DNA from: Chrysochromulina tobinii
Lineage: Eukaryota; Haptophyta; Prymnesiales; Chrysochromulinaceae
DNA: 43,662 nt
NCBI GenBank assembly: GCA_001275005.1
Contig: JWZX01002781.1
Coordinates: forward strand, 1-43,662
Direction of reading: 5' to 3'
Shown piece by piece: positions 1 through 43,662 of this stretch (positions are counted from its first letter, which is position 1; each line of letters starts with the position of its first letter). The notes below the pieces were generated by a model, which had not been told where the DNA came from, made no database searches, and saw nothing but the letters and a program-made list of their open reading frames with translations. The translations under genes were made by a program, and so were the position numbers.

Positions 1-21
1 TCCCCCCTGGCCGGGCTCCTG

Positions 22-1608
22 ATGGCTCCGCTGTCTGTCTCTTCACGCGGTGGTTCACGGCCGCTTAACCGTTGGGGTCAAGCGGCAGAGTTTTGCGGTG
101 AAGAGTCCTGTTTGCGTGACAGGGTGAATTTCATTTATAGAGAGGTTTCGCACGTCGCGAACGCGTGTCTCCAGGCACGCATGTACCCCAGCCCAGGGGC
201 GCTCGTTGCCATGGGCGATGGTGGCGCTGCTCACATTCACGCTGGCGAGCTTATTGTTCAAAATGCATCGCACGCGCGGATCCCTTGGTTGCAACAAGGG
301 TCGCCATTCATGATTTCGACAAGCTCGTCTTCTCCACTTCTTCGACTGCGCACCCCTGGCATTTCACATGTCAACGTAATCCGCGTCCCAGTAAGCACGC
401 CGAATGGCATGCGCAACCCGTTTCATAGTGCTTTTGAAGTTCTCGATCGGCAGCTGGACGCGTTCCCACGTGGAGTGGATCTGCATGCTCTCAAGGCCAA
501 TGCTGCGCCACAAGGCATCGTAGACCTGCACGCCCTCAAGTGCGAAGAGCTTGCGGCGCAAAGCGTGACTTTAGGGGCAGAGTTGGATAGAAATGCGAAC
601 AGCAGTGCCATTCTCTTTCCGCACCGACGGCGCTCCATCCACGCACTCTTCGATCCCTCGCGCGTGGAGAAACCGCCAAGCGTACCACGAACGGGGAACG
701 CCGCTCCCTTCCCGAAGCCACTCCGTGTGCCATACAAGTCCAAGCCGAGGCAGCGGGCAGATATTGCCGATGCCCCGGCGGCAGATATTGCCGATGCCAC
801 GGCGGCGACCTTGGAGCTGACGGGCGCGCAGGCGCGTGTCGGATTTGTGGCGTTGCCAGGGGCAAGCCCACCTCGCTATGGCCGCCCAGCATTCAGGAGC
901 GTGGCGCGCCCTCCCTCGGTGCCTGAGCCTGCGAACGTCCTCGAGGAGGCCCGCGTGGAGGACGAGCCGTCGAGCTTGAGTTCTTCTTTCAAGCGCCATT
1001 CGCTGCCTACGAGGTCATCACCGGGTGCATCACCACAGAGCGCCACTGCCGCCGTCGCCGCCGCCACTGCCGCTACCGCCGCCGCCACCGCCACCATCGC
1101 TGCCACCCTTACGGCAGGACGGCCGACGGACCTCGATTTTCACACCATGGTTCACGGCGCGCCCGCGACCAAAGACGGAAGAGGCGTTGCACGACTCAAC
1201 GTCAAGGAATTCTTCCTCGGCGAGACCATCGTCAACATTCGAGGGTCTCTCTCTTCTTTGGCCAAGTTCCCCACTCGCCACGAGATCATGACGTATCATG
1301 GCCCCGAGGTCACGGGCCCGAGACCATCGCTTGCGCCGCGAGCGCCGCGAGCGCCAACGGCTGCCAACGCGGTGCCCTATGGTGGCCAAGGGCGAGAACA
1401 GCGAAAGGAGGTACGAAGAAGGCAGCTCATGGCCTCGCACAAGGGCAAAGCGGATGCAGGAGCCATCGCAATGGCACGCCAGCGCGCTCAGGATGCCTTA
1501 GCCGCCGCCACTGGGAAAGGCAAGTACACTGATGAGCAACTCTTCGCCGCTGCAGAGAAGCACCTCAAAAAGCTCATGCTGAGGTCTGGCGAGGACTGGG
1601 TCGAGTAA
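22..1608 (+). CDS. hypothetical protein, 528 aa
   Basis: An open frame of 528 codons from an ATG at 22 to TAA. I recognise no domain. The middle is low complexity and rich in Ala, Pro and Ser, with an Ala/Thr run near residues 340-360. The C-terminal ~70 residues are charged and probably helical, with many Lys, Arg and Ala. Two short internal duplications are visible: the octapeptide motif VDLHALK occurs twice near residues 150-173, and ADIADA occurs twice near residues 246-257 (DNA 759-808). There is no obvious signal peptide or membrane segment. The start lies only 21 bp from the window edge, so an upstream exon or an earlier start cannot be excluded. Long frames arise by chance in such GC-rich DNA, so this is supported mainly by length and the charged tail. 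Confidence 0.4.
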   Translation: MAPLSVSSRGGSRPLNRWGQAAEFCGEESCLRDRVNFIYREVSHVANACLQARMYPSPGALVAMGDGGAAHIHAGELIVQNASHARIPWLQQGSPFMISTSSSSPLLRLRTPGISHVNVIRVPVSTPNGMRNPFHSAFEVLDRQLDAFPRGVDLHALKANAAPQGIVDLHALKCEELAAQSVTLGAELDRNANSSAILFPHRRRSIHALFDPSRVEKPPSVPRTGNAAPFPKPLRVPYKSKPRQRADIADAPAADIADATAATLELTGAQARVGFVALPGASPPRYGRPAFRSVARPPSVPEPANVLEEARVEDEPSSLSSSFKRHSLPTRSSPGASPQSATAAVAAATAATAAATATIAATLTAGRPTDLDFHTMVHGAPATKDGRGVARLNVKEFFLGETIVNIRGSLSSLAKFPTRHEIMTYHGPEVTGPRPSLAPRAPRAPTAANAVPYGGQGREQRKEVRRRQLMASHKGKADAGAIAMARQRAQDALAAATGKGKYTDEQLFAAAEKHLKKLMLRSGEDWVE

Positions 1609-2122
1609 GGCGGATAGTCTTAGTCAACGACGAGCAAACCACGCGACCTGGGGTGTCAGAACTCGAACTGCACTTCTCTTTGATTAGAGTAGCCTCCGTG
1701 ACCGGGGTCCGTGTCTGCAGTGACTCGCTCTATAGTATACCATAGGTCCTCAATTTTTACATAGAATCGAATGAATACCGCGCTCTAACGTCTAAGCCGC
1801 CCCGCGCCCGGCGGGGCGCGCGCGCGAACCGACCACGTGCAACCGAGTGGCAGTCGAAACACGAAAGCCAAGAACAAGAGGCGACATCGGCGTTCAGTGC
1901 CGACATGTACGACTAATCAGCTGAACGTAGCTCGCATGCGCGCGCGTGCCGACCCGTGCCGTACTGTACGTGCGCTCATCCATCTCCCACGCTGACCATA
2001 CACCTCTCTGTTTTTGTCGCCCGTGGTATCCTAAGTTGTGGAGCTCGACAGCCCCTGCTCGCCGCCCCACCGTCACCCGGCTGCGCTCGCCGCCCCACCG
2101 TCGACAGCCTGCGCTCAACGCG
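1609..2122. other. intergenic, no gene seen
   Basis: The 514 bp between two convergent genes hold only short frames. The stretch 1735-1790 is locally AT-richer (around tctatagtatacc) than the flanks. I see no RNA gene. Confidence 0.5.
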
Positions 2123-3109
2123 TCAGTTCAGCAAGATGAGGCCAGCGACCGCCTGTGCCGTGCCCTGCTGCGCCGTGCCCGGCTGCGCCGTGTTGGGCGG
2201 CGTGTTGAGCGTCATAGAGCACGTGAGCCGATGAGACGGCCAATCCATCGCCTGGCAAAAGCGGGAGCAGTAGCGCGCGCGGCAGTGGCCAGGCATCATG
2301 CCCTGACAGCGCGGCAGTGCGGGCGGCCCCATGATGCCATTCGCCCGTGCGCGCGCGCGCACGCCCCACCGTCCGCAGCTCGGCGATTTGCAAATGCTCG
2401 CGGTTGCCGTATTAGGCGCGTGCAAGTCGCGTGCGCGCCGCAAGCAGTCCTGCATGATCGCGTACTCGCTGGAGACCCGAAAGTCCGTGGGCTCGCGGTC
2501 GCGCGTGCGCGGCCGGTGCTTGCCGAAGCGGGCCGGGTTGTGTCCGAGGGACGCGGCCAAATCCAGAAGCGACTCGCCGCTGAACAGGTCGCCTCGAGTG
2601 AAGAGGCCGCCACCGCCGAGAATCGCCGAGAGACGGCCGTCGTCGGAGGAGGGCGAGGCCGGCTCGGGCAAGCGGCGCGTGAGCAGCCAGCACTCGAAGG
2701 CGGCGTCCGCGCGCAGCGACGCGGGCGCGCTTTGCTGGCTCGCAAGGGTGCGTAGGAGCATGCGCCCCTGTTCATTGTCGGTGACATCGGCTGTCGGGTG
2801 GTAGGAGAGGGCGACGCCGAGGCGGTAGTTTGCAGCGGGATTGCCGGCCTCCACAAGGCGCTCGAGGAGGTGGCGGCGCTCGAGAGGAAAGGCTGCGTCC
2901 TCGGATGAGCCCAGAGGCAACCACGTCCACAGCACGGGCAAGCGGCAGAGCTCGGCAAATGCACGGCACGTCGTGGCGACCTCGAAGAACTCACCAGCGT
3001 CGAGATGGACGAGGACGGACTCGAGGAGGTCGGGGCCGAGGTCGGTCAAGCTGAGGCCGCTCTGGGAGCCCCGAATGGTGGTCATGCGACGACGCCCACG
3101 AGTCTGCAT
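2123..3109 (-). CDS. F-box and MYND-type zinc finger protein, 328 aa
   Basis: Likely a substrate adaptor of an SCF ubiquitin ligase or another protein-interaction hub. Seen: an F-box-like segment at about residues 18-60 (LTDLGPDLLESVLVHLDAGE, then a CRAFAELC stretch and a WTWLPL end), a SEL1-like helical segment (AGNPAANYRLGVALSYH) near residue 90, and a MYND zinc-binding module at about 238-297 with paired Cys (CKSPSC) and the C-terminal pattern RCQG..HCRARYCSRFCQ..DW..H...C. F-box plus MYND proteins of this size are common in plants and algae. The start was chosen at the ATG at 3107-3109; the longer frame upstream has no domain content. The last 30 residues carry a degenerate GTAQ repeat (DNA around 2155-2205). 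Its end faces the preceding gene, and it lies 122 bp downstream of the importin-9 stop on the same strand. Confidence 0.8.
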   Translation of the reverse strand: MQTRGRRRMTTIRGSQSGLSLTDLGPDLLESVLVHLDAGEFFEVATTCRAFAELCRLPVLWTWLPLGSSEDAAFPLERRHLLERLVEAGNPAANYRLGVALSYHPTADVTDNEQGRMLLRTLASQQSAPASLRADAAFECWLLTRRLPEPASPSSDDGRLSAILGGGGLFTRGDLFSGESLLDLAASLGHNPARFGKHRPRTRDREPTDFRVSSEYAIMQDCLRRARDLHAPNTATASICKSPSCGRWGVRARARANGIMGPPALPRCQGMMPGHCRARYCSRFCQAMDWPSHRLTCSMTLNTPPNTAQPGTAQQGTAQAVAGLILLN

Positions 3110-3231
3110 TAGATTAGATACGATCGCTGAACTTGCATCGGGCGGACGCTCATGAAACGCAGAAGAGACGTGAACTGTTTTTAAAACGCCCAAAATAAAA
3201 CGCTCGAAAATCGGAAAACCACAAGCGCGCC

Positions 3232-3586
3232 TCAACACTCCCCCAGCATCATCGCCGCCACAATCTGCTTGGCGGCCGGATCCGTGAGCGTGGCCACCAG
3301 CTGCCCGAACTGCGCCTCGCCCAGCGCCGTCCCGAGCGTGCGCACCCAATGCGCCACGCGTACGGGTACGTTGATCGACCTCAGGTCCTCATCGTCCTCG
3401 TCGTCCTCGTCGTCCTCCTCGTCCTCCTCGTCCTCGCCGTCGTCCTCGTCCTCCTCGCCGCCTCCGCCGAGCGCGCCGGTGTCGGCGTAGGCTCGCGCCG
3501 CGGTGGTGGCGGCAAACTCCTCTTGGCTCATGAAGGGCGAAGGACGTCGCGCGCCTTGCTGAGCGCTCGCCTCGACGCGATCTTCA

Positions 3587-3621
<35 letters not shown>

Positions 3622-4706
3622 ATCCTCGTCCTCGTCCTCGTCACCTGCGTCGCCTTGTCCCCGGACGAGCTGCCCGTCCGCTCGGTACGAGTCCGAGCCC
3701 GCATGCGCCAGCACAGCCCGGGCCGCCGAAGCGGCGAGGGCGAAGACACGAACGAGCAACGGCACTACCGGCCTCGCGCCGTGTTGAGCAGAGGATGGTG
3801 CCTGGCGCTCGCGCCGTGTTGAGCTGCGCAGCTGGCGGGGTGCGTGCGGATCTGCGGGCGGTGCGGCGCTGGGCACTGGCAGCTGGCACACCGCCGGGAA
3901 CGCAGGCGAGGCGAGCTCGAGCAGCGCAGCAAGGAGAGCCTTCGCCTCATATGGATGGAGCACCTGATGAGGGAGGCTATCGGAGGCACTCAGTGGCACT
4001 CGGAGGCACTCGGTGGCACGTAGAGGCACTCCGCGGCACTCAGAGGCACTCCGAGGAAATCGGTTCGCGTACATCCGGCGCCGTCTCAATCCAAGCACTG
4101 AGCACGAGCGACAACGCGCCGTCATGGGCACCCTCATGGGCGCCCTCGTGGGCGCCGAGCCGTTGGAGCGCATCGACGAGCATTCCACAGCCGAGAGGGG
4201 GCGGCGCGAGCGCTATCCTGGCGAGGACGACTAGAATGGCATGGCGCAGGCCCATGCGCGATGCCGACCGCAGCCATCGCACGAGCGCCCACAACAGCGC
4301 GTCGGCACGCTCGGCGAAGGCGCTCGGGGCGTGACGAACGAGGACGCCGAGTAACGGCACGCCACCGCTCGCCACCGCCGCCTCGGTGAGCTCGCCTCGG
4401 AGATTGCGGAGCGCCGTGTCGAGCCAGTGCATGCGGAGCGTCGTGCCGTCAGCCAGCGCGCCGTGTCGTGCAAAGTAGCCGAGGCACAAGCAGCCCTCGC
4501 GCAATACGGATGGCTGCGTCGCGTGGCTCACGACGGTTAACAGTGCGGGCAGCACTTCGGTGCATGCCGCCCGAGGCAACGCGTGAGTTCGGGGCCAGCG
4601 GCGGAGCAGCACGGTGTGTAGCAGCTCGAGAGCGGGCATGAGGGCTTCGTGGGAACTTGCATTCACATCGTCCCCCACCGTCCCCATATCATGCGACCCA
4701 TCCTCA

Positions 4707-4774
<68 letters not shown>

Positions 4775-7552
4775 TCCGGCCGCAGCGTGCATCCCTCCGG
4801 CAGCACTCACCGCCCCGCCGGCTGCCGCGTCCGCTGCGGCCGCCGCCTGGTCGAGTTGCATCTGGAGCTGCGGCACGTGAAGGAGCCATCAGTCGCACTC
4901 AGTCGCAATCAGTCGCACTCAGTCGCACTCAGTCGCACTCACCTGGAGCACGTGGAGGAGCACGGGAAGCAGGCGCTCCACCAGCCCAGGCATGGCCTCG
5001 AGCTGCGAGGCCATCGGCTTGATCGCATCCACCACCGCGTCACCCACAAGGGGGGATGTGCCCGAGACGGCGCCGCGCCCGAGCGAGTTGGACCAGAGCT
5101 GTAACAGCTGCGGCGTGAGCCACGGCTCCGCGGCGGCCGCCGCGTGAGCGTCGCGGCGCAGCAGACTCCCCACAGTGCGCAGGGCGCATAGCGTCGCCTC
5201 TTCGCCCTCTCGCAGCGCGAGGAGCGCCGTCGTGGGCACCAAACAGTCCAGCACGAGCGCCGTAGTGGTCGCCGCGCCCCCTGGCAGACGTTCACACCCC
5301 TCTGGAAGCTGTTCACACACCGTCTGGAGCGCGCCTGCATGGACCGCAATCAGGCGCACTCAGACGCACTCGGAGGCACCCGTCGAACGCAATCAGAGGT
5401 CATCAGAGGCCATCAGAGGTCCTCAGAGGCGATCAGTCGCAATCAGAGCCCATCAGCGCACCGCACGCGACCAGGCGCAGCTGAGTGCCCCACTGTGGCT
5501 CTAGTGCCGCGCGGATTGCTCCCACCAACTTAGCCAACGCCTCTCGCGGCAGCGAAGCCGCATAGCGCGCCGCCGCGCACAGGGTTCGTGCCCGGAGCAG
5601 CGGAGGCGTGTCGGGGTTCGTCAGATCGTGTCCCCACAGCTCCTCGAACGCATGTGCGGCGCTGAAGACGGCGGCGCGCCCGTTGGAGAGAGCCTTTTTG
5701 TTCGCCTGCGCCAAGTGGGACGCACCAAGCTCGAGTGCGAGGCAGGCAGCCTCTCGCAGCCGCCACCAGTGCGGCGCACCCGCTGTTCGGTTCGCATGCG
5801 CTTGGCTCAAGCGTGCGCCGATGGCGTGCAGGAGCGCCGTCGCGGCGCTCGCCGGGGCGGCGTCGAGCAGCTGCTCGAGCGCTTGGCGCACCTGCCATTA
5901 GGCGCAATCAGGCGTAATCAGGCGCAATCAGGCGTAATCAGGCGCAATCAGGCGCATGCAGACTCATACAGCAGCATTCATCTAGGGCGCTCGATGTCAT
6001 CAAAGGTCATCAGAGGGTCATCGTAGAATTCATCAGAGGTCTTCACGGCGCAATCCACACCAATCAGGGGAGCTGCTCACGGCCACGCGAGTGGAGACGG
6101 CGAATGACTCCGAGTCCTCATGTTGAAGGTACGCGTCCACATCTTCGCTCCACTCCTCCTCTTGTGCAGGCGTGATCGGGAGCAGCCCAATGCACCTGCA
6201 TGCAAACGCATGCCAACGCATCCTCAGACGCAATCCAGACGCAATCAGATGGGCTCAAGACGCCCTCAGACGCCCTCAGACGCCTTCAGAAGCACTCAGA
6301 CGCCCTCACAAGCACTCAGAAGCACGCAGAAGCACTCAGAAGCACTCAGATGCACATGTGGAAGAGGTCGGGCAATGCCGGCGTGAGTAGCCTGTGGAAC
6401 GTCGATGAATCCGCAAGCGCACTGAACACGTCGAGTAGCTCCGCCGCCAGAGCATCCGCGCCCTCCGTCTCTCCGTCCGAATCGTACCGCGACGGCGCGT
6501 TCCAAAGGCCCATCGCGCCGCCAGGCTCCGTCGCCTCGAGCGTGCGCTCATGCAGCCGGACGGCTCGCAGCAGCTGTGCGCCGAGCGGAGGCAATATGGC
6601 TTCCTTATTAGGCAGGAGCGCACGTGGGAGCATCTGGATGAAGAGTCGCAACAGGCGAACGAGCGCCACCTGCAGCGCGCAGCTCTCACCGTCCGCACCC
6701 TCTGCGCCCGCCACAGCGCCCGCCACGCCCGCCACGCCCGCGACGCCCGCCACGCCCGCCGGCGCGTCTGCACAGCCCGCGAGCGCCTCGAGGATGAGTG
6801 ACGCCCACACAGCCAACGGCCCCTTTTGGAGCTTGCGCAGGACCGGGTCGTCGTCGGCGCAGAGCATGGTGAGCCGTTCGAGCAGCTTATGCACCACCTG
6901 ATGAGGGGGGGGGCAGTCCGGTAGGCGCTCACGGGGGCGTTCCAAACACGCCATCAGCGCCCCTCAGTTGCGAGCACACCCGCACGGTACGCGCTCGGTC
7001 CTTGGGCCTTGCCGTTGGCGAGGCGACTACTGGGGCGAGCAGCGGCGAAAGCACATCGAGCGTCTCGATCAGCTGAGCCTGATCAAGCTCGCCGGCGCAG
7101 AGCTCGAGGCAGCGCAGGACGCCTGCGGCTGCCTCCGACGAGCCCTCGCCGCCCGCGCTCGCCGCGCTCTGGAGCCGTTGGATGAGCTCTTGCACCATCC
7201 CAGGCCACTCGTCGGGAAAGTCGTGCTGCGCAATGGCGGCCACGACCATGGAGACGGCGGTGCGGATCTTGCCGGATCGGTCGGCGAGGCACGTGGGCAG
7301 CGCGCCTCGGATCGCCGCCTTCTCTGCGTCAGGTACGATGCCTCGCATCCACTGGGAGCGCACAAGCCGCTTCAGGATCAGGCCGGATAGCTGGCGCACC
7401 GGCAAGGGCTGAGCCGAATCGACAAGGATACTCGCGAGGCAGAGCGCAAATCCGGGTGTGCCCTGCAGCGCGTCGAGCCCAGCCTCGGCCGCACGCGGAT
7501 CGAGCTGCATCTGGCCGAGGTGGTGCAACACCACCGCGTGAAGGTCAGACAT
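3232..7552 (-). CDS. IPO9: importin-9-like karyopherin beta, seven exons, ~1,190 aa
   Basis: Nuclear import receptor of the importin-beta family. Exons on the minus strand: 7552-6980 (or 6986), 6897-6356, 6195-6081, 5891-5462, 5334-4943, 4867-4073 and 3963-3232. The phases agree at every join (0,2,0,1,0,0). Exon 1 carries the importin N-terminal pattern (FALCLASILVD...LPVRQLSGLILKRLV). Exons 2-4 read through LPITPAQEEEWSEDVDAYL, STRVA and HWWRLREAACLALELG, which match the importin-9 order known from animals. Exons 6 and 7 add long Asp/Glu runs (hexanucleotide repeats) and a C terminus ending in GEC. The acidic loops are in the place where importin-9 has its acidic C-terminal region. The length exceeds the usual ~1,040 aa because of Ala and Asp/Glu tracts. 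The start codon is at 7550-7552, in a head-to-head pair with TypA 265 bp away. The exact donor of exon 1 is uncertain by 6 bp. Confidence 0.85.
3381..3643. repeat. two hexanucleotide tracts encoding Asp/Glu runs
   Basis: Within importin-9 exon 7, runs of the hexamer GTCCTC (plus strand), about 3381-3462 and 3583-3643, encode alternating Asp and Glu on the minus strand. They are in-frame microsatellites, so their length is likely polymorphic. Confidence 0.85.
3964..4072 (-). repeat. importin-9 intron 6, 10-bp repeat intron (109 bp)
   Basis: Donor GAT|GTACGC and acceptor CCTCATCAG|GTG. On the sense strand the interior is a run of about seven 10-bp units close to GAGTGCCTCT. Both flanking frames join in phase 0. 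Confidence 0.8.
4697..4775. repeat. hexanucleotide Asp/Glu tract followed by a CCG tract
   Basis: In importin-9 exon 6 a GTCCTC array (about 4697-4740) encodes an acidic run and is followed by a CCG triplet run (4740-4775) that encodes poly-Ala on the minus strand. Confidence 0.85.
4868..4942 (-). repeat. importin-9 intron 5, 10-bp repeat intron (75 bp)
   Basis: The donor CAG|GTGAGTGCGA is itself the first unit of the array. Five near-identical units (CTGAGTGCGA, one with CTGATTGCGA) follow and then the acceptor GCCGCAG. The heptamer GCTCCAG ends exon 5 and recurs at the acceptor, so the true 3' splice site could be 6 bp further on. Confidence 0.85.
5335..5461 (-). repeat. importin-9 intron 4, 10-bp repeat intron (127 bp)
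   Basis: Donor G|GTGCGCTGATGG and acceptor CATGCAG. The sense strand holds about ten units such as CTGATTGCGA, CTGATGGCCT and CTGATGACCT. Phase 1 join: LVAC then GALQTV. Confidence 0.85.
5892..6080 (-). repeat. importin-9 intron 3, 10-bp repeat intron (189 bp)
   Basis: Donor GCC|GTGAGC and acceptor TGGCAG|GTGCGC. The 3' half is an alternating array of CCTGATTGCG and CCTGATTACG. The 5' half has looser CTGATGA units. Phase 0 join. Confidence 0.85.
6196..6355 (-). repeat. importin-9 intron 2, 10-bp repeat intron (160 bp)
   Basis: Donor CAT|GTGCATC and acceptor GCATGCAG|GTGCATT. At least twelve 10-11 bp units follow the donor (CTGAGTGCTT, later CTGAGGGCGT and CTGATTGCGT). The first 6 nt of the intron equal the first 6 nt of the next exon. 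Phase 2 join. Confidence 0.85.
6898..6979 (-). repeat. importin-9 intron 1 (about 82-88 bp)
   Basis: Acceptor CCCTCATCAG|GTGGTGCAT. The donor is either CGG|GTGTGC or ACC|GTGCGG, both phase 0. Only two filler units are recognisable (CTGAGGGGCG, CTGATGGCG). Confidence 0.7.
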
Positions 7553-7817
7553 CGGCGGCCGCACAACGAGATGAGCTCCTCGTCTGTGAAAATGTTGCAC
7601 TTCCTATTCGGTCGTGTTCGTATGTTCGGTGTCGAGTTTATAATTCCTGAACCATTCACATTGGCTGTGAATCGGAGTAAACTGGCGGCTAACCTGGGCC
7701 AACGCAAAAGTTCGGGTACCAACGATCTTGACTTGACTTGATGCGAAATCGTGGGAAGATTCAGGAACTTGTCACGCAGGCTTCCGCTCTCCCCGTCGCC
7801 GAGACTCCATCTCCGCA
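7553..7817. promoter_or_regulatory. shared upstream region of importin-9 and TypA
   Basis: The 265 bp separate two divergent start codons. The segment is less GC-rich than the coding flanks, with an AT-richer core (about 7600-7690) and an inverted CCAAT box (ATTGG at 7660-7664). A bidirectional promoter is inferred from the layout only. Confidence 0.45.
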
Positions 7818-7971
7818 ATGATGGCATGCTTGTCCGTGTACGCGCTCGCCCTGGCGATGTCGCGCTCCCTCCCACTGCGTGGCGGGACGTGCGTCGCCAC
7901 ACGGGGCAGTGTGCTTCATATGAATGCCGTCGCGGAGGCCACTCGTACCGATCTGCGCAACATTGCGATTG

Positions 7972-8002
<31 letters not shown>

Positions 8003-10168
8003 TGTGGATGCGATGCTCAAATCGGCGAACATCAAGGGAGACGATACGTTTTTGGACAGCAACGCTCAGGAGCGTGAACGTGGCATTACCATTCTTGCAA
8101 AGAATGCGGCGCTCACATGGAATGGCGTCAAGGTCAACATCGTCGACACTCCTGGCCACGCCGACTTTGGCGGCGAGGTGGAGCGTGTGCTCGGCATGGT
8201 GGACGCCGTGCTGCTGCTTGTGGATGCGGCGGAGGGCCCGAAACCGCAGACGCGCTTCGTGCTCAAAAAGGCGCTTGCCATGGGCCACAAGGTGCTTGTC
8301 GTCGTTAACAAGATCGACAAGCCTGCTGCGCGTCCTGACTACGTGCTCGACAAGACCTTCGACCTCTTCTGCGAGCTGGGCGCTACGGACGAGCAGACCG
8401 ACTTCCCTGTGGTGTACACGTCGGCGATCAACAAGGTCGCTGGCCACGAACCGAATGCGATCGGCACGGACATGTCGGCCCTCTTCGACAAGATCATGAC
8501 GCTCCCGAAACCCAAGGTGGCGAACGACAAGCCTCTCCAGCTCCAGATCTCGAACATCGGCTCGGACCCGTTCATCGGGCGGCTGGGCATCGGACGCATC
8601 ACCGCGGGCAAGCTGGTCAAGAACACGCCCATCGGCCTCTCTGCGGGCCCTGGCGCGAAGGTTCGCCAGGTCAAGGTCTCCGAGCTCTTCAACTTCCAGT
8701 CGGCTGGCCGCGTGCCGATTGAGAGCGCCTCCGCGGGCGAGATTGTCGTCTTCTCGGGCGTGCCCGACTTCAACATCGGTGACACGATCGTCGACCTGGC
8801 CAACCCGATGCCACTCGAGCCCATCGAGGTCGAGCAGCCCACGATGTCGATCACTATGGGTGTGAACAAGTCTCCATTCGCGGGTCGTTCGGGTGCCAAA
8901 TACCTGACGGGGCGCAACATCCGCGATCGGCTGATGAAGGAGCTCGAGACGAACGTGGCGATGCGCGTCGAGGACACCGACGACGGCGATACGGTGCTCG
9001 TCTCTGGGCGTGGGTTGCTCCATTTGACCGTGCTGATCGAGAACATGCGGCGGGAGAGCTTCGAGCTCATGGTTGGCCCTCCGATGGTGATTGAGAAGAC
9101 CGAGAATGGCGAGCGCCTCGAGCCGTTTGAGCTGGTGGGCAGATTGAAGGCAGATTGAAGGCAGATTGAAGGCAGATTGAAGCCAGATTGAAGCCAGATT
9201 GAAGCCAGATTGAAGCCGTTTGAGCCGTTTGGTGGGCAGATTGAAGGCAGATTGAAGGCAGATTGAATGCTGCCTCGAATCTCCTCTGAGGGCCGCGGAG
9301 GGCTGCTGATGGCCACTGATGGCCGCTGAGAGTGCTGCTGTGATTGCTTCGGCAGGTGGACATCGAGCTGCCCGCGGAATACGCCTCGGCCGCGATCTCC
9401 CTGCTCAACGAGCGCAAGGGCAACATGATCGACATGACCGCGGTGACCAAGGAGGGAGGGCAGGTGAAATACTGAACGAGTTGCCCTGAGTGCCCCCTAA
9501 TTGGCCTTAATTAAATGCAATTGCCATACCTGCCTCGACTGCAGGTGATCCAATTCGAGGTGCCTGCCCGTGGCATGTCGGGCGTCAAGTCCAAGCTGCT
9601 CTCTGCGACACGCGGTCTCGCCGTGATGAGCTCCACCTTCGCGGGCTACAAGCCGTACGCGGGTGACTTCGGGCAGCGCCAGAAGGGCAATCTGCTCTCG
9701 GCCGAGGCGGGCACCGCCACCGCGTATGCGATGCACAAGCTCGAGGACCGCGGCGCCTTCTTCTCCAGCCCCGGCGATGAGGTGTACGAGAACCAGATTG
9801 TCGGCGTCAACGCCAAGTCGGGCGATCTCAAGGCAAACATCTGCAGGTGATGAGCACTGATTGCATTCGGATTGCATTCAGATTGCATTCAGATTGCATT
9901 CTGAGTGCCTCTGATTGACTCTTGAGTGGCTCTGAGTGCCTCTGAGTGCCTCTGAGTGCCTCTGAGCGTCTCGCTCATCAGGGCGAAGGCGCTGACGAAC
10001 ATGCGCTCGGCCGGCGCGGATGAAAAGTCGACCACCTCGACCCCGCTGCAACTCACTCTTGAGGATGCAGTCGAGTACGTCATCGACGGCGAGTACGTCG
10101 AGGTGACGCCCGACGCGATCCGCATGGGCATGGCGCCCAAGATGAACAAGTTTGGCCAGAAGGTGTGA
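7818..10168 (+). CDS. typA: TypA/BipA translational GTPase, probably plastid targeted, four exons, 637 aa
   Basis: Ribosome-binding GTPase of the EF-G-like TypA/BipA family. Exons: 7818-9134, 9356-9463, 9545-9846 and 9982-10168. The joins restore one frame of 638 codons. All G motifs are present: AHVDHGKTT (about 53-61), ERGIT (switch I), [14 protein letters not shown] and a YTSA G5 motif. The beta-barrel, EF-G III/V-like domains and the family C-terminal motif ([11 protein letters not shown], then [18 protein letters not shown]) follow. The ~45-residue N-terminal extension before [13 protein letters not shown] starts with a hydrophobic stretch ([10 protein letters not shown]) and continues with basic residues and few acidic ones, as a signal plus transit peptide would. 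Bacterial homologues are ~605 aa and start at the G domain, so the extra length is the leader. Two ATGs are adjacent (7818 and 7821). It is divergent from importin-9. Confidence 0.93.
9135..9355 (+). repeat. TypA intron 1, 11-bp and 10-bp repeat intron (221 bp)
   Basis: Donor CTG|GTGGGC and acceptor CGGCAG|GTGGAC. The first part is a tandem array of GCAGATTGAAG (11 bp), interrupted at about 9213-9262 by a second copy of the exon-end/intron-start sequence and more 11-bp units. The last part has 10-bp units such as CTGATGGCCA. Confidence 0.9.
9464..9544 (+). other. TypA intron 2 (81 bp)
   Basis: Donor GGGCAG|GTGAAA and acceptor ACTGCAG|GTGATC. The octamer GCAGGTGA straddles both splice junctions. 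Only one filler unit (CTGAGTGCCC) is recognisable, and the rest is AT-richer. Confidence 0.9.
9847..9981 (+). repeat. TypA intron 3, 10-11-bp repeat intron (135 bp)
   Basis: Donor CAG|GTGATGAGCACTGAT and acceptor GCTCATCAG. The interior has three 11-bp units near GATTGCATTCA and then 10-bp units CTGAGTGCCT. The join is phase 2 and gives [11 protein letters not shown], as the family requires. Confidence 0.92.
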
Positions 10169-10795
10169 ACAGTTGTTTTGGTACAGTGCGAGCGAGGCGG
10201 GCGATCCCCGCCAGAGCAAGCTCGACAGCAGCATCCACGGCGTTCTGCACCTCCGTCACCTGCGTAATAGCTGCTGGGACTCGCCTGCAGTGGATCCGTG
10301 GGAGAACCGTGCGTGTTCTCACTGGACACTGCGGCGCGCGCTGAGCGCTGAGCGTTGAGCTGCGAGAGAGTTTGCGGTGTGCGGTGAACTGAACGCGCAC
10401 AAATGTGACGGGGCGTTGTGCATGTGTTGTGCGTTATGGGATCGTGCGCTGTATCGAGTACCGTCGGGTAGTTACTTGTCTGAACTGTGTCCAGTGCGAG
10501 CGCCAAAGAGCCCCGAAGACGAGCGGAACGCGGCGCCTCTCCTGAGAGATGCCTCCTGAGAAACGAGTTGCATGGCCGCGGAGCGGCCGCGGCGCGCCTG
10601 AAAGCTCGGAAAATATTCGATTTGCGCAATTTGGACGCGGCCGCGCCGGGGGCTGTCGGGTCACGTGTGAACGGGACGGGTGCGTCTGTGGTCTGACGTA
10701 TGTTAGAGAAAAGCACATCTATCAATACCTCGCGCAGGCACGAGAATCAGATTCCACCGTGGTCCAGACAGAATCTCTCACTTACCACGGCATGC
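10169..10795. other. intergenic, no gene seen
   Basis: This 627 bp lies between convergent TypA and the unknown gene at 10796-11551. It has only short frames. A NotI-like GCGGCCGC occurs near 10582. No RNA gene was recognised. Confidence 0.5.
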
Positions 10796-11551
10796 TCAAG
10801 GGACAGGCATTCGTAGAGCTCGTCGAGCACGCTCGGCCTTGAGGCTTTCGAGACGACTCGTCGAGCTCCTCGATAGCACAATGGCGCCACGCATCTGGAA
10901 TGCCCGTGGCGTGCCTGTGTCGCGAGCCGCGGCGCGCTGGGTGCTCCACACCCACGAAGAGCTCGTCGTGAGTTCGGGTGCACGCGTGCCAGGCGAGGCG
11001 CTCAGGGGCTCTAGCAGCTTCACCGAGGAAGACGCGCCACCACCCGCGCCCCTTGGCAGCAGCCTCCGCGACTCGCCTTGTGGCGCCGCCCGGGCCGCGT
11101 CGGCCTGGGAAGGCGTGAGCACCGGAGCATCGAGCGCGGGTAGTGAGCGAGCGGCTCGGCTGGCCTTGAGTGCTTCGACTTGGCGGTACGCCTCGATCCA
11201 CGCCAGGTCATCTAACTCTCCCTCTCTCCTCTCACCCTCAATCTTGTTCTGACTCATACGCCGTCCCGGCGGATTGCGCGCGGCGTACTCCTTCCGGATG
11301 CTGGCAATTCTGGTCACTTGACGATAGACGGCTTCCTCCTCGAGCCTGTGCCGAATAGGCAAACGCTGCTGCTCTTCGAGCAGGTCCCACCGCGGCGGCG
11401 GTACCACCGTGTGCAGCCCCTTGGCGCGGGCCCGCTTGACGCGCTCGCGTGCAGCCGCTTGGCGCAGCCGGTGATCCAAGTCTTTTCCGGGGGAAGTTTC
11501 GGCACTGGCGGGCGCTTCCTCCTCTGTCTCCTCTGCTGTCGCGACCGCCAT
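10796..11551 (-). CDS. uncharacterised charged protein, 251 aa
   Basis: No family recognised. The chosen start is the ATG at 11549-11551, which begins MAVATAEETEEEAPASAE; the frame extends upstream to 11788 but that part looks like untranslated sequence. Residues ~25-110 are strongly charged and probably helical or coiled (HRLRQAAARERVKRARAK, then LEEEAVYRQVTRIASIRKEY). The second half is Ser/Ala/Pro rich and likely disordered. No signal peptide and no membrane span. The start is 235 bp from the divergent cyclin-like gene. The charged N-terminal half and clean stop support coding, but the function is open. Confidence 0.55.
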   Translation of the reverse strand: MAVATAEETEEEAPASAETSPGKDLDHRLRQAAARERVKRARAKGLHTVVPPPRWDLLEEQQRLPIRHRLEEEAVYRQVTRIASIRKEYAARNPPGRRMSQNKIEGERREGELDDLAWIEAYRQVEALKASRAARSLPALDAPVLTPSQADAARAAPQGESRRLLPRGAGGGASSSVKLLEPLSASPGTRAPELTTSSSWVWSTQRAAARDTGTPRAFQMRGAIVLSRSSTSRLESLKAERARRALRMPVP

Positions 11552-11786
11552 GAGCGTTTCTAGAAAGGCACAACATGTGGAAAAGGCTTTCGCATGTTTG
11601 CTGCACTTGCATGCGTAACTTCGGCCTTGCCCATACAGGTACACGGCTCGCATGTAGTTTGCTTGTGGGTAACTTTCCGTGCAGCATGCATCGCTTTTGC
11701 AGCGCGAATCTTGGTATTCACGAAGTTCTTGCAGTGGCTGCGCGCGCGCGCGCGCGCTGCCATACATCAGCCGCGCCGCCGAGTAC
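11552..11786. promoter_or_regulatory. shared upstream region with a CG dinucleotide run
   Basis: The 235 bp between two divergent start codons include an alternating GC run at about 11739-11758. A bidirectional promoter is inferred from layout. The CG alternation could adopt Z-DNA. Confidence 0.4.
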
Positions 11787-13046
11787 ATGCCTCAAGCTAT
11801 GCGCGCTATCGACGAGGACATCGCCCGCGCGCACTATCTGCGCGACCAGGCCACACTCAGGGCCCTGGAGGGCATTTACGGCACAGATGATGTTGCCACA
11901 TTCGAGCGTCGTGAGTATCTGCTTCGCATCATGCGACAGGATTGCGAGGATGCCATATGGAAGAGGCTCACGCGCGTTGTTCGTACCGAGGATCAAGCCA
12001 AGAGCGTCGAGAAGGGCGTGCAGGACGTGAAGAGACTGGCTGATGAAAGCGCCCGCTCCGGCCTCGTTCTGTTCGACAAATTCCTTGCCCGTCGTAAATG
12101 CTCGATGTGCCCTGAGCACGAGGAGGAATATGCCGAGCTTTGCGCGAATGTGATCATCAAGTTTGAGACCCGGGATCTAGAGCATCGGTTTCTCACTCTT
12201 CGTCAACGAGTCCGCGAATACGAGATCATCCAAACCTGCGGCTGGGACATTGTGATCCGCACGCCAGACAGTGAGATCGAGCGGCTGCTTGCTGAGTCCC
12301 ACCTGATCCTGACCGAGCCCCTGCACGCTCGCATCTGGTCGAGCAGCCTCGCGTTTGCTAGAGAAGCGGTGCTCAACTTCTACATCTACCTCTCGCACAC
12401 GCGCACGACGATCGCAGTCGCTTCGATCTTGGCGGCGCTCCACTCACTCGCCGCCCGGCACCCCAATCTAGTCGACATCTGTCAGTCGCTGCAGTACGCG
12501 CGAGCCGAGGTCTCGAGGCGCCCCAACGGGCGTGCACCTGGCTCTGTGCACGCTCTGCCTTCTGTGCTGACCGGCCGCGTGCCTCTCCCTGCCCTGCACA
12601 GAATGGAGGAGACGGAAGGCGGCGCTGGGTCGTACGATCCCAGCGTGCTGCATGAACTCTTCCCTAAGTTAGGCGACGTGCCTCCGGGCGAGATGCTGTG
12701 CCACGCGTCGATCACCAACGCGGCCACCATCCTCTCGTCCAACTCGTTCGAGGGCTGGGTACGCAGCGACACTTCGCCGCCAGCCTCACACACGGCCCCA
12801 AGGATGACGTCGCCGCCGCCCAAGAGGCTCAAAACCGAGGCGAAGGCGGCGGCCGAGGCCAGTCCGGCGTTGCTGCAGTTCTACGTCGAGGACGAGGACG
12901 AGGACGAGACGGGGTGGCTAGACGAGAGCGACGACGAGGTCGTGCCGTCAAGCCTGCCGTCATGGCTGCCGTCTCCGTGCACGCCCGAAAACGCCGACGA
13001 GGCCATGTACCACGAGGCCATGCGCTACGCCAACGGAAACGAGTGA
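11787..13046 (+). CDS. cyclin-like protein, 419 aa
   Basis: Probable cyclin-fold protein, that is, a CDK regulatory subunit. Seen: SGLVLFDKFL (residues 91-100) resembles helix 2 of the cyclin box; YAELCANVIIKFETRD (115-130) resembles the conserved segment that usually reads LAxKxEE; VREYEIIQTCGWDIVIRTP (142-160) matches the MExxILxxLxWxLxxPTP segment; and TRTTIAVASILAALHSL (205-221) resembles the start of the second fold. The C-terminal ~130 residues are disordered, with a basic nuclear-localisation-like PPPKRLKTE and an acidic EDEDEDE run. The start at 11787 was chosen because the upstream part of the frame covers the CG run and reads as leader. Sequence divergence is high, so a subclass (mitotic or transcriptional) cannot be assigned. 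Confidence 0.6.
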   Translation: MPQAMRAIDEDIARAHYLRDQATLRALEGIYGTDDVATFERREYLLRIMRQDCEDAIWKRLTRVVRTEDQAKSVEKGVQDVKRLADESARSGLVLFDKFLARRKCSMCPEHEEEYAELCANVIIKFETRDLEHRFLTLRQRVREYEIIQTCGWDIVIRTPDSEIERLLAESHLILTEPLHARIWSSSLAFAREAVLNFYIYLSHTRTTIAVASILAALHSLAARHPNLVDICQSLQYARAEVSRRPNGRAPGSVHALPSVLTGRVPLPALHRMEETEGGAGSYDPSVLHELFPKLGDVPPGEMLCHASITNAATILSSNSFEGWVRSDTSPPASHTAPRMTSPPPKRLKTEAKAAAEASPALLQFYVEDEDEDETGWLDESDDEVVPSSLPSWLPSPCTPENADEAMYHEAMRYANGNE

Positions 13047-13624
13047 GGTTGCTGCGTGACGAAGCATAGCGTAGTTCAGCGCAAGGCAGCATAGACCCAG
13101 CTTCTCTGTCTCACGCCGCTCGTGTCCGAAAGAAGTGGCTCCGATCTCTCGGTTCGGGGGCGAGACGACAGACGAAAGCGCTTGTGCTCGTGAGAGAGCT
13201 TCAGCTCATCCTCTCGGCTCGCACGGCATCCGGCTCGGCTTCCGGGAGTAGTCGATGTGTGTCGCATGCGGTGTGCGTGGAGGTTTTCGCTGGAGCGCGT
13301 TGAACTCGACGTCTAGAACCGCTGCTGCAGGCCGGCCGGGCTCTACCTCCGCACCGCGCACCAGACAAAATGTCTCGTCCCCGGCCTGCGGCGATTCGAA
13401 TAAGAAAATTCGATTGAAAACGAACGTACCGTACGCTACGGATCGACCGCGGGTACGGATCCGATCATGTCGACGACGAGGCGTGCGAACAACTGCCCTG
13501 CGCATTACAAACTCTCGCCCGTCCCGTTGCGTTGCCACCGGAGATCAACAGATCATTCAACAGCCCGCATGCCAGCAGCAGCAGCTCACAGGGCGCCATT
13601 TCGACACAGCTCGGCGGTCACTCG
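13047..13624. other. intergenic, no gene seen
   Basis: This 578 bp lies between convergent genes. Frames of up to ~127 codons exist on both strands but carry no recognisable domain and overlap each other. A short CAG-rich run (gccagcagcagcagctcac) lies near 13570. Confidence 0.45.
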
Positions 13625-15015
13625 TCACTGACGACTGACCTCATCTACCGTACTTCTACATAAGAATCGCACCCGTCGGACGTCGAGCACCACGCCATGT
13701 GCTCGAGCAGCCTCGGCGAGCGTCGCGGGCGGCAGCGCGGCTGGATGCATGTGCGCCAGCCGACACAGCGCGCGCCGCCGCGCCGCCGCCGCCGCCACCG
13801 TGTCTTGGCTGCCGTCGACACTCTGCGCACGCGTCCATAGCTCGTCTGATGAAGGCACGCCACCGGCAGCCTCCGTGGCGGCCATTGTAGCTGCGTCCTC
13901 TGCGCCAAGCGCCGTTCCGAGCGCCTCGCGTGCACTCACGTCGCCCTCGAGGAGGCGACGGAGATGCGCAATCTCCCGCTCGAGCCCCCCAAAGGTGGCG
14001 CCGTGGTGGTCACCAGTGTCCGGGAGAGACCCTGACTTGGGAGCGCGCCTCGCCGCTGCACCCGCCGGCCCACGCCCGCCAAAGCCCCGAGGTTTGTGTG
14101 GCGCGGCAGCCGCTGCCTCCGCCATCGCCCGGCTGAGGGTAGCATCTGCCTTGTCGACGAGCGCCCTCAGCTCGTCGTCCGCGTCGCCACGGCGCGCGAG
14201 CACTCGGGCCAAGGCCAGCTGCACCTCCACGAGCTGCACCTCCACGAGCTGCACGAGGGCGGTCAGCTGGCCTCCGGCACCGACCGCAAGGCCGCCCGGG
14301 ACGACGTCCAACGGCCCGCCCGTCGGCCCGTCGTTCACAACGCCGTCGTCATTCACAGCGCGCGTCGGCCCGGTCGTCGGCCCCATGTGAGCGTCGGCGA
14401 GGGCCGTGGCTTCGTGTGCCGCGCTCAGCACATCGCTCATCACAGCGGCCTGCCTCAGCGCCGTGGCCGCGCGCAGCCGGAGCTCGGCTTGTGGGAGCTG
14501 CCCCCAGATGGTGTGAATGGTGCCGAGGCATGCGAAGCCATCCGCACGCCACGGCGCACGGTTGACCAGCCTCGCCGCGGCACAGAAGGCCACGTGACGC
14601 TTCCCCACAGCGAGGGCAGCTCTCGCGAGATCGCCCAGACCGTCGACGGTGACGCGCAGCTCCACAGAGCGGGAGACCATGGCAAAGACGGCCTCGGGCG
14701 AGGCGGCGGCGCGAGTGGCCAAGGGCGTGGCAGCCGAGAAGGTCGACCAACGAGGTGACGAAACCTCCGAAGCACTGGGTGACGAAGCACTGGGTGACGA
14801 AACACTGGGTGCGACGCTCACGCCCGAGCTCGGCCCTGTGACGAAACTCGGCCCAGGCCCTGTGACGAAACACTGCCCTGCGCCGCCGCCGAGGCGCATG
14901 CGCGTCTGCTGCTGCCTGGCGACGGATGCGCGAGCGAGGCCAAGCCAGGCAACATGGGCGCCGAGATGGGCGGCAAGTCCACACGCGCTCGCGACGCGCC
15001 CGACGCCGGCCCCAC

Positions 15016-15052
<37 letters not shown>

Positions 15053-17339
15053 CGCACCGAGCTGCAGTGCCTGACTGTAGGCGGCCTCCGCCACCGTCGC
15101 CTCCCCACGCGCCATCGCGAGCTCCGCGTAGATGAGCATCGCGCTGGGCGCCGTCCCGGGCTCCGCGGCGGCCGCCGCCGCGAGCGCGTGTTGAGCGAGG
15201 GCCGCGGCGCCGCGCCGCGCCGCATCGGCGCCCAGCAAGAGCCAGCTGCTCGCACGTTGAGCGCTGCGCTGGGCGCGGCTCACGCCGACGGCGCCGTCGC
15301 GAGCACCGGTCGGCGCCTGTGAGTTCCGAATGAGCATCTTGAGGATCGACCTCCCGCACGAGGCGACCGGTGCTTGCGACGGCGGCGCGGCCGGAGCCGG
15401 CAGGGGCGCGCGGGCGCCCAGTACGGCGCTGGGCAGGCTGGCGCCCATCACGGCGCTAGCCAGGCGCCCATCTTGGCGCGCCTCCGAGGCGAGCAGCGGC
15501 GGCAGTGTGGTACATTCGCGTCCGAGGACGCACCATGCCTCCCAGTCGCACGGGTGGGCATGGACGAGCGCGCAGGCTGCTCGGCGCCGCGCGTGTGCAG
15601 TCGCCCGCACAGCGGCGAGCGCAGCGGCGGCCTCTACTACGACGGCGTCCGCCGGACCTGTGGCGGGCGATGTGCAGTGCTGCATTCCTGTGGCGGTGGC
15701 GGCGGCATTCCTAATAAGGGAGTCATCTGGGTCGGCGTTCCTAATCAGGGAGTCATCTGGGTCGGCGTTCCTAATCAGGGTGATGACGATGAGCCGCTGA
15801 GCCATGGGCGGCAGCTCTGCACTCGCCTCGAGCACCCCGAGCTGCAGCCAGTGCAGCTCCCTAGACGGGTGCACGCTGGCCGCGCGCGCGCGCCGCAGCA
15901 GCCGGGCCGCCGCCGCGAGCTCGAGCGCCGATCGCCCCACATCTCCCGACGCGAGGTTGAATCTCGCCTCGACCACGTGCGTGCGGGCGCGGCCCTCGAG
16001 AGCGGTTACGCAGCCGGGACACGCACGCACGGCCGTGGCGTACAGCGCCGCCGCCTCCGTGCACATGCCTTGCGCCTCCTCATCACCACCGTCGCGCCCG
16101 TCGTCGCGTGTGCCCGCCTCGCGCGCCGTGCTGAGCACCATCAAGAGGCTCCCAAGCCGGCAATGGAGGAGCGACCAGGCTGCGTCTGCTATCGGTGGCG
16201 GCGCGGCAGAGGCCGCGAGCAGCGCCTGCGTCTGGCGCGGGTCCGCAGGCCACGCGGTAGTGACGAATCCCAAGCGGAGAGGCGGCGCTGGTGGCGGCGC
16301 CGGCGCTGGCGGTGACGGCTGCTGCGACGGGGCGTTGTGTTGAGCGTCATCTGCTGCTGGCTGGGCGGCGGGTGACGTGGCAGCGGGTGACGTGGCAGCG
16401 GGTGACGTGGCAGCGGGTGACGTGGCGGCGGGTGACGTGTCAGCGGTCTTGATGGTCATATGTGCCTCGCGTCGTTGGCCGCACAGCCGCAGTAGCTCCC
16501 GTAGGCACCCGACCGCCGCCGCCGGCCGCCCTTGCAGCTCATACGCCACCGAGAGACCTTCCCAAGCCACCAGCGTTGCGTCCGATGCGTCACCGGGCAG
16601 AGCGCTGTCCCGGGCGTTGCGGAAGCGGGCGGCAGCAGAGCGGATGGTCGCCTGGCGCTCACCATGGCGCTCACGGTCGCGCGGGCCCGCCGTCGGTCGC
16701 TCCTCCTCGGACCCGTCGGTGGCGCGAGCGCACCCTGCCACGGGCATGTTCACACCTGCCAACTCGTGCGCTCCAAGCAGCGCGTCTGCCCATGGCGCCT
16801 CACCCGCTGCCACGCGAGAGAGCAACTCGACGCAGGCCGCTCGGGTCGACGCGGCTGACGTGGCGTCGTCGAGCCAGTCGCGAAGCGCGCGCGCCAATCT
16901 GCTCTGCGGGTATGCCGCGGCAAGGCGCTGCACGAGCGAGGCTGCCGACACGCCTTCGTACTCAGTGCGAAGGAGCTCGACCACCGTCAGCAGCTCAAGG
17001 GCTTCGCACGACGTCATGCATGCGGCCAACGCTGCGTCGGCATCGATTGAGCTCAGCGTACGAACGGCTGCGCGCAACGGTCCGGGGGGGCCTTGTACAG
17101 CGGCAAGCTCGATGAGGCCCTGCAGCGCCGGCGGCTCCAGCGGTCGAAGCCGCACTGGCCGAGCGGTAAGCACTTGCCGCCTCCGCGCGGCGGCCGAGCT
17201 GCTTGCAGATGTGAGCTTCGAGGAGACTGAGGTGGTACGCCGACGGATGGCGCACGGTGAGCCTACGAATCAGCGTGAGGCTCGACTGCAAGTTGCCGTC
17301 GGCCACGGCGCTGCGGCAAGCCTCGAGCACGTCAGCCAT
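13625..17339 (-). CDS. TPR-repeat protein resembling SKI3/TTC37, ~1,235 aa
   Basis: Probable scaffold subunit of the SKI complex, which feeds RNA into the cytoplasmic exosome. Seen: the N terminus (start ATG at 17337-17339) has TPR-type helices with LLEAHICKQLGRRAEAASAY, then LEPPALQGLIELAAVQG, matching the SKI3 pattern in which a Y-x-x-A helix is followed by P-x-(A)-W/L-x-GL. Further TPR-like helices recur (DATLVAWEGLSVAYELQGRP, CEALELLTVVELL, MLIYAELAMARGEATVAEAA). Internal low-complexity tracts are frequent: SPAAT x5, a LIRNADPDDS repeat, 14 Gly and SPSAS. The first ~55 codons (17339 to ~17170) and the long frame (17173 to 13625) differ by one nucleotide; no convincing intron joins them, so a sequencing error or an unusual splice must be assumed. 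Length and order suit SKI3, but the identity is from the N terminus only. Confidence 0.6.
15013..15056. repeat. GCC triplet tract encoding poly-Gly
   Basis: An uninterrupted CCG/GCC run in the SKI3-like gene encodes about 14 Gly on the minus strand. Confidence 0.85.
15711..15780. repeat. 30-bp tandem repeat, in frame
   Basis: Two full copies and a third partial copy of a 30-bp unit (start ctaatcagggagtcatctgg) encode LIRNADPDDS on the minus strand. The period is a multiple of three and keeps the frame. Confidence 0.85.
16368..16442. repeat. 15-bp tandem repeat, in frame
   Basis: Five copies of GTGACGTGGCAGCGG encode SPAAT repeats on the minus strand in the SKI3-like gene. Confidence 0.85.
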
Positions 17340-17450
17340 GGGAAAAGGTAAAGCGCCGTACCGGCATCGAAGAAAATGTAGAAAATTGGCGTTCAGGCGG
17401 GGAGTCCAGGGAGGGCCCAGTGCACGCGAAACGTGTGGTGTGAATTCATA
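17340..17450. promoter_or_regulatory. 111-bp head-to-head intergenic region
   Basis: The region separates the start codons of the SKI3-like and TBC genes. It contains an A-rich patch with an inverted CCAAT core (AAAATTGGCG at about 17382-17391). A bidirectional promoter is inferred. Confidence 0.45.
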
Positions 17451-18401
17451 ATGAACGCTGGCATGATAGGCGAAGACCCGACTGCCTCGCTGCCGCGCTC
17501 GGTATCGTCATCGCGCGTGGGTGAGGTCGCCGAGGTGCTTGAATCGGAGACGCATGTCGACATGGAGAAGCTGCTGTCGCTGGCTCACCAGGGCGTGCCG
17601 GACGAGCTGCGTGCAGAGGCGTGGAAGTACATGCTTGGCGTGTCGCGGTCCGAGCGCGCAGAGGAGATGTCGCTGCGCAAGAGCATGGAGACCGATTACA
17701 AGGAGAATGAGAACGCATGGCGCTCGCGGCCGCACGGCGAGCTTGCGCGCGCCGTCAAGGCCGCGGTGTTGCCGCATCGGCAGGCGCTGAGCCATAAGGA
17801 CGACGCGGCGATGAGCGTGCAACTGTACGCGCGCCTCGAGACGCTGCTCTGCTGCTACCTGCACGCGCAGGGCGAGCATGGCGAGGAGCTGCGCGCTGGC
17901 ACGGTCCAACTGCTTTTGCCCTTTGTGCACATCTACTCGTCCGACGTCGACGCGTACTACTGCTTCGCCGAGTTGATGAAGCGCTTGGAGTGGGCTCTCA
18001 CGTTTGACGGCTGTAAGCAGATGACGGTGGCGTTCATGACGCTGCTGCGGCACATGCTCCCCGAGCTCTACTCATTCCTCGAGGAGGAGCAGAGCTGCGG
18101 CGGCGCGTGGCTCGCCTCATGGCTGCAATTCTTCCTCGCGCGTGACCTGCCCCTCCCGTGCCTGCTCCGCCTGTGGGACACGTACTTTGCGTATGACGCG
18201 TCGTACGGGCGCGAGGCGACGCTGCAGCTGCACATCTACGTGTGCCTCGCCATCCTCGAGGCGTGCGACGACGAGATCATGGAGCTCGACGACTCCGACA
18301 TGCTCTGGTACCTGACGCACCTGCCCTCGCTCGACATGGGCAAGATCGTGCTGCACGCGCTGAACATCAAGGACGACGTGATTGCGAGCAGCATCTTGTG
18401 A
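17451..18401 (+). CDS. TBC (Rab-GAP) domain protein, 316 aa
   Basis: TBC-domain protein, normally a GTPase-activating protein for Rab GTPases. The domain fills residues ~45-300. Conserved landmarks are HQGVPDELRAEAWKYMLGV at the start, PFVHIYSSDVDAYYCFAELM in the middle and LPLPCLLRLWDTYFAY near the end (matching the LPxxxxLRLWDxxF motif). The two catalytic fingers of active TBC proteins are not obvious: where IxxDxxR should stand I read METDYKENENAWR, and where YxQG should stand I read a GTVQLLLPF segment. The middle part resembles the Bub2/Cdc16 subgroup, but I would not assign it. The start ATG at 17451 was chosen; the frame upstream opens only with GTG. Neighbour on the same strand: a membrane protein 147 bp downstream. 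Confidence 0.8.
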   Translation: MNAGMIGEDPTASLPRSVSSSRVGEVAEVLESETHVDMEKLLSLAHQGVPDELRAEAWKYMLGVSRSERAEEMSLRKSMETDYKENENAWRSRPHGELARAVKAAVLPHRQALSHKDDAAMSVQLYARLETLLCCYLHAQGEHGEELRAGTVQLLLPFVHIYSSDVDAYYCFAELMKRLEWALTFDGCKQMTVAFMTLLRHMLPELYSFLEEEQSCGGAWLASWLQFFLARDLPLPCLLRLWDTYFAYDASYGREATLQLHIYVCLAILEACDDEIMELDDSDMLWYLTHLPSLDMGKIVLHALNIKDDVIASSIL

Positions 18402-18548
18402 GTAAGTAGGAATGCAGCGCGAAAATTGTTTGCGCCCTCCCCACACTCTCGACTTCGTCCTCCAAACTTGATGAAAACATCTGAAAACGCGGACCTTCTT
18501 TTTGGCATCAAAGGGTAAGCCGACAGGCTGCCGTCAAGTCGTGCTGGC

Positions 18549-21500
18549 ATGTTCAAGTGGGTAAGTCCGCGCTTTTCTGGCGTACGGCACACCACGCCGG
18601 CCAAAAAGTCGGCAGCAAAGGGGCCGCACTTTGGCAATGACGGCGAGCCTTACCTGGAGGGCAAGAAGCTACTCTTTGGCTACTCCCTTAGCGACGAGGT
18701 GGAGGCGGGCATGGTGCCGCTGGCGCTGATGCCGCCGCCGGGGACATTTTCGCCGGTGATGGCGCCCGAGGAGGTGGAGCCTGATGAAGGCGAGCTGCGG
18801 CGCCGCTCGGTCCAGGCTCGCATGGACGCTGCCGGCTACAGCGTGTTGCCTCGCGTGCCCTCGGACGGGGCGGCGGGGCTGATGGCCATAACCGCCGGCC
18901 TGGGCATCGCGCCCATCGCCGCCGCCGCCGCCGCCGCCGCGCAGCTCAGCTTCGCTGCCATCGGCATCTCCGCCGTGCTCGCCGGCGGCGGCACGGCGGC
19001 GGCCGTGTGCAGCCAGGCGCCTGAGCCGTACACGGCCTACAAGAACCGGTTGTCCACGACACCGGCAGCGGAGCTGCTCCCGTACGTGTGCTGCCTGGGC
19101 GGCGAGAGCATCCGCCGGAGGGCGCTGCGCCTGCGCGTGCTGACGCGCACCGCCCACACCCTCGAGCTGCTGATGGGCGTCGCCGCGCTCGGCCTTGCAA
19201 TCGATCTCTACATGGCAGTTCCGTTCGGCTTCTCGCGCTATTACCCATTCATCACGGTGGGTGACCCGTCGTACGGCGCGCAGGCGTCGCCCCTCGCCGC
19301 CAGCTATGAGCTGCTCATCGCGCTCGTGTGCCTCGGCTCCTTCCGCCGATGGCTCTCGACGGCGCCTTATGATCGGCTTCGTCAGATGTGGACGGGAGAG
19401 GCCTACGGCCGATTGGCGGACGCGCCGATGACGTACGAAGAGTTTCTCGCGAAGAACCAGCCCAAGCTGGGTCTCGAGGAGAAGCCCTGCCTCGCGCGCG
19501 TGGGCGAGGCCTTCGAGGAGGCCTTCGAAGAGCTCTCCGACATTTTGCTGCGCCGCGTCTTCGGCTCGAAAACCGTCGAGGAGCTCTCCGTCTATCTGGG
19601 GCGCCTCCACATGTGCTTCGGCCGCTGCCTCGGCGCCACCGGCCGATGGCAACCGATCCCCCCGGAGCTCGCGAACTCGCGCGACCCGCTCTGGAACACG
19701 CCGAGCTTCGTGAGTGACCTGTGGTTCGAATTCGGCGTCAACGTGCGCGCGCAGCCGCTCAAGTGCCTCGTCGCTCTGGCATGCTTCACGCTCGCGGCCG
19801 ACGCAGTGCTCGTGTACCGGCACGTGGTGCCCCCTCATTCGATTGAGATCTCTCACGAGCTCTTCGGTTCGGTGATCATCTCGGGCGGCTCGCCGCTCCA
19901 GGGCGTCGACATGAACCGCCTGTGGCTCTCTACGTACGGCCTCTTTTTCACCTCGTTCCTTGTGCTGCTCTCTACCCACAGAGCCTTTCGGAAGATCGTG
20001 CGCCCCCTCGAGTTCGAGGATTGCGAACGTGCCGAGTCCGAGAGGATAGAGGAGCGCACGGCGAAGCGCACCGCGCGCCAGCACCGCACGCACATGAGCT
20101 GGCTGCTGGCTGCGTCGTATGAGTCGCCCGATGAGTGCCGCCATCTAGTCGGGGAGATCGACGAGGCGATTAAGCAGGCCACGGCCTTCCGGTCGACGCT
20201 GCCATTCCCGAATGAGCCTCCGAAGCTCACGTACTACGACGAGGATCCCGAGTTTGGGTGGAAGCTGCTGCCGCCGCCCGCCGAGGACCTGGCTGCGTAC
20301 CTGCCGATCGAGTTCACGCGCCCGCTCTCGCCCCCCGGGCGCCAGCCTGACTTTGGCTCGCCGCCGCCCTCGCCGCCGCCCTCGCCTCCGTCGGTGATGA
20401 AGACCCATACGAAGACAAAGTTCTCGCGGCCCACAAGTCTGGTGCTGCGCCCCTCGTGGTGCCTCGCTTTCGACAAGGCGATCCAGGCCGCTGTCGAAGG
20501 CCTCAAGGCGATCCGCGTGCAGCTCGTCGCGCTCGAGCGCGTCGAGGCGATTGCCAATATGGAGGAGCCCAATGTGGATGAGTTGCAGATCGCCCTCCGT
20601 GTCGCGGCGTCCATCCTCGTGCCAGCGCACGCCCTCGAGCTCGCGACTAGGCCGCGTGGGGCGCCCGACAGCAATCTCGTGACGTTTGTCGCGGAACCGC
20701 CCGACATGGCACCGAGCGTCCTCGAAACCGTTAGCAGCTCGATGGGGAGTGCAATCGCCGGCGCGGGCAGCTGGGTGAGCGGTCTCGGCAGCGCGATTGG
20801 CGAGTCCATGGGGAAGGGCATAGGCGAGTACGTGGAGAGCCGGAGGCGGGAAGAGGCCGCTCGCGAGCGCATCCTCACGGAAACAGCCAAGGACCTCCTC
20901 GAGGTTAGTGTGGCGGGGCTGCGTCAGGCGCTCGCGGACGCCGAGGGTGTGCTCTCGGCGTCTGAGCTCCTCGGGCACCGTGAGAAGTGCGATCAGGCCG
21001 AGAAGGCGCAAGCAACGCTCAAGGCCGCCATGGAGCTTGTCGAGGGGCACGTACTGCTCATTGACCCGGCGGCGATCAGGGCAGCGGTGGCGGCCTGCAA
21101 GGACGCCGGCATCGACGAGAGGGCGCTCGCTTTTCTGGTCGCCTTCGCGGCGGACGCCGCGGAGGCGCAGACCAACGATCCAGTGATGAGGGCCCTCAAG
21201 GCATGCACCGCGCCGCCGGACTTGATGCAGATCGACGTGTCCAAGCTGCGCCGTGCCCTGGGCGAGGCCAAGGCCGCGGGCATCCCCGACGCTCTCATCG
21301 CGCGCTATGAGGCCACGCTGCTCGAGGCTGAACAGCTCCAGGTCGCATCTAGCGGCCCGGATACGAACGCGGCCGCGACGAAGGTGCAAGCCGCCATGCG
21401 GGGCAAGTCGGTACGGTCCGCGCGCGAGAAGAAGGCACCTGCGGCGCTACCTGCGGCACCAGCTGCGGCGGCGGCGCCGAGGAGCAAGCCTGCCGTTACT

Positions 21501-21689
21501 GGCCAGCGCTTTGCCATCGGCTGCGATGTGTACGTGAAACGGAGCAACGGAGAGGAGAGCATCGCCTTTGTGATGGAGTACGATGCGGCGAATAAGGCGT
21601 ACATGGTGGAGCTTGAGGCGGCTGGCTCTGGCCAGATCAAGCAGTGCCGAGAAGATATAATGCGAGAGGGGCCATCTGCCGCTGCCTAA
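18549..21689 (+). CDS. multi-pass membrane protein with IQ motif, 1,046 aa
   Basis: No family recognised. Seen in order: an N-terminal soluble stretch; an Ala-rich hydrophobic block at ~107-150; membrane segments at ~203-226 (LELLMGVAALGLAIDLY), ~250-268, ~404-424 (LKCLVALACFTLAADAVLVY) and ~457-478 (LWLSTYGLFFTSFLVLLSTH); a short Pro-rich linker at ~603-615 (SPPPSPPPSPPS); a long helical region of ~65-residue units built of Ala, Leu and acidic residues (e.g. LRQALADAEGVLSASELLGH); one IQ-type calmodulin-binding motif at ~943-958 (KVQAAMRGKSVRSAREKK); and a compact C-terminal beta-rich segment (~986-1037: GCDVYVKRSNGEES, then YMVELEAAGSGQ) that may be Tudor/SH3-like. The IQ motif suggests Ca2+/calmodulin regulation. 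The last codons lie in the first copy of a 35-bp tandem repeat. Confidence 0.75.
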   Translation: MFKWVSPRFSGVRHTTPAKKSAAKGPHFGNDGEPYLEGKKLLFGYSLSDEVEAGMVPLALMPPPGTFSPVMAPEEVEPDEGELRRRSVQARMDAAGYSVLPRVPSDGAAGLMAITAGLGIAPIAAAAAAAAQLSFAAIGISAVLAGGGTAAAVCSQAPEPYTAYKNRLSTTPAAELLPYVCCLGGESIRRRALRLRVLTRTAHTLELLMGVAALGLAIDLYMAVPFGFSRYYPFITVGDPSYGAQASPLAASYELLIALVCLGSFRRWLSTAPYDRLRQMWTGEAYGRLADAPMTYEEFLAKNQPKLGLEEKPCLARVGEAFEEAFEELSDILLRRVFGSKTVEELSVYLGRLHMCFGRCLGATGRWQPIPPELANSRDPLWNTPSFVSDLWFEFGVNVRAQPLKCLVALACFTLAADAVLVYRHVVPPHSIEISHELFGSVIISGGSPLQGVDMNRLWLSTYGLFFTSFLVLLSTHRAFRKIVRPLEFEDCERAESERIEERTAKRTARQHRTHMSWLLAASYESPDECRHLVGEIDEAIKQATAFRSTLPFPNEPPKLTYYDEDPEFGWKLLPPPAEDLAAYLPIEFTRPLSPPGRQPDFGSPPPSPPPSPPSVMKTHTKTKFSRPTSLVLRPSWCLAFDKAIQAAVEGLKAIRVQLVALERVEAIANMEEPNVDELQIALRVAASILVPAHALELATRPRGAPDSNLVTFVAEPPDMAPSVLETVSSSMGSAIAGAGSWVSGLGSAIGESMGKGIGEYVESRRREEAARERILTETAKDLLEVSVAGLRQALADAEGVLSASELLGHREKCDQAEKAQATLKAAMELVEGHVLLIDPAAIRAAVAACKDAGIDERALAFLVAFAADAAEAQTNDPVMRALKACTAPPDLMQIDVSKLRRALGEAKAAGIPDALIARYEATLLEAEQLQVASSGPDTNAAATKVQAAMRGKSVRSAREKKAPAALPAAPAAAAAPRSKPAVTGQRFAIGCDVYVKRSNGEESIAFVMEYDAANKAYMVELEAAGSGQIKQCREDIMREGPSAAA

Positions 21690-21765
21690 TGCTAATGCCA
21701 GAGGGGCCATCTGCCGCTGCCTAATTCTAATGCGAGAGGGGCCATCTGCCGCTGCCGCCGCCGCT
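21661..21765 (+). repeat. 35-bp tandem repeat, three copies, spanning the stop codon
   Basis: Copies start at 21661, 21696 and 21731 (TGCGAGAGGGGCCATCTGCC...). The first copy encodes the C terminus and stop of the preceding membrane protein. The other two lie in its 3' UTR. Confidence 0.9.
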
Positions 21766-22890
21766 GCCGCCGTCTTTGAGGAGGATGCGCTCAAATTGGA
21801 CGTTCAAGAGGACGCGCTTAGTTTGGGCGGGAAGAGGACGCTCAGGAGGACGCGCTCGGGAGGACGCGCTCAATTGAGGACACGCTCTCGTGCCGAGGTG
21901 GTGAGCGCCGTGTGTGCGAGGCGCACGGCGCCGCCGACTGGATGGCAAGAGGACGAGCCGCGACGCGTGGTGAGTGTGCTGTGACAGCATAGCGAGCAGG
22001 GAGGGCCGTGCTGCATTCAGGCAGGCTGTGCTCGATGCATGCATAGGACTGCGTGCACCTCAGGCATGGCAGGGCGCACGTTCTGGGGCGTGATGTGGAG
22101 ATTGATGATTCTGCGACTGCATGGCGGCGGGACGTGGGAGAGTTCGTCAGCGCGCGCTGAATCATTCTGGACACGTGCTCTATGCTCGCCGCTGCCCCCG
22201 GGGCCCGGGGTTTGCTCTCGCGCCTATCTGTGTTTGAATCGTAGCTTGAACGGTGTGCATGCTGTGTGCATTGTTGATGTTGTGCCCCCTCCGCTTCGAC
22301 TCCCGTGGGGAGTGCCTTGTAACGTTGTAAGAGTTCGTGAAACGTGTGAACAGTGTCATTGTCAATACGAGGGTTTCAGAAAGGGCCTAAAAGGGCCCAC
22401 CCCATGCGCGCCAGACCCGGGCCCAGATGATAAGAACAAGGCTCAAGGGGAACGGAAGGGCGAAGGGGAGCGCGCGGCGCGCGCCCGGGCGCGGCGGCCG
22501 GCCCGCGGCCGGGCGAGTGAACGCGGAGCGCGGCGGCCGGCGCCGCGCTGTCGATGGACGACGCGGGCTTTGGCGCGTGTAATGTGGAGAGCTTCGTATT
22601 TTCTCATCGGTCAGCGGCGGCGCCCCCACCAAGCCCGCAAGCCGATCGGTCGACACCCAGGGCGGAGGGCGCACAGTGCACAGTCACGCACTACAACGGC
22701 TTGCAGACGCGCCGTCCGCGTCCCCGCCGGCAGACCAGTGTTTCTCTTGGCGATTCCTCGCCGCGCGGGCACTCTGGCACAAGGTCCCTCGCTGCACCCG
22801 CCGCGCGGCCGTCTGGCAGCCCTCTCCAGATTGCATGCTGCTCCTCCGTGTTGTAGTATAGAAGGCGTAGCAGTTATGTGGGGACTCTTA
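21766..22890. other. intergenic, no convincing gene
   Basis: About 1.1 kb of GC-rich sequence between the IQ-motif gene and the EF-hand gene. A GAGGACGCGCTC-type motif recurs loosely at 21780-21890. A long plus-strand frame crosses it, but most of that frame is antisense to the EF-hand gene and the protein is Arg/His rich without domains. Confidence 0.5.
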
Positions 22891-23100
22891 CGCCGCGCCC
22901 GCGGTAGGCACGGCGATCGGCTCGGCGGTGATCATGTCTTTCTTCTCCTCCACGATGATTTCCTGAGCACCTTCACGACCAACTCGGCCACCGCCGCCAC
23001 CGCCGCCTCTGCCGCCTCTGCCGCCTCTGCCGCCACTTCTGCCGCTGCCTTCTCAGCCGCCACCTTCTCGGGCGCCGCCTTCGCCTCGGCCGCCGCAGCC
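22891..23100 (-). other. possible C-terminal extension of the EF-hand gene
   Basis: Downstream of the TGA at 23101-23103 the same Ala/Glu/Lys-rich helix continues in the +1 frame (ESEGKAAEAAAAEAKAA, then VAAEKAAAEVAAEA), and a third frame ends in EEKKDMITAEPIAVPTAGAA before a TAA at about 22891. This suggests a one-base indel near 23120 and possibly a short 3' exon. Confidence 0.4.
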
Positions 23101-24045
23101 TCAGCTGCCTTCCCCTCGGATTCCCTTGGCCGCCGCCGCCTCGGCCGCTGCCTTCTCAGCCGCCGCCATCTCGGCTGCTGCCGCCTTGGCCGCCGCTGCC
23201 TCGGCCGCCGCCGCCTCGGCCGCCGCCTTCACCGCCGCCGCCGCCTCGATCGCCGCCGCCTTCTGCGTCTTGTACACTCGTTCAGCGTCGAGGTTAGCAG
23301 CGAGGTTAGCAGCAAGCTGGCGGTCGGCCGCCGCCTTGGCCGCCGCCACAGCTGCCGCAGTTTCCTCCGCAGACGGATCGCGGTCGAAGAACCGGCCGAA
23401 AAACTCCCTGATGCCAGCGAGCAGCCCGTTCTCCTCTATGATCGCCGCCAGCTTCGGCGCTGTCGCGCCGCCCTCCTTCGCCTTCTGCATGCATGTGCAG
23501 AACTCATCAAAGCCGATCTTGCCGGAGCCGTCGGCATCAACCTCCTTTACCATCGCGTCGAGCTCCTCCGCGCTCATGATTCGGCCGAACGCACTCATGA
23601 TCTCACCCAGTTTGCTCACGGAGACAGCGCCACTGCCGTCCTTGTCGAAGACGTTTTTGTACGAAGCGAGCACCTCCTCGGAAATCGCGAGCGCGGGTGG
23701 CTCTGGCGCCACCACCTTGGCCGCGGGCTCCACCACCTCGGCCGCCACCACTTCGGGTGCCACCACCTCGGCCGCCACCACTTCGGGTGCCACCACTTCA
23801 GGTGCCACCACCTCGGCCGCGGGCTCCACCACCGCAGCAACAGGCTCCGCCACCATTACCGCGGTCGACGGCTTTGCCACCGGCTTTTCCTCTTCGGTCG
23901 CCACTACCTCAGCCGGGGGCACTACTTCCTCGGTGGACAGTGGCGCCGATTTCAGCACTGGGACCTCCTCAGCGGCAATCGGCTTGAGCTCCTCCGGCTT
24001 CGCGGGGTCTGCGATGACGATGGGGGTAGAAGAGGCGCAGCCCAT
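23101..24045 (-). CDS. EF-hand Ca2+-binding protein with MGC lipid-anchor N terminus, ~314 aa or longer
   Basis: Calcium sensor, probably membrane attached. The start ATG at 24043-24045 gives MGCASS, a good N-myristoylation site (Gly2) with Cys3 for palmitoylation. Residues ~75-110 are a Val/Ala/Pro/Glu repeat of 10-residue units (VVAPEVVAAE). Two EF-hands follow: loop 1 DKDGSGAVSVSK (134-145, with Lys in place of the usual Glu at position 12) and loop 2 DADGSGKIGFDE (170-181, canonical), then FCTCMQKAKEGG. The C-terminal third is an Ala/Glu/Lys-rich helix. The frame stops at 23101, but the helix composition carries on beyond it in another frame, so the true C terminus is probably different. 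The protein resembles calmodulin-like and CDPK EF-hand pairs, but no kinase is present. Confidence 0.75.
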   Translation of the reverse strand: MGCASSTPIVIADPAKPEELKPIAAEEVPVLKSAPLSTEEVVPPAEVVATEEEKPVAKPSTAVMVAEPVAAVVEPAAEVVAPEVVAPEVVAAEVVAPEVVAAEVVEPAAKVVAPEPPALAISEEVLASYKNVFDKDGSGAVSVSKLGEIMSAFGRIMSAEELDAMVKEVDADGSGKIGFDEFCTCMQKAKEGGATAPKLAAIIEENGLLAGIREFFGRFFDRDPSAEETAAAVAAAKAAADRQLAANLAANLDAERVYKTQKAAAIEAAAAVKAAAEAAAAEAAAAKAAAAEMAAAEKAAAEAAAAKGIRGEGS

Positions 24046-24531
24046 GACTCTCTGTTTCGGGGTTCGCGGGTGTTCTGCGAGCGAGGAATCACACGGGTTG
24101 CGGCACCGGCACCGCGTACTATGACCAGCTCTTAAAAGGCGGCCACATACATGTACTAGTAGATTCACGTCGGAAGGATGCGCAGAATCTATACAAAACG
24201 AGCACATGCATGCAAATCACGGCCGCGACGTCGTAGTGACCATCGCCAGCCGCGACGTAGTTGTGACCAAATTCTCCCAAATTTCAAGTCCGTGTTCAAG
24301 TTCTCCCGTTGTCTGTGGAGCGGCGGCGTTCGTGATGCATGCTGTCAGACACCTCACCTCTCATTCACAAGTGGCAAGCGAAGCGGCATTGCCCGAGCGT
24401 CAAACAGCGTGCTGTGGGGAAAGATTGGTATTACTCGTCAGTGATGCATGCAAGGTTTCGACGACCGTCTTCAAACGCCAAATGGGAAGCCAATACCTTC
24501 TCCCTCGCCACGCGTGTCATAGGTGACCCTG
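24046..24531. other. intergenic with a short direct repeat before the giant gene
   Basis: This 486 bp separates divergent genes. A ~20-bp near-repeat (GCCACGCGTGTCNTAGGTGA) occurs at about 24508-24526 and 24543-24563, straddling the chosen ATG. GTCGTAGTGACCATC/GTAGTTGTGACCAAA, at about 24227-24270, is another loose duplication. Confidence 0.5.
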
Positions 24532-26156
24532 ATGCCGTCCCTTGCCACGCGTGTCCTAGGTGAAATGTTGTCGCCTATGCGGAGCCTGAGCTTCCGCCGG
24601 CGAGGCGACAACATCCCGCAGCGCTCAGCGTGCTCGCCAGCGTGTGGCAGCACGCAGAACTGCACCGCTACTGCAGCGTCGCGTTCACCCGCGACACCAG
24701 CCGCCGCCAGCAGCAGCGTTGAGCGCTGGTCGAGCCCAGAGTCGGTCTCGACGCGGCCGCGACGCTTCGATGCTGCAAACAAAGCCCCCGTGCAGGAGCG
24801 CAGCACGCGCGTGTACCAAGAGCGACGGCTGGTGCGCACGGATGACTTAAAGGCCGCCGACTTGAGTCTTTGGCTCCAGCACTGCCGACGTGAGAATGGT
24901 CTGCATAAAGAGCACCTCGAGGCCATCTCGAGACGTATGTATCGAGATGGGCTAGCTCGCAAAGGCGACACCCTGAACGCTGCCGACATGGGTAGTTGGT
25001 TCGAGCACATCCAACGAGAGAACCGTCTGCATAAGGAGCATCTCGAAGCGATCTCGAGACGCATGCATCGAGATGGCCTCATGACCCGCTCCGAGCTGGA
25101 GCGTTGGCTCGAGGGCCCCGAAGAGAATCTGGCGGTGCTCAGCCCCGCGGCTCGCAGTCTGCTCAAGCAACGGCAAGCAGCTACCTCGCCGCACGAGCGG
25201 AGATCACGGGCAGATTCCCCGCCCGAGATGAGAAGAGAGGAGACCACTGAGGAGACCACAGGCGCTGTATTGGGCACTTCCTCGTCCGAGATGAGAAGAG
25301 AGGAGACCGCAGGCGCAGCATCGCCAGGATCATCCTCATCCGCACCACAGCGGCTGCTGCCAGCTGAGTCGCGGCCGTGGCACAATCGTGCCCGCGAGGG
25401 GCTGCGAGATTGTAGAGATCGGACGCACTTGCTGTCGCCACCGATACCAATGCCGCAGCTGCAACTCGGCCAATCGCCCTTGGCATTACCTCCGCCGGCG
25501 CGGCTGCCGCGTCCCCGTGCCGACATCCACTCTCCCGTCACTCCCGCTCCCTTCCACAGCCCCGCTCCTTTCGACCACGACACGGACCAGCACACCAGAG
25601 AGGAGGCCGAGCAAGAGAGATCCTTCTTGCGCGCGCGGCCGCTCGAGGGCGGCGCACTCGTTGCGGCGCGCGTGCGCCTCGGCATCGTCCTCAGACGTCC
25701 ACCGCCCTCGGGCCTCGGCCATGCATTCAAACAGGCGCTCGAACGCGCCGTGGCCGAGGAGCTGAGCGCTCGCGTGCTGCATGCACAGGCTTGTGCAGAC
25801 CAGGACGATGGCACAGATGCGGAGCAGGAGGCTGATAGCCGCGGCACGACAGCCCGCAGCAGCTCAAGCAGCAGCTCCAGCAGCAGCGCCGTACGTGGCG
25901 CGCGCAACCCTCCAAACGTGATCGTGCGCATGAGTGCAAGCGAAGCGCCTGTGCGAGTGCCGACCTTGCACGTGCCCAAGTTGGCCCCCTCGCCCCCCGT
26001 GGCCCCATCGTCGCCGTCCTCTCCGCCGTCCTCTCCGCCGTCCTCTCCGCCGTCCTCTCCGCCGCCAACAGACGAGGAGGCGGAAAGCGCTCACGAGGCC
26101 TCGAGCGGTGTGGCAGCCCAGCAGTACAACAGCGCATGCGGCAGCGGCAGCGGCAG

Positions 26157-26202
<46 letters not shown>

Positions 26203-29200
26203 AGCGGCGCCGACGCACCCGCCACGGCCATCGCCACGTGGCTCGACGTGTGCATCGAAATCGTCGTGGACGCGTCATGCTGGGCGTGGGGATCGGTGCG
26301 ACATCTGGAGGACGAGATGATCGAGCTCGCATCTCCCGCGAGGACGGGAGATTGGTGGCACGCGGCGCTTCACCGGTGCGCCAGTCAAGAGTGCGAGCTG
26401 CACGTTCTGAAGCTCGAGGCACTCCGAAGATTTCGATCCGCGGAAGACGTCGCTGCGGCGCTGCAGGGGATGCAGTCGCGCAGCACGCTGCCGCCGCTCA
26501 CGCTGCCCCTGGCGCTGCCGTCCCCCTCGCCTTCCTCGGTTCCATGGCTGTCGGAGCTACGGACCGCCGTCGATCGTGCAGAGCAGGCCGTGAATGGGGC
26601 CGTGAACGCTCTGGACGGTTGGTTGAGCATCAAGAATGAGGAGGAGGATGCCACGATGAGACTGCTAGAGGAAGGCGACGGCAGTGGTAACCTCTCGCCG
26701 CCCAGAACGCTCATTCGTGTTACTGCCATCGCCCCTGCTGCTGCCGCCCCTGCTGCTGCCGCCCCTGCTGCTTCCGCCCCTGCTGCCGCCCCTGCTGCAG
26801 CCGCCGCCTCGTCGTCCAGCTCCGCAGCCATACACACCAGGGCCACTCTTACGCGCAACTCGGCCGGCCGTTTCGGCGTCTCCTTTCACTCTCCCGGCGA
26901 CGGCACCATTCGGCTCGAACACATCTCAGACGCGCACGACGTGGACGATGAGCGAAAGCTGCTGTGCGTGGGCGACATCGTGCTCTCGATTAACGGGATC
27001 CCGCTCGAGACACCTCGCGAGTCCAAGACAGAGAGCGAGGAGGCGTTTCTCCTCCTGATCGCCCATTCAGGCCAGCACGTGGTGCTACACGTGTGTCGCC
27101 CGAGTGCGACGGTCCCGCGGGAGCTCTCACGGGCCTCCACCGCCATTCCCCTCAAGCTTTGGCGTGGTGCGGCGGATGGTACAGATGATGACGTTGTGGC
27201 TGAAGCCGCCTCAGCTTCCTCTTCCTCAGCCCCTTCGACCGCCGCTGCAACGCTCGAGCCACGAGCGTCGTCGTGGGCGCGCGACTCGCTCACCGTGCGC
27301 GTGCTCGTGGGGGAGCTCTCTACGCGTGTTGAGAGGACTCAGACGTATCACACGCGTCTTCTGGAGCAGCTGGCTCAGTTGTCGTTGATGCTGCAGCTCG
27401 AGCGGCGGGAACGCGAGCTGCTCGAGCTGCTCGAGCGGCGTGAATCCATGGCGGAGCATCGGCACGAGCAGGCGCAGCCGCACACGGCGAGGGACACCCT
27501 GGCGGCGTGGTGCAACGCATGTAGCGACAGCTGGCGCGATCGGCAGCACCTGTGGTTCGCGCGGGCATATGGGAGGGTTCTGCTCGAGACGACGCTCTGG
27601 CGGACGATGTTGGAGGTGAGGTGGGCCATGTTGAAGCTGCAACTGACGCACGCGAGCCTCGAGTGCAATGCAGCCGCCTCAGCTGCCTATGCAGCCACCT
27701 TTGGCCGTGCCGTCGAGGCCATGGGAACCGGCGTCACCTCGAGTGCGAGCTCGATCGGGCGCTGTATCGAGCATATCGCCCACTCGGCCGCCAACGGCTG
27801 CCACATGTATCTCGCCAATGAGCTCGAGCGGCTGGAGCAGCTCGAGACGACGCGGCCGGAGCAGCTCACAGCGGACTCGAGCGCTGGAGCCAGCACAGTT
27901 TGGCGTCAACGTGCGCGCTTCGACCTCCGGGCGGCTGCGACTCGGCGCAAGCTCGATCGGATGCGGTGGTGGGTGCGCTGGCTGCTGCTGCTGCTGCTAC
28001 GAAGTGTGCAGCTGCTGCTCCTTTGCGTTCGTTGCTTGCTCGCCCTACTCTCGCCCCGCGCCTTGATGATTGAGATGCTCATCATCATGGGCTTCGTCGC
28101 CTCGTCGCCTACTACACTGGGGGTCCTGGGCGCAGGGCAGCAGGGCGTCCGAGCAGACGGGCAGGGTTTCCAGAGTGTCGGCCAAAACGTCGGCCACGGC
28201 ATTCAGCAAAGCGTCCAAACTGTCGGCCAGGGCCTGCACACGGTCAGCGGCGCAGTGGGACAGGGGTTTGGGGCGCTCGGTGCACTTGTGAGCAATGCGG
28301 CGGCCGTCTACGTCTTGCAAATTAGCCCGCCTCCGACGCCTTCCCCATTACCATCTTCTTCACCCCTCTCGCCCCGGCTGACCCTGCCGCCGCCGCAGGC
28401 GCCACCTCCGCCACCTTACCCGTCACCGACACATCTGTCTCATTTGAAGCCCTCACCACCCATGCACCCAGCACTTCTGGCAGTTGCCTGGCATACGGTG
28501 GACAGTCTGGGCCTACATAAGGGTCTTACGACCTCATCACCGCCGCCCCTTCCGTTGCCGCCCTCGAAGCCTCCCCTTCAATCTTCGCCACCACCTGCTC
28601 GGTCTTCGCGGCCACCATCCCTAATGCCGCTGCCGCTGCCGCTGCCGCCACGACCGCCGCATTCGCCCTCGCCGCCGCCGCCGTCCCCTTCTGCTGAATC
28701 ATCTCCCCCTCCTTCCTCACCGCCACCGCACCCGCCATCACCCTCGCCGCCGCCACCCTCGCCGCCGCCGCCACCCTCGCCGCCTCCCAGGCCGCCGCCG
28801 CCCTCGCCCTCACCCTCGCCGCCCTATCGGCGTCATACTCCAGTCTTCGAGATTGAAGGGCCCATCAAGCTCGATGGCCACAGTTGCCTTTATCAGGAGA
28901 AGGGCACGCATGCGGCGTTACCTCTCGGACGCACGCCGTATACCATCGAGGCCTGGATACGACCCGCCGCCTCGGGCAATCCGTACGGAGGCATTGTGGG
29001 CTGGGGCGAGTACGGCATCCTGCATGGCGCCAACGCTCTCCGGATGGACGGATACCATTCGGTGGCTTCTTATTACTGGGGCGACGACCTGCACGTGTAC
29101 CCCCACAGTGACGCATTGATCAACCTCATCGACGGCGAATGGCACCACGTCGCCACCACCTTCGACGGTGCGTGGCGGCAGCTCTTTATAGACTTCAAGC

Positions 29201-32200
29201 TTGTTGGCACCAAGGCGTCCGCCGGCCCTACGGAACTTATCTCCAAGGAGAATTTCTGCATCGGGCGCACCTCCACTTCCGAATTCTTCCACGGGGCCAT
29301 CCGCGGCGTGCGCATCTACGACGAGCTCATCGTGCTCATGGCGAACGAATTCTCGCCCTCGCCGCCGCCGCCGCCTCTTCCTCCGTCGTGGCACCGGTTC
29401 TTTGGCACCCATCCGCGAGCGCCACCTCCGCCACCCCACCCATCGCCGCCTCCGCCACCTTCGCCACCTCTACCATCCCCCCCTCCACCGTCACCTCCGC
29501 CGCCGACCCTTCCGCCGCCGTCACCACCACCACCATCGCCTCCACCTCCATCGCCCCCGTTGCCCCTGCCTCCGCATGCGCCACCTCCGCCACCTTACCC
29601 GTCGCCACCACATCCTTCCCCTTTGCCGCCCTCGCCGCCCATGCACCCAGCACTCCTGGCAGTTGCCTGGCATACGGTGGACGCTGGTCTGGGCCTTGCT
29701 TCACTTGCGGCCCTCATCAAGCTGGTGACGGCAGTTGCGTCGGGTCTGATCGCCGCGTGCACGCTCTTGCTCGCGTTCTATGTCTTACTCGGGGCCTTGT
29801 ATGAAAGTGCCTTGTGGCTGTGCGAGCAAATACAATCGTGGCTGCCACAGCCCTCGGACAACGAGTCGCACGAGCTGCTGGTCGAGGACAAGGAGATGGA
29901 CGGCAACAGACTGGCCGACGTGTCCCTGCTGGCCATGGAGCTCAACGCTCATGACGACAGCGTCGAGGTAGAGTCGCCAAAGCGGGGCTTCCTGCCACGG
30001 GCTGAGCTCGAGAGTCCGTCACGGAGATGGGGACTGACAGAGGAACCACCGCTCCGCTCGCCGCTCCCGGCGACCCTCTCTGCTGACGTGCCCTTCGGGC
30101 TGCTGAAGCCAGTTGCGCACCGCCCTTCATACGTGTCGTATGCAGCCACAGGGGAGATCGTGGCGCCGACACTGGCACAGCTGTCTCGATTACCGCCACC
30201 ACCGCCAGCAACGCCGGAGCCGGTCGTGATCGATCCATGGCTAACCGCGACAGACGAGGCCACTGGCGACACATACTACTACAGGGAGTACAGTGGGGAG
30301 TCGCAGTGGGAACCGCCGTGGCGCTTGCCACTAGGGCTCGTCGTGCTCGCATTTGGCGCAACTGAGGAAGGCGAGCTGAGCGTGGCTGTGGGCATGCAGG
30401 TGACGGTACTTGCCGCGGAGGACGATTGGCTCTATGTGGAAGATCAAGGGCGGCGCGAGGGCATGGTCCCGGCTGCATGCGTGCGCCTGCTGCCAGATGG
30501 TGCTGCCGAGCCATCGCCGACGATTGAGCGCACTCGTCTGGCACTGCCCAATTTTGCTGGGTACACCGCTGACGAAACGAGGCGTGAGGCGCCGCCCTTC
30601 GCACAGCTCCGCCTCCTGCGCGAGTCCTTGGACGCTGCCTTAAGCCCCTCGGGGTTGGACGACACAACAGCAGGGCTCGCTCCGGAGCCTTCGGACGGAG
30701 CTGACTTCGAAACGGGCGGACGGGGGCGCAGCGCACAGAAGCCGCCCACGGTGTACATCACGGAGCCGGAGATGGAGCCGGTGCTGATGCAGACGCCTCA
30801 GCCGGAGCCCACCCCGGAGCAGCACGAGCCGACGCCGGAGCTAAAGCCGGAACCGTCTGCAACGGCTGCTTCCCCGGCCACCCATCCGTCTCAGGATATG
30901 TCTCAGGAGGAGGCTCCGATTCCGTCAGCACCTTCATCAGCCCCGGCTTCCCAGTATATGTCTCAGGAGGCTTCGATTCCGTCAGCACCTTCATCAGCCC
31001 CGGCACCTGCATCAGCCCCGGCTGTCGCCGTCGAGCCGATAACGATCGTGCGCACGAGGCCCTTGGTGCCTCCTCTCGTGATCCCTGCCGTACAGGCAGC
31101 TAAGGCAAAGGCTGCGCAGGAGGATGCAGCCGCAGCGGCGAGCGCGCTGGGGGAGGCGGAGCTGGCCGCTTCGGACGCTGCCGAGGTGGCGGCGGCTGAA
31201 GCGCAGGCGGTGGCGTTGGCGGACGGCGAGGGTAGCATGGCTCATTGGGCGGCCGTTACGATGGCCAACACGGCCGGTGCCGTGCATGCGAGCCTTTTGG
31301 GATGGTTCCATTCCATCCAATCGATGGCGACGCCGCCACCGCTACCGCCAGCTGGATGGGAACGTCTGCCAGACGAGGAGGGGGGCGTCGTGTTGGGCGT
31401 CGAGCATGCTCGGGCTGCTGGGTCTGTCGGGTCTGCTGGGTCTGCTGGGTCTGCTGGGTCTGCTGGGTCTGCTGGGGCAGATCGGCCGTCTGACAATCCC
31501 TACGCCGTGCTCTATTGGTGTGAGGGCAGGCCGTTACCGCGTCCCAGCACCCACCTTCTTGCCCGCTGCCGCGGCGTCGCTCACACTCGCGCCCAGGGGG
31601 CTGAGGCAGCCAATGTACACGCGCCCACGTCGGGCGGAGTTGCGAGGAGCCCACCGAAGATGGTTCCGAAGGTGAAGACGATCGCCATCTCGCCTCGCAG
31701 CGCCGGCAGCGGCGGTGGCGAGTGCTTCAACGCAGCGCGTGCTAGGCTGCAAGCTCCGCGCCGAGGCAGCTCCGCGACCCTGATCAACGCGACGCCGAGA
31801 GCAGCCACGGCACGTGAGCACATGTTCGAATTCAAGCCGCCGCCTCCGGTGCCGATGGTGCAGTCGGCACGCCCATCGTTGAACCCGGCCACCGAGCGCA
31901 CGCTGCAACGCCGGGACTCACTCCGACGCCTGTCCGCCTTGCAGCCGGTGAGCCGTCTCGGCGGCCATTGGAAGGCTCGTCCCCGCGACGTGCCCTCATC
32001 CGCCCTCTCTACCCCACGCGTTGCCCCTCCCCCCGGCTCGACCCCTCGGGACGACGCTCGGTACGACGCTCGGTCCGGCTCTACCTCGCACCGAGCCAGC
32101 CTCTCGCCTGCTCCCAGCCAAAGCCTCTCGCCACCCACGGCACCCTCCGAGGAGATGGACGTGGGAGCAGCGAGCCCTGCTCAGGTTGGGTTGGACGCCA

Positions 32201-32991
32201 GAGGTCAGACGAGTAGCCATCGCGCGGGATGCGTGGGTGCTAGAGATGAGACGTCGAGCCTCGGCAAGGGGATCGAGTTGGGCAGAGCCGAACCTGGCAG
32301 GCGAGAGGAGCCAAGCGGCCTGGACTCCCCGCGCGCTGATTGGTCGATACGCACCCCACCGACCGAACGCTCTCTCCTCTCCCCTCCCGACCGAACTGGT
32401 CCTCCCCTCACGCAAACGGGCATGGAGCCATCGCCCAGACTCGAGCTCCTCAGCGAGGAGCCATCCCAAGAGTGTGGAACTGACAAACCTTCGCCGATGG
32501 AGCCATCGCCCAGATTCGAGCTCCTCATCGAGGAGCCATCCCAAGAGTGTGGAACTGACAAACCTTCGCCGATGGAGCCATCGCCCAGATTCGAGCTCCT
32601 CATCGAGGAGCCATCCCAAGAGTGTGGAACTGACGAACCTTCGCCGACCCTATCATCGACCCATTCGCCGAACCTATCGCCAAATCTATCGCCGACCCTG
32701 TCACGGGCGAAACCATTCGCTTCATTGCGGCCCAAGTCTCCCTTCACACCTCCACGGCGTGAACGGCGTGAGGTAGTGCCACCATTCCAAGCACCATTCA
32801 TGGAGGTCCATCCGCTGGCATTGCCGAATCACGCTCGGGACGACGCGCCCGATGACGTGGAGAATGCACGAGGCGCGTGGCGGCAGAGGAGAATGCACGA
32901 GGCGAGAGCGCAATTTGCTGCGAAGCAGAAGGCGCGAGCAACAGCAGCAGGCCAAGGCTCTAGGCGCGACGAGGCGTTTCTGAACGCATGA
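24532..32991 (+). CDS. giant multidomain membrane protein: PDZ, LamG-like, WW, SH3, SPPPP stalks, ~2,819 aa
   Basis: Single-exon gene of 8.46 kb. Domains in order: a duplicated ~40-residue helical module at ~105-185 (LHKEHLEAISRRM occurs twice); Ser- and Pro-rich linker; a Gly/Asp/Ser repeat; a PDZ domain at ~767-857 (FGVSFHSPGDG, then LCVGDIVLSINGIPLE); coiled helices; hydrophobic segments at ~1148-1172 and ~1176-1198; a Pro-rich SPPPP stalk (~1264-1436); a LamG/concanavalin-like domain at ~1439-1600 (TIEAWIRPAASGNPYGGIVG, then GEWHHVATTFDGAWRQLFID); a second Pro-rich stalk (~1608-1703); a membrane segment at ~1721-1762; a WW domain at ~1900-1934 (TGDTYYYREYSGESQWEPPW); an SH3-like domain at ~1933-1990 (VTVLAAEDDWLYVED); and a disordered tail with three 25-residue repeats. 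The likely layout is an extracellular LamG on wall-like stalks with cytosolic PDZ, WW and SH3, but the topology is inferred. The start is the first ATG (24532); 24565 is an alternative. Confidence 0.8.
26026..26063 (+). repeat. CCGTCCTCT tandem repeat, in frame
   Basis: Four copies of a 12-bp unit (CCGTCCTCTCCG and variants) encode SPPS repeats in the linker before the PDZ domain. Confidence 0.7.
28399..29696 (+). repeat. direct repeat of ~115 bp flanking the LamG-encoding module
   Basis: Copy 1 (28399-28512) and copy 2 (29577-29696) share ATGCACCCAGCACT, then TGGCAGTTGCCTGGCATACG, plus the preceding Pro-rich segment. They encode HPALLAVAWHTVD twice, about 1.18 kb apart. Confidence 0.85.
31413..31475 (+). 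repeat. TCTGCTGGG tandem repeat, in frame
   Basis: About six copies of a 9-bp unit (GGGTCTGCT) encode an AGS repeat in the disordered C-terminal part. Confidence 0.85.
32422..32646 (+). repeat. 75-bp tandem repeat, three copies
   Basis: Copies begin at 32422, 32497 and 32572. Each encodes a 25-residue unit starting MEPSPRFELL and containing EEPSQECGTDKPSP. Copy 1 differs slightly. Confidence 0.95.
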
Positions 32992-33368
32992 GCCGCCCAG
33001 CCGCGGCCCGCGCTGGGTGGGTCGTTCAGTGAGGGAGGGGCTTAGATAGCCTCCTAAAAGCACGCTCATGCACGAAAAGTAGACGAAACGGAATGGTTTC
33101 CGTTGCCGGGACGCTGTAACGGGCGCGAGCGTCGCGGAGCTTGTGGGGGTCCGAGCGACGTGCGCGCGCGCGCGCGTCGTGTGAACAACTCAGCATGCGG
33201 AAAGTTGATGTGTGTCGAACTGTCGATTCAACTGACAGAGCTTTTCGCATACCCGTGTGTCGATTCAAATGACCAATTCGCATAGGACTTCCCAGTGTTT
33301 TTGTCGGTTCAAAAACACCGGGTGTGAATTGAGTGAATCGCGTGTGTGGGAGAGAGGGGTTCCTCGCG
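32992..33368. other. intergenic, probable 3' UTR and promoter
   Basis: 377 bp between two same-strand genes. An alternating CG run (gtgcgcgcgcgcgcgtcg) lies at about 33160-33179. The 3' half is less GC-rich and precedes the dehydroquinase ATG. Confidence 0.45.
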
Positions 33369-34067
33369 ATGTTGCGTTGCCGATCGATCCTCAGCCGCTT
33401 GGCTGCGCCGACTGCTACTCGCCCAGTTGCCGGCCTCGTCGCGCGGTTCGCATCACCCCTTGATCCCAGCTGGCGCCTTGCGGCCGGCGCATTCGCCATC
33501 GCCGCTGCCACTGCGGCCTCCACCGAGAGCAGCCCCACCACGGCCACTACGGCACCCGTGAGCAAGCCCATCAGGGTGATATGCTTGCACGGCATCAACC
33601 TCAACATGTTCGGGAAGCGCGACCCGGCGATGTACGGCACAGCGACGCTTGACGACATCAACGGCCAACTGCTTTCACTCGCATCGGAGCTTGGCTTGGA
33701 GGTCGAGTGTTTCCAAACCAACCACGAGGGCGAGATTGTGGACAAGATCCACAGCATCCACACGTCTGGTGAGTACGGTGCGGTCCTCATCAATGCCGGC
33801 GCATGGACGCACTACAGCTATGGTCTCCGAGACGCCATCGCCATCCTGAAAATCCCGATCATCGAGGTACATATGAGCAACATTCACGCACGGGAGGACA
33901 TGAAGGGATCGAAAGGCGAGTTGATTCGGCACCACTCCGTGATCTCGCCGCTCGCAAAGGGCATCATCGCCGGCTTTGGCGTTGATAGTTACCTGCTCGG
34001 GCTGCGGGCCGCCGCGCAGGTGCTAACGGGCTCTGGCTCAGGCCCCATGATGAACAAAAAGGAGTGA
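33369..34067 (+). CDS. aroQ: type II 3-dehydroquinate dehydratase with organelle leader, 232 aa
   Basis: Converts 3-dehydroquinate to 3-dehydroshikimate, either in the shikimate pathway or in quinate breakdown. The catalytic residues of the type II family are visible: the lid-loop Arg and Tyr in FGKRDPAMYG (Tyr89), FQTNHEGEIVD, INAGAWTHYS (Asn142, His148) and EVHMSNIHARE (His168, Arg175). The usual first motif NGPNLN reads HGINLN here. The enzyme core begins at ~residue 66 and has the normal ~150 residues. The first 65 residues (MLRCRSILSRLAAPTATRPV and an Ala-rich hydrophobic stretch) resemble a mitochondrial presequence or a plastid leader. The ATG at 33369 was chosen; a GTG 36 bp upstream only lengthens the frame. 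Type II enzymes are typical of bacteria and some fungi, so transfer is possible. Confidence 0.93.
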   Translation: MLRCRSILSRLAAPTATRPVAGLVARFASPLDPSWRLAAGAFAIAAATAASTESSPTTATTAPVSKPIRVICLHGINLNMFGKRDPAMYGTATLDDINGQLLSLASELGLEVECFQTNHEGEIVDKIHSIHTSGEYGAVLINAGAWTHYSYGLRDAIAILKIPIIEVHMSNIHAREDMKGSKGELIRHHSVISPLAKGIIAGFGVDSYLLGLRAAAQVLTGSGSGPMMNKKE

Positions 34068-34566
34068 GAACTGCGCTCCCGTTGAGCGTCTTGGCCCTTG
34101 GTTGAGCGTCCGCAACGGGCAGCTTTGGCCCCGCCCCACCCCTATGAGTGTATCAGCATGGAGACCATGGTGCCACGAGAGGTTTGCGGTCTGATTGCGT
34201 GTGAGGGTCGTCGCTCAGCTGCTCCATGATGTTTTCTTCATCAACTCTGCTCCTTGCCTACATGCGATATCTCCGTACGACATACGATACGACATACGAT
34301 AGTCTCCGTATGATATAGGTACGATAAATAACGCCGGCTCTTCCGCGGTCTCCGGTGCTGGCTTCCGCCGAAAAGGCACCGCGAAGATTAGAAGTGAGTC
34401 GGTCGGGCAAAATGTTCCTACATCATTGACCACAGGTCCCCACAAGATTGGTGAACTAGGCATGCGACATTACAAGTCAGGGTCCGATTGCTGTTGACGA
34501 ATTCTGCCATGACAACGCTGCGTTCATCGCGGTCGCTCTCTGACTCTGCGAATCGAATCCGCGGTG
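34068..34566. other. intergenic with small tandem repeats
   Basis: 499 bp. At about 34272-34330 there is a short imperfect repeat of ACGATACGACAT type (cgacatacgatacgacata). No gene seen. Confidence 0.5.
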
Positions 34567-34954
34567 ATGGCTCCGAGTGCGACGACGATAATTCTTGTTG
34601 GAGCGGCTGGCGCGGCTGCGATCTATCTGTTCATCTTGCGCCAGCGGCGACTCGCTATGCTGCCTACGGACGAGGAGCAAGCATGGCTCGACGAGCAGCT
34701 CCGCACTCCGCGCCCGCCCTGCATGTCTCCCGGGAGCCAGGTGTCGGATGAGGAGCAAAAGTGGCTTGACAAGCAAATCCAGAACGTGGAGACGGAGGAC
34801 GTAAGGCTCTGCCCCGCCACTGTAGGTCGGATGCATTCTCAAAACTCCGGTTCGCTTCCCTCGCGCGCAGATGCTGGACGACGCGAGGCAAGCGGCCTAC
34901 GCTCCTGGGGAGGGCAGCAGCCCGAAGAAGCCGCCGTCGAAGAAGGGCCAATGA
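34567..34954 (+). CDS. small single-pass membrane protein, two exons, 105 aa
   Basis: Exon 1 is 34567-34800 and exon 2 is 34871-34954, joined in phase 0. The intron 34801-34870 has a textbook donor GAC|GTAAGG and acceptor GCGCAG. The N terminus is a membrane segment (residues ~6-23: ATTIILVGAAGAAAIYLFIL) followed by basic RQRR, so the N terminus is probably outside or in the lumen. Two similar motifs follow: DEEQAWLDEQL and DEEQKWLDKQI. The C terminus is Lys/Pro rich (KKPPSKKGQ). Without splicing the frame would run on to 35034 with no meaningful sequence. The function is unknown, and I know no named family with this pair of motifs. Confidence 0.7.
34801..34870 (+). other. conventional intron (70 bp)
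   Basis: GTAAGG donor and a pyrimidine-containing end with GCGCGCAG. It has none of the 10-bp filler seen in the other introns of this window. Confidence 0.75.
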
Positions 34955-35524
34955 GGATCGTTCTGAATCCATGTCCACGATTGCGATCCATGCTGCTACT
35001 CGATGTCGTGGCGTCGCGAGTTGATCATCAGTAATTGCCATGTCCTTGGCATGTGCGCATCTGAATCATTGTGCATTGTGGGGCACGGCGGCTCTGAGAT
35101 AGCTCTCGCACGGTGCGCGGGGCCGGGCTCGCTGCATGTGCGCGACCGGCGATTGTGTACTTTAAGCTCAAAGTACACACGAATACTAACCAAAAAGGAG
35201 ACCGGACGGCCTTGCCGACGCCGCGGCGTCGCCAGAGACGGCCACAGTACGAACGCAGATGTATCAGATATCAGTAATGCGTCTACGACTTTTACCTAAC
35301 GAGCGACGTGAACCGGAACAGGCGGCTCGGCTCTACGAGACGAGCCGGAACAGGCGGCTCGGCTCTTCGGTGATCAGCCAGGGTCACGTGTCATCATTGA
35401 CGCGGCACTTATGCCAGGACCGCCGTGCAGCGACGCATCCGAGGGCCGACGCGACGCCGGCGTGACCAGATGCTACGCAGAGGGGTGGGCCAGCTCGGTT
35501 TTGTGAGCGAGCTTGGCCACGCGG
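34955..35524. other. intergenic, with a 32-bp tandem duplication
   Basis: 570 bp between convergent genes. The sequence CCGGAACAGGCGGCTCGGCT occurs at 35313 and again at 35345. No gene seen. Confidence 0.6.
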
Positions 35525-36247
35525 TCATCTCTGCTTCTTGCCAACTTTCATCCCAGCGGCCGCCTCGGCCGCCTTCTCTTTCGCCACCTGATAGCCGAAG
35601 TAGAGGATGCCGAAGAAGACGTACCATCCGTAGCGCTGCAGCAGGCTCCGCGGTTTGGAGTCGTCGGCGGGCTTTCGCCGCGACGCACCTTGCCGCGACG
35701 CCGTCCATGCGGAGGGCTGCAACGGGCCGGTGCACGACCTGCCCTCAGACTCACTAAGAACGCATGCGGGAGCGTGCAGGAAGACGAAGGAGTCCTCGTC
35801 GCTGCACAGGAACTGCACCGCCCCGCCCTTCTTGCCCTTCCACTGCGAATCGGATAGGTGGAAGCGGCCGCCGTTTTGTGCATGGAAGTCAAACTCGAAG
35901 GCAGTCTTCAGCGACTCGAGTGGCTGCGGCTCGGGAGGCTCGTCGCTGTCGGCCGGCTCGGGCGTCGCCGGCACAGGCTTCCTCGAGAGCTGGAATTGGC
36001 CGGACTTGGCGTCGTCGAAGAGCACGCGCACGACCATCTCAGACGTCTTGCCATTGTCATCAACCTCATAGTAGGCGCCCTCGAGCGTGCCTCCGACTAG
36101 CTGAAAGGAGTAGTGGGCGTGCTCCGGCTTCTGGCCCGGCGTATGACGCTCGAGTTCCCACTCTCCCGCGAGGAAGTCGCGGAATGACCACGAATCGTCC
36201 GCAGCCACCGCGATGGCGAGAGCGAGCATCATACCTCGACGACACAT
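35525..36247 (-). CDS. putative type I membrane protein of the secretory pathway, 240 aa
   Basis: No family recognised. The start ATG at 36245-36247 gives a likely signal peptide (MCRRGMMLALAIAVAA, then DDSW). The mature part reads SFRDFLAGEWELERHTPG and continues with beta-rich segments such as YSFQLVGGTLEGAYYEVDD and GRFHLSDSQWKGKKGGAVQF, suggesting a small beta-barrel or lipocalin-like fold. A Pro/Glu spacer interrupts it near residue 95. Near the C terminus is a membrane segment (RYGWYVFFGILYFGYQV) followed by a short charged tail ending KKQR, which looks like an ER-type cytosolic tail. The frame extends upstream but holds no signal peptide. It is divergent from TGS1 (200 bp apart). Confidence 0.65.
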   Translation of the reverse strand: MCRRGMMLALAIAVAADDSWSFRDFLAGEWELERHTPGQKPEHAHYSFQLVGGTLEGAYYEVDDNGKTSEMVVRVLFDDAKSGQFQLSRKPVPATPEPADSDEPPEPQPLESLKTAFEFDFHAQNGGRFHLSDSQWKGKKGGAVQFLCSDEDSFVFLHAPACVLSESEGRSCTGPLQPSAWTASRQGASRRKPADDSKPRSLLQRYGWYVFFGILYFGYQVAKEKAAEAAAGMKVGKKQR

Positions 36248-36447
36248 GCTGTCAAGACGAGAGCAGTCCACGCAAGGTCCTGTGCCACCGCGCGAGTCCA
36301 CGCGTCTTCGGAAGAAATCGGCGCTAATACTTATTTCAATCCGGAAAATTCGTCGCGCATCGTTCAACAGTGCTGCTCCAAGTTAAGAAACTTTTTGTCT
36401 TATTTCGAGAATAATTATATTTTGAGTTCGCAAGCACGCGCGGACTC
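36248..36447. promoter_or_regulatory. 200-bp head-to-head region with AT-rich patch
   Basis: Separates the divergent secretory protein and TGS1. The stretch at 36385-36425 (ctttttgtcttatttcgaga and an AT-rich ATAATTATATTTTG) is one of the most AT-rich segments of the window and is the likely promoter core. Confidence 0.45.
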
Positions 36448-37278
36448 ATGCCAAAGCTCCATGGCCAGCCACGCGTGTTCACGCGGCGCGGCATAGCGCG
36501 GCCGCCATACAATCCAGCGTTGGAAAAGTATTTTCACCAACGGAGGAACCTCTTCAGCAAGTACGATTGCGGATGTGCGCTGGACGCGGAAGGATGGTAC
36601 TCCGCGACCCCTGAGGCAGCTGCGGCGATCACAGCACAAATCATGGAGACAGATGGGGCGTCGCGCGGCAGCATCTTCGTCGATGCGTTCGTTGGTACTG
36701 GCAGCAACGCAATCCAGCAGGCGCTTCACGACCCCGCCGGCGTTGTAATCGCCATCGACATAGATCCCGCCAAGATTGCGATGGCGCGCCACAATGCGGC
36801 CATCTATGGAGTGGCTGCTCGGATTCACTTTGTCATCGGTGACTTCGCGTCTTTAGCCCCACGCTTGCGCGCGCATGCCGTCTTCTTATCGCCTCCTTGG
36901 GGAGGGCCCGAGTACGGCGCTTCGGACACTGGCGGCTTCCGCATCGCTTCGATTCGCTGCGGCAGTGCGGACGACGCGGACGGTTACCGGCTGTTTGAGC
37001 TCGCTGCGACGATTGCGCCGACCGTGGCATATTATCTTCCCGTCAGCACGGCAGAGGAGGATATCCTCGCGCTGACAGCGCGCCATGCGTCCCAGCGCTG
37101 CGAGTGCGTCCACTTAGCCTGGGGCGGGGAAAAGAAGCGGCGGCCGCGTGCTGTCCTGGCGTGCTTCCACGGACCACGACTACCGAGTCACCTCGCGCTC
37201 TCGCCGCCCGGTCTGCTACACTCGACAGCGAATTGCGATGCCCGATCGGAACCATCACAGCGTACTTGGGCTCGTTAG
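36448..37278 (+). CDS. TGS1: trimethylguanosine synthase (cap hypermethylase), 276 aa
   Basis: Methylates the m7G cap of snRNAs and snoRNAs to the 2,2,7-trimethyl form, using S-adenosylmethionine. Landmarks: KYFHQRRNLFSKYDCG (28-42), LDAEGWYSATPE (45-56), FVDAFVGTGSNAIQ (77-90, SAM-binding motif I), VVIAIDIDPAKIAMARHNAA with YGVAARIHFVIGDF (99-133) and the catalytic FLSPPWGGPEYG (146-157). The order and spacing are those of the TGS1 methyltransferase core. The C-terminal ~60 residues after FHGP are not conserved. It lacks the long N-terminal half of animal TGS1, as do many protist homologues. The start ATG at 36448 lies 20 residues before the conserved core. Neighbours are unrelated. Confidence 0.93.
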   Translation: MPKLHGQPRVFTRRGIARPPYNPALEKYFHQRRNLFSKYDCGCALDAEGWYSATPEAAAAITAQIMETDGASRGSIFVDAFVGTGSNAIQQALHDPAGVVIAIDIDPAKIAMARHNAAIYGVAARIHFVIGDFASLAPRLRAHAVFLSPPWGGPEYGASDTGGFRIASIRCGSADDADGYRLFELAATIAPTVAYYLPVSTAEEDILALTARHASQRCECVHLAWGGEKKRRPRAVLACFHGPRLPSHLALSPPGLLHSTANCDARSEPSQRTWAR

Positions 37279-37834
37279 CGGGACCTTGTACTGTAGCTTA
37301 CGTCCGGTCGTCGGCGTCCCGTGTGCCGGTTTGCGTTGACCGTTGTCACACTCGCCGGGTTGCGTGGGGTCACTGCAAAGCCGAGCTTGCATGGTCATCT
37401 CTGCATGGTTGGAAAGCTGCCTAAGGACGAGACTGATTACACTAATCATTCCTTCTCATGGACGCGTGACGAAGACGAGACTGAGTGACGGTGCATAGGC
37501 TATAGCTCGGCTGCATACGAAGGAGACGAAACCGCGCGACACGAATCCGGCGTTCACGACAAACCGAAACCCGCGCCGTGGAGCGCGGATCGAGACCGGA
37601 CTGCGGACGGGACATAATGCCACTCCGGACGTGGCACACTCTTGACCCGCGCAGGCTCCCACACAGACCCAGGTCACCCGCCGACATATATCACACAGAC
37701 TTACGTCCACACACCGCCTCAGACCACGAGTCCAGCAGTCCACAACAGAGAGTGCTATCATCCGCCTGAACGCGACCTCTGCCATGCCACCCGGCCGTCG
37801 CGTGCACTGGTGCACATACGGATGCGTCAACTGC
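37279..37834. other. intergenic, no gene seen
   Basis: 556 bp between convergent TGS1 and an MFS transporter. Only short frames on both strands. Confidence 0.5.
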
Positions 37835-39223
37835 TCAATTCAGTATGAGTCTGACGTCCGCGAGCTCCTTGAGAATCGTAGGAGCCAAGAGGGTCCCGCT
37901 CACCAGGATGCACACTACCAGCATGTACCAGACCGCGGCCCAGCCGCCCCAGATCTGCAGCGGGCCGATCGCCATCAGCCCAAACGCGGAGATGAGCGAG
38001 CCCGTACCATTGATGATGCCGACGACCGTGCCGAGCGAGCGCGTGCTACCACCGATCGACGGGTGCTCAGAGAGGTCCGCGGCAACGGCGGAGGTGATCA
38101 TGTTGTTGGGCCCGCCTACGAGAACGCCGAGCAGAGTCAGGAGGGCGACGAGTAGCCACGTGGCCATCGCATCCGAGTACACGGCGAAGGAGCCCAGCAG
38201 CGGCAAGAGCAGCACAAAGGCGGCGCCTATGACGGAGGCGCGGCGTCCGCCGAAGAGATCCGAGAGCCAGCCAACAAAGACTCCTCCAAACATCAATCCA
38301 ACGGAGTACAGCGACGAAATGACGTTGGCCGTCTGGGTGTCGAAACGAGATGTCAATAAGAAGGGCAGCCAAAAGAACATGGCGTAATTGACGTACTTGA
38401 GAAACCCGTAGACGAGTGCGTAGCGTGCGACACCGGGGATGGCCAGCGCCTGCATGAAGCCCACGGTGCTGCCCTCGCCGCCGTCAGCACCGCCGTCAGC
38501 GCCCTTCTCAGCGCCCTTCTCGGCGCCGCTGCTCGCTGTTTCGTCATCATCCAGCTTGAGGCCAATCTGGGCGGGCGAGCCCGCGACCATCAGGTAGTTG
38601 AGCACAGCCCACAGTGCGCTCAAAAGCATGGGGATGAGTAGCGCCACTTGCCACGAGAAGCCAGCGCTGACGATCGCGGCAGTCGAGAGGGCCGCCACAA
38701 TGTCGCCTATATTCCCATTCATGGTCCAGAAGCCGAACAGCAAGCCTCGGCCTTTCTTCGAGAACCACACGCCCATGAGCGCCATGTTGACGGGCAGCCC
38801 ACACGACTGGAAGAGGCCGTGAATCAGTTGGATGGAGACAAAGAGGAATGATCCGAGGCTATAGGACGAGTGGATGATGTCGATGTTCACCAAGTACAGC
38901 AGCGTTCCCAAGCAAAGTGTGGAGCCGACCAAGCTGATGCCGAGGACGACGTTCTGCGGGAAGATATCTGCAATGCGGCCCGAGATGAAGGTGCCGATAG
39001 CGTATGCGAACATGAAGGCGGTATCCATCTGCGAGAGCACGACCTTGTCTACACCAGCTAGGACGAGTTCAGTCTTGACATTGGTGTAGACCTTACGTGC
39101 AAAGTGCATGATCAAATAGTTGGCGAACGTGATGAAGAAGATGAAGGCCTGCCACTTAACCAGCCTAGAGACGGCACCTGGCCCTGGCAGATCAGGCAGC
39201 TGGCCCATGTATTGCAGAAGCAT
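37835..39223 (-). CDS. SLC37-like sugar-phosphate/phosphate exchanger (MFS), 462 aa
   Basis: Major-facilitator transporter of the SLC37/GlpT type, which exchanges glycerol-3-phosphate or glucose-6-phosphate for phosphate, usually in the ER membrane. About 12 membrane segments are visible, with a central charged loop (SSGAEKGAEKGADGGADGGE). Diagnostic motifs: NYLIMHFARKVYTNVKTEL after helix 1 (the Y-x-x-R-x-x-Y segment of the family), GRIADIFPQNVVLGISL, GVWFSKKGRGLLFGFWTMNG, VFVGWLSDLFGGRRASV and GGPNNMITSAVAADLSEH near helix 11. The start ATG at 39221-39223 gives a short N terminus. An upstream extension to 39361 exists but is unconserved. It lies 493 bp downstream of another transporter on the same strand, with no sequence similarity suggesting a recent duplication. 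Confidence 0.88.
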   Translation of the reverse strand: MLLQYMGQLPDLPGPGAVSRLVKWQAFIFFITFANYLIMHFARKVYTNVKTELVLAGVDKVVLSQMDTAFMFAYAIGTFISGRIADIFPQNVVLGISLVGSTLCLGTLLYLVNIDIIHSSYSLGSFLFVSIQLIHGLFQSCGLPVNMALMGVWFSKKGRGLLFGFWTMNGNIGDIVAALSTAAIVSAGFSWQVALLIPMLLSALWAVLNYLMVAGSPAQIGLKLDDDETASSGAEKGAEKGADGGADGGEGSTVGFMQALAIPGVARYALVYGFLKYVNYAMFFWLPFLLTSRFDTQTANVISSLYSVGLMFGGVFVGWLSDLFGGRRASVIGAAFVLLLPLLGSFAVYSDAMATWLLVALLTLLGVLVGGPNNMITSAVAADLSEHPSIGGSTRSLGTVVGIINGTGSLISAFGLMAIGPLQIWGGWAAVWYMLVVCILVSGTLLAPTILKELADVRLILN

Positions 39224-39716
39224 GGTGAACGTAAGCTTGCGCTCGGCTTCGCGAGCTCGTGGGCCGCGTGCCGCGCCGCAGCTTGCGAGTTTTTTCGGAT
39301 CGCCACGGAAGCTTTTCGCCCAAGAGAACGCCCACAAAAATGGAGTCGATCCTCTCCCCAAATCTGGTTCGATCCCGCTCCGACCAAATTGTCTCCGCAG
39401 CTCCCGCCTTCTGGGCCAGCGTTTATCTTGTCAGTGGCGTAACGAAGAGCGGCGTTTCAAGAGCGGCGCACAAACTACATTTCCTGAGACCGGACGATGA
39501 ATCATGATTGTGCTGGAGGCACGGACGGAACACGGAAGCATGGATGGAAGTGCACAAGCTAGAGCTTGCTTGACGGAAGAGAGAAGACGCACGCGTGCCA
39601 GCGAGAAAGGCGGCGGAGCAGTACAACGTAATAAACAAGTGTGCGGCGCAGTCACGAGTCGAGAATGCCGATGACATGCTCTCGGTGCTTGCTGGTGCGC
39701 AGGATCGGTTTCAGGC
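39224..39716. other. intergenic, no gene seen
   Basis: 493 bp between two same-strand transporters. Frames are short and overlap each other. Confidence 0.5.
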
Positions 39717-41183
39717 TCAGTCAACGGATACCCATCGGCCCGAGGGGCTCAGCGATCCCCTCGTTTCTGCATCCGCTCGAGGACCGTTGTCGAGGAGCCG
39801 CTCGCCGTTCACGGCTTCGACCTGGAGGAGAGGCGGCCGAACGCGCCGCCGACAGCTCACGCAGCTGCTGGTCAAGATCTGTAGCACGATCGTCAAGATG
39901 ACCAGGTACCCGCAGATGACGCACGCTCGCTGGAAGCCGATCAACTCTACCAGGCCGCCGCCCGCAAGCGGCCCCGTGGCTTCACCTGCAGTGAACGCCA
40001 ACATCGAGAGCGCCGCGATAGAGTCGGAGCTCTGATCCACAGAGAGGCCGCCCAGCTCCGCCGTGTGCACCATGATCGCGTTCACTGGGGTGAAGGCGAG
40101 CGCGCCGCCAATGCCCATCATGCAGAGAGAGCCGAGGGCGAGGCCGATGGCGCCTGCGCGAGTACCTTGCGCCAAGAAGGGCACCGGCGAGAGCGGGTAG
40201 ATTTTTCCATGAGTATTGTTCCCTCCGATCTCGGACCATGGCTCCGGCGCCATCGTGATGAAACAGGCGGAGAGGATCGAAAGCCCGATGCTCAGAGCAG
40301 TCAGCGTGCCGAGACGCCTTGCCACCGGCCCAGCGCATGCAGAGCAGAGCGCGTAGGTGAAGAGCGAGGATGAGTACATGAGGCCTACCTGCAACTCGTC
40401 GAGCGCGTAGGGCGGGTTCGCGAGGAATGGCTCGATGGTCGGATCCAGGAAACCGACTGTGAACATGAGGATGTAGCAGACGAAGAGGCTCGAGAGGATG
40501 ACCGGCATTCGCAGCAGCCGTCCCATGGCGCCGCCGCTGCCCTCTTCCACAACCTCCACGCTGAGTGGGATGATTGTCATGTAGAGTGCAAGCAGCCCGA
40601 GCGTGCTCCCCGAGCAGAAAAAGGGCGCCTCGTAACCGATAGCCTCGTCGAGGCCGCCGCCGATTAACGGGCCAATCATGATGCCCACACCGCGCGCGGC
40701 CTCGGACCACCCGATGGCGTCGCCGACAAGTTCGGAAGGCACGCTGCGCATCAACAGTCCGACGGCAGCCACCTCCGAGAGCCCCGCAGCCAGACCCTGC
40801 ACAGCGCGAAGCGAAGCGCACGCGACCACAAAGGCGGTCGTCGTGGTCGCCAGGTCGGTGAAGGCGAATGAAAATGCTGTGGCCGCTTGCAGAAAGCACG
40901 CGGCCCTCAGCACGCCAGCTCCGCCAAAGCGCTGGCACAAGAAAGGTGCGACCGGCGTCACCAACAGCGCCACAGCCTGATGGAGGCCAAAGAGCATGCC
41001 GGTGACTGTCGGAGTGCAGCCGTGACGCTCGGCCGCCTCCGGGAAGAATGGAACGAGCATCGAAAAGTTGAGGTCGCTGATCGCGCACACGGCGCAGGAG
41101 ATCACGATCGGCACCACTTTCACTTTCTGCTCCGCCGAATGTGCGTCCCGTATGAGGGGGGTGGACACACCGACAGCCGGCAT
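39717..41183 (-). CDS. MFS transporter resembling SLC18B1, 488 aa
   Basis: A 12-helix major-facilitator transporter. The SLC18 (vesicular amine/polyamine) resemblance rests on the first helix and loop, DLNFSMLVPFFPEAAERHG, and on GLHQAVALLVTPVAPFLCQRFG, where SLC18B1 has FSMxxPFFPxEA and a similar loop. Other segments: RAVQGLAAGLSEVAAVGLLM, GWSEAARGVGIMIGPLIGGG (motif C region), GFLDPTIEPFLANPPYAL and FTAGEATGPLAGGGLVELIG. A short loop (GGNNTHGKIYPLSPVPFL) has a possible N-glycosylation site. The C-terminal ~60 residues are hydrophilic. The ATG at 41181-41183 was chosen; the in-frame start before it is a TTG. The substrate cannot be told from the sequence. Confidence 0.82.
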   Translation of the reverse strand: MPAVGVSTPLIRDAHSAEQKVKVVPIVISCAVCAISDLNFSMLVPFFPEAAERHGCTPTVTGMLFGLHQAVALLVTPVAPFLCQRFGGAGVLRAACFLQAATAFSFAFTDLATTTTAFVVACASLRAVQGLAAGLSEVAAVGLLMRSVPSELVGDAIGWSEAARGVGIMIGPLIGGGLDEAIGYEAPFFCSGSTLGLLALYMTIIPLSVEVVEEGSGGAMGRLLRMPVILSSLFVCYILMFTVGFLDPTIEPFLANPPYALDELQVGLMYSSSLFTYALCSACAGPVARRLGTLTALSIGLSILSACFITMAPEPWSEIGGNNTHGKIYPLSPVPFLAQGTRAGAIGLALGSLCMMGIGGALAFTPVNAIMVHTAELGGLSVDQSSDSIAALSMLAFTAGEATGPLAGGGLVELIGFQRACVICGYLVILTIVLQILTSSCVSCRRRVRPPLLQVEAVNGERLLDNGPRADAETRGSLSPSGRWVSVD

Positions 41184-41486
41184 CGGCAACGCCGGCTCGT
41201 GCTAGCCCGTGCGCCTCGTTTGCCAGAGGCGCGCCTGCGCGATCTCGAAGCCGCTACGACGTGATTTTTGCTCCAAAACGCAATTTCCAGGGCGGGCAGC
41301 CGAGTGGCGCGTGTTAACGTTCACACTGGCGGCTCAAAAGATGCTCTGCATGCATTCAGTATTCTGCTCTGAGGATCCTTTGTGATCAAGCGGGGCATAA
41401 GTACGTCCTGTTCTCCTCTTTACACTCTCCAGGTAGCCTGCACAGGTAGCCCACTCCCCAAACCGAAACCGCTCGCGCCCCGGGGC
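41184..41486. other. intergenic, no gene seen
   Basis: 303 bp between two same-strand genes. It contains a less GC-rich stretch at 41259-41420, which would suit the promoter of the transporter. Confidence 0.5.
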
Positions 41487-43662
41487 TCACTCAAACTGGA
41501 CGCGCGCGTGCAGATGCCGCGCCGCGGCGGCGTCGCCCGGGCGCGCGCCAACGTACCGATGCGCGTACACCATGCGCGGGTGCTGCCGGCGCACGGCGAC
41601 AGCCTGCCCCCCGCCCGCGCCCGTGAGCCGGCGCGGCAGCCAGCGAAGCTCGGGCATCGTATGGTTGGCGGCCGTCGGCTCCCAGAGCGGCGACGCGTCC
41701 CGGTAGGCTCCAAAGCGCGGGTGGACTGTCTGGCCGTAAAAGTCGGAGCCGCGCCGCTTGAGCCACTCGCCCACCGCGTCGCTCAGCCTCGCGCCCACGC
41801 CGAAGCCCTGGAACTCGGGCAGCACGACTGTGCGGTGCGCGCGCTGTGGCCGATCGGTCGCCTCGCTCGTCGGCTTGCCTGAGTGAGGGATGGTCGCCAA
41901 TCAAAGAGGCAATCAATGGTCATCAGCGACGCTCGCAACGGCTTGCCTGAGTGAGGGATGGTCGCCACGAACCCCGCGGGCACGTACACGCTCGCCTCGT
42001 CCTCCGCGTCGTGGCGAGCGTCCTCCGCGTCGCGAGCCACCGCCTCGGCGTCGTGGTGAGCGTCCTCCGCGTCCGCCGCCGCGGTTCCCGCCCGTGTCAC
42101 CGCCGCCTCCGCCCTCCCGCCGAGCGCCACGCGCGCCTCGAGCAGGCAGGTCGATGCGACCGTTGAGAGCTGCGCCGTCTTGTAGTGGTAGCTGTGGAAG
42201 CGCTGCCACTCGGCGGGTGCGCATGGGCGTAGCCGCAGGGCGAGCTGTGGAAAGGGGAGGCGCACGCTGCCGCCGTCGACGAGGCCGGTGGCGCCGGTGC
42301 TGGCGCCGGCGGCGGAGGGTTTGGCGGCGAGAGGGTCGCTGATGACCTTTGATTGCCTCTCGATTGCCTCTTGATTGCCTTTGTTGTCGTCGGAGGGATT
42401 GGCGGCGAGTGACGCTCGCGCGGCCGCCAGCGCTAGCCAACCACGCAAGCCCATCGCCTCGTGAGCCATCGCCTCGTGAGCCGTCGCCTCGTGAGCCGTC
42501 GCCTCGTCCATCGCCTCGTCCATCGCCTCGTGAGCCGTCGCGCCCGCTGCCGCGCCCGCTGCCGCCTTCTCCACGTCCCTCGTCGCCTCCGCCTCGGTTT
42601 CGGCGCCCTCCGCCTCAGCGCCCTCCGCCCGTGTAGCTGCCGTCGGCTGGAGCCAGAAGCACGTGGCCGAGCCCGCCTCAAAGATCCAATCGGGCTCGAG
42701 GGCACCGCGCGCCACGTGCTCAATGTGGCAGCCCGCGAGCACCACCCCGGCGCATCGCAGCAGCGACGGCCGCGCAGCCGCCCCACCAGCGCCCACGACG
42801 GCGCCGCCGGAGCCGCCGGGCTGAGCTTGAGCGGTCGAGGCCCGCAGCGCGCCGCTGAGCGCGCGGCTGATGCGCAGCGTCGTGTCGCCATCCCACGCGG
42901 AGCCAAACTCGTCAAAGAGGGCGAGCCGCGCGCCTGATCGCTCGTCGTCCCCCGCCTCGTCCCCGTCCCCTTTGGCCGGCTCGGCCGCGCCGATCTCCAA
43001 GGCCAGCAGCGCCTGGGCACGCTCGCCGCTCGAGCACGCGCCGTACCGCCACGCGAGCGCCGACGGCAGCGGCGCGGCCACCGCACGCAGGCAGCGCGCC
43101 GCTTGCTCGGAGCTGCCAAAGGCGTCGCTCAGTCGGCGAGCGCGCCGCCAGGCGGCGCTCAAGACGGCGCTCCCGTCGAGGGCGGCTCGACCGAATTGGG
43201 CAGCGAGCAGTGCGGACTTGGCCGCGCCCGACGGGCCGGTCAGCACACCAAGGCGGAAGGGGCCGAGCGCGTCGCGGCTCGGGAAGGGCGGCAGCCGGCG
43301 CGCGCAGGTGCCGTCGCTCGGCAGGTCGAAGAAGGTCTCGACGATGCGCGTCGCCTCGGTCGCCTCGACGTGCGCCGCGAGCACGCGCCCGCCCCGCGGC
43401 GGCGGCGCGCACGCGTCGTGCTGAGCGGGAGGCGTGACGTCGTGGCAGAGGGCATCAGAGACCATCAAAGGCACTCAGGGGTACTACTCAGAAGTCATCA
43501 GTGCTCATCACCTGGAAGGGAGGCGCGTCGTCGTAGCAGCGCTGGGAGAGCACCCGTAGGCCACACCGGCGGAGGCTCGCGAGGAAGAGCTCGCCGCCGC
43601 GGGGGAGGTGCGATGGGGGGAGGTGCGATGGGGGGAGGTGCGATGGCGGGAGGTGCGATGGG
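41487..43662 (-). CDS. ABC-type ATPase fused to GNAT acetyltransferase, 5' end outside window
   Basis: Resembles the prokaryotic/phage group described as ABC-type ATPase fused to a predicted acetyltransferase (COG2401-like). Exons: 43662-43512 (partial), 43420-41947 and 41878-41487. ATPase part: Walker A LTGPSGAAKSALL (usual GxGKS reads GAAKS), a signature-like YGACSSGERAQALLALEIG, Walker B LALFDEFGSAWD, and an H-loop segment LAGCHIEH followed by LEPDWIFE. A low-complexity acidic/Ala insert follows. GNAT part: EWQRFHSYHYKTAQLS, GFVATIPHSGKP and, after splicing, RAHRTVVLPEFQGFGVG (acetyl-CoA-binding Q-x-x-G-x-G) with a FYGQTVHPRFGAYRDASPLW end. The GC-AG intron 41879-41946 (68 bp) is needed to keep the GNAT frame. 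The N-terminal region is cut by the window edge. Confidence 0.8.
41879..41946 (-). other. GC-AG intron bounded by a 29-bp direct repeat (68 bp)
   Basis: Donor CAG|GCAAGC and acceptor CTCACTCAG|GCAAGC. The 29-bp sequence at 41871-41899 recurs exactly at 41939-41967, so both junctions read the same. Interior filler: CTGATGACCATTGATTGCCT. Removing 68 bp restores the GNAT frame (phase 1). Confidence 0.8.
42313..42409 (+). repeat. antisense filler insert between 19-bp direct repeats, in the ABC/GNAT coding region
   Basis: Direct repeats 42313-42331 and 42391-42409 (one mismatch) bracket a segment that on the plus strand reads CGCTGATGACCTTTGATTGC and continues with GATTGCCTC units. On the gene strand the 78-bp step keeps the frame and encodes a DDNKGNQEAIERQSKVISDP segment. 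Confidence 0.75.
43421..43511 (-). repeat. ABC/GNAT intron, 10-bp repeat intron (91 bp)
   Basis: Donor TTCCAG|GTGATGAGCACTGAT and acceptor CGCTCAG|CACGAC, phase 0. The interior has CTGAGTAG, CTGAGTGCCT and CTGATGCCCT units. The first 15 nt equal those of TypA intron 3. Confidence 0.8.
43603..43662. repeat. 15-bp tandem repeat at the window edge
   Basis: Four copies of GGGAGGTGCGATGGG (one variant). On the minus strand they could encode SHLPP repeats in frame with the ABC/GNAT exon, or be intronic; the cut edge leaves this open. Confidence 0.85.

Follow-up and report, generated by a model that had tools for sequence, protein, structure and literature searches.

How new spliceosomal introns originate is an old question, for which fresh footprints are scarce. 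The window analysed here (43,662 nt, contig C1623 of an assembly of 53,154,812 bases in 2253 contigs) contains a gene in which a 29-bp sequence recurs exactly at short distance, and an initial annotation had read this pair as the trace of a recent intron gain. Two questions were raised by the locus: whether the repeats bound an intron, and by which route such an intron could have been gained. The genome matched profiles of the light-harvesting family (58 matches) and of a Prp8 domain (one match), and was therefore taken to be that of a photosynthetic eukaryote with a spliceosome.

A predicted GC-AG intron in an ATPase-GNAT-like gene

The features of the gene are collected in Table 1. The exact repeat described in the initial annotation was recovered; its copies lie 68 bp apart, start to start. 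The window was shuffled 20 times under a first-order Markov model; at spacings of 40-200 bp, the longest exact direct repeats in the shuffles measured 11-14 bp. Repeat length alone does not make the pair unique, because the window has 13 direct-repeat pairs of at least 20 bp at 40-200 bp spacing, the 29-bp pair included, and most of the others were read, from the tandem-repeat table, as coding or filler tandem repeats. The pair is distinguished by content that is unique, by a spacing not divisible by three and by the intron filler that separates the copies. A query of 161 bp from the locus had a single match in the genome, the locus itself. The exact motif GTCGCTGATGACCNTTGATTGCC, from the middle of the insert, was present at two genomic sites among the matches listed, both in the ATPase-GNAT gene.

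Table 1. Coordinates of the repeats, insertions, introns and exons of the ATPase-GNAT-like gene
Feature	Position	Strand	Basis
Repeat copy, 29 bp, upstream in gene sense; predicted donor CAG|GCAAGC	41939..41967	-	Exact match to 41871-41899
Repeat copy, 29 bp, downstream; predicted acceptor CTCAG|GCA	41871..41899	-	Exact match; phage protein alignments span the junction
Inserted filler, 39 bp	41900..41938	-	Related decamer filler at other loci
Predicted GC-AG intron, 68 bp, GCAAGC..ACTCAG	41879..41946	-	GY..AG solution joining both copies exactly
Exon preceding the intron: weakly ATPase-like part, linker, start of GNAT	41947..43420	-	Open frame, translation
Putative GT-AG intron, 91 bp, setting the predicted 5' end of exon 41947..43420	43421-43511	-	Predicted from sequence only
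Last exon, GNAT part; stop TGA at 41491-41493	41491..41878	-	Frame, phage alignments
Second filler insertion, filler antisense to the gene	42310..42409	+	22-bp repeats 42310-42331 and 42388-42409 around 56 bp

Because the gene is read from the minus strand, the donor copy is the one with the higher coordinates. Frame-restoring GY..AG pairs of at least 30 bp were listed (22 pairs), and only the 68-bp pair joined both repeat copies exactly; at the predicted spliced junction CAG is joined to GCAAGCCG, with 68 bp removed. GC-AG introns have the consensus donor AG|GCAAG and a YAG acceptor, with a branch-like motif upstream and no AG between motif and acceptor. The predicted intron agrees with this consensus in its donor (CAG|GCAAGC), its acceptor (ACTCAG|GCA), its YTRAY motifs and its AG-free stretch up to the acceptor. 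Three YTRAY branch-like motifs are present in the intron (A at 44, 34 and 22 nt from the 3' splice site), against none in 490 bp of exon of the same gene, and the closest AG upstream of the acceptor is at 53 nt, that is, none lies between a branch-like motif and the acceptor. Both predicted splice sites fall inside the repeat and the usual filler tail is absent; the sequence of both copies fits the proposal that an AGGC motif within the repeat would supply both sites.

If the 68 bp are left unspliced, reading exits the GNAT frame and meets the stop that ends a 563-aa open frame. The joined protein reads VYVPAGFVATIPHSG/KPTSEATDRPQRAHRTVVLPEFQG across the predicted junction. It was aligned with a protein of Aeromonas phage AsFcp_2 (42/124 identical) and with one of Vibrio phage vB_VmeM-32 (43/140 identical), and both alignments span the junction uninterrupted, in agreement with the 68-bp GC-AG intron and the restored frame predicted earlier. 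In the AsFcp_2 protein GFVSILP stands opposite GFVATIP, so that the repeated sequence, in its first part at least, appears to be exonic in origin. The assignment of the GNAT frame rests on phage records. Eight records, from Aeromonas, Tenacibaculum and Vibrio phages, were matched in the phage collection by the ATPase-GNAT-like gene (41491-43420), and the two phages that were checked belong to the Straboviridae. No relative was found in the prokaryote genomes scanned with the GNAT protein, and Pfam matches of the joined GNAT part were below the cut-offs (best E 0.0015; 19.3 bits vs 27). The repeat copies are identical at 29/29 positions, which is consistent with the young event proposed before; as judged from these data, the predicted intron and its youth are well supported.

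The initial annotation had put first, as the mechanism, a tandem exon duplication in which an AGGC motif would provide both splice sites; in a simple duplication of this kind the intron would be wholly exon-derived. The AG|GC in the repeat and the exact join are as such a duplication would leave them, but the 39-bp middle is no copy of the flanking exon (the repeat search returned the 29-bp repeat only). It carries intron filler, as had been noticed, with related decamers at other loci, where like filler is set between long, unrelated exonic repeats. Tandem exon duplication alone is therefore very improbable, and insertion with a long target-site duplication, which had been named as the alternative, is the better fit. 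The window intron is probably a young insertion of this kind.

The steps of such an insertion can be proposed as follows. A short piece of intron-type filler would have been inserted in the ATPase-GNAT exon, with duplication of 29 bp of the target. CAG|GCAAGC of the first repeat copy would then serve as donor and the second copy as acceptor, and the filler would provide CTGAT/TTGAT branch sites, 22-44 nt before the acceptor. Splicing in vivo would take out the filler and precisely one copy of the repeat, leaving the protein unchanged and the insertion tolerated. The decamer unit contains CTGAY, and the filler may for this reason act as a portable branch site. We consider it likely that the entry of filler into the exon brought a long duplication of the target, the splice sites being supplied by the duplicated exon and the branch sites by the filler.

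The second filler insertion in the gene (Table 1) is flanked by repeats that are 20/22 identical. It adds 78 bp in frame and without a stop, and is therefore read as 26 extra codons. Its filler has 28/30 bp in common with that of the window intron, in inverted orientation. The element suggests that such an insertion can arise and persist without splicing or sense orientation.

Filler tracts and flanking repeats in the genome

Filler tracts are runs of units of about 10 bp, such as TCTGATTGCC and TCTGATGACC, rich in CTGAT/TTGAT; the end of the insert is often TCCCTCATCAG. Loci amounting to about 0.28 Mb of the 53 Mb were sampled, mostly chosen for filler or tandem hits. Two reduced sets of loci were used in several counts: set A, with L040, L001-L003, L010 and L013 left out, and set B, with L054-L073 left out as well. 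Contigs L039 (C235) and L040 (C101) are 99.87% identical over 5975 bp and may be alleles, duplicates or redundant assembly.

The two flanks of each tract were compared. A match score of at least 20 was reached in 106/274 tracts with usable flanks (near-identical L039 and L040 both in; overlapping L001-L003, L010 and L013 out), against 3.4 expected from mismatched pairs, much of the DNA behind these tracts having been picked for filler or tandem hits (13/20 stretches of one batch). In the least selected subset, composed of the window and seven arbitrarily picked contigs (C50, C200, C300, C400, C500, C600 and C700), a score of at least 16 was reached in 8/21 tracts.

Repeat pairs around filler were surveyed in set A. 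The survey returned 129 pairs, and 64 had non-intron flanks by filter: 10 of the tail form described below, 19 with AG|GY inside the repeat and 35 with no exact splice solution by rule. Several of the 19 do not look like introns when read; mismatches account for some of the 35, and others are unexplained. AGGY was mildly over-represented in such repeats (14/54, vs 15% expected). Of 12 introns whose acceptor falls in the repeat, seven have an extra AG downstream of the last branch-like motif and before the acceptor; the window intron belongs to the other five. Tract orientation (set B, n = 267) was sense in 155, antisense in two and undetermined in 110; antisense tracts are thus rare under a rule that depends on tails in the vicinity. 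The antisense element of the window itself is not one of the two.

Two further arrangements of repeat and filler can be proposed. In a common form, the tail form, the repeat starts at G|GT, and the copy of the following exon would give the donor and the filler tail TCCCTCATCA plus G the acceptor. The acceptor in this form would consist of the tail CATCA and the G that precedes the GT of the repeat, the donor being that GT in the first copy. In the mirror form, the preceding exon would be duplicated and its AG would become the acceptor; five examples were found, two in L044 and one each in L005, L007 and L050.

Introns defined by the tail were compared with the exon that follows them. A sample of 20 was chosen by the exact tail only (first-listed hits, one per contig, C139 skipped). 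Nine open with a copy of the next exon whose start falls within the first three bases of that exon (score at least 18), and 12 reach a score of at least 14, one of them (L066) through filler only, against 10/380 mismatched pairs. Among 112 tail-defined introns (set A, with those of the 20-intron sample that passed the filter), a copy of the following exon stands at the start of 49 at a score of at least 12, against 0.83 expected from mismatched pairs. The other 63/112 have no duplication at this threshold, for which decay could be the reason. The non-intron-flank filter was passed by 30 rows, two of them from one array in L032, with a median duplication of 28 bp; duplications measured 12-42 bp (median 23.5 bp) in the 26 rows that are not array-like and 56-60 bp in the four that are. 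G immediately precedes the repeat in 25/30 rows, and intron lengths are divided 12, 9 and 9 by frame.

The exact 19-bp tail TGATTGCCTCCCTCATCAG is followed genome-wide by GT at 590 sites, GC at 120, GA or GG at 63 and a base other than G at 106 (tandem arrays included, so that the counts are not independent). The baseline after any CAG in the sampled DNA (set B) is 6.2% for GT and 7.6% for GC. We know of no general requirement for GT or GC at exon starts; an excess of this sort after the tail would follow from a donor that is a duplicated exon start, and an origin by duplication would account for the frequent GT or GC starts of the exons behind these introns. As GC makes up 120/710 of the GY, a GC donor like that of the window intron is unremarkable in this genome. 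In a 13-mer search (set A), a piece of its own next exon was present in 54/121 tail introns. 13-mers of the next exon were also found in introns of other loci (329 pairs), and the 15 pairs displayed were all filler or tail.

An assembly error, through repeat expansion or a misjoin, is conceivable in a draft of this many contigs, but a unit of 68 bp is short, and its arrangement is found again at many loci with copies that are often mismatched, unlike the prediction for misassembly; we regard such an error as most improbable. By sequence comparison, the window intron is not an isolated curiosity: the same anatomy recurs across the genome, and there is strong support for placing the window intron in a recurring class of intron insertions with long duplications. 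In many introns here the duplicated exon letters are still recognisable, and the empty site, the limits of the insert and the relative age can be read from them.

Tandem arrays were observed in L032, L035, L019, L022 and contig C1185 (10243-10497). Their units, which recur every 39 to about 80 bp, combine a copy of the exon with filler or are made up of filler and its tail. The arrays look as if introns grow through repeated duplication.

Source of the filler and route of insertion

A Lon gene (L036, minus strand) has several filler introns in succession. Its peptides, assembled by eye from the reading frames and joined at AG|GT, were compared with solved Lon proteases. The match covers query residues 2-92 (91 residues), is gap-free in the two alignments shown and crosses two predicted junctions (best E 1e-31; 32 sequences matched). 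The repeat at one of these junctions is 28/28 identical, and one Lon exon end carries the donor AAG|GTAACG. One Lon intron has a 40-bp duplication (37/40) that ends in CCGATTAC, and CCGATTAC there matches the intron's own exon. The last 42 nt of this intron, with CCGATTAC inside, are also present in two neighbouring introns (42/42 and 39/42). On the simplest reading, the two neighbours would have been copied from the intron with the 40-bp duplication; an 8-bp microhomology is the alternative for the shared CCGATTAC.

Sharing of filler within and between loci was then counted. A common run of at least 25 bp was found in 28/955 pairs of tracts within loci and in 404/37,016 between loci (L039 and L040 both giving within-locus pairs; L001-L003, L010, L013 and L054-L073 out). 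Rare 16-mers present in exactly two tracts (set B) gave 13 pairs within loci and 141 between, or 8.4% within loci vs 2.6% expected. These sequence comparisons lend modest support to local copying of filler across the sampled loci.

The related contigs L027 (C968) and L033 (C1932) were considered as a pair differing in the presence of an intron and were rejected, the difference being a larger deletion. Their gene copies are about 90% identical over 2.2 kb, and one lacks a stretch that takes in part of an intron together with the exon that follows.

Retroposition, in which excised intron RNA would be reverse transcribed at a nick (target-primed), predicts a fixed 3' end, 5' truncation and variable target duplications. 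In copies of the tail form, a set selected by the tail, TCCCTCATCA or a sequence close to it does abut G|GT and the opposite end is variable, and two Lon introns resemble 5'-truncated copies of a third, but neither the window intron nor the mirror form has the tail at the 3' junction, and the second element of the window is antisense. This route is unlikely, if still worth keeping in mind. A non-autonomous DNA transposon, or introner, with unusually long target duplications would be in line with the high copy number of one tail (590 exact copies with GT) and with the co-option of splice sites described for introners in the available text of PMC9860276. The length of the duplication varies, however, from 12 to 42 bp, and no common 5' end was seen by eye in the 30 filtered rows; we hold a transposon to be improbable.

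For insertion with a long target duplication, we infer that the DNA step was most likely either the repair of a break with a wide stagger or template switching in which a piece of an existing intron was copied. It is proposed, tentatively and with some doubt, that new introns form in the alga when fragments of introns already present, often those of the same gene, are copied into exons, with 12-42 bp of target copied again and the decamers acting as portable branch sites. If this is true, almost any fragment beside a duplicated AG|GY would work as an intron immediately.

Comparison with known systems of intron gain

Introners, as described in the available text of PMC9860276, have target duplications of 3-9 bp in previously characterised families and of 4 bp in a Chrysochromulina example. 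They are like the present class in that repeated intron sequences occur at many sites of one genome; near-identical intron sequence is found at many sites in the class as a whole, and the window intron has the decamers and not the tail. They are also alike in taking splice sites partly or wholly from the target, the window intron appearing to take both from the duplicated sequence. They differ in the duplications, which are variable here (12-42 bp; 29 bp in the window, and so outside the 3-9 bp range), and in the low-complexity decamer core of the present introns.

Intron gain by repair of staggered double-strand breaks in Daphnia leaves direct repeats of 4-12 bp from the adjacent exon (PMC4202315, in the portion available). 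In both systems a direct repeat of the adjacent exon is found at the opposite end of the new intron; at the present locus, exon-derived direct repeats stand at both intron ends. Here the repeats are longer than the 4-12 bp of Daphnia, and the inserts share one kind of filler.

Tandem genomic duplication with AGGT has been put forward as a route of intron gain (PMC3443670), with a case in potato (PMC4974935). As far as the accessible parts of these two papers go, the likeness lies in a duplicated AG|GY that forms both splice sites and in the exact join. The difference is that the intron in that route is the duplicated exon segment itself, whereas the window has AGGC and an insert of 39 bp of non-exonic filler.

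In titles and abstract openings, with few subscription journals covered, no report of duplications of about 30 bp around introns was found, which is weak evidence of absence. Duplications in the cited papers, as far as their available text extends, measure 3-12 bp, and set against these the long-duplication insertion is a new variant of intron gain of the introner and break-repair kind.
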